A DNA stretch of 64,000 nucleotides from Gemmatimonadota bacterium (lineage in GTDB: Bacteria; Gemmatimonadota; Gemmatimonadetes; Palauibacterales; Palauibacteraceae): contig JAJEEM010000058.1 of the NCBI GenBank assembly GCA_022820995.1, forward strand, positions 1-64,000, given 5' to 3'. The position numbers and the translations under genes were made by a program. Shown in pieces: positions 1-64,000 of the stretch (the first letter of the stretch is position 1; every line of letters begins with the position of its first letter). The notes beneath the pieces are model-generated. The model searched no databases and was not told where the DNA came from. It worked only from the letters and a program-made list of their open reading frames with translations.

Positions 1-1
1 G

Positions 2-151
2 GCGAACCTCCTTCGCGAGATCCAGGAGATCGCGTACAACGAGTTCGACCTGCAGCACGTCACGGTCCAGGTGGAGGCCAGTGCCAAACATTGCAACGAA
101 GACCATCACGTCGATCACCTGGTCGCCACCGCGCGGCCCCACTCGCATTAG
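2..151 (+). CDS. CDF-family metal exporter, C-terminal end only (cut by window edge)
   Basis: The reading frame is open from the first bases to TAG at 149-151 and gives 49 residues. They match closely the end of the full-length CDF exporter at 7215-8165: both have a Leu-Arg/Asp-x-Ile segment, a Tyr-Asn/Glu-Glu-Phe motif, an amphipathic strand, and a tail with Cys, His-His-Val-Asp-His-Leu. In the CDF family this region is the cytoplasmic metal-sensing domain that dimerises below the six-helix membrane part and exports Zn, Co or Cd. The membrane domain lies before the window, so intactness cannot be judged. The downstream His-rich and ZIP-like genes on the same strand suggest a zinc-handling cluster. 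Confidence 0.85.
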   Translation, partial: ANLLREIQEIAYNEFDLQHVTVQVEASAKHCNEDHHVDHLVATARPHSH

Positions 152-241
152 CGGGACGGAGCGGCGCATTGTACCATGTAGCCACGCAGGCATTCATAGA
201 CTTCATGCACCGAGAGCGAAGCGACGCGAGGAGGTACACCC

Positions 242-565
242 ATGGGCGGACATGATCACAACTGCGAGAGCCACGATAGCAGCCATACGCACGGTGACGA
301 CTGCGGCCACGAGGCCGTGGAGCATGATGGCCATACCGACTATGTAGTCGATGGCCACCTCCACCACGTACACGGCGACCACTGCGACGACCACGGCCCG
401 GCCGAGGGCCACGGGCATGACTGCGATGGCCACGCCAGCGACCACACGCACGGCGATGATTGCGGCCACGAGGCCGTCGAGCATGACGGCCACACGGACT
501 ACGTCGTCGACGGCCACCTGCACCACGCGCACGCCGGCCACTGCGACGATCACGGTCCGGCGTAA
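242..565 (+). CDS. Small His/Asp/Cys-rich metal-binding protein with internal tandem duplication
   Basis: The protein has 107 residues and no signal peptide or membrane segment. About a quarter of the residues are His, with many Asp and six Cys. It consists of two copies of a 53-54-residue unit (about 1-54 and 55-107). Residues 15-54 and 68-107 are identical except at four positions around 43-46/96-99. A strong Shine-Dalgarno sequence (AGGAGG at 229-234, seven bases before ATG) predicts high expression. Short His-rich proteins of this kind occur beside zinc transporters and are thought to buffer or deliver metal in the cytosol. The neighbours (CDF exporter tail upstream, ZIP-like protein downstream) fit that role. 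The bound metal is not predictable. Confidence 0.8.
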   Translation: MGGHDHNCESHDSSHTHGDDCGHEAVEHDGHTDYVVDGHLHHVHGDHCDDHGPAEGHGHDCDGHASDHTHGDDCGHEAVEHDGHTDYVVDGHLHHAHAGHCDDHGPA

Positions 566-585
566 CCGTCCGCCAGCCTCGCTCG

Positions 586-619
586 GGAACAGCCGCAGGC
601 CCGGGTCTGCGGCTGTTCC
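586..619 (+). terminator. Strong GC-rich hairpin after the His-rich gene
   Basis: Two perfectly complementary 13-base arms (586-598 and 607-619) flank an 8-base loop, 21 bases after the stop codon of the His-rich gene. No T-run follows, only a C/T tract, so it is either a factor-assisted terminator or a 3' stabilising hairpin that separates this gene from the ZIP-like gene at 683. Confidence 0.6.
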
Positions 620-682
620 TCCCCATCCCCTCCGTGGCGGATCCCGCCACCGGCCACCGGGAAGCAATCTGACCGGTCCTGA

Positions 683-1282
683 ATGGCTCCGCTGATAGCC
701 GCGCTCCTGGCGCCGATAGCCGGAGTCCTCCTCTACGTTTGGCTGCACAACCGCCCGAACACGATGCGGCTCATCGACACGATCGTGTTCGTGGCCCTGC
801 CTCTTCTGGTGGCTTGGCAGATCTTTCCGCACGTCTGGTTCGAGCGTCAGATCTCGCCCCTCATCGCGGTCCTGCTGGGAGGAGGTGTCCTCTACCTCGT
901 GGAGAAGATCTCCCACACCGTGGCGCGGCACGCGGACAACGTGACGATCCTCCTGGCCATGTTCTCAATGGTGCTGCACGCGCTGCTCGAGGGTGGCGCA
1001 CTGATCCCCGCCACGGCGAGTGCCTCGTTCGCCTTCGCCGTCATCCTGCATCGGGTCGCCGCGGGACTGCTGATCTGGTGGCTGCTGGAACCCCGTCACG
1101 GGGTCGTCGCCGGCATCGCGGGGGTGGGAGCGGTCCTCCTGGCTACGGTGATAGGGTTCGCGGCGAGCACCGAACTGCTTCCGGATGAGCACTCGGCAAT
1201 TGAACTCTACCAGGCCTTCGTCGCGGGTTCTCTCCTTCACGTCGTGTTCCACCAGGGTCGCCACGACCACATTCACGACTGA
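683..1282 (+). CDS. ZIP-like integral membrane protein
   Basis: The protein has 199 residues and about seven hydrophobic segments. It begins directly with a membrane helix and ends in a short His/Asp-rich tail. The fourth segment carries a His-Ala-Leu-Leu-Glu-Gly motif and the next a His-Arg-x-Ala-Ala-Gly motif. These resemble the paired His-Ser-x-x-Glu-Gly and His-Glu-x-Pro-Glu-Gly metal-site motifs of ZIP transporters, but the second motif has lost its Glu. A further His lies in the last segment near the C-terminus. It is shorter than usual ZIP proteins (about 250-300). Likely a metal importer relative or sensor; its position behind a metal chelator and a CDF exporter supports metal homeostasis. 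The start has no clear ribosome site. Confidence 0.6.
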   Translation: MAPLIAALLAPIAGVLLYVWLHNRPNTMRLIDTIVFVALPLLVAWQIFPHVWFERQISPLIAVLLGGGVLYLVEKISHTVARHADNVTILLAMFSMVLHALLEGGALIPATASASFAFAVILHRVAAGLLIWWLLEPRHGVVAGIAGVGAVLLATVIGFAASTELLPDEHSAIELYQAFVAGSLLHVVFHQGRHDHIHD

Positions 1283-1299
1283 ACGACGCCCGGTCGGGC

Positions 1300-4200
1300 C
1301 TACTCCGCGGACAGCTTCCCGTAACGCATGAACAGGGCCGGCACGACGATCATGTTGAGCAGCGTGGAGGTCAGCAGGCCGCCGAGGACGACGACCGCGA
1401 GGGGGGCCTGAATCTCCTTCCCCGGCTCGCCGATCCCGAGCGCAAGCGGAATGAGGGCGAGTCCCGCAGTTAGCGCCGTCATCAGAATGGGACTCAGACG
1501 CTCCACGGAGCCGCGGCGGATGCTCTCGGGGAGCGGCATCCCGGTGGCGTAGAGGTCCTGATACCGGCTCACGAGGAGCATCCCGTTCCGCACCGCGATG
1601 CCGAACAGCGTGATGAAGCCGACCAGCGTCGCGACGTTGATCGTTCCGCCGATCACGAGCACGGCGAGCACGCCCCCCGTCAGGGCGAGCGGCAGATTCA
1701 CCATGAGGAACATCGCGGTTCTGAAGCTCCCGAACGCGCGGAACATGATGAGGAAAATCGCGGCGATCGAGAACAGCGACAGGATGATGAGCCGGCGGGT
1801 GGCGGTCTGGCCGCTCTCGAACTGGCCGCCGTACTGGAGGTAGTATTCGGGCGGGAGGTCCAGTCCATCGGCGACGCGGCCCTGAAGTTCCGTCACGGCC
1901 CCGATGACGTCGCGCCCCGCCACATTGGCGCTGATGACGATTTTCCGCTGCACGTTTTCCCGGGTGATCATGTTCGGACCCCTCGTCTCCACGATCGATC
2001 CGAGCTGGGACAGAGAGACCATCGGCCCGGCCGGGGTGGCCATGAGCGCGCCGGCGATGGCTTCGGGATCGGCCCGGTACTCGTCGGCGTAACGCACGAC
2101 GAGATCGAACGTTCGCTCTCCTTCGCGCACGATGGACACGACTTCGCCCTGCATCGCGATGTGGACGGCGCCCCCAAGCGTCCCCGGCGTGACCCCGTAG
2201 CGAGCCATGGCTCGGCGGTTCGCACGGACCTGCAGCTGCGGCACTTCCGCCTGCTGCTCCACGGCCACGTCTACGAGCCCATCGACCCCCTCCGCGATCG
2301 TCGCGAGTTGTCCGGCGATGTCGCGCAACTCCCGGAGATCCGGTCCGAACAGGTTGATCGCGATCGCGGCGCGCGTGCCTGAGAGCATGTGATCGATGCG
2401 GTGGCTGATCGGCTGTCCGACCGTGATGCTGGTGCCCGAGATCCCCGCGAGATTCGTGCGCGTCCCGGCGAGGACCTCCGCGAGTTCGTGGTCGGTCAGG
2501 TCGAGGCGGGCCTCGATTTCCGAGACGTTGACGCCCTGCGCGTGTTCGTCGAGTTCGGCGCGGCCCGTGCGTCGCGACGTCGAGATCACGCCCGCGGTCT
2601 GAAGCAGCCGGCGCTCCACCCTCCTTCCGATTTCATCGGACTCTTCGAGCGAAGTGCCCGGTACGCTCACCACCGTCACGGTCAGCGAACCCTCCTGGAA
2701 CTCCGGCAGGAACTCCCGGCCGAGGGTCGGGACGATCGCGAGCGTCCCGGCGAGGAGGAGCGCCGACCCGATCAGCATGGCGCCCGAACGGCGCAGGGCC
2801 CGGTCCAGGATCCGGCTGTAGAGCGACTCGAGGCTCCGCACCAGCCACGGGTCCTTTTTCCGCCGCAGGGTATGGTCCGCGGGGAGCAGCAGATAACACA
2901 GCGCGGGGGTCACCGTCACCGCGACGAACAGCGACGCGAGGATGCTGACGATGTAGGCCTGCCCGAGCGGCTGGAGCATCCGCCCCTCGACGCCGGAAAG
3001 GAAGAACAGCGGCACGAAGACGATCGTGATGATGAGGGTCGCGTTGAGAATCGGATCCCGGATCTCTCGCGCGGCGTCCCGAATGAGGGGCAGGACGGCG
3101 GTCCGTTCGCCGTGCGGACGCCGGACGTTGTCCCGGTGCCTGCGGTGGACGTTCTCCACGAAGATGATTGCGTCGTCGACCAGGGCCCCGATGGCGATCG
3201 CCATCCCGCCCAGCGTCATGGTGTTCACCGTGCCTCCGAGCGCACGCATCGCGATGATCGCCATAGCCAGCGAGAGGGGGATCGCGAGGACGGAGATCAG
3301 GGTCGTTCGGACGTTCCACAGGAACAGCAGCAGGATGGCGACGACGAACAAGGCGCCATCGCGCAGGGCGAGTATCACGTTGTCGACGGCGAGCGAGATG
3401 AAATCGGCCTGCCGGAAGATCTCTCTCTCGAAGGTGATCCCCTCCGGAAGTTCGGCTTCGATCCGGTCCAGCTCGGCGTCGACCCTTCGCGTCAGTTCCA
3501 GAGTGTTGGCGCCGGCCTGTTTCTGGATCGACAGGATGACGGCCGGCTCGCCGTTCACGGCCCCGGTCCCGAACGTGATGCTGGGTCCCACCCGCACCTC
3601 GGCGACGTCTTCGATCAGGACCGGCACGCCGTCGCGGGTCGCCACGGCCGTGACACCGATGTCGTCGACATCGGCGGGCCGTACGATTCCGCGAATCAGA
3701 ATCTCGCGTCCGCTCGACCAGTAGACTCCCCCCGACACGTTCTCGCTGGAGCCTGCGGTGGCGACGAGCACGTCTTCGAGCCCCACGTCGTAGGCCAGCA
3801 ACCGCTGCGGATCGACGAGAACCTGGTATTCCCGCACATCGCCGCCCTGCACAACGACCTGGGAGACGCCGGGCACCGCGAGCATTCTGCGCCGCACGAT
3901 CCAGTCCGCTACGGTGCGCGCCTCCATGAGTTGCGCCGGGGGCGCCCTGATGCCGACCAGCATGATCTCCCCCATGATCGAACTGATGGGCGCCAGCACG
4001 GGCGCCTCCACTCCCTCCGGGAGATCGAGCGCCTGGGATTGCAGACGCGCACCGACGATCTGTCTGGCGAGGAAGATGTCCGTGCCCCACTCGAAATCGA
4101 CCCAGACGATGCTGATCCCATGGGCGGACCTCGATCGGACCCGCCGGACGCCGAGCGCCCCGTTCAGGGCGGTTTCGATCGGGAACGTGATGGCCGTCTC

Positions 4201-4407
4201 GACATCCTCCGGCGCCAGCCCGTGGGCGTCGGTGAGCACCGTGACGGTGGGAGCGGTCAGGTCGGGGAAGACATCGACCGGGAAAGTGGCGGCGATCCAG
4301 CTGCCGCCCACGAACAGGCCCATGGCGAAGATGAGCGCCAGGAAGGGATTCTTGAGGGAGAAGCCGACGAAGTGGTCGAGGACGCCCCGCCGCTTGGATG
4401 CGCTCAT
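1300..4407 (-). CDS. RND heavy-metal efflux pump, CusA/CzcA family inner-membrane subunit
   Basis: The product has 1035 residues, the full length of the heavy-metal efflux branch of RND permeases. It shows the expected plan: an N-terminal helix, a large periplasmic porter loop, helices 2-6, a second loop and helices 7-12. The fourth helix carries Gly-Ala-Leu-Val-Asp-Asp-Ala-Ile-Ile-Phe-Val-Glu-Asn, the proton-relay region. The first Asp of the CzcA-type motif is replaced, so it is closer to the CusA arrangement, with one extra Asp. It should form the tripartite pump with the MFP (10 bases upstream) and the TolC-like protein, exporting metal or another cation from periplasm to outside. The metal cannot be assigned from sequence. 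Confidence 0.9.
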   Translation of the reverse strand: MSASKRRGVLDHFVGFSLKNPFLALIFAMGLFVGGSWIAATFPVDVFPDLTAPTVTVLTDAHGLAPEDVETAITFPIETALNGALGVRRVRSRSAHGISIVWVDFEWGTDIFLARQIVGARLQSQALDLPEGVEAPVLAPISSIMGEIMLVGIRAPPAQLMEARTVADWIVRRRMLAVPGVSQVVVQGGDVREYQVLVDPQRLLAYDVGLEDVLVATAGSSENVSGGVYWSSGREILIRGIVRPADVDDIGVTAVATRDGVPVLIEDVAEVRVGPSITFGTGAVNGEPAVILSIQKQAGANTLELTRRVDAELDRIEAELPEGITFEREIFRQADFISLAVDNVILALRDGALFVVAILLLFLWNVRTTLISVLAIPLSLAMAIIAMRALGGTVNTMTLGGMAIAIGALVDDAIIFVENVHRRHRDNVRRPHGERTAVLPLIRDAAREIRDPILNATLIITIVFVPLFFLSGVEGRMLQPLGQAYIVSILASLFVAVTVTPALCYLLLPADHTLRRKKDPWLVRSLESLYSRILDRALRRSGAMLIGSALLLAGTLAIVPTLGREFLPEFQEGSLTVTVVSVPGTSLEESDEIGRRVERRLLQTAGVISTSRRTGRAELDEHAQGVNVSEIEARLDLTDHELAEVLAGTRTNLAGISGTSITVGQPISHRIDHMLSGTRAAIAINLFGPDLRELRDIAGQLATIAEGVDGLVDVAVEQQAEVPQLQVRANRRAMARYGVTPGTLGGAVHIAMQGEVVSIVREGERTFDLVVRYADEYRADPEAIAGALMATPAGPMVSLSQLGSIVETRGPNMITRENVQRKIVISANVAGRDVIGAVTELQGRVADGLDLPPEYYLQYGGQFESGQTATRRLIILSLFSIAAIFLIMFRAFGSFRTAMFLMVNLPLALTGGVLAVLVIGGTINVATLVGFITLFGIAVRNGMLLVSRYQDLYATGMPLPESIRRGSVERLSPILMTALTAGLALIPLALGIGEPGKEIQAPLAVVVLGGLLTSTLLNMIVVPALFMRYGKLSAE

Positions 4408-4417
4408 CCCCGCTCCG

Positions 4418-5938
4418 TCAATGACCGTGGCCGTCGGATGGCGCGCCCGTCCCGAGGGAGGCCAGGCTCACCTGATAGGCGCCGGTGGTGACGACCTCCT
4501 CGCCCAGATCGACGCCCGAGGACACGTGCGTCCAGGATCCGTCGGACGCACCCGCATCGATGACGCGGCGCTCGAAGCTGTTCCCGGTAACCTTGACGTA
4601 GATGACCGAGAGACCGTTCTCGTCCTGGATGGCCGAGGCCGGAACCGCGACGCCCGGCGTCCGCTCGCCGAGCAGGATCCGCCCTTCCGCCAGCATTCCG
4701 ACCTTGAGCGTCCCGTCCGGGTTCGGGACCGCGAACCGGACCGGGAGCGTACGGCTTCTCGGGTCGATCAGGCTTCCAACGGACAGAACCCGGCTCGCCG
4801 TGTAGGCGCGGCTCTCGTCGCCTTCGACCGTGAACCAGGCGCCGCGGATCCGGTTCGTCTCGGCGGCGTGGCGCGCGGGGACCCGCGCGACGAACCAGAG
4901 CGTCGCCGAGTTGACGATCGTGAACGCGTGCTCCCCGACGTCGACCTGCTGGCCCAGCGCCACATCTCTCGCGGCGATCACGCCGTTGATCGGGCTGCGA
5001 AGGCGGTAGAGGTCGGAATCGAGGTCGCCGTCACCGATGCTGTCACCCGCGCTGCCCCGCCTGCCGCCGATGGCTTCGAACGCGGCCTCGGCAACGTTGA
5101 GGTCTCGCCGCGCCTCTTCCAGTCGCCGCGCGGGGATGGCGCCGGCCTCGAAGAGGCGCTCCGCCCTCTCCGCCTCGCGTTCGGCCGCCACGACATCCGC
5201 GCGGGTGCGTGCATACGAGTTGTCCAGGCTGATGGGTGCGATGAGCGCCAGCGTCTGCCCCGTCCGGACGAAGTCCCCGGGCCCCAGAGCGGGCCCGTCC
5301 ACCTGGACGAGTCCCGCCACGGGGGCCGAGACCTGGACGAGGCCGCCGGGGGGGGCCACCAGTTCGCCCGCCGCCGGAATCGATGCCGGGATCTCGCGTT
5401 CCTCCGCCACGGCGACCGCAAAGGGGAACGACCACTGTTCTTCCTTGGACAGGACGATCGTTCCCGCGGCCGACAACCCGGCCTCCACGTTCTCCTCGCT
5501 CTCGAAGACTTCGAACGGTCCCGCGGGGATCGTATATCCGCGCCCGTCGACGGCAAGCCGGAATTCGGCCTGCCAGGTGCCCGCGGCCGGCAGCGTGGGG
5601 ACGATCTCGTAGATGCCACCGGTCTCATCCTCCGCGATGACTTCCCGGAGAGCGCCACCCGGCCCGATCATCGACACCGTCACCTCGGCGCCTTCGACCG
5701 GCTCCCAGTCCTCCAGCGACGTGAGATGGATTTCCCAGGGTTCTTCACTCGTCACGCCCGCGATCTGGTGCGGATACTCGACGAAGAGTTCGATGCCGAC
5801 GGACAGCCGCGTGAACGATCCTCCGCCTTCGTTCGGGTCATGCGCTTCTTCCGCGCCCGCGGCCGCTTCGCCGCATCCCCAGGAACCAAGCGCGGCCAGC
5901 GGGGCGAACATTCCTGTGCGGACGAGATTGCGGTTCAT
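4418..5938 (-). CDS. CusB/CzcB-type membrane fusion protein with extra N-terminal Ig-like domain
   Basis: The start is taken at the second ATG of an ATGATG pair: GGAGGAGG lies just upstream and the outer ATG (5941) overlaps the stop of the upstream TolC-like gene. That gives 506 residues. The N-terminus is a signal or lipoprotein-like leader with a Cys at about 22. Residues about 45-145 form a beta-rich domain resembling the YtkA/FixH-like domains found in some copper or metal proteins. A barrel-sandwich, a short coiled-coil hairpin with Glu/Ala/Arg repeats, beta-barrel and membrane-proximal domains follow, and the tail ends Gly-His-Gly-His. It links the RND pump to the outer-membrane channel. 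The open frame continues upstream inside the neighbouring gene but that part is not coding. Confidence 0.88.
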   Translation of the reverse strand: MNRNLVRTGMFAPLAALGSWGCGEAAAGAEEAHDPNEGGGSFTRLSVGIELFVEYPHQIAGVTSEEPWEIHLTSLEDWEPVEGAEVTVSMIGPGGALREVIAEDETGGIYEIVPTLPAAGTWQAEFRLAVDGRGYTIPAGPFEVFESEENVEAGLSAAGTIVLSKEEQWSFPFAVAVAEEREIPASIPAAGELVAPPGGLVQVSAPVAGLVQVDGPALGPGDFVRTGQTLALIAPISLDNSYARTRADVVAAEREAERAERLFEAGAIPARRLEEARRDLNVAEAAFEAIGGRRGSAGDSIGDGDLDSDLYRLRSPINGVIAARDVALGQQVDVGEHAFTIVNSATLWFVARVPARHAAETNRIRGAWFTVEGDESRAYTASRVLSVGSLIDPRSRTLPVRFAVPNPDGTLKVGMLAEGRILLGERTPGVAVPASAIQDENGLSVIYVKVTGNSFERRVIDAGASDGSWTHVSSGVDLGEEVVTTGAYQVSLASLGTGAPSDGHGH

Positions 5939-7218
5939 CATTCCTCCTCCGGGGCTCGTCCCATGGCGCGAAGCAGAGCGTAGTAATCGATCCAGGCCGC
6001 GGATCGCATGGACAGGGCGCTGAGCCGCGCGTTCCGGAAGGCGCTCGCCGCGTCGAGCAGTTCCAGGAGCGACATTTCGTTCTCGCCGTAGGCTGCCGTC
6101 GCGGAGGCGAGCAGCGCCTCGCCATCCGCCAGCAGGTCCTCGGCCGACGCCTCGAGACGGGTCCGGCTCGAGGCGTACCGGTCCCAGGTCGCAAGAAGCT
6201 CGTTCTCCGCCAGCCGTCTCCGAAGATCCAGACGGTGGGCGGCGGCGGAACTTCGCGCGTCGGCTTCCTCTCTGGCGCCCCCTCCCCGGTCGAACAGCGG
6301 CAGCGGCACGTCGAGACCCAGGCTGAGCCCGTGGAATCCATCCTCCTGGTGCCGGTATCCGACGCCGATGGTCGGCGTGGGTACCCAACCCGATTTCGCC
6401 GCGTCGAACTCGGCCTGCGCGGCGTCGAGGTCCCGAGCCGCGGCTTCCAGATCCGGCCGCCCGGGGAGGGCGCCGAGCGCCTCTTCGCGAGCCACCGGCG
6501 GCGGCGCACCTTCCAGCCCTGCGGCCGGTCCGACTTCATCGATTCCGGTCCCCGGAAAGATGAGCGCCGCCAGGAATCTGCGGGCGCTGCGCACCTGGAG
6601 TTCCGCCTCGGCCACATCCTGTTCGGCCTGCACGCGTTCCAGTCGCAGCCGCCGGGCTTCGAACGCGGAAATGTCCCCCGCTTCCAGCCGGAACTCGGCA
6701 TCCTCGGCCACCTCCCGGATCACCGAGGCGGCCTGGCGCGCCGTGAGTTCGGCCGCTTCGGCGAACCACGCCAGCGCATAGGCCTCGCGAACCTCGAAAG
6801 CGAGCTGAATCGAGTCACCGCGGAGGCGTGCCTCCGCGGCGCCGATCATGTGGCCGGCCGCCCGGTGGCGGGCGGCGGTGCGGCCGGGCCATTCCAGCGG
6901 CTGGGAGAGGCGCAGGATCTCTTCCCAGTGCTGCTCCAGCTCGTGATCGAGATCGTCGCGGCTGATGGAGAACGACGGGTTGAAGTAGGCACGGGACTGG
7001 CGGGCCGCTCCCGCGATTCCGGCGGCCTCCGAGCGCGCGATCTTCAGCGCGAGGCTGTTCTCGGAGAAGGCCGCGAGGGCCTCCTCCAGCGAGACCCGGC
7101 GAACGGCGTCCCGACTGCCGGTGTCCTGCGCAGCGGCCATGCACGGCAGCAGGAACGTCACTGCAAACCCGAGGAGAATCCGTCGACCCGGCGAGGCCAT
7201 CCGCAGCACCTCCATCAC
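5938..7218 (-). CDS. TolC-like outer-membrane efflux protein (CzcC/CusC type)
   Basis: The product is 426 residues from GTG at 7218 (ATG at 7215 or 7200 are alternatives; the last begins directly at the signal peptide). A signal peptide ending near Ala-Ala-Ala-Gln is followed by two outer-membrane-efflux repeats, each with long Ala/Glu/Arg-rich helices and a short beta segment. This is the duplicated structure of TolC family trimers that form the alpha-barrel exit duct. The gene overlaps the CDF gene upstream (GTGA) and the MFP gene downstream (ATGA), so all four products are likely made together. Length is normal for the family. Confidence 0.88.
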   Translation of the reverse strand: MMEVLRMASPGRRILLGFAVTFLLPCMAAAQDTGSRDAVRRVSLEEALAAFSENSLALKIARSEAAGIAGAARQSRAYFNPSFSISRDDLDHELEQHWEEILRLSQPLEWPGRTAARHRAAGHMIGAAEARLRGDSIQLAFEVREAYALAWFAEAAELTARQAASVIREVAEDAEFRLEAGDISAFEARRLRLERVQAEQDVAEAELQVRSARRFLAALIFPGTGIDEVGPAAGLEGAPPPVAREEALGALPGRPDLEAAARDLDAAQAEFDAAKSGWVPTPTIGVGYRHQEDGFHGLSLGLDVPLPLFDRGGGAREEADARSSAAAHRLDLRRRLAENELLATWDRYASSRTRLEASAEDLLADGEALLASATAAYGENEMSLLELLDAASAFRNARLSALSMRSAAWIDYYALLRAMGRAPEEE

Positions 7219-8165
7219 GTCATCCGCTCCGTGGCCAGCAGGTGGTCGACGTGATGCGATTCGTGGCAGCGGCCGGCCCTGGTCTCAAGCTGAATCGTGA
7301 TGTGGTGAATGTTGAATTCCTCGTACGCGATGTCCCGGATCCGGTCGAGCAGGGGTTCAGCGCGCCGGTCCGATTCGTAACCGGGTTCCACCAGCAGATG
7401 GGCGGTCAGCGCATCGTGTCCGGGAGAAATGGACCAGCAATGCACATCGTGAATCGTCGTTACCCCCTCGAGTTCCTCGATCTGGTGGCACAGGGCATAG
7501 ACATCGATGTGTTCCGGCGTGCTCCCCAGAAGCACCTGGACTACCCCGGACAGCAGCCGCCAGGTGCTCGCCAGGATCGCGATGCCGATCAGCACGCCTA
7601 CGACCGGATCCGCGACGCTCTGGCCGAAGGCCCAGACAAGCACGCCCGCGACCACGACGGCCACCGATCCCAGCAGATCGGTCATCATGTGCTGCAGGAC
7701 GCCCTCGACGTTGGCGTCCTTCTGGGCCGACCCATGCAGGATCCAGAGGGCGGACACGTTCACGACCAGGCCGACCGCACCCACGATCAGCATGAGTTCG
7801 CCCTGGACCTCGGGGGTGGCATCGAGGCGACGGTACGCCTCGAAGAACACTGCGATCGAGATACCCCAGAGCAGCAACGCATTGACGAGGGCCGCCAGCA
7901 CTCCTGTGCGATGCAGGCCGTACGTGCGTTCCGCCGAGGCGGACTGGGCCGCGAACCTCGTGGCCCCCAGCGCGAGCCCGAGAGAAACCGCGTCCGCGAG
8001 CATGTGTCCGGCGTGGGCGAGGAGGGCCAGGCTCCCGGCGTAGTAGCCGCCGATGATCCCCGCGAGCATGTATCCGACAATCAGTACCAACGCTGCGATC
8101 AGGCTCCGTTTGCTCGCGCTGACCGACTCCCGAGAGTCGGGGGCCTCTGCGTAAGGTTGCGCCAT
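7215..8165 (-). CDS. Cation diffusion facilitator (CzcD/ZitB-like) metal exporter
   Basis: The product has 316 residues with six membrane helices and a cytoplasmic C-terminal domain. Helix 2 carries His-Ala-Gly-His-Met-Leu-Ala-Asp and helix 5 His-Met-Met-Thr-Asp, the two His-x-x-x-Asp pairs that make the transport site in zinc/cobalt/cadmium exporters of the ZnT/CzcD type. The C-terminal part has the ferredoxin-like metal-sensor domain ending in a Cys/His-rich tail very similar to the truncated copy at the start of the window. It is the first gene of the CDF-OMF-MFP-RND operon. It moves metal from cytoplasm to periplasm, from where the RND pump can expel it, so the operon is a two-step efflux system. 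Confidence 0.92.
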   Translation of the reverse strand: MAQPYAEAPDSRESVSASKRSLIAALVLIVGYMLAGIIGGYYAGSLALLAHAGHMLADAVSLGLALGATRFAAQSASAERTYGLHRTGVLAALVNALLLWGISIAVFFEAYRRLDATPEVQGELMLIVGAVGLVVNVSALWILHGSAQKDANVEGVLQHMMTDLLGSVAVVVAGVLVWAFGQSVADPVVGVLIGIAILASTWRLLSGVVQVLLGSTPEHIDVYALCHQIEELEGVTTIHDVHCWSISPGHDALTAHLLVEPGYESDRRAEPLLDRIRDIAYEEFNIHHITIQLETRAGRCHESHHVDHLLATERMT

Positions 8166-8529
8166 GGCGACTACCGGATCTCTTTAGGGTGTCGGTGGTC
8201 CCGGTTCCAGGTCACTCCCCGTCCGGAGGTGCTCCAGCCTGCAAAACCTTCACGTATCCTGGAGGGTCGGTCGCCGCCAGCGCTCCGGTGCCGGCGGATC
8301 GGCCTCGACCCCGTGAGGTTCAACTTACCGGAAGTCACAGAAAAAGTCTTGTCCATCGACGGGCCGCTACCGGCCGAGCGACCGTGGCCCCCGGTGACCG
8401 TCGCTTGACCGCCGAATCGGGCGCGGCGCATGTTCAGCGCCCGCGAGCCGCCGCCCAACGGCGCCCGCGTCGACCGTCTCGCAGCCGGGCATTTGCCACG
8501 GGCTGCCAACCCTGGTTCAAGAGGTTCCG
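8166..8529. promoter_or_regulatory. Divergent intergenic region with one inverted repeat
   Basis: This 364-base gap separates the metal-efflux operon (left, - strand) from the dehydrogenase gene (right, + strand) and must hold both promoters. CTCCAG at 8232-8237 and CTGGAG at 8259-8264 form an inverted repeat with a 21-base spacer, about 70-100 bases before the CDF start: a possible operator, but not a recognised MerR, ArsR or Zur site. No open frame here has a convincing ribosome site. GAGG at 8521-8524 serves the dehydrogenase. Confidence 0.4.
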
Positions 8530-10545
8530 ATGAGCAGAGCGCGCTCGACATCCCATGCGCCGCCGTTCACGTGCCGCCGCATCTCCGTCCTGCTCGCGCT
8601 CGGCATCGCCGTCGCGGGCTGCGCGGAAAGTGGTGGGAGCGCGGCCGGCGGCGCCGAGTGGAAGAACATCGCGGGCAACGACATGGGCCAGCGCTACTCG
8701 TCCCTCGACCAGATCGACGCCGAGAACTTCGAGAACCTCGAGGTCGCCTGGGTCTGGGACGGGTCGGACTACCCGGCCGTGAACGCGCGCGCCACGCCGA
8801 TCCATGTGGACGGGATGCTGATCTCCGTGGCGGGCGAGAAGCGCCACACGTATGCGATCGACGCCGGCACCGGAGAGAGGATCTGGGAGTACGTCGAGCC
8901 AGAGACCTTCCGCTGGGAGTACTCGATGCGGAAGAACCACGGGAAGGGCGTCGCGTACGGGGAGATCGACGGTCGCGCGGTCGTCTACATGGTGAGTCCC
9001 GCCTTCTTCCTGCACGCGCTGTGGGCCGACACCGGCGAGCACGTCGAGGGCTTCGGCGGGCCCGTCGGCGTCCCGGGCTTCCCGGAGTCGGGGGTCGTCG
9101 ACCTGCTCGCGGGGCTCGGGCACGAGTTCGACCCGTACTACGGCATCCCGCTCGAGACCGGCTACATCACGAGTTCGTCCCCCCCGATCGTCGTCAACGG
9201 CGTGATCGTCGTCGGGAACTCCGCGGAGCAGGGCTACAACCAGTCGCGGCGCGAGAACGTGCCGGGCGACATCCTCGGCTACGACGCCCGCACGGGCGAC
9301 TTCATGTGGAAGTTCAACGTCCTCCCCGGACCGGGCGAGTTCGGCCACGAGACGTGGGAGAACGACGCGTGGGAATGGACGGGCGACATCTCCTCGTGGG
9401 CGCCGCTCTCGGCGGATGAGGAGCGCGGCATCGTCTACGTCCCCACCAACGGAGCCACGATGGACTTCTGGGGCGGCTTCCGGCCGGGAGACAACCTGTT
9501 TTCCACGAGCCTGATCGCGCTCGATGTGCAGACGGGGGAACGGGTTTGGCACTATCAGCTCGTGCACCACGACATATGGAATTACGACACCCCGCAGATC
9601 CCCGTGCTCATGGATGTGACGGTGGATGGCGAGGAGGTTCCGGCGGTCGTGCAGGTCACGAAGCAGGCCTTCGCGTACACGTTCAACCGCGAGACGGGCG
9701 AGCCGATCTGGCCGATCGAGGAGCGGCCGGTGCCGGAGGGTCTCATGCCGGGCGAGACGCTCTCGCCGACGCAGCCGTTCCCGACGCGGCCGGCGCCGTA
9801 CGACATGCAGGGGCTGACGCACGACGACCTGATCGACTTCACGCCGGAACTGCGGGAAGCCGCGATCGAGGCGCTCGACGACTACGTGATCGGACCGCTG
9901 TTCACGCCGCCGCTGCACCGGGACAACGATCTCGGCAAGGTGGCGTCGATGTGGTGTCCGGGGGATGTGGGCGGGACGAACATCGACGGAACGCCGGCGG
10001 CGGATCCGGAGACGGGCATCCTCTACGTGACGTCGCAGAAGGGGTGCGGGTCGCGGATCATGGTGCCGGGGGAGGAGCGCGACGCGCGGGAACCGGCCCA
10101 GACGGGGACGACGATCACGAAGTTCGCGGTCGGCGGGTTCGCGGGGGTGCGGCGGGTGCAGGGGCTCCCGCTCTTCAAGCCCCCGTACAGCCGGATCACG
10201 GCGATCGACATGAACACGGGCGAGCACCTGTGGTGGATTCCGGTGGGAGACACGCCGAACAGCGTGCTCGAGCATGACGCGCTCCAGGGCATGGACATCC
10301 CGAACACGGGCACGGGGCGACAGGCCGCGCAGATCGTCACGAGCACCCTGCTCATGTACACGGGGGAGGGAAGCGATGGGACCTCCTACCTGTTCGCCGT
10401 GGACAAGGCGACGGGCGAGCGGCTCGGGCAGGTCGAGCTTCCGGCGCTGCCGCGGTACGGGATGATGACGTACATGCACGAGGGACGGCAGCACGTCGTG
10501 ATCCAGGCGCCCAACGCGCTGGTCGCGCTGCGCCTCGCCGACTGA
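8530..10545 (+). CDS. PQQ-type beta-propeller dehydrogenase, exported lipoprotein
   Basis: The product has 671 residues. A long basic N-terminus leads to a signal sequence with a lipobox (Val-Ala-Gly-Cys at about residues 33-36). The body is an eight-bladed quinoprotein propeller with repeated Ala-x-Asp-x-x-Thr-Gly-Glu-x-x-Trp motifs near residues 115, 256, 335 and 565, as in membrane or soluble PQQ-dependent glucose/alcohol dehydrogenases. There is no cytochrome c motif, so electrons would need a separate acceptor. Family members oxidise sugars or alcohols in the periplasm; the substrate is unknown here, and no PQQ biosynthesis genes are in the window. GAGG sits five bases before the ATG. 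It is followed by a double hairpin. Confidence 0.82.
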   Translation: MSRARSTSHAPPFTCRRISVLLALGIAVAGCAESGGSAAGGAEWKNIAGNDMGQRYSSLDQIDAENFENLEVAWVWDGSDYPAVNARATPIHVDGMLISVAGEKRHTYAIDAGTGERIWEYVEPETFRWEYSMRKNHGKGVAYGEIDGRAVVYMVSPAFFLHALWADTGEHVEGFGGPVGVPGFPESGVVDLLAGLGHEFDPYYGIPLETGYITSSSPPIVVNGVIVVGNSAEQGYNQSRRENVPGDILGYDARTGDFMWKFNVLPGPGEFGHETWENDAWEWTGDISSWAPLSADEERGIVYVPTNGATMDFWGGFRPGDNLFSTSLIALDVQTGERVWHYQLVHHDIWNYDTPQIPVLMDVTVDGEEVPAVVQVTKQAFAYTFNRETGEPIWPIEERPVPEGLMPGETLSPTQPFPTRPAPYDMQGLTHDDLIDFTPELREAAIEALDDYVIGPLFTPPLHRDNDLGKVASMWCPGDVGGTNIDGTPAADPETGILYVTSQKGCGSRIMVPGEERDAREPAQTGTTITKFAVGGFAGVRRVQGLPLFKPPYSRITAIDMNTGEHLWWIPVGDTPNSVLEHDALQGMDIPNTGTGRQAAQIVTSTLLMYTGEGSDGTSYLFAVDKATGERLGQVELPALPRYGMMTYMHEGRQHVVIQAPNALVALRLAD

Positions 10546-10547
10546 CC

Positions 10548-10588
10548 CCGGGCCTCCGGCGGCCCGGCTTGGCGCCGAGGGCGGCGCC
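10548..10588 (+). terminator. Tandem hairpins followed by T-run
   Basis: The first hairpin has 7-base arms at 10548-10554 and 10561-10567, the second 6-base arms (GGCGCC) at 10571-10576 and 10583-10588. They are followed within ten bases by ACATTTT. They lie right after the dehydrogenase stop codon, so this is a probable intrinsic terminator; the next gene starts 15 bases further on, which means its own promoter must lie in or before this hairpin region. Confidence 0.6.
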
Positions 10589-10603
10589 TCGCGACATTTT
10601 GGC

Positions 10604-12403
10604 ATGAGGATCCGCTTCGTAGCAGCCGCGGCAAAACCCCGCGTCAGCCCCGCTCGAACGCAGCGGGGCTCTCGCCCCGGGCTGCCATGGCTCGCGATGG
10701 CCTTCATCGCCCTGGCCTTCGCCTCGCCCGCCGCCGCCCAGCGGATCAACGGCTCGGTACGCGAGGCCGACGGCGGCCCCCTCATCTCGGGCGGCTTCGT
10801 CAGCCTTCTGGACGCGGTCGGCGAGGCCGTGCAGGCCGACTTCACCGCGGAGGACGGCCTGTTTTCGCTGCTGGCGCCCGGCCCCGGGCAGTATCGCATT
10901 CAAGTGCAGCGCATCGGATACGCGAACTGGATCACCGAACCCTACGACGTGGCGGCGGGGCAGACGCTGACGGTCACGGTCGAAGTCCCGCCGCGACCGG
11001 TGCGGCTCGTGGACCTGCGCGTCGAAGTCACCGCGGCCTGCCTCGACGATCCGAACGAGGGAGAAGCGCTCGCCACCGTCTGGGAAGAGGCTCGCAAGGC
11101 GCTCGAGACCGCGGTGTGGGCCGAAGACCGGGGCAAGGTGACGTTCACGCTCACGGAATACGAGCGCACGCTGGACCCCAGGTATCTCTCGCCGCTGGAG
11201 TCGGAGAGCCGCGTCCGCCGACATGTGCGCCTGCCGCCGTTTCGGAGCCTGCCGGCGCGCCGGCTGATGACGTCGGGCTACGCGCTCGTGGACCCGGATT
11301 CATCGGTCTTCTACGCGCCGGATGCGAACGTGCTGCTGTCTCCGGAGTTCAGGGACACGCACTGCTTCGGGCTCCGCCGCGACGAGGTGGATGACGAACC
11401 GATGCTCGGGGTCACGTTCCGCCCGAGGGACGACCGGGGTCTCATCGATATCGAGGGCACGCTCTGGCTCGACGAGGAGAGCGCGGAACTTCGCCGCGTG
11501 CAGATCCGGTACCGCAACGTCCCGCTGCCGGAGGGTGCGCGGCGTCAACTCGTCGGCGCGGACCTCACCTTCGACCGCCTGCCGGATGGCCCCTTCTACG
11601 TCCGCGACTGGTGGCTGCGTTTCCCGATCGGGGGCTACTCCCGGCGCATCGGGACCGCGGGCCTCTCGTCTCGCCCTCGGGCCGTGCTCGTGGCGTATCG
11701 GCAGACCGGCGGAACCGTGTCCGACGCGTTCGTGGGCGGCGTCCCGTTCGAGGTGGGAGAAGGCGTGGTGGCGGGCGTCCTGCGAGACAGCGTGAGCGGC
11801 GAGCCGCTCGGCGGGGCGGATGTCGTGCTTCGGAACTGGGATGACGCCGCGGCGTTCGTACCCCGGCCCAATGCGGCGGACGCCCCGTTCAGCGCCGTCA
11901 CGGACCAGGCCGGCCGGTTCCAGGTGGGCGGGTTGCCGGACGGCGCATACGCGCTGGGCGTGGACCATCCGCGCCTGCGTGCCGCCGGCTTCCGGATGAA
12001 CGAGACCCGCGTCCTGGTGGACGACCGAATCAGCGAGCCCCTGGAGCTGTGGACGCCCTCGGCCGACGCCCTCTTCCAGCGCGTGTGTCCCCGTTCGTCC
12101 CCCCGGGGGAGTACGGGCGCCGTGGTCGGGTTCGCGCGCGATGCCGACACGGGACTCCCGGTCCCGGACATCGAGGTCGAGGTCGTGTGGCGGGTGCGCC
12201 GGCTTCAGAGCACGGCGCGGGCCGCCATCGTGTCCGAGCGATCGGAATACGCCGGCGGGGCGTCCGACGAGCGGGGCCGATTCGCGATCTGCGGCGTCCC
12301 GCTCGGCGAGCCGGTCGTCCTGCGGCTGCGGGGCGTCGACGAGGGCGTGGAACTCGAACTCGTGACGCGCCTCGCGTGGCGCGACGCGTTCGTCGAACGC
12401 TAG
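10604..12403 (+). CDS. Exported protein with several carboxypeptidase-regulatory-like domains
   Basis: The product has 599 residues with an unusually long (about 45-residue) N-terminal leader ending Ala-Ala-Ala-Gln. Residues about 47-130 form a carboxypeptidase-regulatory-like (transthyretin-fold) domain with the typical Gly-x-Val-x-Asp/Glu...Pro-Gly-x-Tyr pattern. A middle region (about 140-380) has no confident family. Two more such domains follow at about 385-480 and 500-595. The fold is common as the N-terminal plug extension of TonB receptors, but no beta-barrel follows. Such barrel-less forms are frequent in Gemmatimonadota and are presumably anchored to or secreted at the surface. Function unknown; possibly glycan or peptide binding. 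Confidence 0.7.
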   Translation: MRIRFVAAAAKPRVSPARTQRGSRPGLPWLAMAFIALAFASPAAAQRINGSVREADGGPLISGGFVSLLDAVGEAVQADFTAEDGLFSLLAPGPGQYRIQVQRIGYANWITEPYDVAAGQTLTVTVEVPPRPVRLVDLRVEVTAACLDDPNEGEALATVWEEARKALETAVWAEDRGKVTFTLTEYERTLDPRYLSPLESESRVRRHVRLPPFRSLPARRLMTSGYALVDPDSSVFYAPDANVLLSPEFRDTHCFGLRRDEVDDEPMLGVTFRPRDDRGLIDIEGTLWLDEESAELRRVQIRYRNVPLPEGARRQLVGADLTFDRLPDGPFYVRDWWLRFPIGGYSRRIGTAGLSSRPRAVLVAYRQTGGTVSDAFVGGVPFEVGEGVVAGVLRDSVSGEPLGGADVVLRNWDDAAAFVPRPNAADAPFSAVTDQAGRFQVGGLPDGAYALGVDHPRLRAAGFRMNETRVLVDDRISEPLELWTPSADALFQRVCPRSSPRGSTGAVVGFARDADTGLPVPDIEVEVVWRVRRLQSTARAAIVSERSEYAGGASDERGRFAICGVPLGEPVVLRLRGVDEGVELELVTRLAWRDAFVER

Positions 12404-12407
12404 CCGT

Positions 12408-12423
12408 CCGCCGCTCCCGGCGG
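12408..12423. terminator. Short bidirectional hairpin between convergent genes
   Basis: CCGCCG (12408-12413) and CGGCGG (12418-12423) can pair around a 4-base loop in the 37-base gap between two convergent stop codons. There is no T-run, so this is a weak call. Confidence 0.3.
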
Positions 12424-12440
12424 TCCCGCGGCTCCGGCGG

Positions 12441-13745
12441 TCAGTCGGTGGACGGGCGGCGCGACTTCAGGTAGTCGAGGAGCAGGTTCGACATCGCGCG
12501 CATGCCGATCGAAATCGAGGCGTCGTCGGCCCGGAAGTCCGGCGTGTGGTGGCCCCCCGAGCCCAGCTCCGGGTTCACGGAACCCAGCCGGTAGAAGAAG
12601 CCCGGCACCTCGTTCGCGAAGTAGGCGAAGTCCTCCCCGCCCATCGTGGGATCGATGACGTGCACGTTCTCCTCACCGACGATCTTCGCGAGCGTCGGCG
12701 CCATCCGGGCGGTGAGGTCGCGGTCGTTGATCGTCGCCGGGGTGCCGCGGTCGTAGTCGAGCACGTAGCTGCCGCCGCCGGCCGTCGTGATGCCGTCGAG
12801 GATCTCGTCCATGCGCCGCTCGACGGCGTCCCGCACGTCGGGGTTGTACGTCCGGACCGTTCCCTCGAGCCACATCTCCATCGGGATGATGTTGAAGCGC
12901 TCGCCGCCCCGCATGACGCCGACCGTGATGACGCTGGGTTCAAGCGGCGAGAGGTTGCGCGAGCGGATGGTCTGGAACGCGGTGACGGCCTGAGAGGCCA
13001 TGACGACCGGGTCGATGCTCGTGTGCGGCTGTGCGCCGTGCGCCTGCTGACCGATGATCCGGATCTTGAAGTGGTCGACGGCCGCCAGGGCCGGGCCCGG
13101 CGTGTAGCCGAGCGTCCCGACGTCCATCTCGGAGAACGTGTGGAGTCCGAAAATGGCGGAGGGGACGACACCCTCCAGCGCGCCTTCGCGGACCATGAGA
13201 TCCGCGCCGCCCTCCTCGCCCGGGGGCGGCCCTTCCTCGGCCGGCTGGAAGATGAACTTGATCGTGCCCGGGATCTGGTCGCGCATCGAGGCGAGGACCG
13301 AAGCGACGCCGAGTTGCACGGCGGTATGCACGTCGTGGCCGCACGCGTGCATCACGCCGACTTCCTGGCCGCCGTACTCGGTGCGGACCGTGGAGGCGAA
13401 GGAATACCCCGTGTCCTCGGTGACGGGGAGCGCGTCCATGTCCGCCCGCACCGCGACGACATCTCCGGGCAGGCCGCCCTTGAGAATCCCGATCACGCCG
13501 GTGTGCGCGACGCCTTCGGTGACTTCGTCGAAACCCAGTTCCCGCAGGTGCGCCGCCACCATCGCGGCGGTCTCGAACTCCCGGTTGCCGAGTTCGGGGA
13601 ACTGGTGGATCCGGTGCCGCATGTCGACGATCCGGTCGATCACGCGGTCGACCGCCGCATCCACGGCGGGATCCTGCCCCGCCAGCGGCGCGACGAGCGT
13701 TCCGGCGAAGAGCGAGACTGTCCCGAGGATTCGATGTGTGCGCAT
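12441..13745 (-). CDS. M20-family amidohydrolase (hippurate/N-acyl-amino-acid hydrolase type), exported
   Basis: The ATG at 13745 begins a signal peptide ending in Ala-Gly-Gln; the open frame runs further upstream but that part is low-quality and spans the divergent promoter. The 434-residue product has the dinuclear metal motifs of the M20D branch: His-Ala-Cys-Gly-His-Asp-Val-His at about 120-127, Gln-Pro-Ala-Glu-Glu-Gly at about 155 and Met-Gly-Gly-Glu-Asp-Phe near 380. Family members remove acyl groups from amino acids or cleave aminoacyl amides. Export makes it likely to act on extracellular conjugates or peptides. It points away from the cadI-like gene, with 226 bases between the starts. 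Confidence 0.85.
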   Translation of the reverse strand: MRTHRILGTVSLFAGTLVAPLAGQDPAVDAAVDRVIDRIVDMRHRIHQFPELGNREFETAAMVAAHLRELGFDEVTEGVAHTGVIGILKGGLPGDVVAVRADMDALPVTEDTGYSFASTVRTEYGGQEVGVMHACGHDVHTAVQLGVASVLASMRDQIPGTIKFIFQPAEEGPPPGEEGGADLMVREGALEGVVPSAIFGLHTFSEMDVGTLGYTPGPALAAVDHFKIRIIGQQAHGAQPHTSIDPVVMASQAVTAFQTIRSRNLSPLEPSVITVGVMRGGERFNIIPMEMWLEGTVRTYNPDVRDAVERRMDEILDGITTAGGGSYVLDYDRGTPATINDRDLTARMAPTLAKIVGEENVHVIDPTMGGEDFAYFANEVPGFFYRLGSVNPELGSGGHHTPDFRADDASISIGMRAMSNLLLDYLKSRRPSTD

Positions 13746-13939
13746 TTTCCAGTCCTGTTCCGTTCGGCTGTTGGATTCACGCGACCGGGTCCCGCGACCG
13801 GGACCGGGGCCGGAGAGAACGTTGTGTGTGGCCGCCGGTGTCGGCAACGGGGCAGGTTGTCCCCTTCGGTTGCGTCCTTTCCGTGCCTCGTTCGTCTCAG
13901 GGAGTGGAGGAAGAGGAAAGGATCCGACAAACAAGGACG

Positions 13940-13956
13940 GGCAGCCACGGGCTGCC
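13940..13956 (+). promoter_or_regulatory. Hairpin/inverted repeat in the leader of the cadI-like gene
   Basis: GGCAGCC and GGCTGCC (7-base arms, 3-base loop) lie 16 bases before the ATG and directly before the GGGGAGG ribosome site. It could be an operator or a leader hairpin that affects translation. No known metal-regulator consensus was recognised. Upstream at 13781-13801 there is also a short direct repeat of CGCGACCGGG. Confidence 0.35.
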
Positions 13957-13971
13957 GGGGAGGTTTCCGAC

Positions 13972-14403
13972 ATGCGACTGCAACTCGCCCTCAACGTGCG
14001 GGACATCGACGAGGCGGTGGACTATTACGGCAAGCTCTTCGGCGCGGAGCCGCACAAGCGTCGCCCGGGCTACGCCAACTTCGCGATCGACGAGCCGCCT
14101 CTGAAGCTCGTTCTGTTCGAGAATCCGGACGCGGCGGAACGCGTGAACCACCTGGGCGTGGAGGTGTTCGAAGGTGCGCGGGTCCGCGAGGCCGGGCAGC
14201 GGATGGAGGCCGCCGGGATCCTCACCAGGGTGGAGGAAGAGACGGTGTGCTGTCACGCGACCCAGACGAAGGTCTGGTCGGACGAACCGCAGGGTCTGCG
14301 CTGGGAGTGGTACCAGGTCACGGATGATACGCCGGACGGCGAGGCGCTGATCGCGCCATCGGCGACCGCGTGTACCGACGAACCCGAGACCTGCTGTGCC
14401 TGA
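13972..14403 (+). CDS. cadI: ArsI/CadI-family metal-resistance glyoxalase-fold protein
   Basis: This 143-residue protein of the vicinal-oxygen-chelate fold has the family hallmarks: an N-terminal Ala-Leu-Asn-Val strand, Asn-His-Leu-Gly-Val-Glu in the middle, the vicinal Cys-Cys pair at about 92-93 followed by Lys after seven residues, and a terminal Cys-Cys. ArsI members are C-As lyases with an N-terminal His ligand. Here that position is Gln (Leu-Gln-Leu-Ala-Leu-Asn-Val), the form seen in cadmium-induced CadI proteins, so lyase activity is uncertain. The gene overlaps the sigma factor gene by eight bases, suggesting joint control of a metal or metalloid response. Confidence 0.85.
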   Translation: MRLQLALNVRDIDEAVDYYGKLFGAEPHKRRPGYANFAIDEPPLKLVLFENPDAAERVNHLGVEVFEGARVREAGQRMEAAGILTRVEEETVCCHATQTKVWSDEPQGLRWEWYQVTDDTPDGEALIAPSATACTDEPETCCA

Positions 14404-15031
14404 TCGCACGACCCGGGCCCTGCCGGCATGGTCCGAGTTTCAGCGGCGCATGCGGCGCTACGTGGGCGGTCGCGTCGATCCGGCGTGGGCCGATGACGTG
14501 ACCGGCGACATCTTCCTGCGGCTGCTGCAACGCCGGGAGAGTCTCGCGCAGGCGCGGGATCCGCTCGCGTGGACCTACCGGGTCGCGTCGAACGTGATCG
14601 CCGATCACCACCGGCGCCGGTCCGTCGAACGGCGGACCCTCGAACGGCTGGGCGCCGAGACCGCAGCGCCGGATTCGGACCCGGGCGCGCGCGACCATGA
14701 AGCGGTGAGGACGGATCTGGAGGCGTGCCTGCTTCCGTTCGCGCGGGAGTTGCCGCCGAAGTACGCCGAGGCCCTTCTGCTCACCTACTTCCGGGGGATC
14801 AGCCAGGTGGAGGCGGCGCAGCGGCTCGGGCTGAGCGTCTCCGGCATGAAATCGCGGGTGCAGCGGGCGCGCGCGATGCTGAAACGGCAGCTCATGGACT
14901 GCTGCGATTTCGAGTTGGACCGGCGCGGCGGGGTGATCGACATGCGGCGCCGCGAAGCGGCCCACTGCGGGAACACGGCCGGCGGGCACGCGGCCGGCGG
15001 TCGCGCGACTGGAGGGAGCACCGCCGGGTGA
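14396..15031 (+). CDS. SigZ-like ECF sigma factor with C-terminal Cys-Cys tail
   Basis: The start is GTG at 14396, inside the end of the cadI-like gene; length is 211 residues. Region 2 (about 15-75) contains the Asp-Asp-Val...Asp-Ile-Phe-Leu-Arg core and an Ala-Trp-Thr-Tyr-Arg-Val-Ala-x-Asn segment. Region 4 (about 115-165) is a clear helix-turn-helix. After it comes Cys-Cys-Asp-Phe-Glu-Leu-Asp-Arg-Arg-Gly, a tail typical of the SigZ subgroup, then a Gly/His-rich end. SigZ-type factors are often linked to arsenic or metal genes; the paired Cys could sense metal or thiol stress directly. No anti-sigma gene follows. The stop overlaps the GTG of the next gene. Confidence 0.85.
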   Translation: MPDRTTRALPAWSEFQRRMRRYVGGRVDPAWADDVTGDIFLRLLQRRESLAQARDPLAWTYRVASNVIADHHRRRSVERRTLERLGAETAAPDSDPGARDHEAVRTDLEACLLPFARELPPKYAEALLLTYFRGISQVEAAQRLGLSVSGMKSRVQRARAMLKRQLMDCCDFELDRRGGVIDMRRREAAHCGNTAGGHAAGGRATGGSTAG

Positions 15032-16296
15032 GGGTCGCGATCATCGGCGGCGGCGTCATCGGACTGTGCGTCGCCCACTACCTGGAGCGCGGCGGAGCCG
15101 ACGTCGTTCTCATCGAGCGCGACCTCGTGGGCGGCGGATGCTCGAAGGGCAACGGCGGCTGGGTGTGCCCATCGATCTCCCGGCCGCTGCCCGCGCCGGG
15201 CCTCACGCTGACCTCGCTGCGCTGGATGCTCCGCGCCGACAGCCCCCTCTACATCAAGCCGTCGGCCATGCCCCGGCTCATGGGCTGGCTGTGGGCCTTC
15301 CGCGGGTACTGCAACGCGGAGAGCTACGCGGCGGGCGTGGCGGCGCTCGCGGCGCTGAACGCCGCCACGGACCGGCTGTACCGCGGACTCGCCGAAGACG
15401 GCATCGAGTTCGAGCGCGCGTCGACGGGGACGATCCTGGCCTACGACGACGAGGGCGAACTCCGGCAGACCGCGGCGCTGCTGGCGCGATTGGGCGAGGA
15501 GCGGGTCGGACCCGTGGAGGAACTCGACCGCGAGGCCCTCGCGGAGGCGGAGCCGGATCTGCGGGGCGGTCTCATCGGCCTGCGGATGCGTGGGGACACG
15601 CATGTGCGCCCCGAGTCGCTGTGCGCCGGGCTTGCCGCGAGCCTGGAGGCACGCGGCGTCGAAATCAGGACCGGAACGAGGGTCGTCGGCTTCACGCCCG
15701 AAGCCGGCCGCGTCCGGCTGGCGCGCACCGCGACCGCCGGAACCGGCGCCGCGGCCAACGGGGAACCGGCGGGACTGGGCGCGGATGTCTTCGTGCTCGC
15801 CGCGGGGGCGGAGACGGCCGCCCTCGCGGCGACCCTGGGGCGGAAGCTCCCCGTGCAGGCCGGGAAGGGCTACAGCATCACCGTCGGGGACGCGCGGGTC
15901 CGGCTCTCCCAGCCCCTGCACGTGACTCCGGCGAGGATCGGCTTCACGCCGTTTCGCGGGGCGGTGCGCGTGATCGGAACGATGGAGTTCTCCGGCATCA
16001 ACCGGCGTCTGGACCCGCGCCGGATCGCGATCCTCGAGCGCGCCGCGCGCCGCTACCTGCCCGGCGCGCTCGACGGTTCCGAGCGCGTCGACTGGGTCGG
16101 CATGCGGCCCGTGACGCCGGACGGCCTTCCCGCGGTCGGTCGATTGCCCGGCCTCTCGAACGTGTACGTGGCCACGGGACACCAGATGCTCGGCGTCACG
16201 CTCGCCCCCTCGACCGGCCACGCGCTCGCGCAACTCCTGCTGGAGGGCCGGCCGGAGATCGACCTCGCGCCCTTCGACCCCGCGCGCTTCACCTGA
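15028..16296 (+). CDS. FAD-dependent D-amino-acid dehydrogenase/glycine oxidase-like enzyme
   Basis: GTG at 15028 overlaps the sigma-factor stop (GTGA), and the product begins directly with the Rossmann strand, Gly-Gly-Gly-Val-Ile-Gly, followed at about 30 by an acidic residue that binds the FAD ribose. The 422 residues fit the DAO family (DadA, glycine oxidase). The C-terminal signature Pro-Asp-Gly-Leu-Pro-Ala-Val-Gly and the Gly-His-Gln-Met-Leu-Gly segment that closes the flavin site are present. Likely reaction: oxidative deamination of D-amino acids or small amines in the cytoplasm. The window also encodes a D-aminoacylase, so D-amino-acid use is plausible. Why it sits in a sigma-factor operon is unclear. 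Confidence 0.85.
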   Translation: MRVAIIGGGVIGLCVAHYLERGGADVVLIERDLVGGGCSKGNGGWVCPSISRPLPAPGLTLTSLRWMLRADSPLYIKPSAMPRLMGWLWAFRGYCNAESYAAGVAALAALNAATDRLYRGLAEDGIEFERASTGTILAYDDEGELRQTAALLARLGEERVGPVEELDREALAEAEPDLRGGLIGLRMRGDTHVRPESLCAGLAASLEARGVEIRTGTRVVGFTPEAGRVRLARTATAGTGAAANGEPAGLGADVFVLAAGAETAALAATLGRKLPVQAGKGYSITVGDARVRLSQPLHVTPARIGFTPFRGAVRVIGTMEFSGINRRLDPRRIAILERAARRYLPGALDGSERVDWVGMRPVTPDGLPAVGRLPGLSNVYVATGHQMLGVTLAPSTGHALAQLLLEGRPEIDLAPFDPARFT

Positions 16297-16408
16297 CATC
16301 GCGAGCCGGAGCCGGGCGCGTCCGCCGCGATCCGCGATCCGGGTTGACCGTTCGCGGCGCTCCACGGACACTGTGGGCACCCGAATTCCCCGTACCGAGG
16401 CCGGCCGA

Positions 16409-17092
16409 GTGAACAAATTCGACGAGTTGCGCGCACACCTGCGAGCGATCCGCACGCTCACGAGGGGCGTGACGCACGGCCTGCCGATCCTCGAGGCGTC
16501 GGACGATCCATACGCGCTGTTCGGCCGCTGGTTCGAGGATGCCGAGGCCTCCGGGCTGCTCCTGCCCGAGTCGATGGCGCTCGCCACGGCGACGCCGGAG
16601 GGGCGTCCGTCCGCGCGGATGGTCCTGCTCAAGGGCATCGCGCCCGACGGCCTCCGGTTCTTCACCAACTACGGCAGCCGGAAAGCCGAGGAACTGGACG
16701 ACAATCCTCACGCCGCGCTCTGCTTCCACTGGTCGGTGCTCGAGCGGCAGGTACGCGTCGAGGGCCGCGTCGAGCGCCTCTCGGCGGAAGACTCGGCGAC
16801 GTACTTCGCGACACGCGATCGCGGAAGCCGGATCGGCGCGTGGGCGTCGGCGCAGAGCCGGCCGATCGCCGACCGCGCGGCGCTCGAAGCCCAGGTGGAG
16901 GAGACCGAGTCCCGTTTCGAAGGGGAGGACGTGCCGCTCCCCGACTTCTGGGGCGGTTACCTCCTCGTTCCGGACCGCTTCGAGTTCTGGCAGGGCCGCG
17001 CGAACCGACTGCACGACCGCCTCGAATACACGCCGCGCGACGGAAGCTGCGAAGCCGGTGGGGACTGGAGGGTCACTCGCCTCCAGCCGTAA
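16409..17092 (+). CDS. pdxH: Pyridoxamine/pyridoxine 5'-phosphate oxidase
   Basis: GTG at 16409 is chosen because GAGG lies eight bases before it and the product then has 227 residues, close to the usual 215-220; an upstream GTG at 16373 is possible. The FMN-binding split-barrel is evident: Arg-x-Val-Leu-Leu-Lys-Gly at about 70, Phe-Phe-Thr-Asn-Tyr-x-Ser-x-Lys at about 88, Gln-Ser-Arg-Pro-Ile near 150, and the C-terminal Gly-Arg-x-x-Arg-Leu-His-Asp-Arg substrate motif. It makes the coenzyme pyridoxal phosphate. The gap from the oxidoreductase gene is 112 bases, so it may have its own promoter. Confidence 0.93.
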   Translation: MNKFDELRAHLRAIRTLTRGVTHGLPILEASDDPYALFGRWFEDAEASGLLLPESMALATATPEGRPSARMVLLKGIAPDGLRFFTNYGSRKAEELDDNPHAALCFHWSVLERQVRVEGRVERLSAEDSATYFATRDRGSRIGAWASAQSRPIADRAALEAQVEETESRFEGEDVPLPDFWGGYLLVPDRFEFWQGRANRLHDRLEYTPRDGSCEAGGDWRVTRLQP

Positions 17093-17244
17093 GCGCGGCG
17101 CCGTTTCCCGCTCTGCGGTCAGGCACCGCCGGCTTCGGCCATCTCAGTCATTCCACCCCTCCCCAAAAGCAATTCTGTTACACCGGAACGCTGCCGTTGC
17201 GTCAACGCGGTGTCAACGACAAGGGGGGCGTCACGGGCTCCGGG

Positions 17245-18594
17245 CTACCCGAGAAGACCGAGTCCGGCGAGGACGACGAGACCCACGGCGACCGGGACGA
17301 GGAAGCGCATGACCGGACCCCAGGCCGCCGTCACGCGGAAGCGGCCGGCGCCGGCGTTCGTTTCCGTACGGAAGCGTTCGAACCCCCAGACGGTCGCGAC
17401 GTAGAGGGAGATCGTAAGTCCGCTCACCGTGAGGAAGATGTTCCCCGACACGTAGTCGGCGAGTTCGAACAGACCGCGGCCTCCCACCTGTACCGCGGCC
17501 CATGGCCCGCCGCCGAGTGCGAGCGGGACCCCCGCGAGGATGGTGACGCAGAGCATGGTCCAAAGCGATCGCCGGCGGCTCCAGCCCAGCGAATCCATGG
17601 CGCTCGCCGTCAGCGCTTCAAGCAGTGCGAGACAGGACGTGAGTCCCGCAATGAACACGAAGAAGAAGAAGAACGCCGCGGCCACCTCGCCCGCCGGCAG
17701 ACGGCCGAAGAGACCCGCCATCGTGATGAAGAGGAGGCCCGCGCCCTGGTCGGGCTCCATGCCGAAGGCGAAGAGGGCGGGGAACATGACGAACCCGGCG
17801 AGGACGGCGGCGAGCGTGTCGCAGGCCACGATGGAGGCGGCGCTCCCGGGGACGTCGCTCCGGCGCGGATGCAGAAAGCTCCCGAACACGAAAGCGCCCA
17901 TCATCCCGACCCCGATGGAATAGAAGGCCTGCCCGAGCGCCGCGAGCCACGTCTCCGGACCGATGGCCGAGAAATCGGGCGCGAGATACCAGCGAACGCC
18001 TTCCCACGCCCCGTCCAACTGGAGCGAGACGATGCCGAGTCCGACGAGGAAGAAGAAGAGGATGGGAATCAGGAGTCGCGCCGCGCGCTCGATCCCCCGC
18101 CGCAACCCGCGCGTGATGATGAGTCCGGCCAGCAGCATCACGGGGACCGTGTACGCGAGAACCTCTCCCGGGCGCGCGGTGAAGGCCGCGAACGACTCCG
18201 CCGCGGCCTGCACGCTCCCGGTGTCGTAGCCCCCCCGGAAGGCGCGGACGAAGTAGGCCGCGATCCAGCCCATGATGAGCTGGTAGTAGGACATGATGAG
18301 GAATGCGGCGCCGACGCCGAGCCAGCCGATCGCGCGGAAGGGGCTTCGTCCCGCGAGCTTTCGCATCCCGGCCAGCGGCGTCGCCTGCGCACGGCGCCCG
18401 AGGCTGATCTCGGCGGTGAACAGCGGGATCCCGATCAGCACCGCGAGCAGGACGTAGATGAGGAGAAACGCGCCTCCCCCGTTCTCGCCCGCGAGGTAGG
18501 GGAACCTCCAGATGTTGCCGAGCCCCACCGAAAACCCGGTGGTGGCGAGGATGAAGCCCAGCGGGCTGCCCCAGCGTTCGCGCGGCGTGCTCAT
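17245..18594 (-). CDS. NSS-family sodium-dependent amino-acid symporter (LeuT fold)
   Basis: The product has 449 residues and about 12 membrane helices. The N-terminus holds the family signature Gly-Asn-Ile-Trp-Arg-Phe-Pro-Tyr followed by Asn-Gly-Gly-Gly-Ala-Phe, which forms the sodium and substrate sites of LeuT-like transporters. Bacterial members import amino acids or related amines with Na+. Its promoter would lie in the 83 bases shared with the divergent SulP gene. The 152 bases between its stop and pdxH contain no gene or clear terminator. Confidence 0.9.
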   Translation of the reverse strand: MSTPRERWGSPLGFILATTGFSVGLGNIWRFPYLAGENGGGAFLLIYVLLAVLIGIPLFTAEISLGRRAQATPLAGMRKLAGRSPFRAIGWLGVGAAFLIMSYYQLIMGWIAAYFVRAFRGGYDTGSVQAAAESFAAFTARPGEVLAYTVPVMLLAGLIITRGLRRGIERAARLLIPILFFFLVGLGIVSLQLDGAWEGVRWYLAPDFSAIGPETWLAALGQAFYSIGVGMMGAFVFGSFLHPRRSDVPGSAASIVACDTLAAVLAGFVMFPALFAFGMEPDQGAGLLFITMAGLFGRLPAGEVAAAFFFFFVFIAGLTSCLALLEALTASAMDSLGWSRRRSLWTMLCVTILAGVPLALGGGPWAAVQVGGRGLFELADYVSGNIFLTVSGLTISLYVATVWGFERFRTETNAGAGRFRVTAAWGPVMRFLVPVAVGLVVLAGLGLLG

Positions 18595-18677
18595 CCTCCA
18601 AGAGTTGCCGGGGGACGCAGCGCCGTCCAGAGTAGGGCACCGAGGAGGGAGGTGAGGATGCCGGAGCGGCCCAGTCA

Positions 18678-20294
18678 GTGAACTACGATCTGAAGACCTT
18701 CCGCGGCGACGTTTTCGGCGGCGTCACGTCGGCGGTCATAGCGCTCCCGGTCTCGCTGGCCTTCGGCGTGGCCTCGGGTCTCGGGGCCGAGGCCGGCCTG
18801 TACGGTGCGATCGCGGTCGGCTTCTTCGCCTCCGTATTCGGCGGGAACCGGTTCCAGATATCCGGTCCCACACCGGCCATGACCGTCGCCATGTCGGTCA
18901 TCGTCACGACGCACGCTTCGACGCTGGGCGAAGCTTTCACGGTGGTCGTGCTGGCCGGGCTTCTGCAGATCGCGCTGGGTCTGTTGAGGACGGGCCGGTT
19001 CGTCGTGTACACGCCTTACGCCGTGATCTCCGGGTTCATGTCGGGGATCGGCGTCATCGTCATGTTGATCCAGATCCTGCCTTTCCTCGGCGCGCCCGCG
19101 GCGGAGGGAGGTCCCATGGCCGCGGTGCGGGCGCTCCCGGAAGCGGTGGCGAACCTGAACGGAAGCGCCCTCGCCATCGGCGCCGCGACGCTCGCGGTGA
19201 GCATCTTCTGGCCGCAGCGGCTGTCCCGGCTGCTCCCCGGTCCCCTCGTCGCCTTGCTCGCCGGAACCGCCCTGGGCGTTTTCTGGCTGACCGACGCACC
19301 GATCATAGGCGCGATCCCCGCCGGCCTGCCGGAACTGCAGCTGAGTCTGCCTTCCGCGAGCTTCCTCGCCCGCGCCTTCCATCCGGCGCTCGTTCTCGCC
19401 CTCCTCGGCTCCGTCGACAGCCTGCTCACGTCGCTCGTGGCCGACTCTCTGACCGGGACGCAGCACGACTCGAACCGCGAACTGGTCGGCCAGGGCCTCG
19501 GCAACACCATTGCGGGCCTGTTCGGGGGACTGCCCGGGGCGGGGGCCACGATGGGGACCGTCGTGAATATCCGCGCCGGCGGCCTCACGCGGATGTCCGG
19601 CGCCCTGCGCGCGATTCTGCTGCTCGCCGTCCTCCTGGGCCTGGGCCGGTTCCTGGAACCGATCCCCCACGCCGTGCTCGCGGGCATCCTGATCAAGGTC
19701 GGGTGGGACATCATCGACTGGCCCCTCCTGGCCCACCTTCACCGCATTCGGCGCGACCACCTGTTCGTGCTGGTGCTGACGCTCGGCCTCACGGTGTTCG
19801 TCGACCTCGTGACGGCCGTGGCCATCGGCCTCATCGTCGCCGGCATGGCGCACGCGCGGCAGATCGAGAGCCTCGAGCTCGACAACGTGCTCTCGGTGCC
19901 GCTGCTCGACCGGGTGTTCTTCGAGGGCGTCGAGGATACGGCCGCGATGGATGACTATTCGGCCCGCGTAGGTCTCGTCGCACTCCGCGGGGCGTTCACC
20001 GTCGCGTCGTCACACAAGCTCGTGAACGTGATCGGGAAGGACATCAAGGACCACGAAGTCGTCATCTTCGACTTCTCCGATGCCACCTATCTGGACGACA
20101 GCGCCGCCATGCTCATCCGGCAACTCCTGGAGGTCGCCTCGAAGAGCCGCACGCACGTCATCGTGCTGGCGGTGTCCGGCTCCGTCGAGAAGACGCTGGT
20201 CACGCTCGACATCCTCGCCGGCGTGCCGGGGGAGCATGTCGTCGAAACGATGGACGAGGCACGCGACGCGGCGCGCGCCCTGTTGAACCGCTGA
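18678..20294 (+). CDS. SulP-family anion transporter with C-terminal STAS domain
   Basis: The product has 538 residues from GTG at 18678. The first 400 residues are membrane helices in the 7+7 inverted-repeat fold of SLC26/SulP proteins, with the Asp-Ser-Leu...Thr-Gly...Asn-Arg-Glu-Leu-x-x-Gln-Gly segment at about 250-275. The C-terminal 120 residues form a STAS domain with the Asp-Asp-Ser-Ala motif at about 472. Family substrates include sulfate, bicarbonate and dicarboxylates; which one cannot be read from the sequence. The next gene starts 32 bases downstream and may be co-transcribed. Confidence 0.9.
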   Translation: MNYDLKTFRGDVFGGVTSAVIALPVSLAFGVASGLGAEAGLYGAIAVGFFASVFGGNRFQISGPTPAMTVAMSVIVTTHASTLGEAFTVVVLAGLLQIALGLLRTGRFVVYTPYAVISGFMSGIGVIVMLIQILPFLGAPAAEGGPMAAVRALPEAVANLNGSALAIGAATLAVSIFWPQRLSRLLPGPLVALLAGTALGVFWLTDAPIIGAIPAGLPELQLSLPSASFLARAFHPALVLALLGSVDSLLTSLVADSLTGTQHDSNRELVGQGLGNTIAGLFGGLPGAGATMGTVVNIRAGGLTRMSGALRAILLLAVLLGLGRFLEPIPHAVLAGILIKVGWDIIDWPLLAHLHRIRRDHLFVLVLTLGLTVFVDLVTAVAIGLIVAGMAHARQIESLELDNVLSVPLLDRVFFEGVEDTAAMDDYSARVGLVALRGAFTVASSHKLVNVIGKDIKDHEVVIFDFSDATYLDDSAAMLIRQLLEVASKSRTHVIVLAVSGSVEKTLVTLDILAGVPGEHVVETMDEARDAARALLNR

Positions 20295-20326
20295 CCGGGC
20301 CGAGGGGGCCGACCGGAGGAATCGAG

Positions 20327-21649
20327 ATGGGCAGAGTTCTCATGACGGCGATCGCATTCGCCGGGGTGGCGGGCACGGGCCGCGGCCTCGAGGCGCAGGA
20401 CGTTCCGCTCGCCGCCGACTTCCCCGAGGTATACCGGGTCGGCGGGTTCGACGCGCCCGAGTGGGCTGAGTTCGCCGTGCCTCCGGGCGTGAGCTTCGAC
20501 GCGTCGGGCCGCCTCTACGCCATGGAGACGTTCATGGGTTCCGGTTCCGTGGTCGTGATCGACACCGACGGGACCCTGGTCCGCGTCGTCGGCCGCCCCG
20601 GCGAGGGACCGGGGGAGATCAACCGCCCCACCGGCTTCGCCGTCTGGCCGGACGGGCGCCTCGTCATCGCCGATCCCGGGCACGGTGCCTACCAGATATT
20701 CGACCCGGACGGCGAGTTCGAGCGGTTCGTGCGCGTGGGAAGCGGAACCGACCCGCTGGCTGCGGTGGGCAGCATGAGCGGGGAGTTCCGATCCGATCCG
20801 GCGGGGCCGGCGCTCATCGCGCAGGGCACCCCGGCGCAGGTCGGCGCGCTGACGGATCTGTTCGGCGAACTCCTCGGGGCGGAGGCGCCGAGCGAGGAGG
20901 GCGTGGACGACCGCGGGCTTGAGCGCCTGGATCTACGGGGGGAGACGGTGGTCGGCACTCCGATCCTCCGGGCCTGGCGTCCGACCGCAGCGGAGGATGA
21001 GCCGGACGCGGAACTCTCGCTGGACGACCTGACGGAGGCTTCGGGGATCGTCGCCATGATGATGCGTGGCGTGAAGTGGTTCGAACCCGAACTCCTCTGG
21101 GATGTTCTTTCCGATGGCGGGATCGTCTACTCGGATTCCACCGCCTACGAGATCAAGGTGACGGATCGTGCCGGCCGGGTGACGCGAACCCTGCGTCGCG
21201 ATCTGAACCCCGAACCCGTCACCCGCCGGATCCGCGAGGCGGTCCGCGAGCGCCGGCTCCGGGACATGGAGGAGGGGAGAGGGTTCGCCGCCGGCTTCCG
21301 CGCGGGGGGCGGGGGCGAGATGCCGGCGGGCTTCGAGGCCGGGGTGACGGAGACGATGCGGGCGGCAATCGAGGATCAGGAGTTCTTCGATGTGGTTCCC
21401 GTGCTTACGGCGCTGCGCGCGACGCGGGACGGTGCCCTCTGGTTGGAGCGACGCGGCGAGGAACCGTGGGCCGAGTTCGGACCCATCGACGTGATGCGCG
21501 TGGACGGCGAGTACGTGGGGACGTTCGCGGCGGGCGCCACGAAGATGCCGGACGCGTTCGGGCCCGACGGCCTTGTCGCCTTCGTGGAACTCGACGAACT
21601 CGACATCCCGAGCATCGTCGTTCGGAGGCTGCCCGCCGAGGTTCGGTAA
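20327..21649 (+). CDS. Secreted 6-bladed beta-propeller protein
   Basis: GGAGGA lies six bases before the ATG. The 440-residue product has a short signal peptide ending Glu-Ala-Gln, then NHL-like blades with Phe-Asp-Ala-Ser-Gly-Arg-Leu, Gly-Arg-Pro-Gly-Glu-Gly-Pro-Gly-Glu and Trp-Pro-Asp-Gly-Arg-Leu motifs, which are diagnostic for the 6-bladed propeller family common in Bacteroidota and Gemmatimonadota. Its last 90 residues share a signature (Gly-Pro-Ile-Asp...Asp-Gly-x-Tyr-x-Gly-Thr...Ala-Phe-Gly-Pro-Asp-Gly-Leu...Glu-Leu-Asp) with the two paralogues at 32489-35254. Probably an extracytoplasmic binding or scaffold protein; no catalytic residues recognised. Confidence 0.75.
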   Translation: MGRVLMTAIAFAGVAGTGRGLEAQDVPLAADFPEVYRVGGFDAPEWAEFAVPPGVSFDASGRLYAMETFMGSGSVVVIDTDGTLVRVVGRPGEGPGEINRPTGFAVWPDGRLVIADPGHGAYQIFDPDGEFERFVRVGSGTDPLAAVGSMSGEFRSDPAGPALIAQGTPAQVGALTDLFGELLGAEAPSEEGVDDRGLERLDLRGETVVGTPILRAWRPTAAEDEPDAELSLDDLTEASGIVAMMMRGVKWFEPELLWDVLSDGGIVYSDSTAYEIKVTDRAGRVTRTLRRDLNPEPVTRRIREAVRERRLRDMEEGRGFAAGFRAGGGGEMPAGFEAGVTETMRAAIEDQEFFDVVPVLTALRATRDGALWLERRGEEPWAEFGPIDVMRVDGEYVGTFAAGATKMPDAFGPDGLVAFVELDELDIPSIVVRRLPAEVR

Positions 21650-21667
21650 GCCGGGACGCGGGACGGG

Positions 21668-22372
21668 TCAGCGGGGCGGGCCGACCCCGACGGAAAGCGT
21701 CATGGCGCTCGCGGAGTACCCGTAGTCGAGGAGGACGCCGGGGATCTCTTCCGTCCACTCGGTGAGCGAACGCGAGTAGCCGATGCGCACATCCACGCGC
21801 CACCCGCGGTCGAGCAGCACCCCGAGGCCGATCGTCGCCGGCCGTCGGCTCCGCTGCTCCCGCCGCTCTCCGCGTTCGCCGTTCGCCGGGTTGACGCCGC
21901 TCGTCGCGAATTCGCTCCACATCCGACGGATCCCGCCGAACACGTAGCCCTGTGTCGAGCGGCCTCCGGAACCGAGGCCGAGGAGCACGTTGAAGCCGAC
22001 GCCGAACCGGTCGCGGAGGTCCCACTCGCCGGGCCACACAGCGTATGGTTCGCCGTTCGCGGTGGGCTGGATCGTACCCTCGATCAGCCCCCGATTGGCG
22101 AGCACCCCCTCGAATTCCACGCCCGCGAGCAGGCCGCCGAGGACGCGCGTGCGGAGCCCAATGGAAGGGTTGACCGCGAACGTCGGGCCCGAGGCCGTCG
22201 TGGCGCTCTCGCTCGACCCTCCGCCCGCCGTCACGCGCTTGGAGTGTTCCGCCGAGAGCCAGCCGGCCTCGGGCGCCAGCCGAAGGGTCAGCTCAGCCTG
22301 GGCGCGGGCCGGCGGCGTGGCCAGCAGGAGGAGGCAACAAACGAGGGCTATGGGTCCGGCGAACCGGATCAC
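21668..22372 (-). CDS. Outer-membrane beta-barrel-like protein
   Basis: GTG at 22372 overlaps the stop of the upstream lipoprotein gene (GTGA) and begins a signal peptide ending Ala-Arg-Ala-Gln. The 234-residue product has alternating hydrophobic/polar strands rich in Gly, Arg and aromatic residues, and a strand-like C-terminal end, as in small OmpA/OmpW-type barrels. A loop at about 165-185 is very rich in Glu and Arg. The open frame extends upstream through the lipoprotein gene but is not coding there. No specific family recognised. Confidence 0.65.
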   Translation of the reverse strand: MIRFAGPIALVCCLLLLATPPARAQAELTLRLAPEAGWLSAEHSKRVTAGGGSSESATTASGPTFAVNPSIGLRTRVLGGLLAGVEFEGVLANRGLIEGTIQPTANGEPYAVWPGEWDLRDRFGVGFNVLLGLGSGGRSTQGYVFGGIRRMWSEFATSGVNPANGERGERREQRSRRPATIGLGVLLDRGWRVDVRIGYSRSLTEWTEEIPGVLLDYGYSASAMTLSVGVGPPR

Positions 22373-22827
22373 CGAGGGGCCGTTGCCGCGACCACCCCGC
22401 AGTTGGTGAGCAGACGCTGCGCGTCCGCCTTGCCGGAGTCCGAGGGGCCGAGCTGGTTCTGGCCCTGCTCCTCGTCGTCGTCGAGTCCGGCGATCAGGCC
22501 TATGTCGTGGTCCGCGACCCTCGAGGCGACGACCCTGATGTGCGTGTTGCCCGTCGCGGGGTTGTCGAACACGCTCGCCGTGAGGACATCGTGGTGGGCG
22601 GCCCCGGTGATGAGTTCCTGTACGACGCCGGAGGTCTGGCGGCGACCCCGCACGAACCCGGCCTCGAGGTTTCCGTCCTCGATCGTGTAGTCCATCAGGT
22701 TCAACTGCGCGACCGCGCACTGGTAGGCCGTTTCCAGCCCGGGCGGCGCGACGCCCTGGAAAGAGATGGGAGCGGTGGAGCACCCAGCGAGCAGTACGGC
22801 GAGGACGACCGGTGCGATTCTGTTCAT
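22369..22827 (-). CDS. Small lipoprotein of unknown function
   Basis: ATG at 22827 has GGAG ten bases upstream and is preferred over TTG at 22836, which is too close to it. The 152-residue product has a clear lipobox (Leu-Leu-Ala-Gly-Cys at about 12-16). The mature part has two Cys (about 36 and near 143) and an acidic stretch Asp-Asp-Asp-Glu-Glu. It is translationally coupled to the barrel protein gene, so the two may form an envelope complex. No family recognised. Confidence 0.65.
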   Translation of the reverse strand: MNRIAPVVLAVLLAGCSTAPISFQGVAPPGLETAYQCAVAQLNLMDYTIEDGNLEAGFVRGRRQTSGVVQELITGAAHHDVLTASVFDNPATGNTHIRVVASRVADHDIGLIAGLDDDEEQGQNQLGPSDSGKADAQRLLTNCGVVAATAPR

Positions 22828-22883
22828 GTCATCCAATCTCCGAAGCTTGCGGGTCCGGCGCCAGTTGCTGAGCCTTCGTTCCC

Positions 22884-23873
22884 ATGACCGACCTCATGAC
22901 GACTCGAACGTGCCCGCGGTCACGCGCGGTTCCGGCCGCCCTGCTGCTGCCGCTGGTCTGCTCGATCGCGCTGGGCGGAGGGGCGTGCTCGCCATCCCCC
23001 GACGCGACATCCGGCCGGCCGGCCGCGAAAGTGCTGCTGATCGGGATCGACGGCGTGCGCCCGGACGTGCTGGCGGAGGTGTCCACGCCGGCCATTGATT
23101 CGCTGGCCGCCGGCGGCTGGTACACGGCCGAGGCGCGGACGACGACGCCATCGGTGAGCGGCCCGTCCTGGTCCTCCATGCTGACGGGCGTCTGGCCCGC
23201 GAAGCACGGTGTGCTGGACAACGGCTTCGAGGGGCGGCGGTACGAGGAATACCCGGCCTTCCTGACCCTGGCCGAGCGGCATCGTCCGGAACTCGGAACG
23301 TTCGCGGCCCTCGACTGGATGCCGCTGGCCTCGCTCGAGGGAGGCCGGCCGGTGCTGACGGACGCCCTGGACACGCTCGTCGCCGTGGACGGATACGAAT
23401 TCGGGTGGGCGGAGGCGGACAGCATCATCGCGACCCGCGCGGCGCAACATCTCGCGGCGGCGGAAGTGGACGCCGCCTTCGTCTACCTCGGGAACCCGGA
23501 CGAAACGAGCCACCGGCACGGATCGATCGGGGTCGAATACCGCGACGCGATCGCCCTCTCGGACCGCCACGTCGGCTGGCTGGTGAACGCCCTCCGAGCG
23601 CGGCCCGCCTACCGGGAGGAAGACTGGCTCGTGCTCATCAGCACCGACCACGGACGGCGCGAGGACGGGGGCCACGGCGGAGACTCGCCGGAGGAGATGA
23701 CGATCTTCATCCTCGCAAGCGGCCCGTCGACCGCCGGTTGGCCCCGCCCGGGTTCCCGGCCCACCTACATCGTCGATGTGCCGGCCACGGCGCTCCACCA
23801 CCTCGGCGTCCCGCCCGACCCCGGCGCGGGACTCGATGGGGAGTCGCTCGCCCGTGCCGGCGACGACCCATAG
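22884..23873 (+). CDS. Type I phosphodiesterase/nucleotide-pyrophosphatase-like lipoprotein
   Basis: The product has 329 residues (an in-frame ATG at 22896 is an alternative start) with a lipobox-like Gly-Gly-Ala-Cys at about 32-35. The alkaline-phosphatase fold is shown by Ile-Gly-Ile-Asp-Gly-Val-Arg-Pro-Asp at about 52-60, the nucleophile region Thr-Thr-Thr-Pro-Ser-Val-Ser-Gly-Pro-Ser, Asn-Pro-Asp-Glu-Thr-x-His-x-His, and Ser-Thr-Asp-His-Gly with a later Gly-Gly-His-Gly. Together these give the two-zinc site of NPP-type enzymes. It is expected to hydrolyse phosphodiesters or nucleotides in the periplasm or at the surface. It is divergent from the lipoprotein/barrel pair. Confidence 0.82.
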   Translation: MTDLMTTRTCPRSRAVPAALLLPLVCSIALGGGACSPSPDATSGRPAAKVLLIGIDGVRPDVLAEVSTPAIDSLAAGGWYTAEARTTTPSVSGPSWSSMLTGVWPAKHGVLDNGFEGRRYEEYPAFLTLAERHRPELGTFAALDWMPLASLEGGRPVLTDALDTLVAVDGYEFGWAEADSIIATRAAQHLAAAEVDAAFVYLGNPDETSHRHGSIGVEYRDAIALSDRHVGWLVNALRARPAYREEDWLVLISTDHGRREDGGHGGDSPEEMTIFILASGPSTAGWPRPGSRPTYIVDVPATALHHLGVPPDPGAGLDGESLARAGDDP

Positions 23874-23995
23874 CCGGAGTCTTCCGCCCTCCGGCGCGGA
23901 CGGGCGCAGGGCACGCGCCCGAACGCTGGCGGGAGGCACCGATGTCGCGACAGTTTGGGGGCGAGGGAGACTCACACCAGCCTACGGGGGTCGAG

Positions 23996-25204
23996 ATGTC
24001 GGAGATGAATCGTCGTGGTTTCATCGGTCGGGGACTGAGCCTGGGTGCCGCGGCGGCGGTTGCGGGCGCCGTGCCCGCGCGCGCTGCGGTCCGCGAGGGA
24101 CGGCCGGCGCGGGCGTCGGGCGGGCGCGCGATGACGCCGATGATGATCACGAGCCACACGAACGACACGGGGCACCGGGCCGCCACGGCGGCGTGGCAGA
24201 TCCTTTCGGGCGGCGGCGCGGCGATGGACGCCGTCGAGCGCGGCGCGAACATCATCGAACTCGACCCGGACGGGACGAGCGTCGGCTGGGGCGGCCTGCC
24301 CAACGCCGACGGCGTCGTGCAACTCGACGCCTCCGTCATGGATGGAGCCACCTACAACGCCGGCTCCGTGGCCGGGATCGAGGGCATCCGCACTCCCGCC
24401 TCGGTGGCCCGGCTCGTCATGGAGCGCACGGATCACGTGATGCTCGTCGGCAGGTACGCGCAGGAGTTCGCGATCGGCTTCGGGTTCGAGGTCCAGGATC
24501 TCATGACGCCGAAGTCGCGTGAGATCTGGCTCCGCTGGCGCGAGCGGCTCTCGGACACGGACGACTGGGGGCCCCCGGACCATCTCCGTCGCCCGCGCGA
24601 CGGCTCCGGCGGCTTCGATGGCGGCGGACTCTCCCGCGCCGGAGTCGGCGAGGATGCCGTGTGGCGCGAAGCCGAAGAGTGGGCGGAACTCCTCGACCTG
24701 CCCGGCCGGGACGGCCCGGATCGCGACTACGTGCTGGCCGACGCCCTCATCCACCGCTACGGAACGACGAACGTGCTCGCGGTCGACGCGCAGGGGAACG
24801 TCTCGGGCATCACGACGACAAGCGGACTCGCGTGGAAGGTCCCCGGCCGCGTCGGCGACTCGCCGATCATCGGCGCGGGCCTGTACGTGGACAACGACGT
24901 CGGCGCCGCCGCCGTGACCGGACGGGGCGAGGACGTGATCAAGTCGTGCGCGGGGTACTACATCGTCTCGCGGATGGGCGCGGGGCGCACGCCGCAGCAG
25001 GCCTGCGAGGACGCGGTGGGGATGATCCGGCACAAGTACCGGAACGTGAACCCGGAATTCATCCCGTCCGAGAAGTTCGTCGCGATCAACAAGGACGGGG
25101 ACTACGGCTGCGCCTGGATGCCCTTCCGGGACACGCCGCCGCGCATGACGGTGGCGAACGCGGACGGGATCCACACGTACGAGGGGGTGAGCGTCGCCGA
25201 CTGA
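23996..25204 (+). CDS. Glycosylasparaginase (N4-(beta-N-acetylglucosaminyl)-L-asparaginase), Tat-exported
   Basis: ATG at 23996 is preferred (402 residues); ATGs at 23942 and 24005 are possible. A twin-arginine leader (Asn-Arg-Arg-Gly-Phe-Ile-Gly-Arg) precedes a hydrophobic stretch, so the folded enzyme is exported. This Ntn-hydrolase self-cleaves before a Thr. The candidate is the Thr in Gly-Thr-Thr-Asn-Val-Leu-Ala-Val at about 258-265, followed by Gly-Arg-Val-Gly-Asp-Ser-Pro-Ile-x-Gly-Ala-Gly, the conserved substrate loop. It releases aspartate and GlcNAc-amine from glycoasparagine, the last peptide-side step in N-glycoprotein breakdown. It heads a ten-gene run with a peptidase and a symporter. 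Confidence 0.88.
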   Translation: MSEMNRRGFIGRGLSLGAAAAVAGAVPARAAVREGRPARASGGRAMTPMMITSHTNDTGHRAATAAWQILSGGGAAMDAVERGANIIELDPDGTSVGWGGLPNADGVVQLDASVMDGATYNAGSVAGIEGIRTPASVARLVMERTDHVMLVGRYAQEFAIGFGFEVQDLMTPKSREIWLRWRERLSDTDDWGPPDHLRRPRDGSGGFDGGGLSRAGVGEDAVWREAEEWAELLDLPGRDGPDRDYVLADALIHRYGTTNVLAVDAQGNVSGITTTSGLAWKVPGRVGDSPIIGAGLYVDNDVGAAAVTGRGEDVIKSCAGYYIVSRMGAGRTPQQACEDAVGMIRHKYRNVNPEFIPSEKFVAINKDGDYGCAWMPFRDTPPRMTVANADGIHTYEGVSVAD

Positions 25205-25234
25205 CGGGCGTCCGGCCCGGATCTCGCGTCCGCC

Positions 25235-25690
25235 GTGTCCGAGGTGACCGTGATCGTCAGGGAAGCGGGTCTCGAGGACGTCGACCGCCTCGCGCCGCTG
25301 TTCGACGGCTACCGCCAGTTCTATCGCCAGTCGGCGGATCCGGAGGGGGCCCGCCGGTTCCTGGCCGAACGTCTGGGAGCCGGCGAGTCGCGCCTGTTCG
25401 TGGCGGAGACCGAGGACGGATGGCCCCTGGGGTTCGTGCAGCTCTTCCCGTCCTTCTCCTCCGTATCGATGAGACGGCTCTGGATCCTCAACGACCTCTT
25501 CGTCGCGCCGGACGCCCGCCGGTCGGGGGTCGCGCGCGCCCTCATGGACCGCGCGCGGGAACTCGCGATCGAGACCGGCGCCAAGGGCCTCATCCTGGAG
25601 ACCGAGACCCACAACGCGCCGGCGAAGAGACTGTACGAAGACCTGGGCTGGGCGCTCGACGGCACCGACCACTACGAGTTGCTCGTGTGA
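25235..25690 (+). CDS. GNAT-family N-acetyltransferase
   Basis: The product has 151 residues from GTG at 25235. Core motif A is visible as Leu-Phe-Val-Ala-Pro-Asp-Ala-Arg-Arg-Ser-Gly-Val-Ala-Arg-Ala-Leu at about 88-103, the acetyl-CoA pyrophosphate loop. The end has the Ala-x-Arg-Leu-Tyr-Glu-Asp-Leu-Gly-Trp strand typical of the family. The substrate is unknown: an amino acid, amine or antibiotic-like amine. The stop overlaps the start of the next gene (GTGA). Confidence 0.85.
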   Translation: MSEVTVIVREAGLEDVDRLAPLFDGYRQFYRQSADPEGARRFLAERLGAGESRLFVAETEDGWPLGFVQLFPSFSSVSMRRLWILNDLFVAPDARRSGVARALMDRARELAIETGAKGLILETETHNAPAKRLYEDLGWALDGTDHYELLV

Positions 25691-26166
25691 GTCCCCGGGT
25701 GAACGCCGCGGTGCGCGCGGTGCCTCTGGTCGTGCTGCTGACCGCGCTGGCGGCTGTCGCATGCGCGGCCGGATCGGCGGAGGGACCCGCGGCGGGGGAG
25801 TCCGGCCGGGAGTTGCGGCTTTCGCTGTCGACGGGCGAAGGGTCGCCGCCGGCCGCCACGCCCATCGTCATCGAACTGACCGGCACGAACGATGGCCAGG
25901 CTGCGCTCGTCCTCGATTTCCCCGACGGCCAGCGCTACGACTTCGAGGTGACCTCGGAGGATGGCGCCCTCGTCTGGCGTTGGGCGGAGGGCAGGTTCTT
26001 CGCCCAGGTATTGGGACGCGAGACCCTCGAACCCGGTTCCTCGCTGCGCTGGACCGGGAGAATCGAAGCCGGGCTGCCCGCCGGCGTCTACCGCGTCATC
26101 GCCACACTCACCACGGTGGAGCCTCACGCCATCGAGGCCACCCTCACCGTCCTTCCCCGGAGGTAG
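25687..26166 (+). CDS. Lipoprotein with BsuPI-like domain
   Basis: GTG at 25687 overlaps the acetyltransferase stop. The 159-residue product has a signal peptide with lipobox (Ala-Val-Ala-Cys at about 23-26). The mature part has the pattern of the BsuPI family: Leu-Asp-Phe-Pro-Asp-Gly-Gln-x-Tyr-Asp-Phe, Val-Trp-Arg-Trp-Ala-Glu-Gly-x-Phe-Phe-Ala-Gln, then Leu-x-Pro-Gly-Ser and a Leu-Pro-Ala-Gly-x-Tyr strand. The Bacillus namesake was described as an intracellular proteinase inhibitor, but exported homologues exist. The peptidase gene starts four bases downstream, so it may regulate or protect against that enzyme; this is inference. Confidence 0.75.
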   Translation: MSPRVNAAVRAVPLVVLLTALAAVACAAGSAEGPAAGESGRELRLSLSTGEGSPPAATPIVIELTGTNDGQAALVLDFPDGQRYDFEVTSEDGALVWRWAEGRFFAQVLGRETLEPGSSLRWTGRIEAGLPAGVYRVIATLTTVEPHAIEATLTVLPRR

Positions 26167-26170
26167 AGTC

Positions 26171-27925
26171 GTGTCCCTTGAACCCGACCTCCTGCGCGCC
26201 GTTTCCTTCGACGCGGGATGGTCCCTCCTCGAACGCTTCTCGACGCTGGTGCGCGAGTCCGGGAGCGACGACGAGCACGTCGCGGCCGAGTACATCGCCG
26301 CCGAACTGGGCCGGATGGGCGTGCCGTTCGAGATGCACGAGCCCGATCTCTACCTCTCCCTCCCCCGCGAGTCCTCCGTGGAGTGGAGCGGCGGGTCGAT
26401 ACGGGCCAAGCCGCCGTCTTTTGCCGTGCCGACGGCGGAGGGCGGGCTCGAAGGGGAACTCGTCTTCGTTCCGGCCGCGGCCGCGACGGGGCAGCGAGAC
26501 CTGTTCGCGAAGCGGCTCGGCGACGACCTGCCCGACGTGGCCGGCAAGATCGTGCTCAGCGAGGGATTCGCGATGCCGGGCATGGTCTCCGCCTTCGAGG
26601 CGGCGGGGGCGGCGGGACAGGTCTTCATCAACCCGGGAGAGAACATCCACTGGGGGATCTGCACGTCGATCTGGGGCACGCCGACAACCCGCAACCTCGC
26701 CACGAAGCCCGGGACGCCCGTGGTCGCGGTCAACAACCCGGACGGAGAGCGGCTGAAGGAGGCGGTGGGCAAGACCGTCCGGCTGGAAGTCCGGCTGGAG
26801 GAGGGCTGGTACCCGTGCAAGCTTCCCGTGGCGCACATCGCCGGCGCGTCGGAGGAGTTCATGCTCGTGCACGGACACTACGACTCGTGGGATGTGGGGA
26901 TCGGCGACAACGCGGTGGGGGATGCGACGCTGCTGGAACTGGCCCGGATTTTCCACGCGGAGGCCGGGCGGCTGAAGCGCTCGCTGCGCATCGCGTGGTG
27001 GCCGGCGCATTCGACCGGGCGCTACGGCGGCTCCACCTGGTATGCCGACACGCACGCGCTGGAACTCCGCCGTCGCTGCGTGGGCGCGATCAACATCGAC
27101 TCGCCCGGCTGCTGGCACGCGACGGAGTACGACGACGTGATGTGGATGGCCGAGGCGGGGCCGCTGTGCGCGCGTGCGATCGCGGACGTCACGGGGAAGA
27201 CCGCGAAGCGCCTGCGGCCTCTGCGGGCGGGAGACTATTCCTTCAATCAGATCGGGCTCACCTCGTTCTACATGCTGCTCTCGAACATCCCGGCGGACGA
27301 GCGCGCGGCGCTCGGCTTCTATCCCACGGGCGGCTGCGGGGGCAACATCGCGTGGCACACCGAGGACGACGTCATGGCCGTCGCCGAACGGGAGAACCTC
27401 GAGCGCGACCTGGGCGTCTACGTCGCTTCGATCGCGCGCGTGCTCAACTCGCGCATCCTCCCGTACGACTTCCGCGAGACCGTCTCGGAACTGGCGGGGT
27501 TCGTCGACGGCTACGTGGAGGCGGCCGGGGCTCTGCTCGACCTCGGCGCGGTCCGCGCCGAGCTTGAAGCGCTGGGCGCCGCGCTGGACGATCTGTACGC
27601 CGCAGTCGGACCGGGTCGGCCGGATGCGGCGGCGGCCGGAGCCGTGAACGGGTTGTTCCTCGAGTTGTCGCGGATCCTGGTGCCGATCGGCTACGCGGAG
27701 GGAGGGCCGTTCGACCACGATCCGGCGTTGCCCAGGACGCCGATCCCGCGGCTGGCCCGGGCGGCCGAGTTGCGGGGCCTCGCGGAAGCCGGCTCCGACG
27801 TGCTGCCCTTCCTCGTGAACGAAGTGCGCCGCGAGGCGAACCACGTGGCGAACGGGTTCCACGAGGCGGCCCGGGCGGTGCGACGCGTGCTGGCGCAGTT
27901 GACGGCTTCGGCGCCCGCGGGCTGA
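26171..27925 (+). CDS. M28-like zinc peptidase with PA-type insert; glutamate pair missing
   Basis: GTG at 26171 has GGAGG nine bases upstream; 584 residues and no signal peptide. Residues about 95-215 resemble a PA (protease-associated) domain. The M28 core follows: His-Gly-His-Tyr-Asp at about 233, Gly-Asp-Asn-Ala at about 244, Asn-Ile-Asp-Ser-Pro near 305 and a final Trp-His-Thr-Glu-Asp-Asp near 395. Where M28 enzymes have the catalytic and metal-binding Glu-Glu, this protein has Trp-Pro-Ala-His-Ser-Thr-Gly-Arg-Tyr-Gly-Gly-Ser. A helical C-terminal domain (about 430-584) resembles the dimerisation domain of transferrin-receptor/PSMA relatives. It may be an altered or inactive peptidase. 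Confidence 0.78.
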   Translation: MSLEPDLLRAVSFDAGWSLLERFSTLVRESGSDDEHVAAEYIAAELGRMGVPFEMHEPDLYLSLPRESSVEWSGGSIRAKPPSFAVPTAEGGLEGELVFVPAAAATGQRDLFAKRLGDDLPDVAGKIVLSEGFAMPGMVSAFEAAGAAGQVFINPGENIHWGICTSIWGTPTTRNLATKPGTPVVAVNNPDGERLKEAVGKTVRLEVRLEEGWYPCKLPVAHIAGASEEFMLVHGHYDSWDVGIGDNAVGDATLLELARIFHAEAGRLKRSLRIAWWPAHSTGRYGGSTWYADTHALELRRRCVGAINIDSPGCWHATEYDDVMWMAEAGPLCARAIADVTGKTAKRLRPLRAGDYSFNQIGLTSFYMLLSNIPADERAALGFYPTGGCGGNIAWHTEDDVMAVAERENLERDLGVYVASIARVLNSRILPYDFRETVSELAGFVDGYVEAAGALLDLGAVRAELEALGAALDDLYAAVGPGRPDAAAAGAVNGLFLELSRILVPIGYAEGGPFDHDPALPRTPIPRLARAAELRGLAEAGSDVLPFLVNEVRREANHVANGFHEAARAVRRVLAQLTASAPAG

Positions 27926-27930
27926 CTCAG

Positions 27931-28638
27931 GTGCGACGCACGCGAGGGGAACCGGGGCGTGCGTCCGCGCTGGCGGGCCTGGCGCTGTCTGCGGCGCTGG
28001 CGGGCCTGTCCGTGGCGGCGCCGGCGGCGGCGCAGACGACGGACACGGTGTTCGTCCGGCTGGATGCCGACGGCGCGGCCCACGTTCGACAGGGTCTCCT
28101 GCCGGAGGACGGCGCGGTTCGAGCCTTCGCCATCCGGATCGAGCACCAGACGCTTTCGCTGGCGGAGATGGAGCGGGGCGGAGCGCCGCTGCCCGTCGCC
28201 GATGCCGCGCTGACCGCGGTCGACGGGGCGTACCGCATCGACGTGGCCTCCGATGCGCCGGTCGTCGTGTCCTACACCGTCCGGAATCCGGTGCGCGGCC
28301 GGCTGGACCGGGTTCCCTTCTTCGTGGCCGGCCGGGAGGCCGAGGAGACCGTCGTCCAGGACGTCACGGCGCCGTGGCTGATCCGGCTGGAAGGGGATCC
28401 GGACGTGCTCGACGCGCTGGACCTGTCGACAAGTCTGCCGCGCTTCGTCCGGGCCGGCGATGACGTCGTGACGGCCACGTTGTCGAGCGTGCCGGGGATG
28501 CTCCGGCTGTCCCGCGGCGGCGCGCTCTCGTTCGCGCGCATCGCCGACTTCGCCGTCCTTGCGCTGCTGCTGACCGGCGCGATCTGGACGTGGCGGAACG
28601 CGCGCGTCCGGCGCGGCGGCGGGGGGACCGCCCCATGA
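27931..28638 (+). CDS. Exported, C-terminally membrane-anchored protein of unknown function
   Basis: The product has 235 residues from GTG at 27931, five bases after the peptidase stop. It has a signal peptide (to about residue 35, Ala-Ala-Ala-Gln), an exported beta-rich domain with many Asp, Arg and Val residues, and one membrane helix at about 203-222 followed by an Arg/Gly-rich cytoplasmic tail. No family recognised. It overlaps by ATGA the small membrane protein gene, which overlaps the symporter gene, so it is probably made with, and may bind to, the transporter. It could be a substrate-capture subunit. Confidence 0.65.
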   Translation: MRRTRGEPGRASALAGLALSAALAGLSVAAPAAAQTTDTVFVRLDADGAAHVRQGLLPEDGAVRAFAIRIEHQTLSLAEMERGGAPLPVADAALTAVDGAYRIDVASDAPVVVSYTVRNPVRGRLDRVPFFVAGREAEETVVQDVTAPWLIRLEGDPDVLDALDLSTSLPRFVRAGDDVVTATLSSVPGMLRLSRGGALSFARIADFAVLALLLTGAIWTWRNARVRRGGGGTAP

Positions 28639-28859
28639 CGCCGCTGACGATCCTCCTGATCGCGGCGGGCTTCTTCGCGCTCGGCATCACGGTGATCCTC
28701 CTCTTCCGGAAGACCATCCGCGCCGACGACGAACTGGACCGCCGCTGGGCCGAGGTCGTCGCACGGCGCTCCCGGCGCGGAGCTGCGCCCTCCGGGCCCT
28801 CCGCACGCGCGGAGATCGCGGAACCCGACGGGGCCGAGCCACCCGGTGGGCGGACATGA
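28635..28859 (+). CDS. Small single-helix membrane protein coupled to SSS symporter
   Basis: The protein has 74 residues from ATG at 28635 (overlapping the previous stop, ATGA) and overlaps the symporter ATG at 28856-28859. One membrane helix spans about residues 4-24, followed by a charged cytoplasmic region with Asp-Asp-Glu-Leu-Asp-Arg-Arg-Trp and a Ser/Gly/Pro-rich end. Small membrane partners are known for other sodium:solute symporters (the YjcH-ActP and YhdT-PanF type), but this one is not recognisably of those families. Confidence 0.65.
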   Translation: MTPLTILLIAAGFFALGITVILLFRKTIRADDELDRRWAEVVARRSRRGAAPSGPSARAEIAEPDGAEPPGGRT

Positions 28860-30304
28860 GCGACGTCTTCTTCGTCGTCCTCGGCGTGTACGTGGCCATC
28901 ATCATGGGCATCGCGATCTGGAGCTACTTCCGGACCGAGACCGAAGTCGACTTCCTCGCCGCCGGCCGGTCGATCGGCCCCATCGTCGGCGGCGCCGTCC
29001 TCGCCGCCACGCAGATCTCCGCCGGCACCTTCGTCGGCACGGCCGGCCGCCACTACCTGGCCGGCGTCTCCTGGGTCTTCCCGTGGCTCGGCCTGTGGAC
29101 GGGGTGGCTCGTCTGCGCCTTCTTCGTCGCCCCGAAGCTGCGGCGGCTCGGCGCGCTCACCGTCCCCGACTACATCTCCGCCCGCTACGGCAGCCCGAAG
29201 GCCGGCGCCCTCGCGGGCGTCCTCATCGTCGTCGCCTACACGATCTATCTCGTGGCTCAGTTCCAGGCGGGCGGCGAGATCGCGGAGGTCGTGTTCGGGA
29301 TCCGCCCGCTCACGGCGATGCTCATCATCGTCGCCTCGACCGCGCTATACACGCTTCTCGGCGGCGTCCGGTCCAGCTCCTACATCGATTTCCTGCAGAC
29401 GCTGATCATGGTCGCGGCGCTCATCGTCGCGGTGCCCGTCCTCCTCAACCAGGTGGGCGGCGGCAGTCCGGTGGCGGCGGTCGAGCGGTCGCTCGACTTC
29501 CTCGACACGCTCGACGACCGTCTCGTGGGCTGGTACTACTCGCCGCGCGAACTCCTCGCCTTCGCGATCGCGTTCGGACTTTCCATCGCGGCGGCGCCGT
29601 ACGAACTCACCCGCTTCTACTCGATGCGGGACGAGCGCACGGTGCGAAAGGCGATCTTCGTGGCGATCGGCTTCCAGGTCGTGATCGCGACGAGCATCAT
29701 GTCCATCGGCATGCTCATGCGGGTGCTGTTCCCGAACCTCCCCTCACAGGATCAGGCCACCGCCACCATGGCGCTGCACGTCCTGCCGCCCGTGGTCGGC
29801 GCGCTGCTGCTCGTCGCCATGCTGTCGGCGATCATGTCGACCGTGAACTCGATCCTCCTCGTCACCGGTGCGGGCGTCGCCCACGACCTGTACGGGAAGT
29901 TCATCCGGCCCGACGCGAGCCAGAAGCACCTCGTGAACGCGAACCGGGTGGCGATCGTCGTCCTCTCTCTCATCCCCCTCTTCTTCGCGCTGCAGAAGCT
30001 GGGGGATGTGCAGGGCATCGTCCTCGAGCAGGCGAAGTTCATCGCCTCCTTCTTCTTCGTCCCCATCGTCATCGGCCTCAACTGGCGACGGGGCACGGCG
30101 AAGGGCGCGGTCGCCTCCATGATCGGGGGGTTCCTCGCCTGCCTCGTGTGGACGCTATGGTTCCAGGAACACTATTTCCCTCTCTACGGGATAGATTCCG
30201 TCGAACTGGGCGTGGGTGCGAGCCTCATCCTCTTCATCATGGTTTCGCTGATGACGAAACCGAATCCGGGCCAGACGCTGGAGCCGTTCTTCGGGGACAA
30301 GTGA
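28856..30304 (+). CDS. Sodium:solute symporter (SSS/SLC5 family)
   Basis: The product has 482 residues and 13 predicted helices. It begins directly at helix 1; Ala-Thr-Gln-Ile-Ser-Ala-Gly-Thr-Phe-Val-Gly-Thr at about 49-60 is the unwound helix of the sodium site, and Ser-Ala-Ile-Met-Ser-Thr-Val-Asn-Ser near 324 matches the conserved helix 8/9 motif. Family substrates include proline, pantothenate, sugars and carboxylates. The coupled upstream genes (small membrane protein, anchored exported protein) and the downstream cyclase suggest uptake of a product of the nearby hydrolases. Confidence 0.9.
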   Translation: MSDVFFVVLGVYVAIIMGIAIWSYFRTETEVDFLAAGRSIGPIVGGAVLAATQISAGTFVGTAGRHYLAGVSWVFPWLGLWTGWLVCAFFVAPKLRRLGALTVPDYISARYGSPKAGALAGVLIVVAYTIYLVAQFQAGGEIAEVVFGIRPLTAMLIIVASTALYTLLGGVRSSSYIDFLQTLIMVAALIVAVPVLLNQVGGGSPVAAVERSLDFLDTLDDRLVGWYYSPRELLAFAIAFGLSIAAAPYELTRFYSMRDERTVRKAIFVAIGFQVVIATSIMSIGMLMRVLFPNLPSQDQATATMALHVLPPVVGALLLVAMLSAIMSTVNSILLVTGAGVAHDLYGKFIRPDASQKHLVNANRVAIVVLSLIPLFFALQKLGDVQGIVLEQAKFIASFFFVPIVIGLNWRRGTAKGAVASMIGGFLACLVWTLWFQEHYFPLYGIDSVELGVGASLILFIMVSLMTKPNPGQTLEPFFGDK

Positions 30305-30356
30305 CCGGCGGACCGCAGCCTCGCCCGCGGGTCGACCAACGACAGGGAGACTTCGA

Positions 30357-31136
30357 ATGTCGGACGTACTGAACCGCCTCGTGGAGGCGCTGAACGATGG
30401 CACGGTCCGGGTGGTCGATCTCACGATCCCTCTCGGGCCCGATACCGTCGTCATCGACCTCCCTCCCATGTTCGCGCCGTCGAAGGGGGTGACGATCGAG
30501 CGGATCTCGAGGTATGACGACGACGGGCCGGCCTGGTACTGGAACAACCTCACGCTCGGCGAGCACACCGGGACGCACTTCGACGCCCCGATTCACTGGG
30601 TGACGGGGAAGGACGTGCCCGACGGGACGACGGACACCATCCCGCCGCGGAAGTTCGTCGGCCCCGCGTGCGTCATCGACGTGGAGGCGGAAGTGAACGC
30701 GGACCCGGACTTCCTGCTCACTCCCGCCGGGCTCGAGGCGTGGGAGGCGGAGCACGGACGCGTGCCCGAGGGCGCCTGGGTCTTCCTGCGCACCGGGTGG
30801 AGCCGGAGGGAAGGGAAGGAGGCGTTTCTCAACGTGTCGGACGATGGCCCGCACTCGCCGGGCTTTCACCAGGAGACTTCGGCCCTGCTGGCCCATGACC
30901 GCGCGGTGCTCGGGGTCGGAGTGGAGACGGTCGGCACCGACGCGGGCCAGGCGGGAGGGTTCGATCCGCCGTTCCCGAACCACGGGATCATGCACGGGGC
31001 GGGGAGGTTCGGCCTCGCGAGCCTGTGCAACCTCGACCGGCTGCCCCCGACGGGCGCCATCGCGATCGCCGCGCCGCTCAAGATCGTGGGCGGAAGCGGG
31101 AGCCCGCTGCGCGTGATCGCGCTGGCTCCGGCGTAA
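30357..31136 (+). CDS. Cyclase-family metal hydrolase (kynurenine-formamidase-like)
   Basis: GGGAGA lies seven bases before the ATG. The 259-residue product has the cyclase signature Gly-Glu-His-Thr-Gly-Thr-His-Phe-Asp-Ala-Pro-Ile-His at about 63-75, which binds two divalent metals, and a later Gly-Val-Glu-Thr-x-Gly-Thr-Asp-Ala-Gly-Gln substrate loop. Family members open formamides, lactams and similar bonds (kynurenine formamidase, isatin hydrolase, some lactonases). Position after a symporter suggests it acts on the imported compound. The substrate is not predictable. Confidence 0.83.
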   Translation: MSDVLNRLVEALNDGTVRVVDLTIPLGPDTVVIDLPPMFAPSKGVTIERISRYDDDGPAWYWNNLTLGEHTGTHFDAPIHWVTGKDVPDGTTDTIPPRKFVGPACVIDVEAEVNADPDFLLTPAGLEAWEAEHGRVPEGAWVFLRTGWSRREGKEAFLNVSDDGPHSPGFHQETSALLAHDRAVLGVGVETVGTDAGQAGGFDPPFPNHGIMHGAGRFGLASLCNLDRLPPTGAIAIAAPLKIVGGSGSPLRVIALAPA

Positions 31137-31157
31137 CGGGCGGGGGAGGAAACCGCG

Positions 31158-32021
31158 ATGGACGCCGAGCGGCGGCGGTCCGCGTATGGAGAACTCCTGA
31201 CCGCGCTGGACGAAGCGATCTTCTGGCTGGCGCGCGTGCCCGCCGCCCCCCATGACTCCGGCGCCGAGCGGCAGGGGACGTTTCGGCTCGGAGAGGCGGG
31301 CGGGATCGCCTTCTCGGCCCACTTCCCGGGCATGGACTCGGAGGCACTGTTCGACGATATCTCCGATGCGGTCGAGACGGACGACCTGGACGCGGTGCGC
31401 CGGGTCCGAAGCGTCGTCGAATCGAGGCTGCGGTCGGAGGACGACGGGGCCGCGGACGAGGAGACGGAGGGCGACGGCGGGGATCCGGACGGTTCGGCGC
31501 CGACGGCGGGGGATGCGTTCGACTGGGACGCCGGCTACCTGCAGATCCTCGGCGTCCTGAACGAAACGCGGCGTGCCCGGGACGACGGAGACGCGCACCG
31601 GTACTGGATCATGGCGGGTTTCCTGGCCGGCCTCCTGCATTGGGACGAGCGACCCGGCGACCACGAGCCGGGAGAGCTCCACGACACCGTGATTTCCGCC
31701 ACCAGCGACGGCTGGGGGGAAAACCTGTGGCAGGAGTGGGAGGCGCTCCGCGACGAGTGGCTGGCCCGCCACGCGCCGGAGGCGCCGGAGGATCCGGAAC
31801 TCCTCTTCAGCTGGATGGGGCTCCGCCTCGCCGCCGCCGACGTGGTGACCGACTCGCTCTCTTCCCGCGGCGCCCGGCGGCCGGGCGACGAAGAGTCCGA
31901 CCCGGAGTCCGAAGAGGTCTGCTTCCTCCGGTGCGAACGCTCGACGTGGCGCGCGCAGCACTTCGGCCGGAGACTCGCCGACCCTCGCGCCGAAGGAGGC
32001 GGTCTGGCCATCGACGGATGA
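31158..32021 (+). CDS. Acidic cytoplasmic protein of unknown function
   Basis: The product has 287 residues with a good ribosome site (GGGGGAGG) and no signal or membrane segment. Residues about 90-125 are a low-complexity Asp/Glu/Gly linker between a helical N-terminal part and a Trp-rich helical C-terminal part, and another acidic Asp-Glu-Glu-Ser stretch precedes the end, which has two Cys (Cys-Phe-Leu-Arg-Cys). No family recognised. It is in the same directional run as the symporter and cyclase genes, 21 bases after the cyclase stop. Confidence 0.6.
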   Translation: MDAERRRSAYGELLTALDEAIFWLARVPAAPHDSGAERQGTFRLGEAGGIAFSAHFPGMDSEALFDDISDAVETDDLDAVRRVRSVVESRLRSEDDGAADEETEGDGGDPDGSAPTAGDAFDWDAGYLQILGVLNETRRARDDGDAHRYWIMAGFLAGLLHWDERPGDHEPGELHDTVISATSDGWGENLWQEWEALRDEWLARHAPEAPEDPELLFSWMGLRLAAADVVTDSLSSRGARRPGDEESDPESEEVCFLRCERSTWRAQHFGRRLADPRAEGGGLAIDG

Positions 32022-32081
32022 GCGGTCAAGGTTGAAAGATCGGCCCGGCCGGGTCACGTACTCCAACGCGAGGAGCCTCCA

Positions 32082-32423
32082 GTGGCGAACAACGGAAACG
32101 CAGGCAAGGCCGTCAAGGCGGCGTCGATTCTGCTCGCGCTGCTCTTCCTCCTGAACGGCGGGATGAAGGTCGCCGGGATGATGGTCGACCAGTTCGCGCT
32201 ATGGGGCTACCCGGCTTGGTTCCAATACCTGATCGGCGTCGTGGAAGCGCTGGCGGGAGTCGGATTCCTGCTCGGCAGGACCCGATTCATGGCGGCTGTC
32301 GTCGTGATTCCGATCATGTTGGGCGCGATCTACACCCTCGTGAGGGCGGGCACTGTGCCCCAGGCTGTGCTGCCGGCCATCGCGCTGCTCCTCGCTCTCT
32401 TCGTCGCGAAGAAGTCGCGGTAG
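32082..32423 (+). CDS. DoxX-like small membrane protein
   Basis: The product has 113 residues from GTG at 32082 and four membrane helices covering almost the whole chain, with the Gly-Gly-Met-Lys-Val-Ala-Gly segment after helix 1 and Phe-Leu-Leu-Gly-Arg-Thr-Arg after helix 2. This pattern is typical of DoxX/DoxD-like proteins, whose roles vary and include redox and thiosulfate-related functions. It is the last gene of the run and converges on a propeller gene, with a palindrome between them. Confidence 0.75.
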   Translation: MANNGNAGKAVKAASILLALLFLLNGGMKVAGMMVDQFALWGYPAWFQYLIGVVEALAGVGFLLGRTRFMAAVVVIPIMLGAIYTLVRAGTVPQAVLPAIALLLALFVAKKSR

Positions 32424-32460
32424 CGGCCCGACCGCAGCCCCCGGCTCCGGCCCGGCCGGA

Positions 32461-32476
32461 CGTTCCCGCGGGAACG
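32461..32476. terminator. Perfect 16-base palindrome between convergent genes
   Basis: CGTTCCCGCGGGAACG lies 12 bases beyond the stop codon of the propeller gene at 32489 and 37 beyond the DoxX-like stop. As RNA it could form a 6-base stem with a 4-base loop on either strand. The same core recurs at 33863-33882 behind the paralogous gene, so it is probably a duplicated 3'-end element. Confidence 0.5.
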
Positions 32477-32488
32477 CGTCCGCGCGGC

Positions 32489-33805
32489 TCAGGGCGTGTC
32501 GACGGTCTCCAGCGCCTGGTCTCCGGCGAGCCGAACCACAACGACGCGCTGGATGTCGAGTTCGTCGCGCTCGACGTAGGCGAGCAGGCCATCCGGACCG
32601 AAGGCTCTGGGAATTCTCAGGCCGCCCGGCGCGAGGGAGCCGAAGTACCGCCCATCGGCGCTCAGGATGTCGATCGGCCCGGTCTCGCCGGGAACAGCGG
32701 TGCGCTGCACCCAGATGCGGTCGCTCCAGTCCACCGCCAGATTCCTGATCACCGGCATCTCCTCCGGGAACATCAGGTCCTCGATCTGGTCCTCCTGCAT
32801 CCTCCGCATGGCGTCCCGCATCGCCTCCGAATCCATGGGGTTCCCGCGGCCGGCCGCGCCGCTGGCCGCCGTGATGCTCAGCATCATGACGCCGCCGCCT
32901 CCACCGCCTCCGCCGGACTCCAGGCTCTCGAGCCGGCGCTCGCGTTCGGCCGCCTCGATCGCGGGCGTCACGGCCACCGGCGGCACCGGGCGCTCGAGGG
33001 TCGACCCGATGGCCCCCGCCGCATCCAGCAGCTTGACGCGGTAGCCGATCGAGTCGGCGAGCGCGACGCGGCCGTCACGGAGCACGCCGAGCGCCAGCGG
33101 CAGCGGGAAGGCCTCTCCCGATTCCATCTGTATCCGGATGTTCCCGGCCGCCGCTTCATCGGTTCGCGTTTCGCGCCGGGGGGGCGCCCAGGCCTCATGG
33201 AACGGGTCCGTGCTTCCGTCGAGCCGGAAGCGGTGGATCGGACGGCCCTCCTCACGGTCGATGCCCCCTTCCGGCGAGAAACTCACGCGGCGCACCGGTG
33301 CGATGAGGCTGTGGTCGGGCATGGCGCGGAGTCGCCCTGAGGGCATGGCGCCCTCGGGGTCGATCCGGACGTCCTCGATGAACTCTCCCTCGCGGTTGAA
33401 GAGCGCAATTCCCCGGTTTCCGAAGTCGCGCACGCCGATCCGGCCGTCACGAAGTACGATGAGGCTGCTCGGACGCTGGAGTTCGCCGGGCCCTTCTCCC
33501 TCGTTGGAGATGGTGCGGACGAACTCTCCCGCGGGGTCGATGACGACGACGTGCCCGGCGTCGCCGTCGAGGATGAACAGGGTCCCATCCGCATCGAATC
33601 CGACATCCGCTACCCGGCCGAACATCTCCCATTCGGCCCCGTCGAGAACTCCCACGGTGTAGAGGGTGTCCGTCGCGGGCGAGATGGTGACGTCGGGACT
33701 GTCGAGTCCCCGAGCGGCGGGTCCGCCGCCTCCGCCGCATGCCGCGGGCGACAGGACGACGGAAGCGAGTACGGCCCGGGCGGCGTAGCCAGGCGAGCGG
33801 CGCAT
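32489..33805 (-). CDS. 6-bladed beta-propeller exported protein, copy A
   Basis: ATG at 33805 has GGAG nine bases upstream and starts a signal sequence with a Cys after Pro-Ala-Ala (about residue 24), probably a lipoprotein; 438 residues. NHL-like blades show Asp-Ala-Asp-Gly-Thr-Leu-Phe-Ile-Leu-Asp, Gly-Glu-Gly-Pro-Gly-Glu-Leu and Leu-Arg-Asp-Gly-Arg repeats. A loop of eight Gly near residue 300 sits before the highly conserved last third. It is a close paralogue of the next gene upstream (33905-35254). Function unknown; surface binding or scaffolding is likely. An A/T-rich patch at 33846-33861 probably holds its promoter. Confidence 0.75.
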   Translation of the reverse strand: MRRSPGYAARAVLASVVLSPAACGGGGGPAARGLDSPDVTISPATDTLYTVGVLDGAEWEMFGRVADVGFDADGTLFILDGDAGHVVVIDPAGEFVRTISNEGEGPGELQRPSSLIVLRDGRIGVRDFGNRGIALFNREGEFIEDVRIDPEGAMPSGRLRAMPDHSLIAPVRRVSFSPEGGIDREEGRPIHRFRLDGSTDPFHEAWAPPRRETRTDEAAAGNIRIQMESGEAFPLPLALGVLRDGRVALADSIGYRVKLLDAAGAIGSTLERPVPPVAVTPAIEAAERERRLESLESGGGGGGGGVMMLSITAASGAAGRGNPMDSEAMRDAMRRMQEDQIEDLMFPEEMPVIRNLAVDWSDRIWVQRTAVPGETGPIDILSADGRYFGSLAPGGLRIPRAFGPDGLLAYVERDELDIQRVVVVRLAGDQALETVDTP

Positions 33806-33845
33806 CGGTTGTTCTCCTTCGCGAGAGTGCACACCGGCGTGCGAC

Positions 33846-33861
33846 TATGAATATAGTTTAT
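33846..33861 (-). promoter_or_regulatory. Probable promoter for propeller copy A
   Basis: This is an A/T-rich stretch (containing TATATT on the minus strand) in very GC-rich DNA, 40-55 bases before the ATG at 33805, and so a likely -10 region. The -35 position would fall in the neighbouring palindrome at 33863-33882. Confidence 0.4.
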
Positions 33862-33862
33862 G

Positions 33863-33882
33863 GCCGTTCCCGCGGGAACGGC
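33863..33882. terminator. Perfect 20-base palindrome between tandem propeller genes
   Basis: Its 16-base core is identical to the palindrome at 32461-32476, extended by two bases on each side. It starts 22 bases after the stop of propeller copy B and just upstream of the putative promoter of copy A. It may act as terminator for B, operator for A, or both. Confidence 0.5.
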
Positions 33883-33904
33883 ACGGCGCGGTTTCCGCCC
33901 GGAA

Positions 33905-35254
33905 TCACCGGGCGCCGATGGTCTCCAGCGACTGGTCTCCGGCGAGGCGGACCACGCGAACGCGCTGGACGCCGAGTTCATCCGCCTCAATGTAGGCCAG
34001 CAGGCCGTCCGGGCCGAAGGCAGCGGGGATCCGGAGCGCGTCGGGGGCGATCGTCCCGAAGTACTGTCCGTCGGGAGTAAGGATGTCCGTCGGGCCGGGC
34101 TCGCCCGGCAGCGCGGAACGCTGGACCCAGATCCGGTCGCTCCAGTCCACGGCCAGCCTCCTGATCACCGGCATCTCCTCCGGGAACATCAGGTCCTGGA
34201 TCTGGTCCTCCTGCATCCTCCGCACGGCTTCCTGCATCGCCTCCGAATCCATGGGGTTCCCGCGGCCGGCGGTTCCGCCGATCGAAACCGTGCTCGAGAT
34301 GATGAATCTGCCGCCCGCTCCCCCGCTCCCGCCTTCGGCCAGCGCCGCCAACCGGTACTCGCGCTCAGCAGCCCGGATCTCGTCGGTGACGGCGACCGGC
34401 GGGATGGGTCGCTCCAGGGTAGCGGTCACCTGCCCGGAGGCGTCGAGGATCTTGATGCGATAGCCCACGGAATCGGCCAGGGCGACGCGACCATCCCGGA
34501 GCACGCCGAAGCTCAGGGGGAGGGGGAACGCTTCCAGGCCCGACATGACCATTAGAACGTTCCCGGCCTGCGTCTCCGTCTCCGTCTCCTCGCCGGGTGG
34601 CCCCGGCCAGGCCGCGTGGAACACGTCGTGCGTCCCATCGAGCCGGTACCGGCGGATCGGGCGACCTTCCGGCTCGGCGTCGTCTCCACCGAGCAGGCGC
34701 GAGAGCGACCCACCGATGAGTTCGGCCGAGAGGATCGTGCCGTCCGGCAGCGCGTAGATCGGATTGCCGGGAGCCCCGTCCGTCATGTTGAACGCGGCCT
34801 CTCGGAGGAACTCGCCGTCCCGCCCGAAGAACTGGATGCCTCGCGTGAGGTCGTTCACGCCGATGCCGCCGTCGGAGAACACCGCCATCCCGATCGGCTG
34901 GCTGAGTTCCCCGGGACCCTCGCCCTTGTTGGAGATCGTGCGGACGAACTGGCCGGCACGGTCAACCGCCACGACGTGCCCGGCGTCATTGTCGAGAACG
35001 TACAGCGTGCCGTCCTCCCCGAAGGCGACGCCGACCACGCTGCCGAACATCTCCCACTCGGCCCCGTCCAGCACGCCGACGGTATAGACCTCCTCCACGC
35101 CGGGCGCGAGGGGGATGTCGGGGCTGTCGAGTCCCGCGGCGGCCGATCCGGTTTCGCCCAGTCCGGCGTCTCCCCCGCAGCCGATGGTCGCAAGCGGGAC
35201 GGCGAGCAGGACGAACGGGGCCAGATGACGCGGACGGCACGGAATCTTGCGCAT
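33905..35254 (-). CDS. 6-bladed beta-propeller exported protein, copy B
   Basis: ATG at 35254 has GGGAG about seven bases upstream and begins a signal peptide with a lipobox-like Thr-Ile-Gly-Cys (about 24-27); 449 residues. Domain plan and motifs match copy A: blades with Glu-Asp-Gly-Thr-Leu-Tyr-Val-Leu-Asp and Gly-Glu-Gly-Pro-Gly-Glu-Leu, then a Gly/Ser-rich loop and a last third nearly identical to copy A (starting [11 protein letters not shown]). The N-terminal two thirds have diverged more. The open frame continues upstream without a plausible start signal. Confidence 0.75.
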
Positions 35255-35305
35255 GGAATTCTCCCAGGGCGAAGCGGGCGACAGCTGCGGCACACCGGCC
35301 TGACG

Positions 35306-35320
35306 CCGCTGTGACAGCGG
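35306..35320. promoter_or_regulatory. Inverted repeat upstream of propeller copy B
   Basis: Seven-base arms (CCGCTGT/ACAGCGG) flank one base, with a partly matching outer pair (GGCCT...AGGCC). It lies in the 142-base gap between the DUF1295 gene and the propeller start. It could be an operator for copy B or a terminator for the upstream gene. Confidence 0.3.
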
Positions 35321-35396
35321 AGGCCGGGGCCAAGGTTGCCCGCCGGCCCCGGACTCCCCCCCCCCGCAAGTACGCAACCGATCCGGCCGCCAGCCG

Positions 35397-36239
35397 CTAC
35401 CTCCCGAGGCGGAGTCCGGGGATCAGTGCGGGTGTAGTGGCCTGATAGTCGCGGTACGCGGGGTACTTCGACGCGGAGATCGTTTCGGTGAGGCGCGTGG
35501 ACGGAATGAACAGCGCGGTGAGCAGGATGAACCCGAGACCCGTCCAGTGGAGCCATTGGCCCGAGGCGGAGACGGCGAACAGGTAGAACACCCACCACAT
35601 GCCCAGTTCGCAGAAGAAGTTGGGATGGCGGCAATAGCGGAACAGCCCGGACGTCAGGAACGGCTGCGCCACATCTTCTCCGGCCGCGATCCGCCGCTTC
35701 TTGTCCTGCTGGAAGCGCCACATCTGCCCGTCCGCCACGGCCTCGCCGACGAACAGCACGAGGAACAGCGCGGCGGCCAGGAAATCCAGCCAGCCGAGCG
35801 GGGTTTCGGCCCACACGCTCGCCTGATGCACGGGAGACGTGAACAGCCAGATCAGGAGCATCTGCCCGAAGCTGATGAAGGTGAGGTTCACGACCTGCAG
35901 GGCCACCGGCCCCATCTTCTCCCGGACGGCGGCCCAGCGATAGTCCTCGCCGCCCGGTCGGTATACTCCCTTGCGCACGGAATTGAAGGTCAGACGTGCG
36001 CTCCAGAGGACGACGAGCGCCATCATGAGGTTCACGCGTGGCGAGGCGAAGTCCGTCGCGGCGGCCACGATCAGGCAGTAGAGGGGCGGACAGAGGGTCC
36101 ATACGCGGTCGATCCACGAGTACTCGCGCCTGACGGTCCCCCACAGCCATCCCAGCGCCGCCAGGATCAGGCACAGATCGAGCGCCGTCCCGAAGGGCGT
36201 CCCCCTCAGCGGGTGAGCGATGAGATTGATGTCGAACAT
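35397..36239 (-). CDS. DUF1295 (steroid 5-alpha-reductase-like) membrane protein
   Basis: The product has 280 residues and about seven membrane helices. The C-terminal part has [12 protein letters not shown] near residues 200-211 and Ser-x-Tyr-Pro-Ala-Tyr-Arg-Asp-Tyr close to the end, the signature shared by DUF1295, steroid-5-alpha-reductase and isoprenylcysteine methyltransferase relatives, which bind NADPH or SAM there. The reaction is unknown. It starts eight bases after the BNR gene stop, so is probably co-transcribed with it. Confidence 0.83.
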
Positions 36240-36247
36240 GCGCTATC

Positions 36248-39200
36248 TCAGGTCGCGGTCAGCCTCCTGACCAGCGTCTGCAACCAGTCGGCGACCTCGC
36301 TGACTTCCTCCTGGAGCTCCTCGTGGCGCTCGTACGCGTCGGTGCCCGGCGCCTGGTCGGCTCGCCCGGTCATGCCGGCGAGATAGTTGAGCTGGCTGAG
36401 GAGCATGGGGCGCGGGTAGCTGCCCGCCGCGTCGTTCACGCGCGCGTCGAGTTCGGCGAGGTCCGCGGCGAGTTCGTCGAGCGTCTCGTTGCGGCCGCCG
36501 CCGGCGTCCGCGCGCGCCTCCGCGATCCGGTCGCGCAGGTCGTCGATGCCGTCCGCGACCTCACGGGCGTCCGCCATCGTCTCGCGCACGGCGAGGTTGA
36601 ACCGGTACTGCTCCTCGAGGTCCGCGACGGTCACCCCCTCCGCCGCCACCCGCGGGTCGATCCGCAGTTCGAGCCCCGTCTCGGACGTCGCACTGCCCGC
36701 CGAGAGGCGGACCGTGTAGCTGCCCGGCGGCACGACCGGCCCGCCGCGGCCCTCGCCCTGCGCACGCAGATCCCAGCGCAGCCGGTGCACGCCGGGCGAC
36801 GACGAGACGCCTCGCATGGGACCGCCGCGCGGCGCCATGCGCTGCATCGCCGGTCCCCCGGCCCGGGCCTGGCCGCCGCCCCCGCCGCTCTCGTAGGAGC
36901 GGATCACGTCGCCGCCCGCGTCGAGGATCTCGATCCGCACCGTCTCGTCGGGTCCCAGATCCGGCGAGATCCAGTAGTTGATGTCCGCGCCCGCGCCGCG
37001 ATAGTCCGGCCGCGCCGTATTCGAGGCCCATTCGAAGCCCGAGTTCCGTCCGGGCCGCGTGCGGTACTGCGGCCGTCCCTCGAACAGGTGGGCCTCGCCT
37101 CCCGCCGCGACCGACCCGTCCGCGCCGATCTCGTGCAACGGCGTGAGATCGTCCAGCACCCAGAACCCCCGGCCCATCGTCGAGAGCGCGAGATCCTGCC
37201 GGTACACCTCGATGTCCGTCACGGGCGTCAGCGGCAGATCGAGCTGGAACGACTGCCATGTCGCCCCGTCGTCGAAGGAGATGAAGAGCCCGAACTCCGT
37301 CCCCGCATACAGGAGGCCCGGGCGGTCCGGATCCTCGCGCACGACCCGCACGGGCACGTCCGCCGGGATCCCGTTCGTCCCGTCGGTGAGGAGCGTCCAC
37401 GTCTCGCCCGCGTCATCCGTCCGGTAGACGTAGGGGCTGAAGTCGCCGAGCAGGAAGCGGTACCCGGCCACGTACACTCTGTCCGGATCGTGCCGGGAGA
37501 TGTCGATCGAGTTGATGCGGCCCTCGGGCGGCATGTCCGCCGGCGTCACGTTCTCCCAGGATTCCGCGCCATCCAGCGTCACGTACACCGGACCATCGTT
37601 CGCCCCCGTCCAGATCACGTCCGGATCGTGCGGGGAGGCCTCGATCACGTAGAGCGTGGAGTAGTGCTCCTCGCCCGTCGCGTCGCGCGTGATCGGTCCG
37701 CCCGACACCATCTGCCGCTCGGGCGGGAACGCCGTGAGGTCCGGCGAGATCCGCTCCCAGGTGCGGCCCCCGTCGCGCGTGCGGTGCACGTACTGCGAGC
37801 CGTGATAGACGAGGTCCGGGTCGTGCGGCGAGACCTCGATGGGCACGACGCGCTGGAAGCGGTAGGGGAGGTTGGCGGGGTTCGTGCCGTACATGTTCAC
37901 CGCGCCGACGTAGTACTGCTGCTCCTGACCGGTGCGCTGGTTGTAGACCCCGAAACGCCCCTTGCAGTTCGCGTACACGACATCGGGATCGCCCGGCTTC
38001 GGCACGGCGGGACCCGTCTCGCACCCGCCCGGCGAGCGCCAGTACGCGTCCGGACCCCCCGGCGCGGAGACCGACGGCTGCCGGCTCGGCACCGAGACCG
38101 TGAAGGCGTCATCCTGCTGTCCCGCGTAGAGCCAGTACGGGAAGCGGTCGTCCACGTCGACCTGGTAGAGTTCGGCCGTGGGCTGGTTGTTGACCGGCGA
38201 CCACGTCTGCCCGCCATCCAGCGTCACGACTCCGCCGCCGTCGCTCCCGTGCACCATGATCCGCGAGTCGTCCGGGTTGATCCACAGATCGTGGTCATCC
38301 CCATGGACGTTCGGGATCGTGCTGAAGGTCCGCCCCCCGTCCGTCGACTTCCAGGTGGAAAGATTGAGGACATAGACCACGTCCCCGTCCGTCGGGTCCG
38401 CGATCACGTTCGCGAAGTAGAAGGGCCGGTGCATGAGCTGGTTGCGCGGGTCGTCGTTGACCAGCTCCCACGTCTCTCCCGCATCGTCCGAGCGGTAGAG
38501 GCCCTCGATCGGTTCGGGCGCCTCCACGAGCGCGTAGACCCGGTCGGGCATGTCCGCCGAGACGGAAAAGTCGACCTTGCCGATGAGACCATCCGGGAGC
38601 CCGGCCGTGATCCGCCGCCACGTGTCGCCCCCGTCCGTCGTCTTCCAGATCCCGTCTTCGTCGCTCGCCCCGGAGATGATCGACCAGGGCCGCCGCTGCG
38701 CCCGCCACATCCCGGCGTAGATGACGTCGGGGTCCGCCGGATGAAACTCGAGATCCACCGCGCCGACGGAGTCCGACGTGAACAGGATGCGCTCCCAGTC
38801 CAGGCCGCCGTTCGACGTGCGATAGACGCCCCGCGTCTCGTTGTTGATGAACGGGTTTCCCATCGCGGCCGCATAGACGAGGTCCGGATTGTCGGGGTGG
38901 GCCTTCACGGACGGGATCTGGCCCGCGTCCTCGAGCCCGACGTGGTCCCACGTCTCCCCGGCGTCCGTCGACTTATGGATGCCCTTCCCGATGATGATAT
39001 TCGAGCGGATGCCGTCAGAGCCCGTCCCGACATAGATGACATTCGGATCCGAGTCGGCCACCTCGATGTGGCCGATGGAGGGAGACCGGAAATAACCGTC
39101 GGAGATGTTCTCCCACGTCATCCCGTAGTTCGTCGTCTTCCACACGCCGCCGCCGGTCGCCCCCTGGTAGAAGGTGTGGGGATGGGACCGGTGGCCCTCG

Positions 39201-39427
39201 ACCGCCGTGACGCGGCCGCCGCGGGAGGGGCCGACGAAGCGGAAGGAGAGGCCGCCGAAGAGGCTCGGATCGACGGTGTCCGCGGCCGGGGCCGGGTTCC
39301 GGACGCCGGCCGGAAGTTCGCCCGCGCCGGCGCCATCCTGTGCGACGAGGGGCCCCGCGAGGGCCGCGATGGCGGCCAGAGGCGCGAGGACTGTTCGTGT
39401 TCCGGGAATCGGGGCGGGGAATCGCAT
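36248..39427 (-). CDS. Large secreted BNR/sortilin-type beta-propeller protein
   Basis: The product has 1059 residues. AGGAG lies six bases before the ATG and a signal peptide ends Leu-Val-Ala-Gln. Many BNR/Asp-box repeats (Ser-x-Asp-Gly/Ala-Gly-x-Thr-Trp and Lys-Thr-Thr-Asp-Gly-Gly-Asp-Thr-Trp) run from about residue 80 to 740, as in two tandem 7-bladed Vps10/xyloglucanase-like propellers. A beta domain follows at about 790-900, and the last 130 residues are helical. Catalytic residues of a glycosidase are not evident. Such proteins are abundant in Gemmatimonadota and Acidobacteriota and are probably surface binding proteins. The gene is 13 bases after the D-aminoacylase-like gene. Confidence 0.8.
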   Translation of the reverse strand: MRFPAPIPGTRTVLAPLAAIAALAGPLVAQDGAGAGELPAGVRNPAPAADTVDPSLFGGLSFRFVGPSRGGRVTAVEGHRSHPHTFYQGATGGGVWKTTNYGMTWENISDGYFRSPSIGHIEVADSDPNVIYVGTGSDGIRSNIIIGKGIHKSTDAGETWDHVGLEDAGQIPSVKAHPDNPDLVYAAAMGNPFINNETRGVYRTSNGGLDWERILFTSDSVGAVDLEFHPADPDVIYAGMWRAQRRPWSIISGASDEDGIWKTTDGGDTWRRITAGLPDGLIGKVDFSVSADMPDRVYALVEAPEPIEGLYRSDDAGETWELVNDDPRNQLMHRPFYFANVIADPTDGDVVYVLNLSTWKSTDGGRTFSTIPNVHGDDHDLWINPDDSRIMVHGSDGGGVVTLDGGQTWSPVNNQPTAELYQVDVDDRFPYWLYAGQQDDAFTVSVPSRQPSVSAPGGPDAYWRSPGGCETGPAVPKPGDPDVVYANCKGRFGVYNQRTGQEQQYYVGAVNMYGTNPANLPYRFQRVVPIEVSPHDPDLVYHGSQYVHRTRDGGRTWERISPDLTAFPPERQMVSGGPITRDATGEEHYSTLYVIEASPHDPDVIWTGANDGPVYVTLDGAESWENVTPADMPPEGRINSIDISRHDPDRVYVAGYRFLLGDFSPYVYRTDDAGETWTLLTDGTNGIPADVPVRVVREDPDRPGLLYAGTEFGLFISFDDGATWQSFQLDLPLTPVTDIEVYRQDLALSTMGRGFWVLDDLTPLHEIGADGSVAAGGEAHLFEGRPQYRTRPGRNSGFEWASNTARPDYRGAGADINYWISPDLGPDETVRIEILDAGGDVIRSYESGGGGGQARAGGPAMQRMAPRGGPMRGVSSSPGVHRLRWDLRAQGEGRGGPVVPPGSYTVRLSAGSATSETGLELRIDPRVAAEGVTVADLEEQYRFNLAVRETMADAREVADGIDDLRDRIAEARADAGGGRNETLDELAADLAELDARVNDAAGSYPRPMLLSQLNYLAGMTGRADQAPGTDAYERHEELQEEVSEVADWLQTLVRRLTAT

Positions 39428-39440
39428 GTCTGCTCCTGAG

Positions 39441-41081
39441 TTATCGGGCCTTGACGATCGCTTCGCCGGCGAGTGCGTCCGTGAAGCGGCCCTCTTCGAT
39501 CGCGAGCGTACCGTTGACGAGGGAGTACGCGACCCCCTCGGCGAGGCCGTGCGGGTCGTCGTACTCGGCGGTGTCGCGGAACCGCGCGAGGTCCACGACG
39601 ATGACGTCGGCGGCCGCGCCGGGTTCGAGCACGCCGCGGCCTTCGATGCCGTACACGCGGGCCGGGAGCGCCGTCATGGCGTGAACCGCCTGTTCGAGCG
39701 TGGTGACGCCCTCCTCGATCACGTACTTGCGGATTCGCCGCGGGAAGGCGCCGAAGCCGCGCGGGTGCGGGTGTCCTTCGCCCGGCACCCAGAGCGACCC
39801 GTCGGACGACGTCATCATCCAGGGCTGCGCCATGAAGCGCTCGATGTCCTCGTCGTTCATGTTGAAGGAGGTCAGGCCGGTGCCGCCGCCTCCGCCTTCA
39901 CGCGCCTCGACGAGCAGGGCGAGCGCCGTCTCGACCGCATCCATTCGGCGCTCCTCCGCGACATCGGCCAGCGTCCGCCCCCCGTGCGGACCGCCCTGGA
40001 GCATGAGCCGGTCGGCGCCGCCCCGGCGGTCGAGGTTCTCCCACATGTCGGCGACGAGGCGCGCGCGTTCCTCGGCGTTCTCCATGCGCGCGTACAGGGC
40101 GCCATCGTCGCCCGCGAGCGCCCAGCGCGGGACCAGGGCCCCGACGATGCTCGTGCCGGACGCCTCATAGGGATACTGGTCCGCGTACACGGCGAGACCT
40201 TCCGCGCGGGCCGCCTCGATGCGGCGGACGATCTCGGCGGACTCGCCCCATACGCGGGGGCCGAGCGCCTTGATGTGGGTGACGACGCCGGTGATGCCGG
40301 AGCCGCGCGAGATCTCGATGACTTCGTCCACGGCGCCGAGCAGGCCGATCGAATAGTCCGACTCGTCCCGGATGTGGCTCTGGTACACGCCTCCGTACCC
40401 GGCGGCGATCCTCGCGAGTTCGACGACCTCGCCGGTGGGGGCGTACGACCCCGGAGAGTAATAGAGGCCGGAGGAGAGCCCGAAGGCGCCCCCGTCCATC
40501 CCGTCGCGCACGTAAGTCCGCATGCGGTCGAGTTCCTCGGGCGTGGCCTCGCGCGCCTGCATCCCGAGGACCGCGCGGCGGACGCTGCCGTGCCCGATGA
40601 GTTGCCCCACGTTCACCCCGACGCCGGGGTCCCGGATCCGTGCCCGCTGGTCGGCGAGGTCGACGGTGCCGCCCCCGTCGGGGTTCGCGAAGATCGTCGT
40701 GATCCCCTGCGCGAGGAGGGGACGCGCCGTCCGCAGTTGGTCGCGCAGCAGCGCGGGCATGGCGTGGGAATGCGTGTCGATGAAGCCGGGGAAGACGTGC
40801 AGGCCGTTCGCGTCGATGACACGGCCGGCGGTGGCCGCGCCCAGGTCGCCCACGGCCGCGATCCGGTCCCCGTCGACCGCGACGTCGCCCGCGCGCGCTG
40901 GTCCACCCGAACCGTCCACGAGGGTGCCGCCGCGGATGACGAGGTCGTAACTCTGAGCCGCGGCGGGCCGGGCGGCGGACGTCCCGGCAAGCAGGCCCGC
41001 CGCGGCGAGGGCGGCGAGGACGGCCGGGAGCGCCCGTCCGGCGTGGCGGCGCGGGGTCGGGGAAGGCATGTTGTCGTCCAT
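39441..41081 (-). CDS. N-acyl-D-amino-acid deacylase (D-aminoacylase), exported
   Basis: The start is taken at ATG 41081 (41069 also possible); 546 residues with a signal peptide ending Ala-Ala-Ala-Gln. Amidohydrolase TIM-barrel motifs are complete: Phe-Ile-Asp-Thr-His-Ser-His at about 107-113, Ile-Gly-His-Gly-Ser-Val-Arg near 165, Gln-Ser-His-Ile-Arg-Asp-Glu, Val-Val-Thr-His-Ile-Lys and Ser-Ser-Asp-Gly-Ser near 425. This matches D-aminoacylases, which free D-amino acids from N-acyl forms using zinc. Export suggests it works on extracellular substrates; the D-amino-acid oxidoreductase at 15028 could use the product. Confidence 0.87.
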   Translation of the reverse strand: MDDNMPSPTPRRHAGRALPAVLAALAAAGLLAGTSAARPAAAQSYDLVIRGGTLVDGSGGPARAGDVAVDGDRIAAVGDLGAATAGRVIDANGLHVFPGFIDTHSHAMPALLRDQLRTARPLLAQGITTIFANPDGGGTVDLADQRARIRDPGVGVNVGQLIGHGSVRRAVLGMQAREATPEELDRMRTYVRDGMDGGAFGLSSGLYYSPGSYAPTGEVVELARIAAGYGGVYQSHIRDESDYSIGLLGAVDEVIEISRGSGITGVVTHIKALGPRVWGESAEIVRRIEAARAEGLAVYADQYPYEASGTSIVGALVPRWALAGDDGALYARMENAEERARLVADMWENLDRRGGADRLMLQGGPHGGRTLADVAEERRMDAVETALALLVEAREGGGGGTGLTSFNMNDEDIERFMAQPWMMTSSDGSLWVPGEGHPHPRGFGAFPRRIRKYVIEEGVTTLEQAVHAMTALPARVYGIEGRGVLEPGAAADVIVVDLARFRDTAEYDDPHGLAEGVAYSLVNGTLAIEEGRFTDALAGEAIVKAR

Positions 41082-41184
41082 GCGCTCGAATCTGTCGGAT
41101 CGCACGCGGCCCGCACAAGAAAGCGGCGCCCGCAGCGGGCCCGCACGGACAAGGTTCCCGCAGGCACCCTCAGCGGAGGCACTC

Positions 41185-42597
41185 ATGCGCCGGTATCGTT
41201 TTTCGCTCTCGTTCCCCGCCGCGGCCGGCCTCCCGCTCGCCGGGTTCGCGGCCGCCGTCTTCCTCGCGGCCGGAGTCTCTCTCGCGAAACCGGTCTCGCT
41301 CGAAGCGCAGGCGTTCGAGGACGCGCGCGGGGACATGTCCATCGCCCTCGCGGGCGACGCGATCATCTCCCGGAAGATGTCTCCGTACCGGGAGCCCGAG
41401 TTCCTCGCGCTGCGCGACATCATCCAGAGTGCGACCACCGCGTTCGTGAACCTCGAGATCCTGTTCCACGACTACGAGGACGACGTGATCCCGGCGGCGG
41501 CGAGCGGCGGCACCTACATGCGGGCGGAGCCGGAGATCGCGCACGAACTCGCCTGGTTCGGGTTCGACATGGTGAGCCTGGCGAACAACCACACGATGGA
41601 CTTCGGCGCCGGCGGGGCGAGGCGCACGGTGGCGGCGGCCGAGGCGGCGGGGCTCGCCGTCGCCGGCTTCGGCGAGAACCTCGCGCGGGCGCGGGCCCCG
41701 GCCTACGTCGACACGCCCGGCGGAAGGGTCGCGCTGATCTCGATCGCCTCGACCTTCGCCGACGCGATGCGGGCCGGCCACCAGCGGCCCGACGCGCGGG
41801 GGCGCCCGGGGCTGAGCCCGATCCGCTACGAGCGGCACGTGACGGTGACGGCGGAGCAGATGGCGGGCCTCCGCGACGCGCTCTCGGTCGCGGGACGGGG
41901 CGGCGGTTCCGGCCCGAGGCTGAACTTCGGCGGCATGACGTTCATGACGGGTGACGAGCCGGGCATGAAGACGGTGCCGCACGCCGGGGACCTGGCGGAG
42001 ATCATCGAAGTCGTGAAGGAGGCGCAGCGTCAGGCCGAGTGGGTCATCGTCACGAGCCACTCGCACGAGGGCGCGGACCGCCGCGAGGTGCCGGCGGACT
42101 TCCTCGTCGACGTCGCCCGGGCGACCGTCGACGCGGGCGCGGACATGTTCGTGGGCCACGGCCCCCACATCCTGCGGGCGGTCGAGATGTACCAGGGCAA
42201 GCCCATCTTCTACTCGCTGGCGAACTTCGCCATGCAGAACGAGACGATCGAGTTCCAGCCGCAGGACAACTACGAGGCCCAGGGGCTGGGGTACGAGGAC
42301 CTTCCGGGCCGGTTCCAGGATGTGCGGATCGAGCGGGCCGGCGCCTCTTCCTTCCCGGCGGGGAAGGGGTTCTGGGAGAGCGTCGTCCCCGTCGTCGAGT
42401 ACGAGGGCGGGCAGCTCAAGGAAATCCAGCTCCACCCGATCACCATGGGCTGGCAGTTGCCGCGGCCGGTGCGCGGGCGGCCGATGATGGCGGACGCCGC
42501 GCTCGGGCAGGAGATCCTCGACGGTCTCGCGAAGCTCTCCGCCGAGTTCGGCACGACGATGACGATCGAGAACGGCGTCGGCGTCATCCGACCCTGA
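41185..42597 (+). CDS. CapA-family (poly-gamma-glutamate synthesis type) metallophosphatase-like protein, exported
   Basis: The ATG at 41185 follows GCGGAGG by five bases; 470 residues with a signal peptide to about residue 42. The calcineurin-like fold shows as Leu-Ala-Gly-Asp-Ala-Ile at about 54-59, Val-Asn-Leu-Glu near 90, Leu-Ala-Asn-Asn-His-Thr-Met-Asp-Phe-Gly at about 132-141, Thr-Ser-His-Ser-His-Glu-Gly near 290 and Gly-His-Gly-Pro-His-Ile-Leu near 325. CapA proteins take part in capsule polyglutamate export or polysaccharide turnover, but many members, like this one, have no cap operon beside them. It is divergent from the D-aminoacylase gene with 103 bases between. Confidence 0.83.
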   Translation: MRRYRFSLSFPAAAGLPLAGFAAAVFLAAGVSLAKPVSLEAQAFEDARGDMSIALAGDAIISRKMSPYREPEFLALRDIIQSATTAFVNLEILFHDYEDDVIPAAASGGTYMRAEPEIAHELAWFGFDMVSLANNHTMDFGAGGARRTVAAAEAAGLAVAGFGENLARARAPAYVDTPGGRVALISIASTFADAMRAGHQRPDARGRPGLSPIRYERHVTVTAEQMAGLRDALSVAGRGGGSGPRLNFGGMTFMTGDEPGMKTVPHAGDLAEIIEVVKEAQRQAEWVIVTSHSHEGADRREVPADFLVDVARATVDAGADMFVGHGPHILRAVEMYQGKPIFYSLANFAMQNETIEFQPQDNYEAQGLGYEDLPGRFQDVRIERAGASSFPAGKGFWESVVPVVEYEGGQLKEIQLHPITMGWQLPRPVRGRPMMADAALGQEILDGLAKLSAEFGTTMTIENGVGVIRP

Positions 42598-42612
42598 CGG
42601 GCTCGACTTGCG

Positions 42613-43827
42613 CTAACCGGCGGCCAGGAACCAGGGCAGGACTCGAAACCCGTCCAGGTCGAAGGTCTCCGTGCCGCCGTGGACCAGAACGCCGCCCCGA
42701 TTCGGGTTCGAGGGAATCGAGGTCCACCACTTCAGGGCCGAGACGGCGTCCGGCGGTACGGTCCGACCCGACTTGACCTCGACCGGGATGAGGCGGTCGC
42801 CCGCATCGATGAGGACATCGATCTCGTGGCCCGTGGCGTCGCGCCAGAAATACAGGTTCGGATCGCGGCGCATGGCGGCGAAAGCCTTGATGAGTTCCGA
42901 GACGACGAAGGACTCGAAGATGGCGCCCCGCAGCGGATGTCTCTCGAGCGTCGCCGCATCTTCGATGCCCAGCAGGTAGCACACCAGTCCGGGATCGAGA
43001 AAGTGAAGTCGCGGACGCTTGCGGAGTCGCTTGCGGTAGTTTGCGTGATGCGGCGGCAGCGTTGTCGCGACATACCCGATCTCGAGGGCGGTGAGCCATC
43101 GGCAGGCCGTCTGCTGCGTGACCCCCGCATCGCTCGCCAGCCCGCTGAGGTTGAGTTCGGTCGCGGTGCGAGCGGCCGCGAGCCGCACGAAGGTCTCGAA
43201 GGTCCTCAGGTCAAGCACCTGCGTGACCTCGCGAAGATCGCGCTCTACATAGGTTCGGAAGTAGTCGGCCATCCATTCGCGCGGCGAGAGGCCCCGGTCG
43301 TGTACCGGCGGATAGAACCCGGCCAGGAGCGTCGCCCACGGATCCATGTCCGACAGCCGCTTCGCCACCGCCGGCTCCAGGGACGCGCCGCGTCGATCCA
43401 GTTCGCTCGGGTCCAGTGCCCCGAACCCGTGCAGTTCGGCGAGCGAGAACGGGAGAAGCAGCAGGAGTGCGGTACGGCCCGCCAGCGTCTGCGAAACGGA
43501 TTTCATGAGCAGGATGTTCTGCGACCCGGTGACGATGAACCGGCCGGGTCGCCCGTCCTCGTCCACGAGTCCCTGCACATACGACAGCAGTTCGGGCGCC
43601 CGCTGGATCTCGTCGAGGATCATGCGCTCGCCCTGCGCCAGAAACCCGCGGGGATCGGCGATCGCCCGCGCCCGCACGTCGGGCGCCTCGAGCGAGGCGT
43701 ACCGGTATCCGGGAAAGACCGCTCGCACGAGGGTGGTCTTCCCGGACTGCCGTGGCCCGGTGATCGTAACGACGGGATACCGCTCCGCCGCTCGCCGGAG
43801 CGCGGGGGTCAGGTGTCTGAAAATCAT
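42613..43827 (-). CDS. AAA_14/DUF4143-type P-loop ATPase
   Basis: The product has 404 residues. The N-terminal ATPase has Walker A Gly-Pro-Arg-Gln-Ser-Gly-Lys-Thr-Thr at about 24-32 and Walker B Met-Ile-Leu-Asp-Glu-Ile-Gln near 70. A DUF4143 C-terminal domain with a PD-(D/E)XK-like core follows: Asp-Val-Leu-Ile-Asp...Val-Glu-Val-Lys-Ser-Gly at about 340-360. This is a very common, mobile, poorly understood family often found as an orphan gene. Its codon use looks like that of its neighbours. It converges on the CapA-like gene, with only 15 bases between the stops. Confidence 0.87.
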   Translation of the reverse strand: MIFRHLTPALRRAAERYPVVTITGPRQSGKTTLVRAVFPGYRYASLEAPDVRARAIADPRGFLAQGERMILDEIQRAPELLSYVQGLVDEDGRPGRFIVTGSQNILLMKSVSQTLAGRTALLLLLPFSLAELHGFGALDPSELDRRGASLEPAVAKRLSDMDPWATLLAGFYPPVHDRGLSPREWMADYFRTYVERDLREVTQVLDLRTFETFVRLAAARTATELNLSGLASDAGVTQQTACRWLTALEIGYVATTLPPHHANYRKRLRKRPRLHFLDPGLVCYLLGIEDAATLERHPLRGAIFESFVVSELIKAFAAMRRDPNLYFWRDATGHEIDVLIDAGDRLIPVEVKSGRTVPPDAVSALKWWTSIPSNPNRGGVLVHGGTETFDLDGFRVLPWFLAAG

Positions 43828-43957
43828 GCAAGGAGTCTGGGGGATGGATTGGGTCGTGTCAAATCGGTGATCGCATCACCGAAATAGCACGATCCGGGTC
43901 GAGCCATCGGCGGGGTTGACGCCGTAACGTCACACGGGCGGCGTTACACGGGCAGCG

Positions 43958-44692
43958 TCAAACCGTGACCGGCGAGATCTCCTTGCGGGGCGGGGGGTAG
44001 GCGCGCGGGGACGGCCGCAGGCCGGTGGCGGCGAACGACTCCGCGGCCTTGAGCGCCGCGAGGACAGGGTTGATGACGGGCACGCCGAGGCGCTCGGAGA
44101 GCTTCCGCGCCACGTCGAGAAACCCCATCGTCATGCAGCCCAGCACGAGCGTGTCGGCGCCGGCGCGCAGCGCCGCGTGGGCCTCCGTCTCGAGCGTTTC
44201 GAGCACCTGGTCCGCGCGCTGCCGCAACTCGAGCACCGGGACGTCCACGGCACGGATGTCCGCAACCAGCCCTTCGAGGCCGTAGCCCCGCATCTGCCTG
44301 CGGATCGCCGGCACGACCTCCTCGACCACGGTGATGATCGCGAAGCGCTGCCCCATCTGTGCCGCGGCGAGCGCTCCCGCTTGGCCCGGGCCGACGACGG
44401 GGAAGTCGACGAGTTCACGGGCCGGCGCGAGGCCGGGGTCGCCGAAACACCCGATGATCATCGCGTCGAACCCCTCTGCCTCCAGGCGGGGCGCCGCGTG
44501 CAGAATGCCGGGGACCGAGAGATATTCTTCCGCGGAAGACTCGACCGATGCGGGGCCGTCGTCGGTCTCGCGAACCTCGACTTCGGTGCCCCCGAAGGCC
44601 GCGCCGTTGAGAAAGGCTTCGCGCCGCACGAGTTCCGGCGGCCCGAGGGGACCGCGGGACATGGGCCCGGGAAGGAAATAGACAATGCGCAT
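43958..44692 (-). CDS. Asp/Glu/hydantoin racemase-family protein
   Basis: ATG at 44692 begins directly with the first strand (Met-Arg-Ile-Val-Tyr-Phe-Leu-Pro-Gly-Pro) and has AGG eight bases upstream; 244 residues. The two catalytic Cys of the family are present: Ile-Ile-Gly-Cys-Phe-Gly-Asp near 90 and Val-Leu-Gly-Cys-Met-Thr-Met-Gly near 190, so two-base racemisation or a related isomerisation is possible. Substrates in the family include hydantoins, aspartate, glutamate and maleate. It is divergent from the aconitase X genes (74 bases apart), which suggests a shared pathway. Confidence 0.82.
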   Translation of the reverse strand: MRIVYFLPGPMSRGPLGPPELVRREAFLNGAAFGGTEVEVRETDDGPASVESSAEEYLSVPGILHAAPRLEAEGFDAMIIGCFGDPGLAPARELVDFPVVGPGQAGALAAAQMGQRFAIITVVEEVVPAIRRQMRGYGLEGLVADIRAVDVPVLELRQRADQVLETLETEAHAALRAGADTLVLGCMTMGFLDVARKLSERLGVPVINPVLAALKAAESFAATGLRPSPRAYPPPRKEISPVTV

Positions 44693-44766
44693 GGTCTCGC
44701 CTGCGGTCTGGAGCCGGTTCTCGATCACGATCGTCTCGCTCGCGACTGAAACTGGAATATAGCAGC
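44693..44766. promoter_or_regulatory. Divergent promoter region, racemase-like / aconitase X
   Basis: Only 74 bases separate the two starts. An A/T-rich patch (GGAATATAGC, 44754-44763) lies immediately before the aconitase X GTG and is the only promoter-like element seen. No ribosome site precedes that GTG, so a very short leader or leaderless mRNA is possible. Confidence 0.35.
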
Positions 44767-46047
44767 GTGACGAGCGTTCGTCTGGACGAGCGGGACCATT
44801 CGTTCCTGCGGGGCGAGGAGGGGGAAGGTGCGCGGCTCGCGATGTCGATCCTCGTGCGCATGGCCGATGTGGTCGGGGCCCGGGAACTGCTCGACATCAC
44901 GGCGGCGCACATCGATTCGTCGCTGTACCAGGGGCCGGCCACGCTGGAGTTCGCCGAGCGGCTGGCAGAGGGTGGCGCGCGGGTGCGGGTGCCGACGACG
45001 CTCAACGTGTCGGGCGTGGACGAATACGGCTGGCGCGAGTGGGATGTGGCCGAATCGTGGGCGGAACCGGCGCGGCGCCAGATGGAGGCGTACGAGGCGA
45101 TGGGCTGCGAGCCCACGTGGACGTGCGCCCCGTACCAGACGCAGCCGCGGCCCGGTTTCGGCGAACAGGTCGCGTGGGGCGAGTCGAGCGCGATCGTGTT
45201 CGCGAACTCCGTGCTGGGGGCGCGCACGGAGCGCTATCCCGACCTGCTGGACATCTGCTGCGCGGTGACGCGCCGGGCGCCGGCGGCGGGGCTCCACCTG
45301 ACGGGGAATCGGGCGGGGGATGTGCTCATCGATCTCTCCGGTGTCCCGCGACGGCTCGCGGAGGAGCCCGCGCTGTATCCGGTGCTGGGGCACTGGATCG
45401 GCCTGCGCGTGGAGGGGCGGATTCCGGTGCTCGACGGGCTCCGGGCCCGCCCGGGAGAGGACGACCTCAAGGCGCTGGGGGCCGCCATGGCTTCTTCGGG
45501 CGCGGTGGGCCTGTTCCACTGGGTCGGCCTCACGCCCGAGGCGCCGGATATGGACGCGGCGTTTCAGGGGAGGGAACCGGCGACTCGCCTTCGCCCGGGG
45601 CCCGCGGAGCTGCGGGCGGCGCGGGACGAACTCGGCTCGGGACTGTACGACGCGGACGGCCTCGACCTCGTCGTGCTGGGGAGCCCGCACTTCTCGCTGT
45701 CCGAATTCGCGGCGCTCGCGCGGCTCGTGGAGGGTCGCCGGCGCCACGCGGGCGTGCGGCTGTTGATCACGACCGGGCGCGCGGTCCGTGAACTGGCGGC
45801 GAAAGCGGGCTACCTCGACGCGATCGAGGCGTTCGGCGGGGAACTGACCGTCGACACCTGCATCCTGACGACGCCGATGCTGCCGGAGAGCATCCGGCGG
45901 CTCATGACCAACTCCGCAAAATACGCCTGGTACACACCGAGCCTGCTCGAGCGCGCCGTCGCCTTCGGGAGTCTGGCGGACTGCGTGGAGTCGGCCGTCG
46001 CGGGCCGCGTCACGCGGGACGACGGCGCCTGGACCGCCGGGCCGTGA
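44767..46047 (+). CDS. Aconitase X large (catalytic) subunit
   Basis: The product has 426 residues from GTG at 44767. It shows the AcnX/DUF521 pattern: Ala-Met-x-Ile-Leu near 25, Ala-His-Ile-Asp-Ser-Ser near 47, Cys-Glu-Pro-Thr-Trp-Thr-Cys-Ala-Pro-Tyr at about 113-122 (iron-sulfur ligands and active-site loop), Gly-Glu-Ser-Ser-Ala-Ile-Val-Phe-Ala-Asn-Ser-Val-Leu-Gly-Ala-Arg-Thr near 140-156 and a third Cys region near 365. Known bacterial members are cis-3-hydroxy-L-proline dehydratases; archaeal ones dehydrate mevalonate 5-phosphate. The partner subunit follows with a GTGA overlap. Confidence 0.9.
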   Translation: MTSVRLDERDHSFLRGEEGEGARLAMSILVRMADVVGARELLDITAAHIDSSLYQGPATLEFAERLAEGGARVRVPTTLNVSGVDEYGWREWDVAESWAEPARRQMEAYEAMGCEPTWTCAPYQTQPRPGFGEQVAWGESSAIVFANSVLGARTERYPDLLDICCAVTRRAPAAGLHLTGNRAGDVLIDLSGVPRRLAEEPALYPVLGHWIGLRVEGRIPVLDGLRARPGEDDLKALGAAMASSGAVGLFHWVGLTPEAPDMDAAFQGREPATRLRPGPAELRAARDELGSGLYDADGLDLVVLGSPHFSLSEFAALARLVEGRRRHAGVRLLITTGRAVRELAAKAGYLDAIEAFGGELTVDTCILTTPMLPESIRRLMTNSAKYAWYTPSLLERAVAFGSLADCVESAVAGRVTRDDGAWTAGP

Positions 46048-46484
46048 GCGATCGGCCGGCCACGCCGGGCTCCGGTCCGCTGACCGGTCGCGCGCTCGTC
46101 GCGGGCGCCGCGGAAGGCGCCGTCCTCTACTCGTCGGAGCCGCTCAGCTTCTGGGGCGGCTACGACGCGGAGACCGGTGAGATCATCGACCGGCGCCATC
46201 CGCTGGCCGGCCGGGTCGGCGCGGGCCGCATCCTCGCCATCCCGGCGACCCGCGGATCCAGCACGACGACCGCCGTCCTCCTCGAGGCCATCCGGCGCGG
46301 CACGGCGCCCGCCGCCTTTCTGACCCGCGGCCCCGACACCTTCCTCGCGCTCGCCGCCATCGTCGCCGGTCAGCTCTACGACCGCGCTCCGCCCGTCATC
46401 GCGCTATCCCCGGAGGACTTCGACGCGCTGCGTCGGATCCCCCGCGCCCGGGTCGAGGCAACGGGTACCGTGCTGGCCCGCTGA
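46044..46484 (+). CDS. Aconitase X small (swivel, DUF126) subunit
   Basis: The product has 146 residues, GTG at 46044 overlapping the large-subunit stop. The swivel-domain motifs are clear: Pro-Leu-Ser-Phe-Trp-Gly-Gly-Tyr-Asp at about 32-40, His-Pro-Leu-Ala-Gly-Arg near 52 and the active-site loop Thr-Arg-Gly-Ser-Ser-Thr-Thr near 70, where the Ser acts in AcnX enzymes. In other bacteria the two parts are sometimes fused. Together they make a complete hydrolyase. Confidence 0.9.
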   Translation: MSDRPATPGSGPLTGRALVAGAAEGAVLYSSEPLSFWGGYDAETGEIIDRRHPLAGRVGAGRILAIPATRGSSTTTAVLLEAIRRGTAPAAFLTRGPDTFLALAAIVAGQLYDRAPPVIALSPEDFDALRRIPRARVEATGTVLAR

Positions 46485-46624
46485 CGGCCCCCGGAAGCCA
46501 CATTCCGTCGCTCCGGACGGTTGCCGGGCGCGGTGTCGGGCTGGTGGCGTGGGGTCCTGCTCATCATTCTAATTGTCCGGCGGCCCGGCCGGGGGCCGCC
46601 TCCGCCCCGAACGGAGGGATGGAA

Positions 46625-47299
46625 ATGGACTGGGACGCGATACTCCTCGAGCCGATCCGCGCCTTACTCGATCAACTGGTCGGGTTTCTCCCCAACCTCC
46701 TGGCCGTGCTGGCGATTCTCATCGGTGGCTGGATCGTCGCCAAGCTGATCAAGACGGGGCTCGTCCGGCTTCTCCGGGCAGTGAAGGCGGACAGCGTGGC
46801 CGAAAGGATCCAGTTGGCGGAGATGCTCGCCAGGGGAGGCATCGAGCGCACGTTCTCCCAGCTGGTCGGAGCCCTGGCCTACTGGATCGTCATGCTCGTC
46901 GTGCTGGTGGCGGCGCTGAACGCTCTCCAGCTCACGGCCACCGCCGAGTTGCTCCAGCGGCTCGTCGGCTTCCTGCCCACGATCGTGACGGCCGTCGTCG
47001 TGCTGATTCTCGGCATCCTGGCTGCCGGTTTTCTGGGGGCGACGGTCCGCGCCGTAGCCAGCAACGCGGGCATCGCCCAGGCTCAGGTGCTGGGGCAGTT
47101 CGCACAGGTCGTCGTCATCATCTTCGCCGTGGTCGTGGCCCTGCAGCAGGTTCAGGTCCAGTTCGTGGGCGACGCCTTCCTGATCATCCTCGCGGCCATC
47201 GGCTTCGGCCTGGCCCTCGCGTTCGGGCTTGGATGCAAGGATCTGGCGGGCCGCTGGATGAGCGACCTGGTCGACCGCCTCTCGCCGCGAAAGGACTAG
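46625..47299 (+). CDS. Conserved TM-helix (MscS-related channel-like) membrane protein
   Basis: ATG at 46625 lies seven bases after GGAGG (an in-frame ATG at 46619 is too close). The 224-residue product has five or so membrane helices with repeated Gly-rich segments (Ile-Leu-Ile-Gly-Gly-Trp-Ile-Val-Ala; Gly-Phe-Gly-Leu-Ala-Leu-Ala-Phe-Gly-Leu-Gly) separated by short amphipathic helices. This is the conserved TM-helix repeat family related to mechanosensitive channels, lacking the MscS beta domain. Its role is probably ion leakage or osmotic stress. An A/T-rich patch around 46562-46576 may be its promoter. Confidence 0.78.
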   Translation: MDWDAILLEPIRALLDQLVGFLPNLLAVLAILIGGWIVAKLIKTGLVRLLRAVKADSVAERIQLAEMLARGGIERTFSQLVGALAYWIVMLVVLVAALNALQLTATAELLQRLVGFLPTIVTAVVVLILGILAAGFLGATVRAVASNAGIAQAQVLGQFAQVVVIIFAVVVALQQVQVQFVGDAFLIILAAIGFGLALAFGLGCKDLAGRWMSDLVDRLSPRKD

Positions 47300-47309
47300 G
47301 CCGGCGGGT

Positions 47310-48779
47310 CTACCGGCGGTAGTCGAGGGGCGGCGGGCGGTCGCCAAGCAGCGCCGAATACTCGAAGTCCTCGCCCCGGTGCGCCCGGAGTTCCTCCCAC
47401 GCGGCGGCGATCACGTCGGGTGACTGGAAGAGTTCGATCGTCGTCAGGGCGAGCGTCTTCGCCGCGACGATCATCCCCTTCGTCCCGATATCGGTGCCGC
47501 CGGCCGCGACCGCCTGCCAACTGTGGGCCGAGGTCCCCGGCACCCAGGTGGCCGTCGACAGCCCCGTCGTCGGCACGACCCAGCTGACGTCGCCGACATC
47601 GGTCGATCCGCCGCCCGCGGGGTCGACCCCGAACTCCTCGATCTCGGCCTCGGAGCCCAGCGGCCGTCCGGAGCCACCCACGAAGCTGTCCTGGATCTGT
47701 CGGGCGAAGGCCCGCTCCGCCTCCGTGTACTCCACGCCCCCGACCTTGCGCAGGTTGGCGTCCATCACCTGTCCGAGGGCGACGTTGGGCACGAGGTCGT
47801 ACAGCCCGTGGATGACCTCGTACTCCATTCCGGTCCCGGTCCCCATCGCCGCCCCTTCGGCCGCGCGCGCCACGCGCTCGAACAGTTCGAGCACCATGGG
47901 GGCGTCCGGGTGCCGCACGTAGTAGTAGACCTCGGCGAAGTCCGGCACGACGTTGGGCGCGAAGCCGCCCTGCGTGATCACGTAGTGGATGCGCGTCTCC
48001 TGCGGGACGTGCTCGCGCATGAGGTTCACCATGTGATTCATCGCCTCGACGCCGTCGAGCGCGCTCCGTCCCCGGTCCGGCGCGCCCGCCGCGTGCGCAG
48101 AATAACCCCGGAAGCGGAACTTGGCGGACTTGTTGGCAAGCGAGCGCCCCACACGCGCGCTGTTCCGCGCCCCGGGATGCCAGTGCAGCGCCACATCCAC
48201 GTCGTCGAACAGGCCCGCGCGCACCATGTACACCTTCCCCGCGCCACCTTCCTCGGCGGGCGTGCCGTAGAGCCGGATCGTCCCTTCGTGGCCGGTCTCT
48301 TCCAGCCACTCCTTTACCGCGATGGCCGCCGCGACGGAGCCCGCGCCGAACAGGTGGTGTCCGCACGCGTGGCCCGCGCCGCCGATGATGATGGGGGAGC
48401 GCTCCGGCACCGCGTCCTGCGAGATGCCCGGCAGGGCGTCGTACTCGGCCAGGATCCCGATGACCGGGCCTCCGGAGCCGTAGCTCGCCACGAACGCCGT
48501 GGGCATGTCGGCGACCCCCGATTCGATCGAGAATCCCGCCGCCTCGAGTTCGCCCTTCAGCAACTCGGAACTCTGCTCCTCCTGGTAGCCGACCTCGGCC
48601 CACTCCCAGATCTGACGGGCCACGCTTCCGTAGTGGTCGCTGCGCGCCTCGATCGCCGCGATCTGCGTCTCCTGGGCCGCCGACAGGGGCAGCGGCAATA
48701 CGGCCACGAAGGCGCCGGCGAGGAGTCGGCGGCTGCGGAGCTTCCTGTTCACGATGGGGCGCCGGTCTGACATGGACAT
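47310..48779 (-). CDS. AbgB-like M20 amidohydrolase, exported
   Basis: ATG at 48779 precedes Met-Ser-Asp-Arg-Arg and a signal sequence ending Ser-Ala-Ala-Gln; the basic Arg-Lys-Leu-Arg-Ser-Arg-Arg start could be a non-canonical export signal; 489 residues. Metal-site motifs are complete: His-Ala-Cys-Gly-His-His-Leu-Phe at about 137-144, Gly-Thr-Pro-Ala-Glu-Glu-Gly near 175, His-Trp-His-Pro-Gly near 200 and a late Ser-Thr-Asp-Val-Gly-Asp. This pattern fits the B subunit of p-aminobenzoyl-glutamate hydrolase and related amidases. It probably cleaves acylated amino acids or aminoacyl amides outside the cytoplasm. Confidence 0.85.
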   Translation of the reverse strand: MSMSDRRPIVNRKLRSRRLLAGAFVAVLPLPLSAAQETQIAAIEARSDHYGSVARQIWEWAEVGYQEEQSSELLKGELEAAGFSIESGVADMPTAFVASYGSGGPVIGILAEYDALPGISQDAVPERSPIIIGGAGHACGHHLFGAGSVAAAIAVKEWLEETGHEGTIRLYGTPAEEGGAGKVYMVRAGLFDDVDVALHWHPGARNSARVGRSLANKSAKFRFRGYSAHAAGAPDRGRSALDGVEAMNHMVNLMREHVPQETRIHYVITQGGFAPNVVPDFAEVYYYVRHPDAPMVLELFERVARAAEGAAMGTGTGMEYEVIHGLYDLVPNVALGQVMDANLRKVGGVEYTEAERAFARQIQDSFVGGSGRPLGSEAEIEEFGVDPAGGGSTDVGDVSWVVPTTGLSTATWVPGTSAHSWQAVAAGGTDIGTKGMIVAAKTLALTTIELFQSPDVIAAAWEELRAHRGEDFEYSALLGDRPPPLDYRR

Positions 48780-48902
48780 GCGTCTGGAACTCCTCGAAGA
48801 GGGACGGATAGAACGGTCTGAAGAAGCTGGCCCGGCGAAGCGCGTCTGGCTAGCCTTGGTCGCCATTTCTTGTACCGGTCACGGGGGTTGGGGGTGGAGA
48901 AG

Positions 48903-49766
48903 ATGAAATCGTGGATCGTGCTGGCCCTGGCTGCGGCGCCGACCGCCGCGCCGGTCGCGTCGCTCCAGGAAGAGCTTCAGGAAGAGGCGGAAACCGTCTG
49001 GTCCTACAACGCCGAGCTGAGCCTCCTCTTCACCTCGGGGAACTCCACGGTGCGCACGTTCGGCCTCGGCGGCGGCGCCCGGCGCGAGTGGGGCGGGGGA
49101 GAACTGTCGCTGAGCGCGGGAGGCCTCCGAACCGAGTCCGGCACCACCCGGCGCATCGCCGTGGGGACCCCGGACCATTTCACCGTGGCGAGCGACTCCG
49201 ATCCCGAGCCGACGGCCGAGAACTACTTCGCGCGGGGCGAATTCGAGCGTTCGTTCTCGGATCACGTGCACCTCACGGCCGGCGCCGGCTGGGAGCGGAA
49301 CACCTTCGCCGGGTACGAGAGCAAGCTCTCCCTGGTGGGCGGCATCGGAAACATGTGGATCGACAACGAGAGGACCCGGCTCAAGAGCGACTACGGGATC
49401 ACGCTCACCGCCCAGAACGATGTCGTCGACGACCCGGACAGGAGTTCGACGTTCGGTGGCATCCGGGTCTCCACCAACTTCCGGCGTCAGTTGACCGAAA
49501 CGGCCAACCTCGAGAGCACGCTGACGCTGGACGAGAACCTCACGGACGCCTCGGATCTCCGCGCCGACCTCGCGAACTCCCTCGCGGTCGAAATCAACAG
49601 TTCGCTGGCCGTGAAGACGGGCCTCCGGCTCGCGTGGGACAATGTGCCTGCGCTGACGCGGGCGCCGCTGGAGGAGCCGGGAGGGGCCGCAACCGGGGAG
49701 ACGGTCCTCGTCCCGCGCCACAAGCTCGACTCCACGCTGACGATCGCGCTCGTCGCGAACTTCTGA
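48903..49766 (+). CDS. DUF481 outer-membrane beta-barrel protein
   Basis: ATG at 48903 follows GTGGAG; 287 residues with a short signal peptide. The body is a row of amphipathic strands with Asn-Ala-Glu-Leu-Ser-Leu-Leu-Phe-Thr-Ser-Gly-Asn-Ser, the usual DUF481 opening, and it ends in a Phe (Val-Ala-Asn-Phe), the outer-membrane assembly signal. DUF481 proteins are salt- or stress-induced barrels of unknown role. The MscS-type channel gene begins 48 bases downstream on the same strand, so they may share an osmotic-stress transcript. Confidence 0.82.
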   Translation: MKSWIVLALAAAPTAAPVASLQEELQEEAETVWSYNAELSLLFTSGNSTVRTFGLGGGARREWGGGELSLSAGGLRTESGTTRRIAVGTPDHFTVASDSDPEPTAENYFARGEFERSFSDHVHLTAGAGWERNTFAGYESKLSLVGGIGNMWIDNERTRLKSDYGITLTAQNDVVDDPDRSSTFGGIRVSTNFRRQLTETANLESTLTLDENLTDASDLRADLANSLAVEINSSLAVKTGLRLAWDNVPALTRAPLEEPGGAATGETVLVPRHKLDSTLTIALVANF

Positions 49767-49814
49767 CGCGCCGCGCGACTGTCGGGCGTCCGCGGGCCTT
49801 TGCACATTGTCCAC

Positions 49815-51065
49815 ATGGCCGGTCGATCGAATCCACGCGCCCCGCGGCCCGCGAGAGCCGCGAGGCTGTTGCCGCATCTGCTGCTGACGGTCTTCGCCGG
49901 GTGCTGGCCAGCGCCGCCGCAGGAGGGGGAGCCCGAGTCCGAGGTCGTTTCCGCGGTCGCGGCTGAATCCGGGGCCGAGTCCGGGACGCCCGTCGGGTCG
50001 GGAGGGATCGAGCCTCCGCCGGGGTCGGAAACACCGGTCGGCGAATCCGCACAGGAGGCGCCGCCCGCGGCTCGGGACTCGATCGGGATCCAGCTGGAGG
50101 CCCTTGCGCTGGCCCAGGAAAGGATCCTGGCTCGGCTGGATTCGCTACGGCCCGCCACGACCGCCGCGGCTGCGGAAGATACGGCGTCCGCGGGGCCTGT
50201 GAGCCTCGACCTCGAGGAAGCGGGGGAGGAGGTACGGGGCCTCGGCGTCGGGATCTTCTGGTCTCTCGTCATCATCATCATCTTCCACTTCCTGATCCGG
50301 GCCCTGGTCTGGACGCTGGAGGTGCTCGCCGAGCGCAGCGTCCGCCGCCGACTCGCCGTCAAGTCGCTCATCCCCATCATCCGCATGCTCCTGTGGGCGA
50401 TCGCGGCCTACCTCATCCTGCGCACGGTTTTCCGCGTTGACGCGCAGGGAATCCTGGCGGCGAGCGCCGCCCTGGGGGTGGCGCTGGGGTTCGCCGCGCA
50501 GGATCTGCTCAAGAACGTCTTCGGAGGCCTGATCGTCGTCCTCGATCAACCTTTCCAGGTCGGCGACAAGATCTCCGTGGGGGGGACGTACGGTGAGGTC
50601 GTCTCCATCGGACTTCGCTCGACGCGGATCGTCACGGCCGACGATAACCTGGTCTCGGTCCCCAACGCACAGGTCGTGCAGGAACCCGTGGCGAATGCGA
50701 ACGCGGGGCAACTCCACTGCCAGGTGGTCACGGACCTGTATCTCCCGGGATGCGTGGACGAGCGGAGGGCGAAGGAGATCGCGTTCGATGCGGCGGTCAC
50801 GTCCAGGTATGTATTCCTCCAGAAGCCCATCGTCGTCCTGGTAGGGGACGAGTTCCGGACCACGTTCCTCACGCGCGTCCGGATAAAGGCGTACGTGCTG
50901 GACCCGCGCTTCGAGTTTCTCTTCCAGAGCGACGTGACCGAACGGGCTCGCGATGGCTTCCGGGCGGCGGGCCTCGTCCCCGAGCAGGATTGGTATCCTG
51001 CCGTGGAGACGACCCCGCGGACGGGACCGGATCCAACGGCGGCCGGCGGCGGCATCCGCGCATGA
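49815..51065 (+). CDS. MscS-family mechanosensitive channel with exported Pro/Glu-rich N-terminus
   Basis: ATG at 49815 gives 416 residues (TTG 49800 is less likely). An N-terminal hydrophobic leader ends in Ala-Gly-Cys (about 32-34), perhaps a lipid attachment site. Then come about 65 residues of Pro/Glu/Ser/Gly low complexity and a short coiled coil. Three membrane helices start near residue 145. The pore helix Ala-Ala-Leu-Gly-Val-Ala-Leu-Gly-Phe-Ala-Ala-Gln-Asp-Leu-Leu near 220 and the beta domain Gln-Pro-Phe-x-Val-Gly-Asp match MscS. Its stop overlaps the ATG of the giant ATPase gene, so the two products are made together. Confidence 0.87.
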   Translation: MAGRSNPRAPRPARAARLLPHLLLTVFAGCWPAPPQEGEPESEVVSAVAAESGAESGTPVGSGGIEPPPGSETPVGESAQEAPPAARDSIGIQLEALALAQERILARLDSLRPATTAAAAEDTASAGPVSLDLEEAGEEVRGLGVGIFWSLVIIIIFHFLIRALVWTLEVLAERSVRRRLAVKSLIPIIRMLLWAIAAYLILRTVFRVDAQGILAASAALGVALGFAAQDLLKNVFGGLIVVLDQPFQVGDKISVGGTYGEVVSIGLRSTRIVTADDNLVSVPNAQVVQEPVANANAGQLHCQVVTDLYLPGCVDERRAKEIAFDAAVTSRYVFLQKPIVVLVGDEFRTTFLTRVRIKAYVLDPRFEFLFQSDVTERARDGFRAAGLVPEQDWYPAVETTPRTGPDPTAAGGGIRA

Positions 51066-54000
51066 ACACCCGCCTCGGCGATCCGGGCGGCGTTAATGCT
51101 CCGGGCCCGGCAAGCGACGCGGAAATCACGGCCCGGATCTCCGCCTCGGTCCATCAACCCTTCCGGGAAGCCTGGCGGCGGTACGAGGAGGACGCGTGGG
51201 GTCCGATCCGGCGCGCGCTGGACCGTGCGTCGAGAGCCCATGCTCAAGCGCGGGCGGAACTGGGCGGTGCGGGCGCGGTTGACGAGGGGTCGCCCCAACC
51301 GGGTGCGGCGGATGCGTACTATCGAACCGTCTCCAAGGAGGTCCTGAAGCCGCTGTCCGAGGCAATCCGAGGAGCGCGGCTGGCTGCCGGCCTGGAGGCC
51401 TCCCTGTCCGCCGCAAGGGCCCAGGCGGAGGCGAACGTGAGGGAGCTTCCCCCCCGGTCCGAGGTGCCGATCTCCCCGGGCGCCCTGCGGTGGCCGAGCG
51501 GTGCGCAGCGCCCGATCGACGCGAGGCGCCGCTTCGCCCGCGCGCTCCGGCCCATCGTCTGGCGGCGCGAGACGCACGAGGTCCCCGTCGCCGACGTAGC
51601 CCGGAGGCACCTGGAAGCGGTCGTCCTGCCCGGGCAAGCGCGCGCCTTCAGGGCAAGTCAGCGCTTGAGGGCCGCCTGGCTGGGTCGGTTCGAGCGGGCG
51701 TTCGACGCATGGACGAAAGCGGCCCTCGATCCGGAGCGTGAGCCAGAGTCCGGCCACCCGGGGGGGGCGATCGATACGGGCCGCGCGCTACAGGAGGAAC
51801 TCGTGGCCGCGGCGGACCGTTTGGCGTCATCCACCGCGTCCGCGCCCCCTGATGCCCTGGCGCGACCCGAAGAGATCCTGAGCGCGACGGTGGCCGTCGC
51901 CGGCACGTTCGTTTCGCGCGATGCGCCCACCGCGCGGCGCCGGGATGAGGTTGCGGTCCGCGCGGCAGACTGGGACCGGTGGGCCGGGGAGTCGGCCGAC
52001 CGTCTTGAACTGTACCGAATCCTCCTTGACTCAAGTCACGCGATCGCGTCCATCGGACGTGGGCTGGCCGCGGCCTGGGCGGAGACGGTGGACCAGGTGA
52101 ACGGCGTGATCTCGGAAGTCGAGTCGGCACTCGGCGGAGGCCGCCGGAGGGCGGAGGAGATGACGCCGGGGATGGAGGGCCTGAAAGGGGCGCTGGAGGC
52201 CGAGCGTCGCGCCGTCGTCGATGCGCTGGCGCGACCCGCGGCCGTGCTGCGCGACCCCGCGTCCTTCATCGCGGCGCTCGCGGCTGCCGCGGATCAGGCG
52301 GCCGAACAACTCCAGGCGGCGAGCCTGCGACCGCCCGAGTCCGTCTCCGTGCACGAGATCCCCGGCGCAGGCGAAGCGGTGCGGCGTCCGGGCCGGAGTA
52401 CGAGGCAGGTGCGGGTCAGGGAGGCCGCGATCCAATCGTTCGACACGTTCCGGATCGAGAGGGTCCGCCGGATTCCGGCCAGCCTGGGACTCGCGCTCGA
52501 CAAGGTGGGTGCGGAGGTGGCGGAGGTGTGCGAGGTGTCGGCCTACGGGTACGAGGTTGCCCTGGGCGAACTTCCGGAGGCTCGCGGCGGGGCGGAGGAT
52601 CCAGATCGCGAAAGGGTCACGGCACCGGTCACGAACGCCCTGATGCGCGCCGCCGGTAAGCTCGCGCGGACTCGCGAAGCGCTGTTCGAAGCGGCCGCGG
52701 CGGCCGGACGCCGGGCGGATGCGGAGATCGCCGAGGGGACGCGACGGCTGATCCGACGGGCGCTCGCCGGGGGGCTGGCTGCGGAAGTGCTGCGCGCGCG
52801 TTCGTACTTCGAGGGCGAAGTTGCCGGGGATTGGCGACGGTGGCGGAGCCGTTTCTCAACGGGCGAACGCCCGGTCGGGGCGGCCCTCGGCGCCGGACGG
52901 CAACGCCTCGCTTCCTCCTGGAGGAGTCTCGGTCTCCTCCAGGCGACTCCCGGCACGAGCGCGCCGGACGCGCTCTCGCCGGCCTCGGTCGCGGAGGTCT
53001 TTCGCGATCTTCCGGTCGTGTACCGCCGCCTGTTCTCGTTCGAGCCCCTGACCGACCCGGGACTCCTGGCGGGGCGGGACGAAAACCTGGCCGAGATCAT
53101 GAGGCTGTGGCGGGCGTGGGAGAGCGGCGGGCCAGGGTCGGTGATCGTGGTTTCACCGCCCGGCGCCGGGCTTACCAGTTTCTTGAATGTCGTCGCGGGC
53201 CGCCTCCGGGAGGAGTCCCCGGACTGCGTGAGACGGATCCTGAGGGAACGCGAGCGCGATGAATCGCGGTTCACCGGCCAGCTCGCCTCGTGGCTGGGCC
53301 TCGGCGCCTCGTGGGCGCCCGGCGAAGCGGCCGATTTGGACCGTCTCGCCGACCGCGTTCTGCGCGCCCGCGACGGGACGATTCCCCGGACGGCGGTTCT
53401 CGAGGGTGTGGAGCAGTTGCACTTGCGCGCCCCCGGCGGCGACCGCCTCTTCGAGCGCCTGATGAGCTTCATCGCGCGCACGGAGTCGAGGATCTTCTGG
53501 ATCGTGTCGCTAAACGCCTCCGCATGGCAGATCGTCCGCACCCGGCTTCGTCCGTTCGTCAGCGACATGCACTGCCTGACGCTGGCCCCCCTTGGCGCCG
53601 ACGAGTTGCGGGAGGCGATCTTCGCGAGGCACCGGCGGAGCGGGATCCCACTTCAGTTCGATGAAACCCGCGCGGGGACGGCGGCGCTCGTGCGGCGCCT
53701 TCGACGCGCCCGGACGAGCCAGAGACGCCGACAGTTGATCGAGGAGGATTATTTCCGGCGGTTGCATCGTGCTTCGCTCGGTTCCGTGCGTTTGGCGCTT
53801 CTCCACTGGCTGAGGTCCGCGGATCTCAAGACGATCGAGGGCAGCCTTCTCGCGCGGCCTCCGGCGCCGACCTCGTCGTCGCTGGACACGCTGGATCTTG
53901 ACCTGAGCTTTGCCCTCAAGGCGATTCTCGACCACGGAACGCTCACTATCGAGGAGTACAGCGAAGTCATGCGGACCCCGCCCGCCGCCGCGCGGCACAC

Positions 54001-54157
54001 GTTCAGATCGCTCGAAGAGCTGGGTCTGACCGAACCGGAGGAAGCCGAGAGGAGGTCCGATGTCGACCCGCAACCGTCCGCCGCGCGATGCCGCATCCGA
54101 CCCTTGATGCTCGGCGCGGTTTGCCAGCACCTGAGGTCGCGAAACCTCCTGCACTAG
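51062..54157 (+). CDS. Giant helical / P-loop ATPase / winged-helix protein coupled to an MscS channel
   Basis: ATG at 51062 overlaps the MscS stop (ATGA); 1031 residues and no signal or membrane segment. Residues 1 to about 640 are Ala/Arg/Glu-rich and almost entirely helical, without a known family. An AAA/STAND-like module follows: Leu-Ala-Gly-Arg-Asp-Glu-Asn-Leu near 668-675, a degenerate P-loop Ser-Pro-Pro-Gly-Ala-Gly-Leu-Thr-Ser at 698-706 (Lys replaced by Leu704), and a Walker-B-like strand ending Glu781-Gly-Val-Glu784-Gln, then Trp-Ile-Val-Ser-Leu-Asn as a sensor-like strand. The last 100 residues look like a winged helix. Likely a soluble partner that senses or gates the channel, or signals from it; function unknown. 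Confidence 0.72.
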   Translation: MNTRLGDPGGVNAPGPASDAEITARISASVHQPFREAWRRYEEDAWGPIRRALDRASRAHAQARAELGGAGAVDEGSPQPGAADAYYRTVSKEVLKPLSEAIRGARLAAGLEASLSAARAQAEANVRELPPRSEVPISPGALRWPSGAQRPIDARRRFARALRPIVWRRETHEVPVADVARRHLEAVVLPGQARAFRASQRLRAAWLGRFERAFDAWTKAALDPEREPESGHPGGAIDTGRALQEELVAAADRLASSTASAPPDALARPEEILSATVAVAGTFVSRDAPTARRRDEVAVRAADWDRWAGESADRLELYRILLDSSHAIASIGRGLAAAWAETVDQVNGVISEVESALGGGRRRAEEMTPGMEGLKGALEAERRAVVDALARPAAVLRDPASFIAALAAAADQAAEQLQAASLRPPESVSVHEIPGAGEAVRRPGRSTRQVRVREAAIQSFDTFRIERVRRIPASLGLALDKVGAEVAEVCEVSAYGYEVALGELPEARGGAEDPDRERVTAPVTNALMRAAGKLARTREALFEAAAAAGRRADAEIAEGTRRLIRRALAGGLAAEVLRARSYFEGEVAGDWRRWRSRFSTGERPVGAALGAGRQRLASSWRSLGLLQATPGTSAPDALSPASVAEVFRDLPVVYRRLFSFEPLTDPGLLAGRDENLAEIMRLWRAWESGGPGSVIVVSPPGAGLTSFLNVVAGRLREESPDCVRRILRERERDESRFTGQLASWLGLGASWAPGEAADLDRLADRVLRARDGTIPRTAVLEGVEQLHLRAPGGDRLFERLMSFIARTESRIFWIVSLNASAWQIVRTRLRPFVSDMHCLTLAPLGADELREAIFARHRRSGIPLQFDETRAGTAALVRRLRRARTSQRRRQLIEEDYFRRLHRASLGSVRLALLHWLRSADLKTIEGSLLARPPAPTSSSLDTLDLDLSFALKAILDHGTLTIEEYSEVMRTPPAAARHTFRSLEELGLTEPEEAERRSDVDPQPSAARCRIRPLMLGAVCQHLRSRNLLH

Positions 54158-54186
54158 ACTGGACGACTCCCGAGCGCCGGCCGGCC

Positions 54187-55305
54187 CTATTCGGGCCCTC
54201 CCCGGTCATCCACGGCAGGCGAGTCGGATCGAAGGTCGGCCACCGGCCCACCTGGCCGATCGCGAAACACCACGGTCCTGATCGGGAACGGAATTTCGAT
54301 TCCCTCGGTCGCGAATCGCTCATGGATTCGCTTGATCAGGACGTGGCGGATCTCGAACTGATCCGTGAACTGCCGGATCGGCACCCGCAGCAGGAAGTCG
54401 ATGCTGAAGTCGGAGAACGCCCGGTAACGGAGAACGGGCATCTCGTCCGTGAGCCCGCCTTCGATATCTCGGAGCACCTCGCACGCTACGTCCAGAGTGA
54501 CGCGCTCCACCTTCTCGAGGTCCGAGTCATAGGCCACGCCGACGGGTAGCCGAATGAGCAGCTTCTCTTCGGGGAGACTGTAGTTCGTGACGATCGTGGC
54601 GGCCATGATCGCGTTCGGCACGAGTATGCGATTGCGCTCCGGATAGGTCTGGATCGTAGTGTTTCTGACCTGGACGTCGGTCACCCGACCCTCTTCCCCG
54701 GTGGCGAGATGCACGAAGTCACCGGGATTGATCTGGCGCGACATGATGATCTGGATGCCGGCGAACAGATTCCCGAGCGTGTCCTGAAGCGCCAGCGCGA
54801 CCGCCAGGCCCGTGATCCCGACGGTGGCGACCAGCGTCGAGATGTTCACGCCGAGATTCTGCAGAATGATGCCGCCGCCCAGAATCAGCACCAGCAACCT
54901 GACCACGTTCGTGATTATCGTCGACGGTATCCTGGAACCGGCTCTTCGCGTCGCGGCGCGGATGGCGGTCGAAGCGAAGCGAAGCGAGAAGACCACGAGC
55001 GTGACGATCAGGACAATGACCAAGCCGGTTCTCGCGCGACTCGGCCACGGTTCGACGAGCCCCATTGTCGCGACAATCACGTAGCCGGCGCCCGTCAGGA
55101 ACCAGATCCCCGGGAGGCCGCGAAGCGCCTTGCCGATTGCTTCCGGGGCGGCGCCCCGATCCCGACGGCGCCGGAGTCCCCGCACCAGCACCTTCTCCGC
55201 CCCCCAGCCCCCCAGTCCCGCAAGGGCCAGAATCCCGGCGATGCGAACCCACTCCGGGAGCCCGGAAAGGGTGGTCCAGACCTGCTGCGCGTAGTCATGT
55301 CTCAC
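54187..55305 (-). CDS. MscS-family mechanosensitive channel
   Basis: The product has 372 residues. Four or five membrane helices lead to the pore helix Val-Gly-Ile-Thr-Gly-Leu-Ala-Val-Ala-Leu-Ala-Leu-Gln-Asp-Thr-Leu-Gly-Asn near 160-177, then the Sm-like beta domain (Asn-Pro-Gly-Asp-Phe-Val...Gly-Arg-Val-Thr-Asp...Val-Pro-Asn-Ala) and a C-terminal alpha/beta domain. This is the usual small-conductance channel that releases solutes on osmotic downshock. It is convergent with the ATPase gene (29 bases between stops), so two different MscS proteins flank that gene. Confidence 0.9.
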   Translation of the reverse strand: MRHDYAQQVWTTLSGLPEWVRIAGILALAGLGGWGAEKVLVRGLRRRRDRGAAPEAIGKALRGLPGIWFLTGAGYVIVATMGLVEPWPSRARTGLVIVLIVTLVVFSLRFASTAIRAATRRAGSRIPSTIITNVVRLLVLILGGGIILQNLGVNISTLVATVGITGLAVALALQDTLGNLFAGIQIIMSRQINPGDFVHLATGEEGRVTDVQVRNTTIQTYPERNRILVPNAIMAATIVTNYSLPEEKLLIRLPVGVAYDSDLEKVERVTLDVACEVLRDIEGGLTDEMPVLRYRAFSDFSIDFLLRVPIRQFTDQFEIRHVLIKRIHERFATEGIEIPFPIRTVVFRDRPGGPVADLRSDSPAVDDRGGPE

Positions 55306-55480
55306 CTTCCGTCAACTGTGCGGTCCCCGGGCGGCCTTGGACGGACGCCGGATTCCCCGGGAGTGATTTCGAGCACGCAATCGGTCGTCCGCTGACGGGC
55401 GGTCATGCCGCCGGCGGGCGGGGCGCTTCGGCCGAAGATCGCCCCGACGAGGACGGTCTGGAGGCCGCAGGCGGAGAACG

Positions 55481-56227
55481 TCACCTGAAAGAGAGGCCGA
55501 GCTGGTCGGGGGGCGCGTCGCCCACCGGGGGACGGTCGCCCCAGCCCGATGCTTCCCGGATCGGGGCGCTCCGCGGCTCGGCGCAGGCCGCATCGTCCGC
55601 GGCGACGCGGTTGACCCGGCGGCCGACCGCGAACACCTCCAGCGCCTCCGCATCGAACGGTCGGAGGGGTTCCATCGTGCGCTCGGAGATGTCGAGGTCG
55701 AGCCACATCTGCGCGCCCTCGCCCTCGAGGATGACCGGCATGCGGCCGTGCAGCGGTTCGAGCAGTTCGTTCGCGTCCGTCGTGACGATCGTGCACGAGG
55801 GGATCCTGCCGTCCGGTCCCCGCCATACGTCCCACAGGCCCGCGAGCGCCATCGGCCTCCGGTCCCGTCGCCGGATCAGGTACGGCTGCTTCAGTCCGCC
55901 CTCCTTCCGCCATTCGTAGAAGCCGTCAGCGAGGATGGCGCAGCGTCGGTCGATGACGAGGTCCCGAAACGCACGCCGGGTTTCGAGCGACTCGGAGCGG
56001 GCGTTGATCATCGGCGGGAGCGACGCCGGATCCTCCGCCCAGTTCGGGATCAGCCCCCAGCGAAGGGGAACGAGTTCCCGTCCGCCCGCGCTCCGCCGCA
56101 GCGCAATGACCTCGTTCGTGGGCGCCACGTTGTAGCGGGCGGGCCATGCCTCGAGCCGCGAAGGGTCGGCCTCGAAGAGTTCGGCCAGGTCCGGAACCGG
56201 GGTCTGAAGGCTGAATCGTCCGCACAT
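55481..56227 (-). CDS. yedK: SOS-response-associated peptidase YedK/HMCES
   Basis: The product has 248 residues beginning Met-Cys-Gly-Arg-Phe; Cys2 becomes the N-terminal residue that bonds covalently to abasic sites in single-stranded DNA. Other SRAP motifs are present: Arg-Tyr-Asn-Val-Ala-Pro-Thr near 31-37, Asn-Ala-Arg-Ser-Glu near 77-81, Gly-Phe-Tyr-Glu-Trp near 101-105 and Leu-Trp-Asp near 133. It shields abasic lesions during replication. No LexA-type box was found in the 144 bases before it. The 175 bases between its end and the MscS start hold no gene. Confidence 0.92.
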   Translation of the reverse strand: MCGRFSLQTPVPDLAELFEADPSRLEAWPARYNVAPTNEVIALRRSAGGRELVPLRWGLIPNWAEDPASLPPMINARSESLETRRAFRDLVIDRRCAILADGFYEWRKEGGLKQPYLIRRRDRRPMALAGLWDVWRGPDGRIPSCTIVTTDANELLEPLHGRMPVILEGEGAQMWLDLDISERTMEPLRPFDAEALEVFAVGRRVNRVAADDAACAEPRSAPIREASGWGDRPPVGDAPPDQLGLSFR

Positions 56228-56371
56228 GGGAGCAACCTAACGACACGGACGCGATCCGCGGACCCCCGTTGCGGGTCCCCGCGCGCGCGCCGACAATCCT
56301 CCGGCCCCGGGTGACCGCGGCACGTCGTTTTCCCCGAACCGCAAACGATATCTGCGAAGGAAATATCTTCG

Positions 56372-57226
56372 ATGAAGATCGCGCTCGTTCAGCAATCAGC
56401 CGGACCCGACCGCACCCGCAACCTCGAACGCGCGCTCGACGCGATGGGGCGCGCCGCGTCGGCGGGCGCCGATCTCGTGGCGTTTCCCGAACTCGCGGTC
56501 GACCGCTTCTTCCCGCAGCGGCCGGACGATCCCGGCGCCGCGGCGCTCGCGGAACCGATCCCCGGTCCCACCTGCGACCGAATCGCGGCGCGCGCCGCCG
56601 AACTCGGGCTCGTCACGGTGTTCAACCAGTACGAACTCGGGCCCGACGGGCGGTGCTACGACAGCACGCCGGTCTTCGACGCGGACGGCTCGCTCCTCGG
56701 GGTGACGCGGATGATGCACATCACCGAGTACGCGTGCTTTCACGAACAGCACTACTACGCGAAGGGCGACACCGACGCGCTCGTCTACGACACCGCCGTG
56801 GGGCGCGTGGGGGTCGCGATCTGCTACGACCGCCACTATCCCGAGTACATGCGCCGCCTGGGAGAACGGGGGGCGCAACTCGTGGTGATCCCGCAGGCGG
56901 GCGCGGTGGGGGAGTGGCCCGAGGGGCTCTTCGAGGCCGAGTTGCGCGTGGCGGCCTTCCAGAACGGCTACTTCGCGGCGCTGGCCAACCGCGTCGGCGC
57001 GGAGCCCCGCCTCACCTTCGCCGGAGAGTCGTTCGTCGTCGATCCGGAGGGCGTCGTCCTCGCGCGGGCGCCGGAAGGAGAAGAGACGATTCTCTACGCC
57101 GACGTGGACCTGTCGCGGTGCGCGGCCTCCACCGCCCGCCGGCTGTTCTGGCGCGACCGCCGCCCGGGGGTGTATGCGCGCTGGGCCGAGCGTCCCGCCG
57201 CGGCGTCGTCCGTGCCCGGCCGCTGA
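56372..57226 (+). CDS. Nitrilase-superfamily amidase (N-carbamoylputrescine-amidase-like); catalytic Lys replaced
   Basis: The product has 284 residues with GAAGG upstream of the ATG. The fold is clear: Phe-Pro-Glu-Leu at about 39-42 (catalytic Glu), Ala-Ile-Cys-Tyr-Asp-Arg-His-Tyr-Pro-Glu near 148-157 (nucleophile Cys) and Phe-Gln-Asn-Gly-Tyr-Phe. The usual Arg-Lys-x-His motif that carries the catalytic Lys reads Arg-Met-Met-His near 110-113. It may be a subfamily with altered chemistry or a different base. Possible substrates are carbamoyl-amines or omega-amides. The next gene begins 32 bases downstream. Confidence 0.82.
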   Translation: MKIALVQQSAGPDRTRNLERALDAMGRAASAGADLVAFPELAVDRFFPQRPDDPGAAALAEPIPGPTCDRIAARAAELGLVTVFNQYELGPDGRCYDSTPVFDADGSLLGVTRMMHITEYACFHEQHYYAKGDTDALVYDTAVGRVGVAICYDRHYPEYMRRLGERGAQLVVIPQAGAVGEWPEGLFEAELRVAAFQNGYFAALANRVGAEPRLTFAGESFVVDPEGVVLARAPEGEETILYADVDLSRCAASTARRLFWRDRRPGVYARWAERPAAASSVPGR

Positions 57227-57258
57227 CTCCGACCGCCCGCCGCCGCAGGCGCCCGCTC

Positions 57259-58122
57259 GTGGAACTTCTCATCGTCGTGGTCGCCCTCATCGGCCTGATG
57301 GCCGTCGTCCGTCTCCTCATGCCGCGGATCGTCCCCTTCTTCGTCTTCTATCCGGAAACGCTGCAGCCGCACGAGACGCACCCGCGATACTGGGGATTCC
57401 CGAAGGCCGCCGAAGTCCGCATCCCGACCGAAGATGGGGTCGAACTGCACGCGTGGTGGTTTCCCGCGGACCCCCCGGACTCCAGGCGCGGGACCGCGAT
57501 CTACTTCCACGGCAACGCCGGGCACCTGGGGGACCGCGGGACGGTGGCGGCGGCGCTCTCGAACCTCGGACTCGACGTCCTCCTGCCCGACTATCGAGGC
57601 TACGGAGCGAGCGAGGGGAGGCCCTCGGAGGAGGGTCTCTACGCGGACGCGAGAGCGGCCTACCGGTGGCTGGTGGACGAGCGGGGCGTCGATCCCGGGC
57701 GGCTCCTCCCCGTCGGGAACTCCCTGGGAAGCTCCGTGGCGGCGGAGCTGGCGGTGAGTCGCCCGGTGGCCGGCGTCGTCCTCCTCGGGCCGTTCACGGA
57801 CACCGTGGCCATTGCTCGGCATCGCCTGTCGTGGCTCCCCGACTGGTATCTCGACTGGCTGCACAACCGCTTCGACACGCTGGACCGCGCGCCGCGCATC
57901 GAGGTGCCGACCTTCGTCGCCGCCGGCGAGGAGGACCAGGTCATTCCGCCCGGCCAGAGCCGGGAGGTCTTCGAGGCGCTACGGGGACCGCGTCAATGGC
58001 TCGAAATCCCGGGGGCGGGACACAACGACATTTTCTCGCACGAAGTGCTGTGGCGGGAACTCCACCGCTTCACCCGCAACGTCCTGGGCAGTGGGCCGTC
58101 TGGACAACCAACGGGCCCCTGA
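57259..58122 (+). CDS. Membrane-anchored alpha/beta hydrolase (YqkD/Bem46-like)
   Basis: GTG at 57259 starts with a membrane helix (about 3-22), followed by a hydrolase domain; 287 residues. Motifs are Tyr-Phe-His-Gly-Asn-Ala-Gly-His near 88-95 (oxyanion), Pro-Asp-Tyr-Arg-Gly-Tyr-Gly-x-Ser-Glu-Gly near 112-122, the nucleophile elbow Gly-Asn-Ser-Leu-Gly-Ser near 153-158, Asp near 218 in Glu-Glu-Asp-Gln-Val-Ile and a final Gly-His-Asn-Asp. The family includes esterases and amidases of unknown natural substrate. The open frame extends far upstream through the amidase gene but is not coding there. Confidence 0.85.
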   Translation: MELLIVVVALIGLMAVVRLLMPRIVPFFVFYPETLQPHETHPRYWGFPKAAEVRIPTEDGVELHAWWFPADPPDSRRGTAIYFHGNAGHLGDRGTVAAALSNLGLDVLLPDYRGYGASEGRPSEEGLYADARAAYRWLVDERGVDPGRLLPVGNSLGSSVAAELAVSRPVAGVVLLGPFTDTVAIARHRLSWLPDWYLDWLHNRFDTLDRAPRIEVPTFVAAGEEDQVIPPGQSREVFEALRGPRQWLEIPGAGHNDIFSHEVLWRELHRFTRNVLGSGPSGQPTGP

Positions 58123-58130
58123 ACCGTTCG

Positions 58131-58538
58131 CTAGGACTGAACGAGCGCGGCGCCGCTCGCCTCGGCCGCTTCACAGAGTCGTCGGTCGAGAGAGGCGAGC
58201 GGCAGAGATCGGCGCAGGGCGGTTTCGACGTAGGAGGCGTCGTATACCGACAGGCGGTGCCTCCTGGCCAGGTCGAGGATGACGCCGTCGTCGTGGTCGC
58301 GGTCGTGGGAGATCCGCATGTCTCGCAGGTCTGCCAGCCGCGCCCGCGTGTGTTCCGCATCGATGCGGCCACGCCGTTCGTTGCTCAGGAGCGCGTTCCG
58401 GACTTCATACCACCAGATGCCGGGGACCACCGCGCCGTTTCGTAGCGTCAGTTCCATCGCCCGATCCGCCAGCGCGTGGTCTTCGTCCAGCATGCACCAG
58501 CACACGACGACCGACGTATCGATGACGAGGGGCATCAA
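58131..58538 (-). CDS. VapC-type PIN-domain toxin
   Basis: The product has 135 residues, overlapping the antitoxin stop by four bases (ATGA). The acidic PIN residues are present: Ile-Asp-Thr-Ser at about 6-8, Trp-Tyr-Glu-Val-Arg-Asn near 43-48, Tyr-Asp-Ala-Ser-Tyr near 97-101 and Leu-Asp-Arg-Arg-Leu near 117. VapC toxins are Mg-dependent RNases that cut tRNA or rRNA when the antitoxin is lost. The gene is convergent with the hydrolase gene. Confidence 0.9.
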   Translation of the reverse strand: MMPLVIDTSVVVCWCMLDEDHALADRAMELTLRNGAVVPGIWWYEVRNALLSNERRGRIDAEHTRARLADLRDMRISHDRDHDDGVILDLARRHRLSVYDASYVETALRRSLPLASLDRRLCEAAEASGAALVQS

Positions 58539-58783
58539 TATCGGTGCCCCTCGTGAATCGTCTCCAATATTTCTTCGAGGGATGCTTTGTCCTTCAGACG
58601 ACGGCGACTCTCCCGGATGCGGCGCGCCGCCGCGTACGCCCGGCTGCGCTCGTCCTCTTCCACGGGCACCAATCGGGCGACCGGGCGGCCGTGTCGAGTG
58701 ATCGTGAGACTCTCACCGGCCGCCACCCGGTCCAGCAGCCGCGGGAGGTGAGTCTTGGCTTCGTAAGCGCCGACGCTGTCCAT
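58535..58783 (-). CDS. Phd/YefM-type antitoxin partner of VapC
   Basis: The product has 82 residues. The N-terminal Phd/YefM DNA-binding fold is seen in Val-Gly-Ala-Tyr-Glu-Ala-Lys-Thr-His-Leu-Pro-Arg-Leu-Leu-Asp near 4-18 and Ile-Thr-Arg-His-Gly-Arg-Pro-Val-Ala near 28-36. The basic/acidic C-terminal tail should bind and inhibit the toxin. The pair would repress its own promoter in the 94 bases upstream (58784-58877). Confidence 0.88.
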   Translation of the reverse strand: MDSVGAYEAKTHLPRLLDRVAAGESLTITRHGRPVARLVPVEEDERSRAYAAARRIRESRRRLKDKASLEEILETIHEGHRY

Positions 58784-58877
58784 CTCGTTTCCCTTCGGAA
58801 TTCAGACTAGCCGATACGACCAGTCTGAACTTACCCGAGCGACCACGTTGACGGAAGTGCGGAACGAGGGTGTCGTG

Positions 58878-59582
58878 TCATCCCGCCGGGAGGAGCCAGG
58901 TTGCGGCGGCGGCCAGGTCGGGGGTGATGTGCACCGGGTCGGCGTCGTCGGGCCGGGGCTCGGCCTTGCGGTTGACCCACAGCACGGGGATCCCGAGCGA
59001 GGTGGCGGGGACCACGTCGTGGAAGAGGCTCTGCGCCACGTGCAGCCAGCGGTCGAAGCCGGCGGCCCACTCCCGCCCGCGCTCGAAGTGCGGCGCAGCC
59101 GGCTTGTAGCTCCGCAGCCTCTGCGCCGTGCCGATGAGGCCGAATTCGACGTCGAAGTGCTTCAGCGTACCGGCGAGCAGGTCGTCGTCGATGTTCGAGA
59201 GGATACCGAGCGTGACCCCGCCGTTCGCGAGGCGTAGCAGCGCCGGATTCGTATCGGGGAAGGGCCGCCAGGAGGGGATGCTCGCGGGGACGCCGGCGGC
59301 AGGCTCCTCCGACGTATCCCATCCGTTCACGCGCGCGACCTCCATCGCGGTCTCGGTGAGCAACTGCCGGTAGGGGCGGTACTCGCTCGTCTTTAGCCGG
59401 TTCTGGGCCGCATGGAATTTACCCAGGAGCAGTTCATCGTCGACGGCGGCCGCCTCCGCGTAGGCGGTCCGCAGCGCCGCGAGAATCCCGCCCTCCCAGT
59501 CGATCAGCGTGCCGTAACAATCGAACGTGAGGAGCGTTCCCGCTCCCGCCGTTCCCTCGACGCTCTGCTGGAGTCTGTTCAC
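58878..59582 (-). CDS. HAD-superfamily haloacid-dehalogenase type II protein
   Basis: The product has 234 residues. Motif I Phe-Asp-Cys-Tyr-Gly-Thr-Leu at about 19-25, motif II Leu-Ser-Asn near 128, motif III Lys near 155 (Ser-Tyr-Lys-Pro) and a late acidic motif near 175 are present. The Asp-x-Tyr-Gly-Thr form is that of L-2-haloacid dehalogenases. Many members are phosphatases or have unknown substrates, so the reaction is a family guess. The start is 31 bases from the divergent CPBP gene. Confidence 0.82.
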   Translation of the reverse strand: MNRLQQSVEGTAGAGTLLTFDCYGTLIDWEGGILAALRTAYAEAAAVDDELLLGKFHAAQNRLKTSEYRPYRQLLTETAMEVARVNGWDTSEEPAAGVPASIPSWRPFPDTNPALLRLANGGVTLGILSNIDDDLLAGTLKHFDVEFGLIGTAQRLRSYKPAAPHFERGREWAAGFDRWLHVAQSLFHDVVPATSLGIPVLWVNRKAEPRPDDADPVHITPDLAAAATWLLPAG

Positions 59583-59613
59583 GGTCCCGCCTCGGGGCTG
59601 CTAGGTTACTCGC

Positions 59614-60531
59614 ATGCGCGAAGCCGAGATCCTATCCGGCGTGGCCGGGGACGGCCACCGAAGACCGAACCCCTTCGAGAACCTCCGATCCCGCGCGCTC
59701 GTTCCGCTCGTGATCGTCGCGACCATTGTCCTCCTCTCGGTGTTCTACATCGTCGGGGTTCTGACGCCCCTGAACGAGCGGGATCCGCAAGTCTTCGAAG
59801 TCTCGATCCAGTTCGCCTTCTATGGCGCCATCGGGTTGTCGATCGCCTGGGTTTGCGCCCGCTGGAGGGTCGGCCTCCGCCGGCTCGTGGGAGTGTGGCC
59901 CCGCGGGTACGGCCGGCGGGCCTGGCTGCGCCTGGCGAGCCTCCTGGCGGTCACGATGGCGTTTTCGTATGGATCGGCGCTCGTCTCGTTCTACGTGCTC
60001 TCGATCCTGAACCCGGGCCTGCTCGAGTTTCTCGTCGAGGCGCTCAGCACGGCGCCCGACGCCACGTTCGGCTACCACCTGGCGATGGCCGTGGTCATCG
60101 TCATCCTGGCGCCCGTCCTGGAAGAAACGCTGTTCCGGGGGATTCTCATCAACCGCTGGGGGACTCGCTGGGGCGTGTCGGCGGCCGTCATCGCATCCTC
60201 GATCGCATTCGGCATCCTGCACGCGAACCCGGTGGGGATCGGAATGGCGGGGCTCGTCATGGCGCTGCTCTACCTGAAGACCGGGACGCTGATCGTGCCC
60301 ATCCTCTTTCACGCCGCCAACAATCTCCTCCCGACGCTGGCGGGGTTCCTGCTCGACGAAGGCGGACCGGTCGATGTCGCCGCCGAGATCCAGGCGGTGC
60401 GGGACGATGTCTTCATCGGCGTCGCCCTCGTCGCCATCTCCCTGCCCATCCTCGCCTGGTACGTTCGCAGGCACTGGCCGGCGCGCGATGCCGCGCTTCC
60501 GTACATGGACGCGGAACAGGGACCGCGATGA
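59614..60531 (+). CDS. CPBP-family intramembrane metalloprotease (CAAX/Rce1-like)
   Basis: The product has 305 residues and about eight membrane helices. The CPBP motifs are complete: Leu-Glu-Glu-Thr-Leu-Phe-Arg-Gly near 168-175, Gly-Ile-Leu-His-Ala near 206 and Leu-Phe-His-Ala-Ala-Asn-Asn near 232, giving the Glu-Glu/His/His catalytic centre. The family includes prenyl-protein endopeptidases and bacteriocin-immunity proteins. The target is unknown. It overlaps nudC by ATGA. Confidence 0.88.
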   Translation: MREAEILSGVAGDGHRRPNPFENLRSRALVPLVIVATIVLLSVFYIVGVLTPLNERDPQVFEVSIQFAFYGAIGLSIAWVCARWRVGLRRLVGVWPRGYGRRAWLRLASLLAVTMAFSYGSALVSFYVLSILNPGLLEFLVEALSTAPDATFGYHLAMAVVIVILAPVLEETLFRGILINRWGTRWGVSAAVIASSIAFGILHANPVGIGMAGLVMALLYLKTGTLIVPILFHAANNLLPTLAGFLLDEGGPVDVAAEIQAVRDDVFIGVALVAISLPILAWYVRRHWPARDAALPYMDAEQGPR

Positions 60532-61535
60532 GCGAAGCGTCCGGCCGCGAGCGACGGGCCGCGAACCCGTTCGCGGGTGGAGGCCTCGACCGCGCGACCC
60601 ACCTCCGCGGCGACCTCCGGTGGATATCCGACCGTCTGTCCGATCCCTCCTCTCGCATCGTCCCCGTGTCGCGCTCCCGCAGCCTCGTGGCTCGCGCGGC
60701 GGGAGAAGGCGGGACGGAAGCGGACGGCATGGCCTATGCACCCGTGCTCCTTCCGCCGGCCGTTCTCGCCTCCGACCTGGAACCGCCGGGGGAGTGGATC
60801 TTCCTCGGGCTCGAAGGGGGGGCGGACGGGGGCCGCGCGGTGTTCGCCGCGGATCTGCCCGGGGAAGAGGATGTGCCCGGGGAAGCCGGGGACGCCCGGG
60901 AAGCATCGCCTTCCGATAGCCCGCTCGACGGCGCGGGAGAGTTCCTCGATCTCCGCGGGGTCGGGGCCATGCTGGGGCAGCGCGAGGGTTCGCTCCTGGC
61001 CTATGCCCGGGCGATCGTCACCTGGAGTCGCCGGCACCGCTTCTGCGGGACGTGCGGCTGTCCGACCCGCCCGGAGCAGGGGGGGCACGTCCGGCGCTGC
61101 GGCGACGAAACGTGCGGGGCGGAGCATTTTCCGCGCACGGACCCGGCCATCATCGTGCTCGTGACCGATGGCGACCGATGCCTGCTGGGGCGGAAGGACA
61201 TCTGGCCGGAGGGCGTCTACTCGACGCTGGCGGGGTTCGTGGAGCCGGGCGAGAGCCTCTCCGAGGCCGTCGTCCGCGAGGTTCGGGAAGAGTCGGGGAT
61301 CGAGGTGGGTTCGGTCCGTTATCGTTCATCCCAACCCTGGCCCTTCCCGGCGTCGCTCATGCTTGGGTTCCGGGCCGAGCGCGTGGGCGGGGAGTTGAGC
61401 GTGGCGCGCGAGGAGCTCGTCGATGCGCGCTGGTTCGAGCGCGCCGACTTGGCCCGCCGCCGCGAAATCGGTCTCCGGCTTCCCGGCCGCGTCTCGATCT
61501 CGCGCCGCCTGATCGAGGACTGGTTCACCGGGTAG
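60528..61535 (+). CDS. nudC: NADH pyrophosphatase (NAD-cap decapping Nudix hydrolase)
   Basis: ATG at 60528 overlaps the CPBP stop; 335 residues. The zinc ribbon Cys-Gly-Thr-Cys-Gly-Cys...Cys-Gly-Asp-Glu-Thr-Cys lies near 173-195. The Nudix box (Gly-Phe-Val-Glu-Pro-Gly-Glu-Ser...Arg-Glu-Val-x-Glu-Glu-Ser-Gly-Ile) spans about 236-257, and the NudC-specific Ser-Gln-Pro-Trp-Pro-Phe-Pro-Ala-Ser follows near 266-274. It cleaves NADH and removes NAD caps from RNA. Its last 65 bases recur in decayed form at 63920-63984. Confidence 0.94.
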   Translation: MSEASGRERRAANPFAGGGLDRATHLRGDLRWISDRLSDPSSRIVPVSRSRSLVARAAGEGGTEADGMAYAPVLLPPAVLASDLEPPGEWIFLGLEGGADGGRAVFAADLPGEEDVPGEAGDAREASPSDSPLDGAGEFLDLRGVGAMLGQREGSLLAYARAIVTWSRRHRFCGTCGCPTRPEQGGHVRRCGDETCGAEHFPRTDPAIIVLVTDGDRCLLGRKDIWPEGVYSTLAGFVEPGESLSEAVVREVREESGIEVGSVRYRSSQPWPFPASLMLGFRAERVGGELSVAREELVDARWFERADLARRREIGLRLPGRVSISRRLIEDWFTG

Positions 61536-61539
61536 CCTG

Positions 61540-63357
61540 CTACGGGTTGGCGCCGGTGCTCCCGGCGGCGAGCGCGACGACCTCGATGGCGGCCTCGCGT
61601 ATCGTCACGGCGAGCGTGCGTCCGTCGGGGCTCACGCTCGGTTGGAGCGCGCCGAGCGCGCCGGTCGTCACCTGTTCCGTCGCGCCGGTGGCGATATCCA
61701 CCCGCCACACCTGGAAGGGCCCGGAGGCGTCGTTGCGCGAGTAGAAGAGCGACGCGCCGTCGGCGCTCCACTCGGGCGCGCTGTACGGTTCGCCATTGAC
61801 GAAGGAGAGGACCGCCGCCGGGGTCCCGCCCGCGGCCGCCACCGTGTAGACGGTGACGCGTCCGTCCTCGAGCGAGCGTCCGTAGAACGCCAGCCGCTCG
61901 CCGTCCGGCGAGAAACGGGCTCCCATGGCGTAGCCCTCGAACCCGTCGAGCGGGACTCGGACAGGTTCGGCGGCGGCGGACCCCGTCGCGGGATCGACGG
62001 CCACCGTGTAGACGGACCCCGGGTTTCCCTCCGACGGCGGGCCGTGGCTGCTGAAGGCGAGCGCCCGCCCGTCCGGGCTCCAATCCGGCTCGCCGGTGTC
62101 CGCGCCGGGTCCGAACCGCGTGAGTCGCGTGGGTCGCTCGCTCCCGTCCACCGGGACGAGCCATATGTCGTCGCTCTGCTCCAGGTGTCCGTGGAAGGCG
62201 AGCCAGCGGCCGTCGGGCGACCACGCGGCGCCGTAGTCCTCGTGTTCCTCCGAGAGGAGCGTTCGGGGTGCGCCGGCCGGTGCGCCGTCCGCGTCGAGGT
62301 CGAGGACGCCCAGGTCGAAGTCGATGGGCATGCGGACGCGCCGCCAGGAGAAGGTGATGAACCCCAGCGCCTCGCCGGCCGGGTGCCAGGAAGGCAGGAA
62401 CGCGCTCGTGGAACCGGCCGCCGTCACATCGGTGGGTTCCCCTCCGGTCGCCGGCACGAGACCCACCGCGGTGCGCGTGTGGTACACGCTGAGAGCGACG
62501 CGGCCGTCGGTGAGCGGTGTGACCGCGAGCACGTCACGGCCCCCGTACTCCAGCCGTTCGGCCGGGCTCCCGTCGAGCGGCACGCGCCAGGCGACGAAGA
62601 GCGAGTCGCCGAGTCCCGCAGCCCCGAGATGGAGCGCTTCGCCCGCGGGGGACCACTCCACGCGGCGGTCCCAGTTGAGCTGGAGGCCGACGGCGAGCGT
62701 CCGCGTCTCGCCCGTCGCGATCTCCGTCACCGCCAGGTCCGAGCGTCCGCCCGCGGCGCGATAGTACGCGACGGTGCGCCCGTCGGGAGATTGCACGGGC
62801 GCCGCCCATCCCCCGGCGCGGTCGACGATCACGGATGCCGCGCGGCCGGATCCCGGCGCATACGAGACCCACGCGGTGTCGCTGCCCGCGTATCGAAGCG
62901 CGGTTACGGTCCCGTCGGCCCGCAATCGCGGATAGTCGATTCGTGCGTCCCCGGGATCCACGATGCGCGACTCCCGGCCGGTCGTCGGGTCCAGCGTCCA
63001 GACGCCGTGGCGATCCGACTGGCGGTCGACGTAGACGACGCGCGAACCGTCGGGCGACCAGGTCACCCGCGTCCGTCCCCCGGGGGTCTCCGTCACCGCG
63101 CGGCCGACCCCGGTCGCCACGTCGTAGACCGTCAGCGACCTCTTGTCCGCGGCATAGTCGGCGAACACGACCCGATCGCCGGCAGGCGACGGGATGCCCG
63201 GGTAGGCATCGTAGAGGTCCGTGTGGATGTGTCGTGCGAGCACGACGTCCGAGACCTCCGCGACGCGGTCGTCGCACGCCGCCGCCGCGAGGAGTGGCAC
63301 TGCCGCGAAAGCAAGCCTGAACCTGCCGCCACGCGGCCCACTGAGGGTGAAGTTCAT
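61540..63357 (-). CDS. PD40/TolB-like beta-propeller lipoprotein
   Basis: ATG at 63357 follows AGGAG by seven bases; 605 residues with a signal sequence and lipobox-like Ala-Ala-Ala-Cys at about 27-30. At least eight PD40 repeats follow, each with Trp-Ser-Pro-Asp-Gly-x-x-Leu/Val-x-Phe/Tyr, consistent with a TolB-like propeller or two. No peptidase domain follows, unlike DPP IV-type proteins with the same propeller. Probably an outer-membrane-associated binding protein. It is tail-to-tail with nudC, only four bases between stops. Confidence 0.82.
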   Translation of the reverse strand: MNFTLSGPRGGRFRLAFAAVPLLAAAACDDRVAEVSDVVLARHIHTDLYDAYPGIPSPAGDRVVFADYAADKRSLTVYDVATGVGRAVTETPGGRTRVTWSPDGSRVVYVDRQSDRHGVWTLDPTTGRESRIVDPGDARIDYPRLRADGTVTALRYAGSDTAWVSYAPGSGRAASVIVDRAGGWAAPVQSPDGRTVAYYRAAGGRSDLAVTEIATGETRTLAVGLQLNWDRRVEWSPAGEALHLGAAGLGDSLFVAWRVPLDGSPAERLEYGGRDVLAVTPLTDGRVALSVYHTRTAVGLVPATGGEPTDVTAAGSTSAFLPSWHPAGEALGFITFSWRRVRMPIDFDLGVLDLDADGAPAGAPRTLLSEEHEDYGAAWSPDGRWLAFHGHLEQSDDIWLVPVDGSERPTRLTRFGPGADTGEPDWSPDGRALAFSSHGPPSEGNPGSVYTVAVDPATGSAAAEPVRVPLDGFEGYAMGARFSPDGERLAFYGRSLEDGRVTVYTVAAAGGTPAAVLSFVNGEPYSAPEWSADGASLFYSRNDASGPFQVWRVDIATGATEQVTTGALGALQPSVSPDGRTLAVTIREAAIEVVALAAGSTGANP

Positions 63358-63482
63358 CTGATCTCCTTCCGGTCGTGCGATGGCGCATGCACCAGATGCG
63401 CGCGGCTCGAGCGCGCGCGGCGCAACAGGGGTCGTGGAGCGCAACGCGCGCCCACACCGACGACCTGCATGTCGGGGCGAGA

Positions 63483-63827
63483 TCAGATCCGGGGTGGAGC
63501 CCGGGGAAGTGCCGGAGAAGCGGGTGCGTCGGGCAGATCGGCGGCGGATGCCGGAGATGCCGAGGCCGCGAGGGTCGACGAGTGAGGGGACCATGACGCG
63601 GCGGTGGCGAACATGGCCGGAACCGACCCGAGTCCGAGGAGGGCGCAGCCCACCCCGGGTCCCTCGTGCTCGCACTCGCCGTCGGCGCGGTGAAGCTCCG
63701 CGACGGTGACCGCGTGGTGGTCGTGCAGGACCTCCATCATGGGCAGGATGCCCATCAGGAGGAGGTGCACCAGCAGCACCCAGCCGCCGCGCCGTCGGTT
63801 CGACGGAGACATCATCATCGTCTTCAT
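63483..63827 (-). CDS. Small exported His/Cys-containing protein
   Basis: The protein has 114 residues. A Met-rich, basic N-terminus leads to a hydrophobic segment (about 15-32) that could be a signal peptide or anchor. The next part has His-Asp-His-His, a further His, and Glu-Cys-Glu-His-Glu...Cys, a plausible metal site, and the end is Ala/Ser/Pro-rich low complexity. It lies 125 bases upstream of the PD40 gene on the same strand. No family recognised; the biased composition makes this a moderate call. Confidence 0.45.
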   Translation of the reverse strand: MKTMMMSPSNRRRGGWVLLVHLLLMGILPMMEVLHDHHAVTVAELHRADGECEHEGPGVGCALLGLGSVPAMFATAASWSPHSSTLAASASPASAADLPDAPASPALPRAPPRI

Positions 63828-63854
63828 CAGGCGAGGGACGATATTTGCCGCGAG

Positions 63855-63879
63855 TTGCGACGGTCAACGGACATCGCAA
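63855..63879 (-). promoter_or_regulatory. Inverted repeat upstream of the small His/Cys protein
   Basis: TTGCGA (63855-63860) and TCGCAA (63874-63879) are a 6-base inverted pair with a 13-base spacer, 28-52 bases before the ATG at 63827, where an operator would be expected. No regulator is identifiable. Confidence 0.3.
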
Positions 63880-63919
63880 GTGTCACCCGCGAACCATGAC
63901 CTGTGCCGCCCGAAGACCA

Positions 63920-63984
63920 GCCTTCGGCTCCCGGACCGCGTCGCGATCTCGCGCTGTGTGATCACGGACTGGCCCGCCGGATGG
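63920..63984 (+). pseudogene. Decayed copy of the nudC 3' end
   Basis: An ungapped alignment with 61471-61535 (the last 65 bases of nudC) shows 49 identical positions. In frame the translation keeps Leu-Arg-Leu-Pro-x-Arg-Val-x-Ile-Ser-Arg and Asp-Trp, but the nudC stop codon is lost and the frame runs to the window end. No Nudix box or zinc ribbon lies upstream. It is either a remnant of a duplication or part of a rearranged gene continuing beyond the window. Confidence 0.55.
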
Positions 63985-64000
63985 CCGGGTACGTGGGCCG

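Follow-up and report, generated by a model that had tools for sequence, protein, structure and literature searches.

In the window (the whole stretch of 64,000 nucleotides analyzed here), a gene for an MscS-family channel overlaps a gene for a 1031-residue protein that is predicted to end in an AAA+ domain and a winged helix, and a dedicated MscS-AAA+ pair of this kind was found in Gemmatimonadota, Alphaproteobacteria, a gammaproteobacterium and a haloarchaeon. MscS is a textbook example of a channel held to open by force from lipids. The conserved pair suggests that, in some MscS channels, a partner protein takes charge and membrane tension does not act alone. We consider it fairly likely that the large protein (in the window a pseudo-ATPase) is a dedicated partner that would control the channel in osmotic or ion homeostasis; if so, a branch of the MscS family is under direct protein control.

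Linkage of the channel and partner genes

The channel gene (MscS-A, P0002; 49815..51065, plus strand) encodes 416 residues, was assigned by Pfam, structural alignment and the family alignment A3, and may have an alternative upstream start at TTG 49800. Its stop codon TGA lies within an ATGA overlap (51062..51065, plus strand), whose ATG starts the open frame of the large partner (P0001; 51062..54157, plus strand). A second MscS gene (MscS-B, P0003; 54187..55305, minus strand) converges on the pair, 29 bases beyond the large gene's stop codon, and a DUF481 gene (48870..49766, plus strand; Pfam E 1e-30) lies upstream. The overlap and this layout are as the first-pass annotation had described them. 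A scan for promoters and terminators found nothing. The genome is 3.72 Mb in 78 contigs, and its closest named hit is the Gemmatimonadales MAG contig VXOJ01000008.1; a scan of genome contigs gave one relative.

A profile of seven large proteins was run over 395 Gemmatimonadota genomes. It matched in 103, of which 48 scored above 150 bits, and the 55 with weak matches (<40 bits, around the P-loop) were left out. The match in G249 repeats that in G058 at the same coordinates and was dropped, and the flanks of the other 47 were read. An MscS gene adjoined the large gene on the same strand in 43 of the 43 checkable loci; the remaining four (L063, L065, L071 and L079) are truncated by a contig end, either inside the gene or where it begins. 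The first-pass annotation would have been refuted by homologues mostly unlinked to MscS genes, and these loci show the opposite. The channel gene came first in 41 loci and the ATPase gene in two (L015 and L085). With start codons taken by script as those nearest a 4-base overlap, the overlap was exactly 4 bases in 38 of the 43 loci, and the other five had overlaps of 1, 8, 8, 11 and 14 bases. A search with a profile of the AAA+ core matched 73 of the 395 genomes, namely the same 48, G185 (described below) and 24 weak ones (<41 bits); around the weak places in G050, G182, G208 and G275 (second place), no MscS gene was found in the fetched stretches.

Among 60 relatives, the large protein was present in seven, the genome of the window included. 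A profile of the MscS-A subfamily matched in the same seven, at the adjoining place, with 373.5-662 bits; no other score, whether in the remaining 53 or at other places in the seven, exceeded 108.1 bits. The high scores of the seven paired channels arise by construction, since the profile was built partly from them, which does not apply to the absence elsewhere; as the genome searches score the best candidates per genome only, absence is not certain. The pairing goes beyond chance, because it is kept in all checkable loci and both families occur in the same seven relatives. On the other hand, the large protein was carried by only 4 of the 17 members of the genus while 57 of the 60 relatives had some MscS match, and the pair is therefore unneeded for ordinary osmotic protection.

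Pairwise distances of the cores and of the channels were correlated (r 0.956, 39 pairs), and none of 5000 permutations gave a value as high. G015, from the genus of the window, was closer to G058, from another family, than to the window in both the core (0.17 vs 0.48) and the channel (0.16 vs 0.35). These distances indicate that the channel and the large protein co-diverge and have moved together at least once.

The pair also occurs on plasmids. With MscS-A as the query, tblastn matched 75 plasmid records, of which 60 are among the matches listed, and in the five best of those listed (E <=7e-22; next 2e-11) the ATPase gene lies directly upstream of the MscS gene. The archaeon Salinirubellus has a 331-residue core alone, ATPase-first, with a 4-base overlap; the first of two Novosphingobium records has a 1110-residue ATPase with 2 bases between the genes, and in the second an ATPase-first pair was placed by match coordinates only; Caulobacter has an 860-residue ATPase with a 4-base overlap. 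In Halomonas (L094:4130-4938) the ATPase is frame-broken, which could be a sequencing error or decay, and the C-terminal piece, which lies 40 bases ahead of the MscS start, matched a core profile that did not include it (E 4.8e-13). Single BLASTP comparisons of cores across phyla gave E 7e-7, 8e-6 and 2e-4. For the weaker plasmid matches, no such ATPase gene was present in the annotation of H45, H15, H31, H23 and H26, and searching the stretches fetched for H22 (unannotated there), H15, H31, H23 and H26 with the core profile turned up none. Plasmid searches with P0001 and with P0009 returned nothing and that with P0011 returned only itself, and a search of viral contigs found no relatives.

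Domains of the two proteins and state of the Walker motifs

MscS-A has three hydrophobic segments by hydropathy (residues 143-161, 180-198 and 210-228), followed by the beta-domain (residues 230-296), which scored 70.1 bits with PF00924, above the curated cut-off of 20.2. The MS_channel_2nd match in Pfam was E 1.8e-19 for MscS-A and E 3.1e-11 for MscS-B. The TM2/TM3 pore module PF21088 matched residues 188-229 with 18.3 bits against a cut-off of 23.1, and this stretch is covered by the alignment to 7dlu (E 1.1e-14); in all, residues 150-384 align with solved MscS. The Pfam model of the MscS C-terminal part (PF21082) gave no reported match to MscS-A at E 1. Thus MscS-A resembles MscS (PF00924/PF21088; 7dlu, 2oau) in its three hydrophobic segments and beta-domain, but differs in having a dedicated, overlapping partner gene, an N terminus of the lipoprotein type and, ahead of the membrane part, a stretch that looks like a coiled coil.

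The N-terminal feature was read from the family alignment, which holds 40 of the 43 adjoining channels (L059, L070 and L076 were left out). A lipobox-like Cys, residue 30 in MscS-A, is present in 36 of the 40 aligned channels; it is missing from L015 and L085, which are ATPase-first, from L062, which is cut by a contig end, and from L083. From this conserved Cys we infer a putative lipobox, and the candidate lipoprotein-type signal spans 49815..49904 (plus strand). Between the signal and the first membrane segment, a conserved helical stretch (residues about 88-112; 50076..50150, plus strand) looks coiled-coil-like by eye in the alignment.

The large protein has an N-terminal helical domain (residues 16-585; 51107..52816, plus strand), for which the AF2 model has a pLDDT of 85.1 and a pTM of 0.81. 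Its halves align with each other (hhalign E 3e-4, probability 40%, in a single comparison), so that it may be built from two related units with a small beta pair in each. A structure search with this domain found no significant PDB match. In the predicted structure, residues 648-1028 form an AAA+ fold followed by a winged helix and align to ORC/Cdc6/TnsC structures (1fnn, 2v1u, 7jgr and 8fcu). The C-terminal third of the protein is thus predicted to be an AAA+ domain of the ORC/Cdc6/TnsC type (residues about 648-940; 53003..53881, plus strand) with a winged-helix region (residues about 941-1031; 53882..54154, plus strand). The core profile agrees with the latter, since its positions about 277-345 match winged-helix regulators (best E 1e-4), and both lines bear out the winged-helix-like end noted in the first pass. 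The Pfam model AAA_16 matched the large protein at E 0.0018, under its cut-off. While the predicted fold is like ORC1/Cdc6 and TnsC, the large protein differs from them in sequence (8-17% identity over the listed rows), in the loss of the Walker A lysine, in the attached helical region of ~640 residues and in being paired with a membrane channel, not DNA.

The P-loop of the window's protein reads PPGAGLTS, with Leu704 (53171..53173, plus strand; core alignment) where the Walker A lysine is expected, so the loop is degenerate, as had been noticed from the sequence. The lysine is absent from all 45 rows of the core alignment that are MscS-first or of unchecked order (V in 19, I in 16, T in 3, R in 3, L in 2, A in 1 and H in 1), but it is present in 5 of the 6 ATPase-first rows; the archaeal ATPase-first row has Arg. 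Much of the loop around the lost lysine is retained in most rows. At Walker B, where the positions depend on the alignment, the first position is E in 36 and D in 9 of the 45 rows, and the second is acidic (D) in two. The 45 lysine-less rows form one side of a branch of the core tree (support 93/89), a tree with long branches and a root position that is not fixed. The simplest reading is a single loss of the Walker A lysine, which would have come with a switch of gene order and with the lipobox-like Cys of the channel.

Since the window's clade has no Walker A lysine, nucleotide hydrolysis is unlikely there; with the lysine lost and much of the loop kept, the partner is probably a non-hydrolyzing (pseudo-ATPase) sensor or clamp. 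Most ATPase-first relatives, on the other hand, probably bind and hydrolyze ATP, and control of the channel by nucleotide state is plausible for most of these members. Lysine-bearing and lysine-less versions of the partner exist naturally, so a comparison of the two can serve to test what ATP does.

One relative carries a different N-terminal part. In G185 (L100:2195-8115), a single 1733-codon frame has an APC-type transporter (AA_permease, PF00324, E 1.5e-49) fused ahead of an AAA+ core, a single instance from a draft genome. The nearest NCBIfam model is TIGR00930, a K-Cl cotransporter model, which matched residues 3-553 at E 6e-118 with 395 bits against a cut-off of 953. The core keeps an intact GKS motif and matched a core profile that did not include this protein (E 1.8e-41), and a short MscS-like gene (PF00924 E 1.3e-7) follows the fusion with a 4-base overlap. 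The middle part of the fusion has no significant similarity to the N-terminal helical domain (hhalign E 0.0095, probability 4%). In 3 other genomes of the family of G185, four relatives of the transporter had neither a core nor an MscS gene in the fetched stretches; G352, one of the three, has the L085 pair on a different contig. A transporter of the APC/SLC12 type (PF00324, TIGR00930) is thus joined to the AAA+ core in this relative, unlike in the window, where the large protein has no such domain. We count the fusion toward a putative link of the pair to osmotic or ion homeostasis.

Readings of the pair

In the reading that we prefer, the AAA+ part would bind the cytoplasmic side of the MscS heptamer, and the partner would set when the channel opens, closes or assembles, acting within osmotic or ion homeostasis. 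Some AAA+ relatives form rings, among them a TnsC heptamer. In the window's clade the partner would work as a non-hydrolyzing sensor or clamp, with a channel that carries a lipoprotein-type N-terminal anchor. Such pairs did not appear as described in the titles and abstract beginnings of the matches listed in a literature search that covered few subscription journals and no bioRxiv. An interaction of MscS with FtsZ in E. coli (PMC4440785) offers, as far as its title and abstract beginning go, a likeness, a cytoplasmic protein interacting with the cytoplasmic domain of MscS; FtsZ is a cell-division protein, and the title reports no partner encoded with the channel.

A more specific form of the preferred reading can be put forward tentatively. 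In several bacterial and archaeal lineages MscS might not be an autonomous valve: an initiator-type AAA+ ring might sit on the cytoplasmic cage and gate MscS by its nucleotide state, so that the energy or ionic state of the cell overrides tension; in one large clade the ring would be a pseudo-ATPase, with control shifted to a lipid-anchored periplasmic arm.

An immune-type effector, in which an AAA+/STAND-like protein would detect a phage or toxin and depolarize or lyse the cell by opening the MscS pore, is unlikely. The patchy distribution and joint lateral transfer of the pair would fit; in addition, the nSTAND1 model matched 3 of 14 cores (best E 2.3e-5), and in a Foldseek search, plant NLR resistosomes appeared at ranks 18 and 27, below ORC/Cdc6. 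However, STAND, NACHT and NB-ARC models had no match to the window's large protein up to E 1, and the match of nSTAND_NTPase5 to the relative P0009 was below cut-offs (20.3 against 34). PADLOC-DB 2.0.0 (2023) had no family matching P0001 or P0002 up to E 1, and among eight relatives scanned, three gave short weak matches (best E 3.6e-4, at the P-loop). The large protein had no match in phage records, and in one relative the core is joined to a transporter of ions or amino acids. The membrane-lysis defense role raised in the first-pass annotation is therefore left unsupported, with no PADLOC hit for the pair and no phage match.

Assembly or quality control, in which the AAA+ protein would fold, insert or dismantle the MscS heptamer, also seems improbable to us. 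AAA+ proteins often remodel complexes, and a single dedicated partner beside the channel would suit such a factor, but none of the 45 members that are MscS-first or of unchecked order retains the Walker A lysine, which is a misfit with an energy-driven remodeler in that clade.

Still less probable is mechanical signaling to DNA, in which tension at MscS would free the winged-helix AAA+ protein for control of transcription or replication. The closest folds, ORC, Cdc6 and TnsC, do bind DNA, and a winged helix is predicted at the C terminus. By hydropathy, however, the Novosphingobium and Caulobacter homologues have several membrane segments ahead of the core (single segments inside the core mean little, because they were flagged in 16 of 47 large proteins). 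These versions therefore would not diffuse freely to DNA, which makes the signaling suggested earlier less likely, and no third gene is kept across loci as a target. Of the first-pass ideas, that of a channel with a partner of its own is supported, with 43 of 43 loci linked.

Chance neighbors, or genes of unrelated function in an operon of convenience, would be in keeping with the many overlapping genes of compact genomes, but deserve almost no credence against linkage in 43 of 43 loci, both gene orders, presence in other phyla and co-divergence.

Neighboring genes

MscS-B, which had been taken as part of the unit, was rejected as a member for the window: the two closest loci (G009 and G002) are without it, and a close copy occurs only in the window's genome among the 17 genus members. 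It falls in a patchily distributed group of MscS proteins, with next relatives that are 40-46% identical and in other genera; the one in G022 sits on a different contig from the pair. The DUF481, M20 peptidase and TM-helix neighbors were likewise rejected as partners, as they recur in only 2 of 47 other loci (L010 and L011), both from the window's genus. Thus MscS-B, judged incidental, and the DUF481 gene are local neighbors. Simple gene calling, which may miss small genes, gave no third gene common to all loci. A RecF/SMC-like ATP-binding gene, named by eye, is found close to the pair in 9 of the 47 loci, all from one branch (e.g. L061:7061-8350), and nitrilase-type genes lie in 8 loci, those outside the genus being only about 30% identical to the window's.

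Upstream in the window, a gene at 46544-47299 (plus strand) encodes a 251-residue protein with conserved TM helices of the MscS type (PF05552 E 1.6e-19, two stretches) and no beta-domain match in Pfam; it is found near the pair in G009 and G002 only. At L051, a 122-codon frame (L051:12429-12797) matches the C-terminal end of the large protein only, ~5 kb from the complete gene.

A second MscS gene near the pair was also seen at L075 (two, one of them convergent), at L084 and L092 (both tandem) and, ~4 kb away, at L100. The tandem genes directly follow the pair (L084:5982-6905 in Gemmatimonadota; L092:5702-6640 on a Caulobacter plasmid). The L084 gene had no match to MscS-B at E 1e-3, and the L092 gene is 23% identical to it. 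The two tandem genes are 47% identical to each other, and we regard them as a lead.
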